Shown one piece after another: positions 1-7,821 of a stretch of 7,821 nucleotides of DNA; position 1 is the stretch's first letter; each line of letters opens with the position of its first letter. The DNA is from JACPSX01 sp035288405 [NCBI: bacterium] (GTDB lineage: Bacteria > JACPSX01): the NCBI GenBank assembly GCA_035288405.1, contig DATEAK010000108.1, positions 1-7,821 of the forward strand. The letters run 5' to 3'. The position numbers and the translations under genes are program-made. A model generated the notes under the pieces. It saw only the letters and a program-made list of their open reading frames with translations, had not been told where the DNA came from and ran no database searches.

Positions 1-522
1 CAGCAGAACTTGTTTGATTCTCTCATGAAGCTAAGGGATGCCCAAAGGCATATGCGCGGCCGGTCGACCGGCGTGCTTTCGGGGAATGAGCTGGCCTGGG
101 AAATCAATCCCCATGGAATCATGCGTTGGTACCTGCATCCCCTGTTCATGTACACAACGCTAAGGAACTTCTCCGCCTACATGCAGTACATCCCTCCCGG
201 AAGCTGCAGCGGTCTGCAGCGACATCCCGGAGACAAGGTCTTCTTCTTCCTGCAAGGCAACGGCCATACGGCCATTGACGGAACTTCTTACCAGTGGGGA
301 GCGGAGGACCTGTTGATGCTTCCCATCCGGCCCCACGGGGTAACCTATCGGCACTTCAACGACGATCCTCAGTCGCCCGCTTTCCTGTTCGCATGCGAAC
401 CCAACCTGGCTTTCACTCTGGATCTCGATCGCGGGAGCGGGTTCGAAGAGCTGGAGGCGGCACCGGAATTTCAAAAAGAAGGATCGCAAGCCCCGTCGAG
501 AATCGCCGTACCGTTCGATTAG
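1..522 (+). CDS. Cupin-fold protein, 5' end cut by the window edge
   Basis: A single-domain cupin. The frame is open to the left edge. Internal starts exist (TTG at 10, ATG at 25, ATG at 52) but none has a convincing ribosome site, so the true start is probably upstream. Residue numbers below count from the TTG at 10 as 1. Residues about 55-130 form the double-stranded beta-helix. The first cupin motif fits the classical spacing G-x5-H-x-H-x3-E-x6-G as G64, Q70, H72, K76, G83, so one histidine and the glutamate are replaced. The second motif reads P108-x-G110-x2-Y113-x3-N117, with Tyr where the metal histidine normally sits, although H109 and H115 are close by. A normal Mn/Fe/Zn site is therefore doubtful. 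No signal peptide or membrane segment is seen in the visible part, so it is probably cytoplasmic. It lies 57 bp before the first M24 gene and probably belongs to the same operon. Possible roles are ligand binding, isomerase or dioxygenase-like chemistry, or regulation; the substrate is unknown. Confidence 0.8.
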   Translation, partial: QQNLFDSLMKLRDAQRHMRGRSTGVLSGNELAWEINPHGIMRWYLHPLFMYTTLRNFSAYMQYIPPGSCSGLQRHPGDKVFFFLQGNGHTAIDGTSYQWGAEDLLMLPIRPHGVTYRHFNDDPQSPAFLFACEPNLAFTLDLDRGSGFEELEAAPEFQKEGSQAPSRIAVPFD

Positions 523-530
523 CGGAGAGA

Positions 531-549
531 GTTCCCGGAATCCGGGAGC
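531..549 (+). repeat. Inverted repeat / RNA hairpin between cupin and M24 genes
   Basis: A near-perfect stem of eight pairs (one of them G-T) around a 3-base AAT loop. The core arms are TCCCGG at 533-538 and CCGGGA at 542-547. No T-run follows, so it is not a canonical intrinsic terminator. It could protect an mRNA end, attenuate readthrough, or act as a DNA operator palindrome. The stem is clear in the sequence; the function is inferred. Confidence 0.45.
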
Positions 550-579
550 GCCGGTCAGTGGTCTTCTTGGAGGCAAACC

Positions 580-1722
580 ATGAACGATGACCTTTTCGCC
601 GAGTGTCAGGACCGTCTCAAGCGAACCTGGCTTGCCATGGAGGAAAAGGACTTCGACTTTCTACTCGTTTACGCCGGAGGGAAACGGGAAATGCAGCGAA
701 TGGATGGTGTCCGCTATCTGACCGGGTATTCCGGGCTGGGCGACCATTCCCTTCTGCTCGTACGCAAGCAGGAGATGCCGATCCTCTACGTAAATCCACC
801 CGACGCTGCCGACATCGCCAAAGAAGAAGCGGCATTAGGCGAAGTTGTTGGAGAGGAAGATTTCGTTCCCCGTGCCGTCCACGACTTGAAAGCCCGCAAA
901 CCGGGAAACGGTCGAATCGGATTTGTGGGACAGGAGTTCATGCCCGCGGGACTTTTTCAGAAGCTCTCCGGACAGATCACCGGTTCTCTCTGCGTGGATC
1001 ACGATTTCCTGAAGAGAGTCGGCCGCAGCAAAACTCCATGGGAAATCGAGAGGATCCAACGAGCCCACCGGATGGCCGACGCAGGTTTCCTGCACATGGT
1101 CGAGGTGGCAAAACCGGGGATGAGGGAGTTCGAGTTGTCAGCAGAGCTGGAGAGGGCTTTGCGGATGCAAGGGGCCAGAGACAATTTCGGGCTGGTTGCC
1201 TCTTCCAAGCACAACCCGGCGATCCGACCGCCGACGGACAAAAAATTGGAAACGGGAGACTTGATCATTGCCGAGATCAGTCCCGAATGCGACGGCTACT
1301 TCGCTCAGCTCTGCCGGACCATCGTCCTGGGCGAACCTTCGGAGATACTCAGAGAGAAATTTGAGCTACTCAAAGTGGCTCTCCGCAAGGGGATCCAGGC
1401 TGCCAGACCCGGCGCCCCGGCCGTGGAGGTGGCGCGGGCCATAAACCGGATCCTGGAGGAGGCAGGTTATGAGGCTTACTGCAAGCCGCCCTACATGCGC
1501 TCCCGGGGACATGGCCTGGGGCAAGGGTCACCCTTCCCGGGCAACCTGAGCGAAGAGGATGGAGTCGTCCTCGAAGAGGGCATGACCTTCATCATTCATC
1601 CAAATCAGTACATTCCGGAAACCGGTTATCTCATGCTGGGAGAGACCTGCGAGGTAACCCAAAACGGCGGAAAAAGCTTCTCGTCCTTGGCACAAGACAT
1701 TTTCTCCACCCACGGAATTTGA
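580..1722 (+). CDS. M24-family creatinase/prolidase-like hydrolase (degenerate metal site)
   Basis: A full-length 380-residue M24 protein, close to the usual size of creatinase and Xaa-Pro dipeptidases. The ATG at 580 follows GGAGG (569-573) at a spacing of 6. Residues about 10-140 form the creatinase N-terminal domain and about 152-370 the pita-bread catalytic domain, joined by a typical linker (SKTPWEIERI, 150-159). The five dimetal ligands of M24 peptidases (D, D, H, E, E) align to E232, Q243, H311, H340 and E355, so only the GHG histidine and the last glutamate are kept. H211, just before the strand carrying E232, sits where creatinase has its catalytic histidine and methionine aminopeptidase its substrate histidine (tentative alignment). 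Creatinase itself is a metal-free M24 enzyme that splits creatine to sarcosine and urea. I infer hydrolysis or lysis of a C-N bond in a small molecule rather than peptide cleavage. It is cytoplasmic, with no signal peptide. A paralogue follows after 27 bp, and hyuA and hyuB lie downstream. Confidence 0.82.
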   Translation: MNDDLFAECQDRLKRTWLAMEEKDFDFLLVYAGGKREMQRMDGVRYLTGYSGLGDHSLLLVRKQEMPILYVNPPDAADIAKEEAALGEVVGEEDFVPRAVHDLKARKPGNGRIGFVGQEFMPAGLFQKLSGQITGSLCVDHDFLKRVGRSKTPWEIERIQRAHRMADAGFLHMVEVAKPGMREFELSAELERALRMQGARDNFGLVASSKHNPAIRPPTDKKLETGDLIIAEISPECDGYFAQLCRTIVLGEPSEILREKFELLKVALRKGIQAARPGAPAVEVARAINRILEEAGYEAYCKPPYMRSRGHGLGQGSPFPGNLSEEDGVVLEEGMTFIIHPNQYIPETGYLMLGETCEVTQNGGKSFSSLAQDIFSTHGI

Positions 1723-1749
1723 TCGGAACAAGAGAACCATGAGGCGACC

Positions 1750-2925
1750 ATGAACACCTATGATTCGGTACTGCGCAGAGGGTTGACTAGCTGGGACCAG
1801 GAAAAGATTCCAAAAACAGAACTGGAGCGGAGGCTCGACCTGATCCGTACCGAGATGAAAGCACGCGGGATCGGGGTTCTCATCATTCATGGGGATAGTT
1901 GGAAGTACGGTGACCTTTGCTACGCCACCCATTATTCTCCCATGACCCGGGAAGGGGTGGCTCTAATCCCGCTGGAAGGCGACCCCGTCCTTTACCTGTC
2001 CCTGGGCTCCCGGGATATCCCTTTCCATCAGGAGCTCACCTGGATCGAGGAGGTCACCACTCTGCCAACTCTCACCAAAGAGCTTGCCGGCCGCCTGCAA
2101 GCTTGGGGCGTTCAAGGCAGTCCCATCGGGATGGTCGATGTTCTGGAGAACATGCGAGATCCCCTCTACGAAGCCATCCGTGCTCAAACCAGAGGTTCGG
2201 CACTGCTCCCCTGCACGGAATGGTACCGAAAGCTTCGGTTGCTCAAGAGCCCCGCGGAAATCCCGCTGCTCAAGGAGGCCACAGGCATCGCGGATTTCTG
2301 TTTCCAAGAAATCCTCCGTTACCTAAACCCGGGTCTGCGAGAGTTCGAGCTTGCCGCCCAGGCGGATTATGCGGCCCGTGCCCATGGAGCGGAAGATTGC
2401 CGAATCTTATTGACCTCGGGGTCCGACACCGATCGATTCCTGCGTCCCGCCGGCGACCGCAAGATTGGTCCGGGGGAAAAGGTCACCGTCTACCTGGCTC
2501 TTGCCTATCAGCGCTATTGGACCGAACTCGGACGCACGATCGTGGTCGGCGGACCCAACAGGCAGGAAAACCTCGTCCTGGAAGAAACCACAAAACTCTA
2601 TGAGCAGATCGTGCAGTCTGTAGGACCAGGCCAGGGAGGACTATCTTCCATGGCGCAAGCCTTTCACGCTTTGCAGGCGCACCAGGAGAAGCATCAGGCC
2701 CAAAGCTCCGTGATCCTGCAAGGAATCGGTCTGGACCGGGAGGAGGATCCGCGCATCCCGATTTCTCCGACCCCTTCGCCGCTTACCCCGGGGATGTTCT
2801 TAAGCGCCCGACTCACGCAGTTCGGCCCCGGCATCGGAGCGTTTTTTTCCGAGCCCTTACTCGTAGGTGCGAATGGCTGCGAAATCCTGACGCGCACGGA
2901 ACGTCGCTTGTACCAGGCAACCTAG
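1750..2925 (+). CDS. Second M24-family protein, probable pseudoenzyme or partner subunit
   Basis: 391 residues with the M24 architecture: N-terminal creatinase domain about 25-155, linker around LKSPAEIPLL (165-174), pita-bread domain about 172-385. It shares the PG-x-REFEL motif (194-201) with the upstream protein (179-186), so the two are divergent paralogues. The catalytic site is almost erased. The strand that normally reads GD-x4-D keeps its spacing, but the ligands become Y248 and E259, the GHG histidine is Q324 (LQGIGL), the next glutamate is R354, and only E368 remains. The creatinase-type histidine position is T227. The intact reading frame and preserved fold motifs argue against a decaying gene. 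The ATG at 1750 follows GAGG (1741-1744) at a spacing of 5. In creatinase the active site lies at the dimer interface, so a structural or substrate-binding role in a heteromer with the upstream protein is plausible (inference). A new metal-free chemistry is the alternative. Confidence 0.8.
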   Translation: MNTYDSVLRRGLTSWDQEKIPKTELERRLDLIRTEMKARGIGVLIIHGDSWKYGDLCYATHYSPMTREGVALIPLEGDPVLYLSLGSRDIPFHQELTWIEEVTTLPTLTKELAGRLQAWGVQGSPIGMVDVLENMRDPLYEAIRAQTRGSALLPCTEWYRKLRLLKSPAEIPLLKEATGIADFCFQEILRYLNPGLREFELAAQADYAARAHGAEDCRILLTSGSDTDRFLRPAGDRKIGPGEKVTVYLALAYQRYWTELGRTIVVGGPNRQENLVLEETTKLYEQIVQSVGPGQGGLSSMAQAFHALQAHQEKHQAQSSVILQGIGLDREEDPRIPISPTPSPLTPGMFLSARLTQFGPGIGAFFSEPLLVGANGCEILTRTERRLYQAT

Positions 2926-2963
2926 TTCTCTTTCTTATTGAACTCGTAAGTAGGAAACCACAA

Positions 2964-5048
2964 ATGCGAATTTGTATCGACATTGGCGGAACGTTTACCG
3001 ACTTTATCGCCCAAGATTCCTCCGGACGCATTCTCCTCTACAAGACCTTGACGACTCCTCAGGATTACACGGAAGGGATTCGAACCGGACTGGCGAATTT
3101 ACGAGTCCCCGCGAACGAAGTGGATATGTGCGTCCACGGCACCACGATTGCGATCAATACCATCATCGAACGCAAGGGGGCGAGAACCGCACTTGTCACA
3201 ACGAAAGGATTCCGGGACGTGCTGGAGATCGGACGAGGGAATCGTCCCAACAGTTACAATCTCTTCTTCAACAAAGCCGACCCTCTGATTCCCCGATCCT
3301 TACGCTTAGAGGTGACGGAACGCGCGAACAGCCGAGGAGAAATTCTCACCGCCCTGGACAGTAAAGAAGCCGCCGAAATGGCAGCTAAGATTGCTGACAC
3401 AGATGTAGAAGCCGTCTCCGTCTGCTTCCTGCACTCGTACAATAATCCTGCCAACGAGGAGTCCCTGGGAAAGATGCTGCGGGAGCGCTTACCCCATGTG
3501 TATATCACGCTTTCCCATGAACTTCTGCGCGAGGCCCGGGAATATGAACGGACGAGCACCACGGCCATCAACGCCTATGTAGGCCCCCGAGTCTCGAAGT
3601 ACCTGCGCAGCATGAAGGGAGTTCTCAAAGAGTCCGGCCACGAGAGCCCCGTGTTCGTCATGGAATCCAATGGCGGTGTCATGTCCTTGGACGAGGCGAT
3701 TCTCAAACCGGCCAATATGATGGAGTCGGGTCCTGTCGCCGGAGTCGTGGGAGCGGGCTGGGTGGCGAAAGGTTTGGGATTGGAGAAAGCCATTTCGTTC
3801 GATATGGGAGGGACCACCGCAAAGTCCAGTTTCCTGCAAAATGGCGACCCCAAGGTTTCCACGGGCTACTACATTGGCGGATACGAAACCGGACTCCCCT
3901 TGATGCTTCCGGTCGTCGACATCCTGGAAGTCGGCGCCGGAGGAGGCAGCATTGCCTGGATCGATGAGGGAGTTTCTTTGAAAGTAGGCCCCTTGAGCGC
4001 CGGGTCGGAGCCGGGACCGGCCAGCTACAACAAAGGAGGCACGGAGCCGACCGTTACCGATGCCGATATTTTCCTGGGACGGACCAATCGGGACCATTTC
4101 TGCGGAGGGGAGGTGAAGCTCGACCCCGACCTGGGGAAACGGGCCATTGAAAATTCCGTAGCCCGTCCGCTGGGCTTGAACTTGTTGGAATCCGCTCTGG
4201 GCATCACCCGGATCATTGACACGAGCATGTCCCTGGCCGTGAGGCAGATTTCCGTGGAGCGGGGTGAGGATCCGCGGGATTGCACCTTGATCGCCTACGG
4301 AGGGGCCGGTCCTCTGCACGCGGTCGCCATCGCCAGCGAGCTTTCCATCTCCCGAGTAGTGATCCCGCCGGCCCCGGGAAATTTTTCGGCTCTGGGGATG
4401 TTGTTTACTCAACTCCGGCACGACTATGTCCGCACCTGCTTTCACCCGAGCTTCGCAAACACCGACCTGGGCCAAATCGAGAGCGTCTTCCGTGATATGC
4501 AGAAGGAGGCGGAAAGAACGCTGGGAGCCGAAGGCGCCATTCAGGGCACGCTCCACGTTACCCGGACCCTTGACCTCCGTTACCGCGGGCAGGAATACAC
4601 TTTGCCCATTCAGTTGCCGGAAGGTCCCCTGAACGAAGAAAAGCGGCGGACCATTCGAGAGTTGTTTGATGCCCATCACCAGGCGCGCTATCGGCATCAT
4701 GCCAAGGCAGAGGATATTCAGATCGTCAACGCCCGAATCAGCGCCGTAGGCAAGGTCTCCCAGGATGAGGTGGCGCAGCTGGATCGGATCGGGGAACTCT
4801 CGTTTCGCTCTTCCAGGCCAAGAGCCGTCGACGGCCCGAAGTTTCGCCGCGTGTGCTTTGAACTCTCCACCGGCTTTTCCCCTTGTCCCGTCTACGATCG
4901 GGAAACTCTGAACCCGAATCAGCAAATCCCGGGACCCGCCCTCATCGATGAAGCGACCTCGACGACCGTCATCCCCCCCGGCTGGGATGCCAAAGTCGGT
5001 GCGGGAGGTTGTTTGATTATCGAGCATCGCACATCCGGGAGAGGTTAA
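2964..5048 (+). CDS. hyuA: HyuA: hydantoinase/oxoprolinase ATP-binding subunit
   Basis: 694 residues, the normal full length for HyuA. The N-terminal hydantoinase-A domain opens with the phosphate-binding motif D6-IGGTFTD-13, followed by VHGTT (57-61). The core ASKHA-type ATPase domain has ESGPVAG (254-260), FDMGGTT (279-285), EVGAGGGS (322-329) and GPLSAGSEPGPASY (342-355), then TVTDADIFLGR (363-373) and YGGAGPLHA (445-453). The C-terminal hydantoinase-A domain carries LRYRGQEYTL (538-547). In characterised relatives (N-methylhydantoinase, 5-oxoprolinase, caprolactamase, acetone/acetophenone carboxylases) this subunit uses ATP to activate an amide or enol oxygen by phosphorylation, and HyuB completes the reaction. 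Here a cyclic amide or lactam substrate is favoured (inference). The ATG at 2964 has a modest AGGA (2952-2955). The gene begins 38 bp after the second M24 gene; hyuB follows after 46 bp. It is cytoplasmic. Substrate specificity cannot be read from sequence. Confidence 0.93.
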   Translation: MRICIDIGGTFTDFIAQDSSGRILLYKTLTTPQDYTEGIRTGLANLRVPANEVDMCVHGTTIAINTIIERKGARTALVTTKGFRDVLEIGRGNRPNSYNLFFNKADPLIPRSLRLEVTERANSRGEILTALDSKEAAEMAAKIADTDVEAVSVCFLHSYNNPANEESLGKMLRERLPHVYITLSHELLREAREYERTSTTAINAYVGPRVSKYLRSMKGVLKESGHESPVFVMESNGGVMSLDEAILKPANMMESGPVAGVVGAGWVAKGLGLEKAISFDMGGTTAKSSFLQNGDPKVSTGYYIGGYETGLPLMLPVVDILEVGAGGGSIAWIDEGVSLKVGPLSAGSEPGPASYNKGGTEPTVTDADIFLGRTNRDHFCGGEVKLDPDLGKRAIENSVARPLGLNLLESALGITRIIDTSMSLAVRQISVERGEDPRDCTLIAYGGAGPLHAVAIASELSISRVVIPPAPGNFSALGMLFTQLRHDYVRTCFHPSFANTDLGQIESVFRDMQKEAERTLGAEGAIQGTLHVTRTLDLRYRGQEYTLPIQLPEGPLNEEKRRTIRELFDAHHQARYRHHAKAEDIQIVNARISAVGKVSQDEVAQLDRIGELSFRSSRPRAVDGPKFRRVCFELSTGFSPCPVYDRETLNPNQQIPGPALIDEATSTTVIPPGWDAKVGAGGCLIIEHRTSGRG

Positions 5049-5079
5049 ACTATGCCCGTGAATTCGAACTTGAGAAGAC

Positions 5080-5085
5080 AGGAGG
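5080..5085 (+). promoter_or_regulatory. Shine-Dalgarno site that sets the GTG start of hyuB
   Basis: A perfect AGGAGG, nine bases before the GTG at 5095. It supports this non-ATG start: the encoded N-terminus (MPIDPISVEIIR) matches the usual HyuB beginning, with no in-frame ATG close by that would fit better. Confidence 0.7.
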
Positions 5086-5094
5086 ACTGACCCC

Positions 5095-6792
5095 GTGCCA
5101 ATCGATCCGATCTCCGTAGAAATTATCCGCTGTGCTTTGCGGGCCGCCGCTGACGAGATGTCGACGGTTCTGAAAAAGACCGCCTACAACATGATGATCT
5201 ATGAGGTTCAAGACTACTGCGTCGGCATTGTGGACCACGAAGGCAGGACCATCTCGCAAAATATCGGAGCCCTACCGATCTTCCTTGCGGACCTGGGTGT
5301 CGCGATTCGTGACGGGATTGAGATTTACGGGCTGGAGGAAATCCGGCCCGGCGATGTGTTTTTGGTCAATCACCCGGAAGTTTGCGGGCAGCACCTGAAC
5401 AACATGGTCGTGTATACCCCCTTTTTCTGGGAAGGCACGCTGCACTGTTTTCTCGGAGTTCGGGCGCACTGGATCGACGTGGGGGGAGCGAGCACGGGCT
5501 TTGGATCGAGCCTGGCCCGGGACATTTTTGAAGAGGGGATTCAAATTCGCTCTGTGAAGATCTACAAAGAGGGAAAACCAAACGCGGAGATTCTCCGGGT
5601 GATCGAAGACAACATCCGGTTTCCGGAATCTTCCATGGGAGATTTGCGTGCTCAAATTGCGTCCTGTCACACGGGGGAAGAGAGGCTCCGGCAAATCTTT
5701 GAGAAATACGGACGCTCCACGGTCCTCGAGGCGATCAACGCAATCTGGGAACAGACCGACCGCATCGTCCGCCGGGCCGTCCGGGCGATTCCGAACGGGA
5801 TCTACGAAGCTTCTTCCGTGCTGGATGACGATGGACGAAATCTGGAGAAGACCATCCCGATCCGGGTGAAAGTGGAAATTCGGGACGAGGAATTCATCAT
5901 CGACTTCTCGGACATCAGTGATCAAGTGCCCGGGTTTATCAACTGTGGAGCTTCGGGAGGACTGGCGGGGGCTCGCGTGGCTTTCAAATGTCTGACCTTA
6001 CCGGAGGGAGAAGTCAACGAGGGCTCCTTCCAAGCCCTGCGCGTCGTTCTTCCACCCGGAAAGCTGCTCAGCGCTCTGCGACCGGCCCCCATCGGAGGTT
6101 GGAGCCTTTCCCTGCCGACTGTGATCGACACGATCTTTCGGGCCCTAGCCCCCGTACTGCCCGATCGGATCCCGGCGGCTCACAAGGGAGACATGGGGGG
6201 CTACACTCTCTTCGGAACGGATCCCGTCACGGGCCGGCCTTACGTATGCCAGAGCATCACGGGCGGTGGTTGGGGCGGCCGCCCCTTTGCAGACGGTATC
6301 AGCGCCAGCGTTTCCATTTGCCAGGGAGATGTGAAAAACGCTCCCATCGAGCTCCAAGAAATCTATTTCCCACTTCACTTCGAGCGCCACGCTCTGCGCG
6401 TGGATTCCGGAGGGTCCGGCAAATTTCGCGGCGGTCTCGGTGTGGAAATCGAAATCCGCTGCCTCCATGACACCCATGTGAACCGCAATACGGAGCGCAC
6501 AAAATCTCCGCCCTGGGGGCTTTGGGGAGGCCTGGCGGGACTGCCGAACACCAGCCTATTGCACCGTGCCGGCCGCTCTCCCGAGGAAGTACGGGGAAAG
6601 GTGAGCCATGTCCTGCTCCACGCAGGAGATTCGGTAACCTTCTTCACCGCCGGGGGTGGAGGATACGGGGATCCCGCTCTGCGGGCCCCTGCTGCCGTCA
6701 AGAAGGACCTGGCGGAAGGCTATATCCGCCCGGAGAAGGCGGAACATGATTATCCCGCTCAAAAGGCCGCTTTCCCGGAGCTCAAAGTGTAA
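5095..6792 (+). CDS. hyuB: HyuB: hydantoinase/oxoprolinase catalytic partner subunit
   Basis: 565 residues, a complete HyuB with a GTG start. The N-terminal part has YEVQDYCVGIVD (36-47) and the conserved segment GDVFLVNHPEVCGQHLNN (86-103), followed by AHWIDVGG (124-131). The glycine-rich C-terminal half has GGGWGGRP (390-397), DSGGSGKFRGGLG (437-449) and GGGGYGDP (520-527), all HyuB hallmarks. Many HyuB proteins read NDP and GGTH-x-x-D in the first segment. Here it is NHP and CGQHLNN, which I recall as typical of a subfamily paired with HyuA proteins of the FDMGGTTAK type. HyuB acts with HyuA in ATP-dependent opening of cyclic amides or in related carboxylations; no extra carboxylase subunit is seen here, which favours hydrolysis (inference). 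The protein is cytoplasmic, in a heteromer with HyuA. The last 35 residues or so, rich in Ala, Lys and Glu, lie beyond the conserved core. Confidence 0.92.
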   Translation: MPIDPISVEIIRCALRAAADEMSTVLKKTAYNMMIYEVQDYCVGIVDHEGRTISQNIGALPIFLADLGVAIRDGIEIYGLEEIRPGDVFLVNHPEVCGQHLNNMVVYTPFFWEGTLHCFLGVRAHWIDVGGASTGFGSSLARDIFEEGIQIRSVKIYKEGKPNAEILRVIEDNIRFPESSMGDLRAQIASCHTGEERLRQIFEKYGRSTVLEAINAIWEQTDRIVRRAVRAIPNGIYEASSVLDDDGRNLEKTIPIRVKVEIRDEEFIIDFSDISDQVPGFINCGASGGLAGARVAFKCLTLPEGEVNEGSFQALRVVLPPGKLLSALRPAPIGGWSLSLPTVIDTIFRALAPVLPDRIPAAHKGDMGGYTLFGTDPVTGRPYVCQSITGGGWGGRPFADGISASVSICQGDVKNAPIELQEIYFPLHFERHALRVDSGGSGKFRGGLGVEIEIRCLHDTHVNRNTERTKSPPWGLWGGLAGLPNTSLLHRAGRSPEEVRGKVSHVLLHAGDSVTFFTAGGGGYGDPALRAPAAVKKDLAEGYIRPEKAEHDYPAQKAAFPELKV

Positions 6793-6828
6793 AGGAGCGG
6801 GACAATCGTCCGGTCACTTCAAGGTACA

Positions 6829-6857
6829 CTGAGGAGACCGGGTGATCCGGTTCTCAG
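6829..6857 (+). repeat. Interrupted hairpin in the leader of the nitroreductase gene
   Basis: Two nested pairs of arms: CTGAG (6829-6833) with CTCAG (6853-6857), and ACCGG (6837-6841) with CCGGT (6847-6851), around the loop GTGAT. The base of the stem lies three bases before the AGGAG site (6860-6864), so folding could influence translation or mRNA processing at the hyuB junction. No T-run follows, so it is not a standard terminator. The role is inferred. Confidence 0.4.
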
Positions 6858-6870
6858 AGAGGAGAAGAAC

Positions 6871-7662
6871 ATGTCGGACAGAACTGCGGAATACGATATA
6901 TTGATCGATCTCCTGAGAGATCGTATGAGCTTCCGAAAACTCAAACCCGATCCCATTCCGGATGAGTTCGTGGAGAAAATTTTGGAAGCGGGGCGCTGGG
7001 CCATGTCCGGGGCCAACTCGCAACCCTGGGAGTACATCGTCGTCAAGGACGCTTCCACGAAAGCAAAGCTCTGGGAAGCCTTCCAAGAGAGCAACCGCGA
7101 TTTTCTCTTCTGGATGGAACAACAACGCATTGAAGAATTGAGACACCCCTCCTACCAGAGGAAGGGCAATGCGGAAGAACAATGGGTTTCCCTGCGAAAA
7201 GAAGAAGGTTGGTCGAAAGCTCCCGTTCTCATCGTGGTACTTGGAGACGGCCGCAAACAGTGGGGAACCGTGCAAGGCGCACACACCATGGGGCGCGGCG
7301 AGACCCATCTCACGGACAGTCTGGCCAACACTTCCTTCGCCATCCACATGGCCGCCTCTGCTCTCGGGTTGGGGGCCCAGTGGTCGACGGTGCACATCCA
7401 AGAGCCCATGAAAAGGATCCTTAATGTCCCCGACCTGTTGATGCTTTACTTGATCATTCCGATCGGCTACCCTGCCGTCGAGAAACGGCCGGGGGTGCGG
7501 ACCGACCTGGCAAAGTTGGTACATTACGAAACCTATGATATGAACCGGTATCTCACCAACCAAGAAGCGTTTAAGTACCTGCGGGATTTGCGCAAGGAAA
7601 CGGTGCCCAAATTTCGAAGTTCAGGATTTCCAGATATCAAGAGTAAGTTGGAGACAGACTGA
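6871..7662 (+). CDS. Nitroreductase-family FMN-dependent oxidoreductase
   Basis: 263 residues with the nitroreductase fold signature. R18-MSF-R22 followed by IPDEFVEKILEAGRWA is the family's N-terminal FMN-phosphate region, and NSQPWEY (49-55) is the usual flavin and substrate-side loop. A core beta strand lies at APVLIVVLGD (117-126), the dimer-forming helix is around DSLANTSFAIHMAASALGLG (149-168), and IPIGYPA (196-202) is the standard C-terminal flavin-binding strand. It is somewhat longer than the roughly 170-220 residues of compact members. The extra length lies in a charged stretch at about 70-115 and a C-terminal tail at about 222-263, which in homodimeric relatives can cover the partner's active site. 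The family reduces nitro groups, quinones, enones or C-halogen bonds, or oxidises substrates, using NAD(P)H and FMN. The reaction here is unknown. The ATG at 6871 follows AGGAG (6860-6864) at a spacing of 6. The gene lies 78 bp after hyuB, so co-transcription is likely. Confidence 0.88.
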   Translation: MSDRTAEYDILIDLLRDRMSFRKLKPDPIPDEFVEKILEAGRWAMSGANSQPWEYIVVKDASTKAKLWEAFQESNRDFLFWMEQQRIEELRHPSYQRKGNAEEQWVSLRKEEGWSKAPVLIVVLGDGRKQWGTVQGAHTMGRGETHLTDSLANTSFAIHMAASALGLGAQWSTVHIQEPMKRILNVPDLLMLYLIIPIGYPAVEKRPGVRTDLAKLVHYETYDMNRYLTNQEAFKYLRDLRKETVPKFRSSGFPDIKSKLETD

Positions 7663-7676
7663 TTTTTCGGGAGACG

Positions 7677-7693
7677 GCAAGCCGATCGCTTGC
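7677..7693 (+). repeat. Perfect inverted repeat after the nitroreductase gene
   Basis: The arms GCAAGC (7677-7682) and GCTTGC (7688-7693) flank the 5-base loop CGATC. The sequence is palindromic enough to be a short RNA hairpin or a DNA-binding site. The downstream bases (AACTTACTCC) contain no T-run, so termination is not supported. It lies between the nitroreductase gene and an exported-protein gene, where mRNA levels are often adjusted (inference). Confidence 0.4.
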
Positions 7694-7728
7694 AACTTAC
7701 TCCATCGAGGAAGGTTTCTCCGACTCGC

Positions 7729-7736
7729 AAAGGAGG
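7729..7736 (+). promoter_or_regulatory. Strong Shine-Dalgarno site for the edge gene
   Basis: AAAGGAGG, a near-ideal match to the 16S rRNA tail, five bases before the ATG at 7742. It shows that the short reading frame at the window edge is a real gene start and suggests efficient translation. Confidence 0.7.
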
Positions 7737-7741
7737 CACTC

Positions 7742-7821
7742 ATGAAAGAGGGTTGTTGGATACTGAGTCTGGCGCTGTTGTTCATCTTCGCCGACCTTTC
7801 CGGGACCGGCTTTGCGGCACA
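7742..7821 (+). CDS. Start of an exported protein (signal peptide only, 3' end outside window)
   Basis: Only the first 26 codons are present. They encode a typical Sec signal peptide: a charged start (MKEG), a hydrophobic core at about residues 6-16 (WILSLALLFIF), and a small-residue end (GTGFAA) that looks like a signal peptidase I site. No cysteine follows in the visible part, so a lipoprotein is not indicated. The start is well supported by its ribosome site. In a catabolic cluster a substrate-binding protein of an ABC, TRAP or tripartite tricarboxylate transporter would be a natural occupant. That is a guess from context; the mature protein is not visible. Confidence 0.65.
   Translation, partial: MKEGCWILSLALLFIFADLSGTGFAA

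Follow-up and report, generated by a model that had tools for sequence, protein, structure and literature searches.

This study describes two adjacent genes of the M24 (creatinase/aminopeptidase P) fold, here called M24a and M24b, in a 7,821-nt stretch of DNA (the window). The two are distant paralogues that stand side by side with M24a ahead of M24b. They have diversified in parallel, purifying selection acts on each, and their pairing is a property of the whole family. We consider it rather likely that the two proteins form an obligate heterodimer with one working site, in the C-terminal domain of M24a under a cap formed by the N-terminal domain of M24b, and such an enzyme would probably work without a dimetal centre.

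Gene Organization of the Window

Open reading frames and Pfam profiles gave the gene order cupin, M24a, M24b, HyuA, HyuB, and nitroreductase, with the following features.

10..522, + strand: cupin-like protein, ORF of 170 aa with an unsure start; Cupin_2 at 26.4 bits, just below the Pfam cut-off of 27.2
580..1722, + strand: M24a, 380 aa; Creatinase_N and Peptidase_M24 domains; E-Q-H-H site, proposed catalytic subunit
1741..1744, + strand: GAGG, a ribosome-binding-like site in the sequence, 5 bases ahead of the M24b start
1750..2925, + strand: M24b, 391 aa; Creatinase_N and Peptidase_M24 domains; ligand set gone, proposed non-catalytic partner
2964..5048, + strand: HyuA, hydantoinase/oxoprolinase subunit A; Hydantoinase_A at 297 bits
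5095..6792, + strand: HyuB, hydantoinase/oxoprolinase subunit B; Hydantoinase_B at 521 bits
6871..7662, + strand: nitroreductase-family protein; Nitroreductase at 88 bits (Pfam)

Both M24 reading frames are intact, as the original prediction held, and both proteins score above the Pfam cut-offs for their two domains, with 27% identity to each other across 238 residues. The adjacent genes carrying Hydantoinase_A and Hydantoinase_B domains represent a HyuA/HyuB pair of the hydantoinase-oxoprolinase type; the window HyuA is 45% identical to the Neorhizobium galegae HyuA that adjoins the same M24 pair, and the window HyuB is 53% identical to its N. galegae counterpart. Relatives of the nitroreductase occur at locus L004 too, and at locus L107, cupins related to the window cupin lie directly upstream of M24a-M24b.

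Altered Active Sites of M24a and M24b

The ligand columns were set by aligning M24a and M24b with M24 proteins that retain D-D-H-E-E, the five ligands of catalytic M24 metallopeptidases, and the alignment placed them in the window as follows.

1273..1275, + strand: M24a E232 codon, ligand column 1 (canonical D)
1306..1308, + strand: M24a Q243 codon, ligand column 2 (canonical D)
1510..1512, + strand: M24a H311 codon, ligand column 3 (canonical H retained)
1597..1599, + strand: M24a H340 codon, ligand column 4 (canonical E)
1639..1644, + strand: M24a G354 and E355 codons, ligand column 5 (G354, canonical E) and the conserved acid next to it (E355)
2491..2850, + strand: M24b altered site as a whole
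2491-2493, + strand: M24b Y248
2524-2526, + strand: M24b E259
2719-2721, + strand: M24b Q324
2809-2811, + strand: M24b R354
2848-2850, + strand: M24b S367

With E-Q-H-H-G in M24a and Y-E-Q-R-S in M24b, neither protein carries the five ligands. No M24a (0/36) or M24b (0/37) sequence had the full set, against 43 of the 60 other M24 proteins, in agreement with the earlier claim that both proteins had lost most of it. The residues that had been assigned to the first four positions of each protein (E232, Q243, H311, and H340; Y248, E259, Q324, and R354) fall in the ligand columns, while those assigned to the fifth (E355 and E368) lie one position past it.

E-Q-H-H occupied the first four columns in all 36 M24a sequences, the window included, and an acid (D or E) came right after the fifth column in every row that reaches it (35/35, of 36). 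M24b had no family-wide residue set at these columns: Y-E-x-R was found in one branch (11/37), to which the window protein belongs, and mostly R-R in the other (17/37). The ligand pattern of M24a and M24b is not due to chance. The original prediction spoke of "complementary loss", and one metal site divided between the chains does not fit a fixed set in M24a beside the lack of one in M24b. The best reading of the alignment appears to be that the M24a site has been rebuilt and the M24b site is degenerate, and the complementarity would instead lie between the C-domain of M24a and the N-domain of M24b. Since the metal ligands have been lost, peptidase activity of the pair is unlikely despite the annotated names; in the one annotated record with the operon, the M24 pieces are named aminopeptidase P, M24 metallopeptidase, or hypothetical.

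M24a might still be a metalloenzyme, in which a single metal ion is bound by E232/Q243, H311, H340, and acidic residue 355 instead of a dimetal centre and M24b serves as a structural partner; we regard this as a real possibility that falls clearly short of probable. The fixed Glu, Gln, and pair of His, with the acid that follows, would suit a site of the two-His-one-carboxylate type, a metal-independent relative would have no obvious need for two His, and the 14 ectoine-hydrolase-like rows of the same alignment show E-[PA]-Y-[IM]-[ST] at the ligand columns instead. Against it, two of the five ligands are gone outright (D to Q and E to G), and creatinase retains some ligand-like residues though it is metal-free.

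Pairing of M24a and M24b across Genomes

A search for co-occurrence across genomes, which had been proposed as a check, found a clear M24b, defined by a score of at least 110 bits, always beside an M24a save two at contig ends: in 34 of 36 cases, M24a was directly upstream on the same strand. Likewise, 27 of the 28 M24a genes scoring at least 260 bits (15 genomes) had M24b directly downstream, two of these partners being weak (<110 bits), and the remaining M24a lies at a contig end. No M24b of at least 110 bits lay at any of the 61 more distant M24 loci, and an M24b standing alone with intact ligands was looked for in the collected loci and genome scans and was not found. The counts skip N. 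galegae VafX2 (L001, split genes) and the locus duplicates L084-L094, and they include as paired a locus in which M24a is split across two frames (L007). Two loci count against an obligate heterodimer: L111 encodes an E-Q-H-H-G protein without an M24b neighbour, so that a homodimer may suffice for a site of this kind, and L110 encodes a protein just below the M24b threshold (107 bits; columns F-E-H-H-C) without M24a.

Among the best 80 of 344 relatives from the contig scan (L004-L083), the operon hosts were Alphaproteobacteria, genomes titled Deltaproteobacteria, and one titled Acidobacteria. Scans for rarity, which give lower bounds because at most 5 to 10 candidates were scored per genome, matched 4 of 247 genomes in the phylum of G001, with pairs in three, G001 itself included; G080, of the same phylum, has one lone M24, whose ligands are intact. 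Matches were also found in 2 of 297 genomes in the order of G005 (G005 and also G418, whose M24 is of another type), in 1 of 199 in the phylum of G007 (G007 itself), and in 2 of 385 in the class of G010 (G010 and also G806, whose M24 is canonical); the class of G048 comprised G048 alone. One scan of viral contigs found no M24a relative, phage records gave no DNA match, and among the plasmid records examined (best 40 of 117 and best 40 of 1006 listed), the operon was found only in N. galegae.

Parallel Divergence and Domain-Specific Selection

M24a and M24b each form one side of a branch, with supports of 100 and 96 (SH-aLRT), in a tree that used 21 of the 43 canonical rows, about every second row being dropped. 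The trees of the two proteins are mirrored, with 19/23 splits shared, r = 0.96, and a Mantel result of 0/5000. Nine near-identical Neorhizobium-type rows were excluded from the trees, the conservation profile, and the 26-locus comparison.

The median ratio of N-domain to C-domain identity was 0.54 in M24a, 0.50 in canonical M24 proteins (n = 43), and 1.26 in M24b, and the M24b ratio exceeded that of M24a in 300/300 evaluable locus pairs (of 325, 25 being left out for too few shared columns). The inversion was mostly due to a less conserved C-domain (20% versus 38-39%) and partly to a better conserved N-domain (25% versus 19-21%). The dN/dS values of M24b were 0.04-0.15 for the N-domain and 0.15-0.26 for the C-domain, higher for the C-domain in 10/10 comparisons; in M24a, the N-domain value was higher in 7/9. 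These data demonstrate purifying selection on both domains of M24b, with the N-domain kept and the C-domain released, opposite to M24a and ordinary M24 proteins. Two observations weigh against the heterodimer here. Alignment conservation revealed few near-invariant residues in the M24b N-domain, where the conserved positions include W15, R28, P64, and R88, and no trans-acting catalytic residue. Within its two branches, the residues at the M24b site are non-random, so M24b may retain a function of its own there.

M24a and M24b could instead be two separate homodimeric enzymes, one step each, adjacent through a common pathway. The purifying selection on both M24b domains and the repeated Y-E-x-R of the window's branch agree with this, as do tandem M24 genes of other kinds at L040, at L121, and on a Sinorhizobium plasmid, but we judge it improbable, as M24b has no family-wide residue set at the catalytic columns, and the pairing and mirrored trees persist where the pathway neighbours vary (HyuAB, UbiD, or PrpD).

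An origin of the pair from a homodimer, with the single E-Q-H-H-G protein of L111 and its M24b-like N-domain as a relic, was considered and was not supported by domain profiles. With whole-length profiles, the L111 N-domain scored higher for M24b (65.5 versus 44.5 bits); when domain profiles were used together with a control, the lead came to +7 bits, within the range of the 43 canonical M24 proteins (-10 to +12.5).

Predicted Complex and Proposed Mechanism

AlphaFold2 read-through models, in which the two chains are fused, packed confidently for two divergent M24a-M24b pairs (pTM 0.87 and 0.89), both of them cognate. The program is acquainted with M24 homodimers and might give the same packing to any two M24 chains joined in this way. 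In the window model, the M24a half best matched ectoine hydrolase 6yo9 (Z 38.6, rmsd 2.5, 362 residues), with the X-Pro aminopeptidase 2zsg and the dipeptidase 3q6d level to within 1 Z, and the best listed match of the M24b half was creatinase 7yto (Z 37.2, rmsd 2.5, 362 residues), with 1chm at Z 37.0. By these matches and their Pfam domains, both proteins belong to the M24 fold superfamily. In the second pair model, prolidases ranked above ectoine hydrolase, and the M24b half had no match among those listed, so the creatinase preference was not repeated.

A heteromer of M24a and M24b, as originally predicted, is well supported indirectly by the pairing, the mirrored trees, the purifying selection on M24b, and the two pair models. 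The proposed arrangement of a catalytic chain with a pseudoenzyme also suits the data, as one paralogue has a fixed site, the other has none, and the two are co-encoded and both selected; the catalytic and non-catalytic roles are putative assignments from sequence. In the proposed heterodimer, the N-domain of each chain would lie as a cap over the C-terminal pita-bread domain of the other, as expected from these data and known M24 dimers. The C-domain of M24a would hold the sole working site, the rebuilt E-Q-H-H and acid, under the N-domain of M24b, and the C-domain of M24b would be a non-catalytic scaffold. More speculatively, the pair may break or rearrange a C-N bond (amide, amidine, or ureide) of a small, imported, and probably cyclic compound, with creatinase and ectoine hydrolase as analogues, and HyuAB, if present, could open a lactam or cyclic imide at ATP cost in the same pathway.

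Comparison with Known M24 Enzymes

The M24 relatives compared here occur as homodimers, as other homo-oligomers, or as monomers. Creatinase, a creatine amidinohydrolase, is a metal-free homodimer of identical active chains with a dimeric site. Like M24a and M24b, creatinase (1chm, 1kp0, and 7yto) combines Creatinase_N with a pita-bread domain, whereas the window pair consists of two unequal chains; the fold seems to agree and the sequence relation to be distant, 1chm giving a weak match for M24a (E 1.4e-6) and none for M24b at E 0.001. Ectoine hydrolase acts on a small cyclic C-N compound. Ectoine hydrolase DoeA/EutD (6twk and 6yo9) is encoded by a single gene, and its likely relatives have the E-[PA]-Y-[IM]-[ST] columns instead of those of M24a; against the DoeA NCBIfam cut-offs of 575 / 613 bits, M24a scored 54 / 50 and M24b 45 / 43.

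The best sequence matches of M24a (E 4.9e-34) and M24b (E 7e-21) were Xaa-Pro dipeptidase/prolidase (1pv9, 1wy2, and 3q6d) and aminopeptidase P, which have the same fold. Prolidases and aminopeptidase P possess the dimetal ligands that neither window protein has. The bimetallic centre of this group is described in the available part of PMC8438212, and the M24 fold and its homodimers are treated there and in parts of PMC5774706. According to the accessible text of PMC4108388, the DMSP lyase DddP has the M24 fold with non-peptide chemistry, and the N-domain of one chain covers the pita-bread domain and the site of the other; unlike M24a and M24b, DddP is a homodimer and retains the dimetal ligands. 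Ebp1/PA2G4, a relative of methionine aminopeptidase, is an M24 pseudoenzyme for which no catalytic-paralogue partner appears among the matches listed. An enzyme with an inactive paralogue, as proposed here, is known in an unrelated fold from trypanosome AdoMetDC, whose catalytic chain is activated by the dead paralogue prozyme (PMC5201418, in part), and the literature among the matches listed contains no such heterodimer with the M24 fold.

Pathway Context

Across the 27 M24 pair loci, HyuB was found in 21, HyuA in 20, and solute-binding proteins in 13. HyuAB was absent around L103, L105, and L107 in the fetched DNA and from the single readable side of L108; HyuAB is therefore not obligatory. 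The window HyuA and HyuB share Pfam families with caprolactamase, which in the available part of PMC8453981 consists of two subunits, CapA and CapB, and hydrolyses a lactam at the cost of ATP; they scored 544 and 270 bits versus CapAB NCBIfam cut-offs of 1000 bits. In another alternative, M24b would not cap the active site but would regulate or chaperone M24a, or the two M24 proteins would join HyuAB in one large lactamase complex. The frequency of HyuAB and the activation of AdoMetDC by prozyme accord with this to some extent, but we hold it to be improbable given the three pairs without HyuAB in fetched DNA and the pair models, in which M24a and M24b are predicted to be one compact unit already.

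Significance

The heterodimer would amount to an asymmetric M24 enzyme in which the N-domain of a degenerate paralogue completes a single E-Q-H-H (and acid) site in trans, carrying out chemistry as yet undescribed for the pita-bread fold and working beside HyuAB on a cyclic nitrogen compound; we offer this fuller picture as tentative, a little short of an even call. The pair marks an enzyme without an assigned role in catabolic operons. If the proposal is true, an M24 family in which one chain has lost its site and conserved its N-domain would serve as a natural experiment for asking why M24 enzymes form dimers and how pseudoenzymes originate.

Gene content and pairing

The window holds six genes, all on one strand, with a G+C content of about 58%:

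10–522, forward strand, cupin-like open reading frame
580–1722, forward strand, M24a (upstream M24 paralogue), 380 aa, Creatinase_N and Peptidase_M24 above the Pfam cut-offs
1750–2925, forward strand, M24b (downstream M24 paralogue), 391 aa, Creatinase_N and Peptidase_M24 above the Pfam cut-offs
2964–5048, forward strand, hydantoinase/oxoprolinase subunit A (HyuA)
5095–6792, forward strand, hydantoinase/oxoprolinase subunit B (HyuB)
6871–7662, forward strand, nitroreductase-family protein

M24a and M24b of the window share 27% identity over 238 residues, and no NCBIfam model reached its cut-off for either protein.

Over all loci, 36 M24b proteins scored at least 110 bits. For 34 of them the adjacent upstream gene, in the same orientation, was M24a, and the other two lay at contig ends (L100, L101). 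Likewise, 34 of the 36 M24a proteins were paired with such an M24b; of the remaining two, the first preceded an M24b that scored lower (79 bits), and the second stood at a contig end. Nine of the pair rows, all from relatives of Neorhizobium, are nearly identical copies, and a few gaps between the genes appear as overlaps through overcalled ORF starts. The M24b profile, applied to 13 genomes, separated M24b (at least 119 bits) from other M24 proteins (at most 96 bits) and revealed extra copies, and two weaker M24b proteins (about 62 and 72 bits) were identified solely by their position beside M24a. When 15 genomes were searched separately for M24a, 28 matches scored at least 260 bits, with M24b directly downstream in 27 and a contig end in one; one weaker match (190 bits) had no M24b partner.

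Several single loci were also recorded. A lone M24 protein with E-Q-H-H-G at the dimetal ligand columns (L111, 2255–3343), followed by NMT1-type binding proteins, has no M24b and is possibly a homodimeric relative. At L110 (7790–14398), two M24 proteins 2.8 kb apart (F-E-H-H-C and S-E-H-H-A) are neither M24a nor clear M24b; the former, without M24a, scored just below the M24b threshold (107 bits). In a MAG (L007, 3355–4516), M24a is broken across two reading frames beside an intact M24b. In Neorhizobium galegae VafX2 (L001, 6267–11436), HyuB, M24a, M24b and PrpD are each annotated as two genes, unlike in L002 and L003, which looks like reading-frame errors or decay.

Operon context

N. galegae plasmids carry consecutive HyuA, HyuB, M24a and M24b genes, followed by a PrpD-like gene, a NitT-type ABC transporter and an amidohydrolase, with a LysR gene upstream in the annotated record; the window is 45% (HyuA), 53% (HyuB), 32% (M24a) and 21% (M24b) identical to them. 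A genome-contig scan with M24a, of which the best 80 of 344 relatives were kept, yielded 19 close relatives (L004–L022), titled Alphaproteobacteria, Deltaproteobacteria or Syntrophobacter and, in one case, Acidobacteria. HyuB was present in 19/19, and HyuA and M24b in 18/19 each, since one contig begins within HyuB (L011) and another stops within M24a (L014). In the remaining 61 of these 80 loci, M24b adjoined M24 in none, and HyuA or HyuB lay somewhere within the fetched stretch in nine.

Multiple M24 genes of other kinds were seen in several of those 61 loci (e.g., L036, L040, L058). The Chloroflexi contig L040 (8977–12744) has a further series of three consecutive M24 genes with altered columns (H-E-H-H-N, H-E-H-H-D and S-E-H-E-S). 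Genome G048 has three tandem overlapping ORFs with M24 similarity and heavily altered columns, e.g., E-Q-R-E-G (L121, 6402–9940, minus strand), and a Sinorhizobium americanum plasmid has an amino acid ABC transporter flanked by three Xaa-Pro peptidase family genes (L119, 1–8143). M24-hydantoinase associations of a different type occur at L025 and L070, where HyuA and HyuB are followed in series by an M24 that keeps D-D-H-E-E and then by another HyuB, and at L073, with HyuB, M24 and HyuB.

HyuA and HyuB (together HyuAB) are common at pair loci but not constant (HyuB 21/27, HyuA 20/27). Neither was found within the fetched DNA on either side of the pairs L103, L105 and L107, nor downstream at L108, whose upstream side is cut; the L100 and L101 stretches are cut as well. 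Near pairs without HyuAB, we observed UbiD-type decarboxylase genes (L105, 7435–9408; L107, 14397–16860), hinting that substrates differ between pair branches. PrpD-like genes lie near the pairs at L103 and L105, with a class II aldolase as well at L103; L108 has an aconitase nearby, and solute-binding proteins were likewise observed around these pairs. As M24a-M24b persists while its neighbours vary, the pair is the constant unit.

Ligand columns

Alignment with M24 proteins that have the canonical D-D-H-E-E ligands placed E232, Q243, H311, H340 and G354 of M24a, and Y248, E259, Q324, R354 and S367 of M24b, at columns 1–5. E355 and E368 of the original prediction lie one residue beyond column 5. 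E-Q-H-H occurs in 36/36 M24a proteins, and all 35 rows extending to column 5 have glycine there, directly followed by an acid; this invariable acid makes a shifted carboxylate in the M24a site possible. M24a may bind one metal or none. D-D-H-E-E occurs in 43 of the 60 remaining M24 proteins; a further 14 carry E-[PA]-Y-[IM]-[ST] and look like ectoine hydrolase.

No M24b (0/37) has D-D-H-E-E or E-Q-H-H, and no family-wide residue set occupies its columns. Y-E-x-R is found in 11/37 rows, including the window (2491–2811), and R-R at columns 1–2 in 17 others of the 37. With such branch-wise regularity, the M24b C-domain, otherwise taken as idle, could have a role peculiar to certain branches; the regularity slightly strengthens the alternative that M24a and M24b are two separate enzymes, which we still consider improbable, and slightly weakens the reading as an obligate heterodimer with one working site, which we regard as probable.

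Co-evolution and predicted structure

A tree built from 100 M24 proteins, in which long branches leave the deep placement unsure, put M24a on one side of a branch (support 100) and M24b likewise (support 96). Over 26 loci, their subtrees shared 19/23 splits, and path lengths correlated at r = 0.96, as high as in none of 5000 shuffles.

The median ratio of N- to C-domain conservation was 0.54 in M24a and 0.50 in canonical M24 proteins (n = 43), versus 1.26 in M24b, where N-domain identity exceeded C-domain identity in 94% of 608 row pairs; the ectoine-hydrolase-like proteins (n = 14) had nearly equal domains (42.6% and 41.7%). The ratio was higher in M24b than in M24a of the same loci in 300/300 evaluable locus pairs, mainly through a released C-domain (20% vs. 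38–39%) and partly through a better-kept N-domain (25% vs. 19–21%). With some dS values saturated, M24b dN/dS was 0.04–0.15 in the N-domain and 0.15–0.26 in the C-domain (C > N in 10/10 comparisons), and N exceeded C in 7/9 comparisons of M24a. Purifying selection in both domains indicates that M24b is not a decaying gene.

In the M24 dimer DddP, each chain's site is closed by the partner's N-domain (PMC4108388). If M24a and M24b were capped similarly, the kept M24a C-domain and M24b N-domain would form a single working site, and the less-kept M24a N-domain and M24b C-domain an idle one.

As M24a and M24b share a frame, the pair was modelled as a fused chain, with the stop between them read through, in place of a complex. 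The window pair (30 aligned rows) gave a mean pLDDT of 85.6 and pTM of 0.87, with pLDDT below 50 in the linker and two short loops, and a pair from the other branch (L019, 32 rows) gave 89.3 and 0.89. Both models predict the relative placement of the halves confidently, although AlphaFold2 knowledge of M24 homodimers may aid this packing. The modelled M24a half of the window best matched ectoine hydrolase 6yo9 (Z 38.6, rmsd 2.5, 362 residues), on a par with an X-Pro aminopeptidase and a dipeptidase, and creatinase 7yto topped the matches listed for the M24b half (Z 37.2, rmsd 2.5, 362 residues); the matches listed for the L019 model covered its M24a half, with prolidases first. Such fold likeness is no proof of equal function.

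Possible function

Peptidase activity is unlikely in view of the ligand loss. HyuAB relatives such as caprolactamase cleave lactams by hydrolysis (PMC8453981), and a paper on Ti plasmids proposes the same activity on opine lactams (PMC6733357). Neither an M24 heterodimer nor this M24a-M24b/HyuAB operon type was described among the matches listed from open-licence literature. Most likely, M24a-M24b acts on small molecules as a hydrolase or lyase, in the form of a heterodimer with a single active site, belonging to uptake and catabolic operons and often encoded beside ATP-dependent HyuAB.
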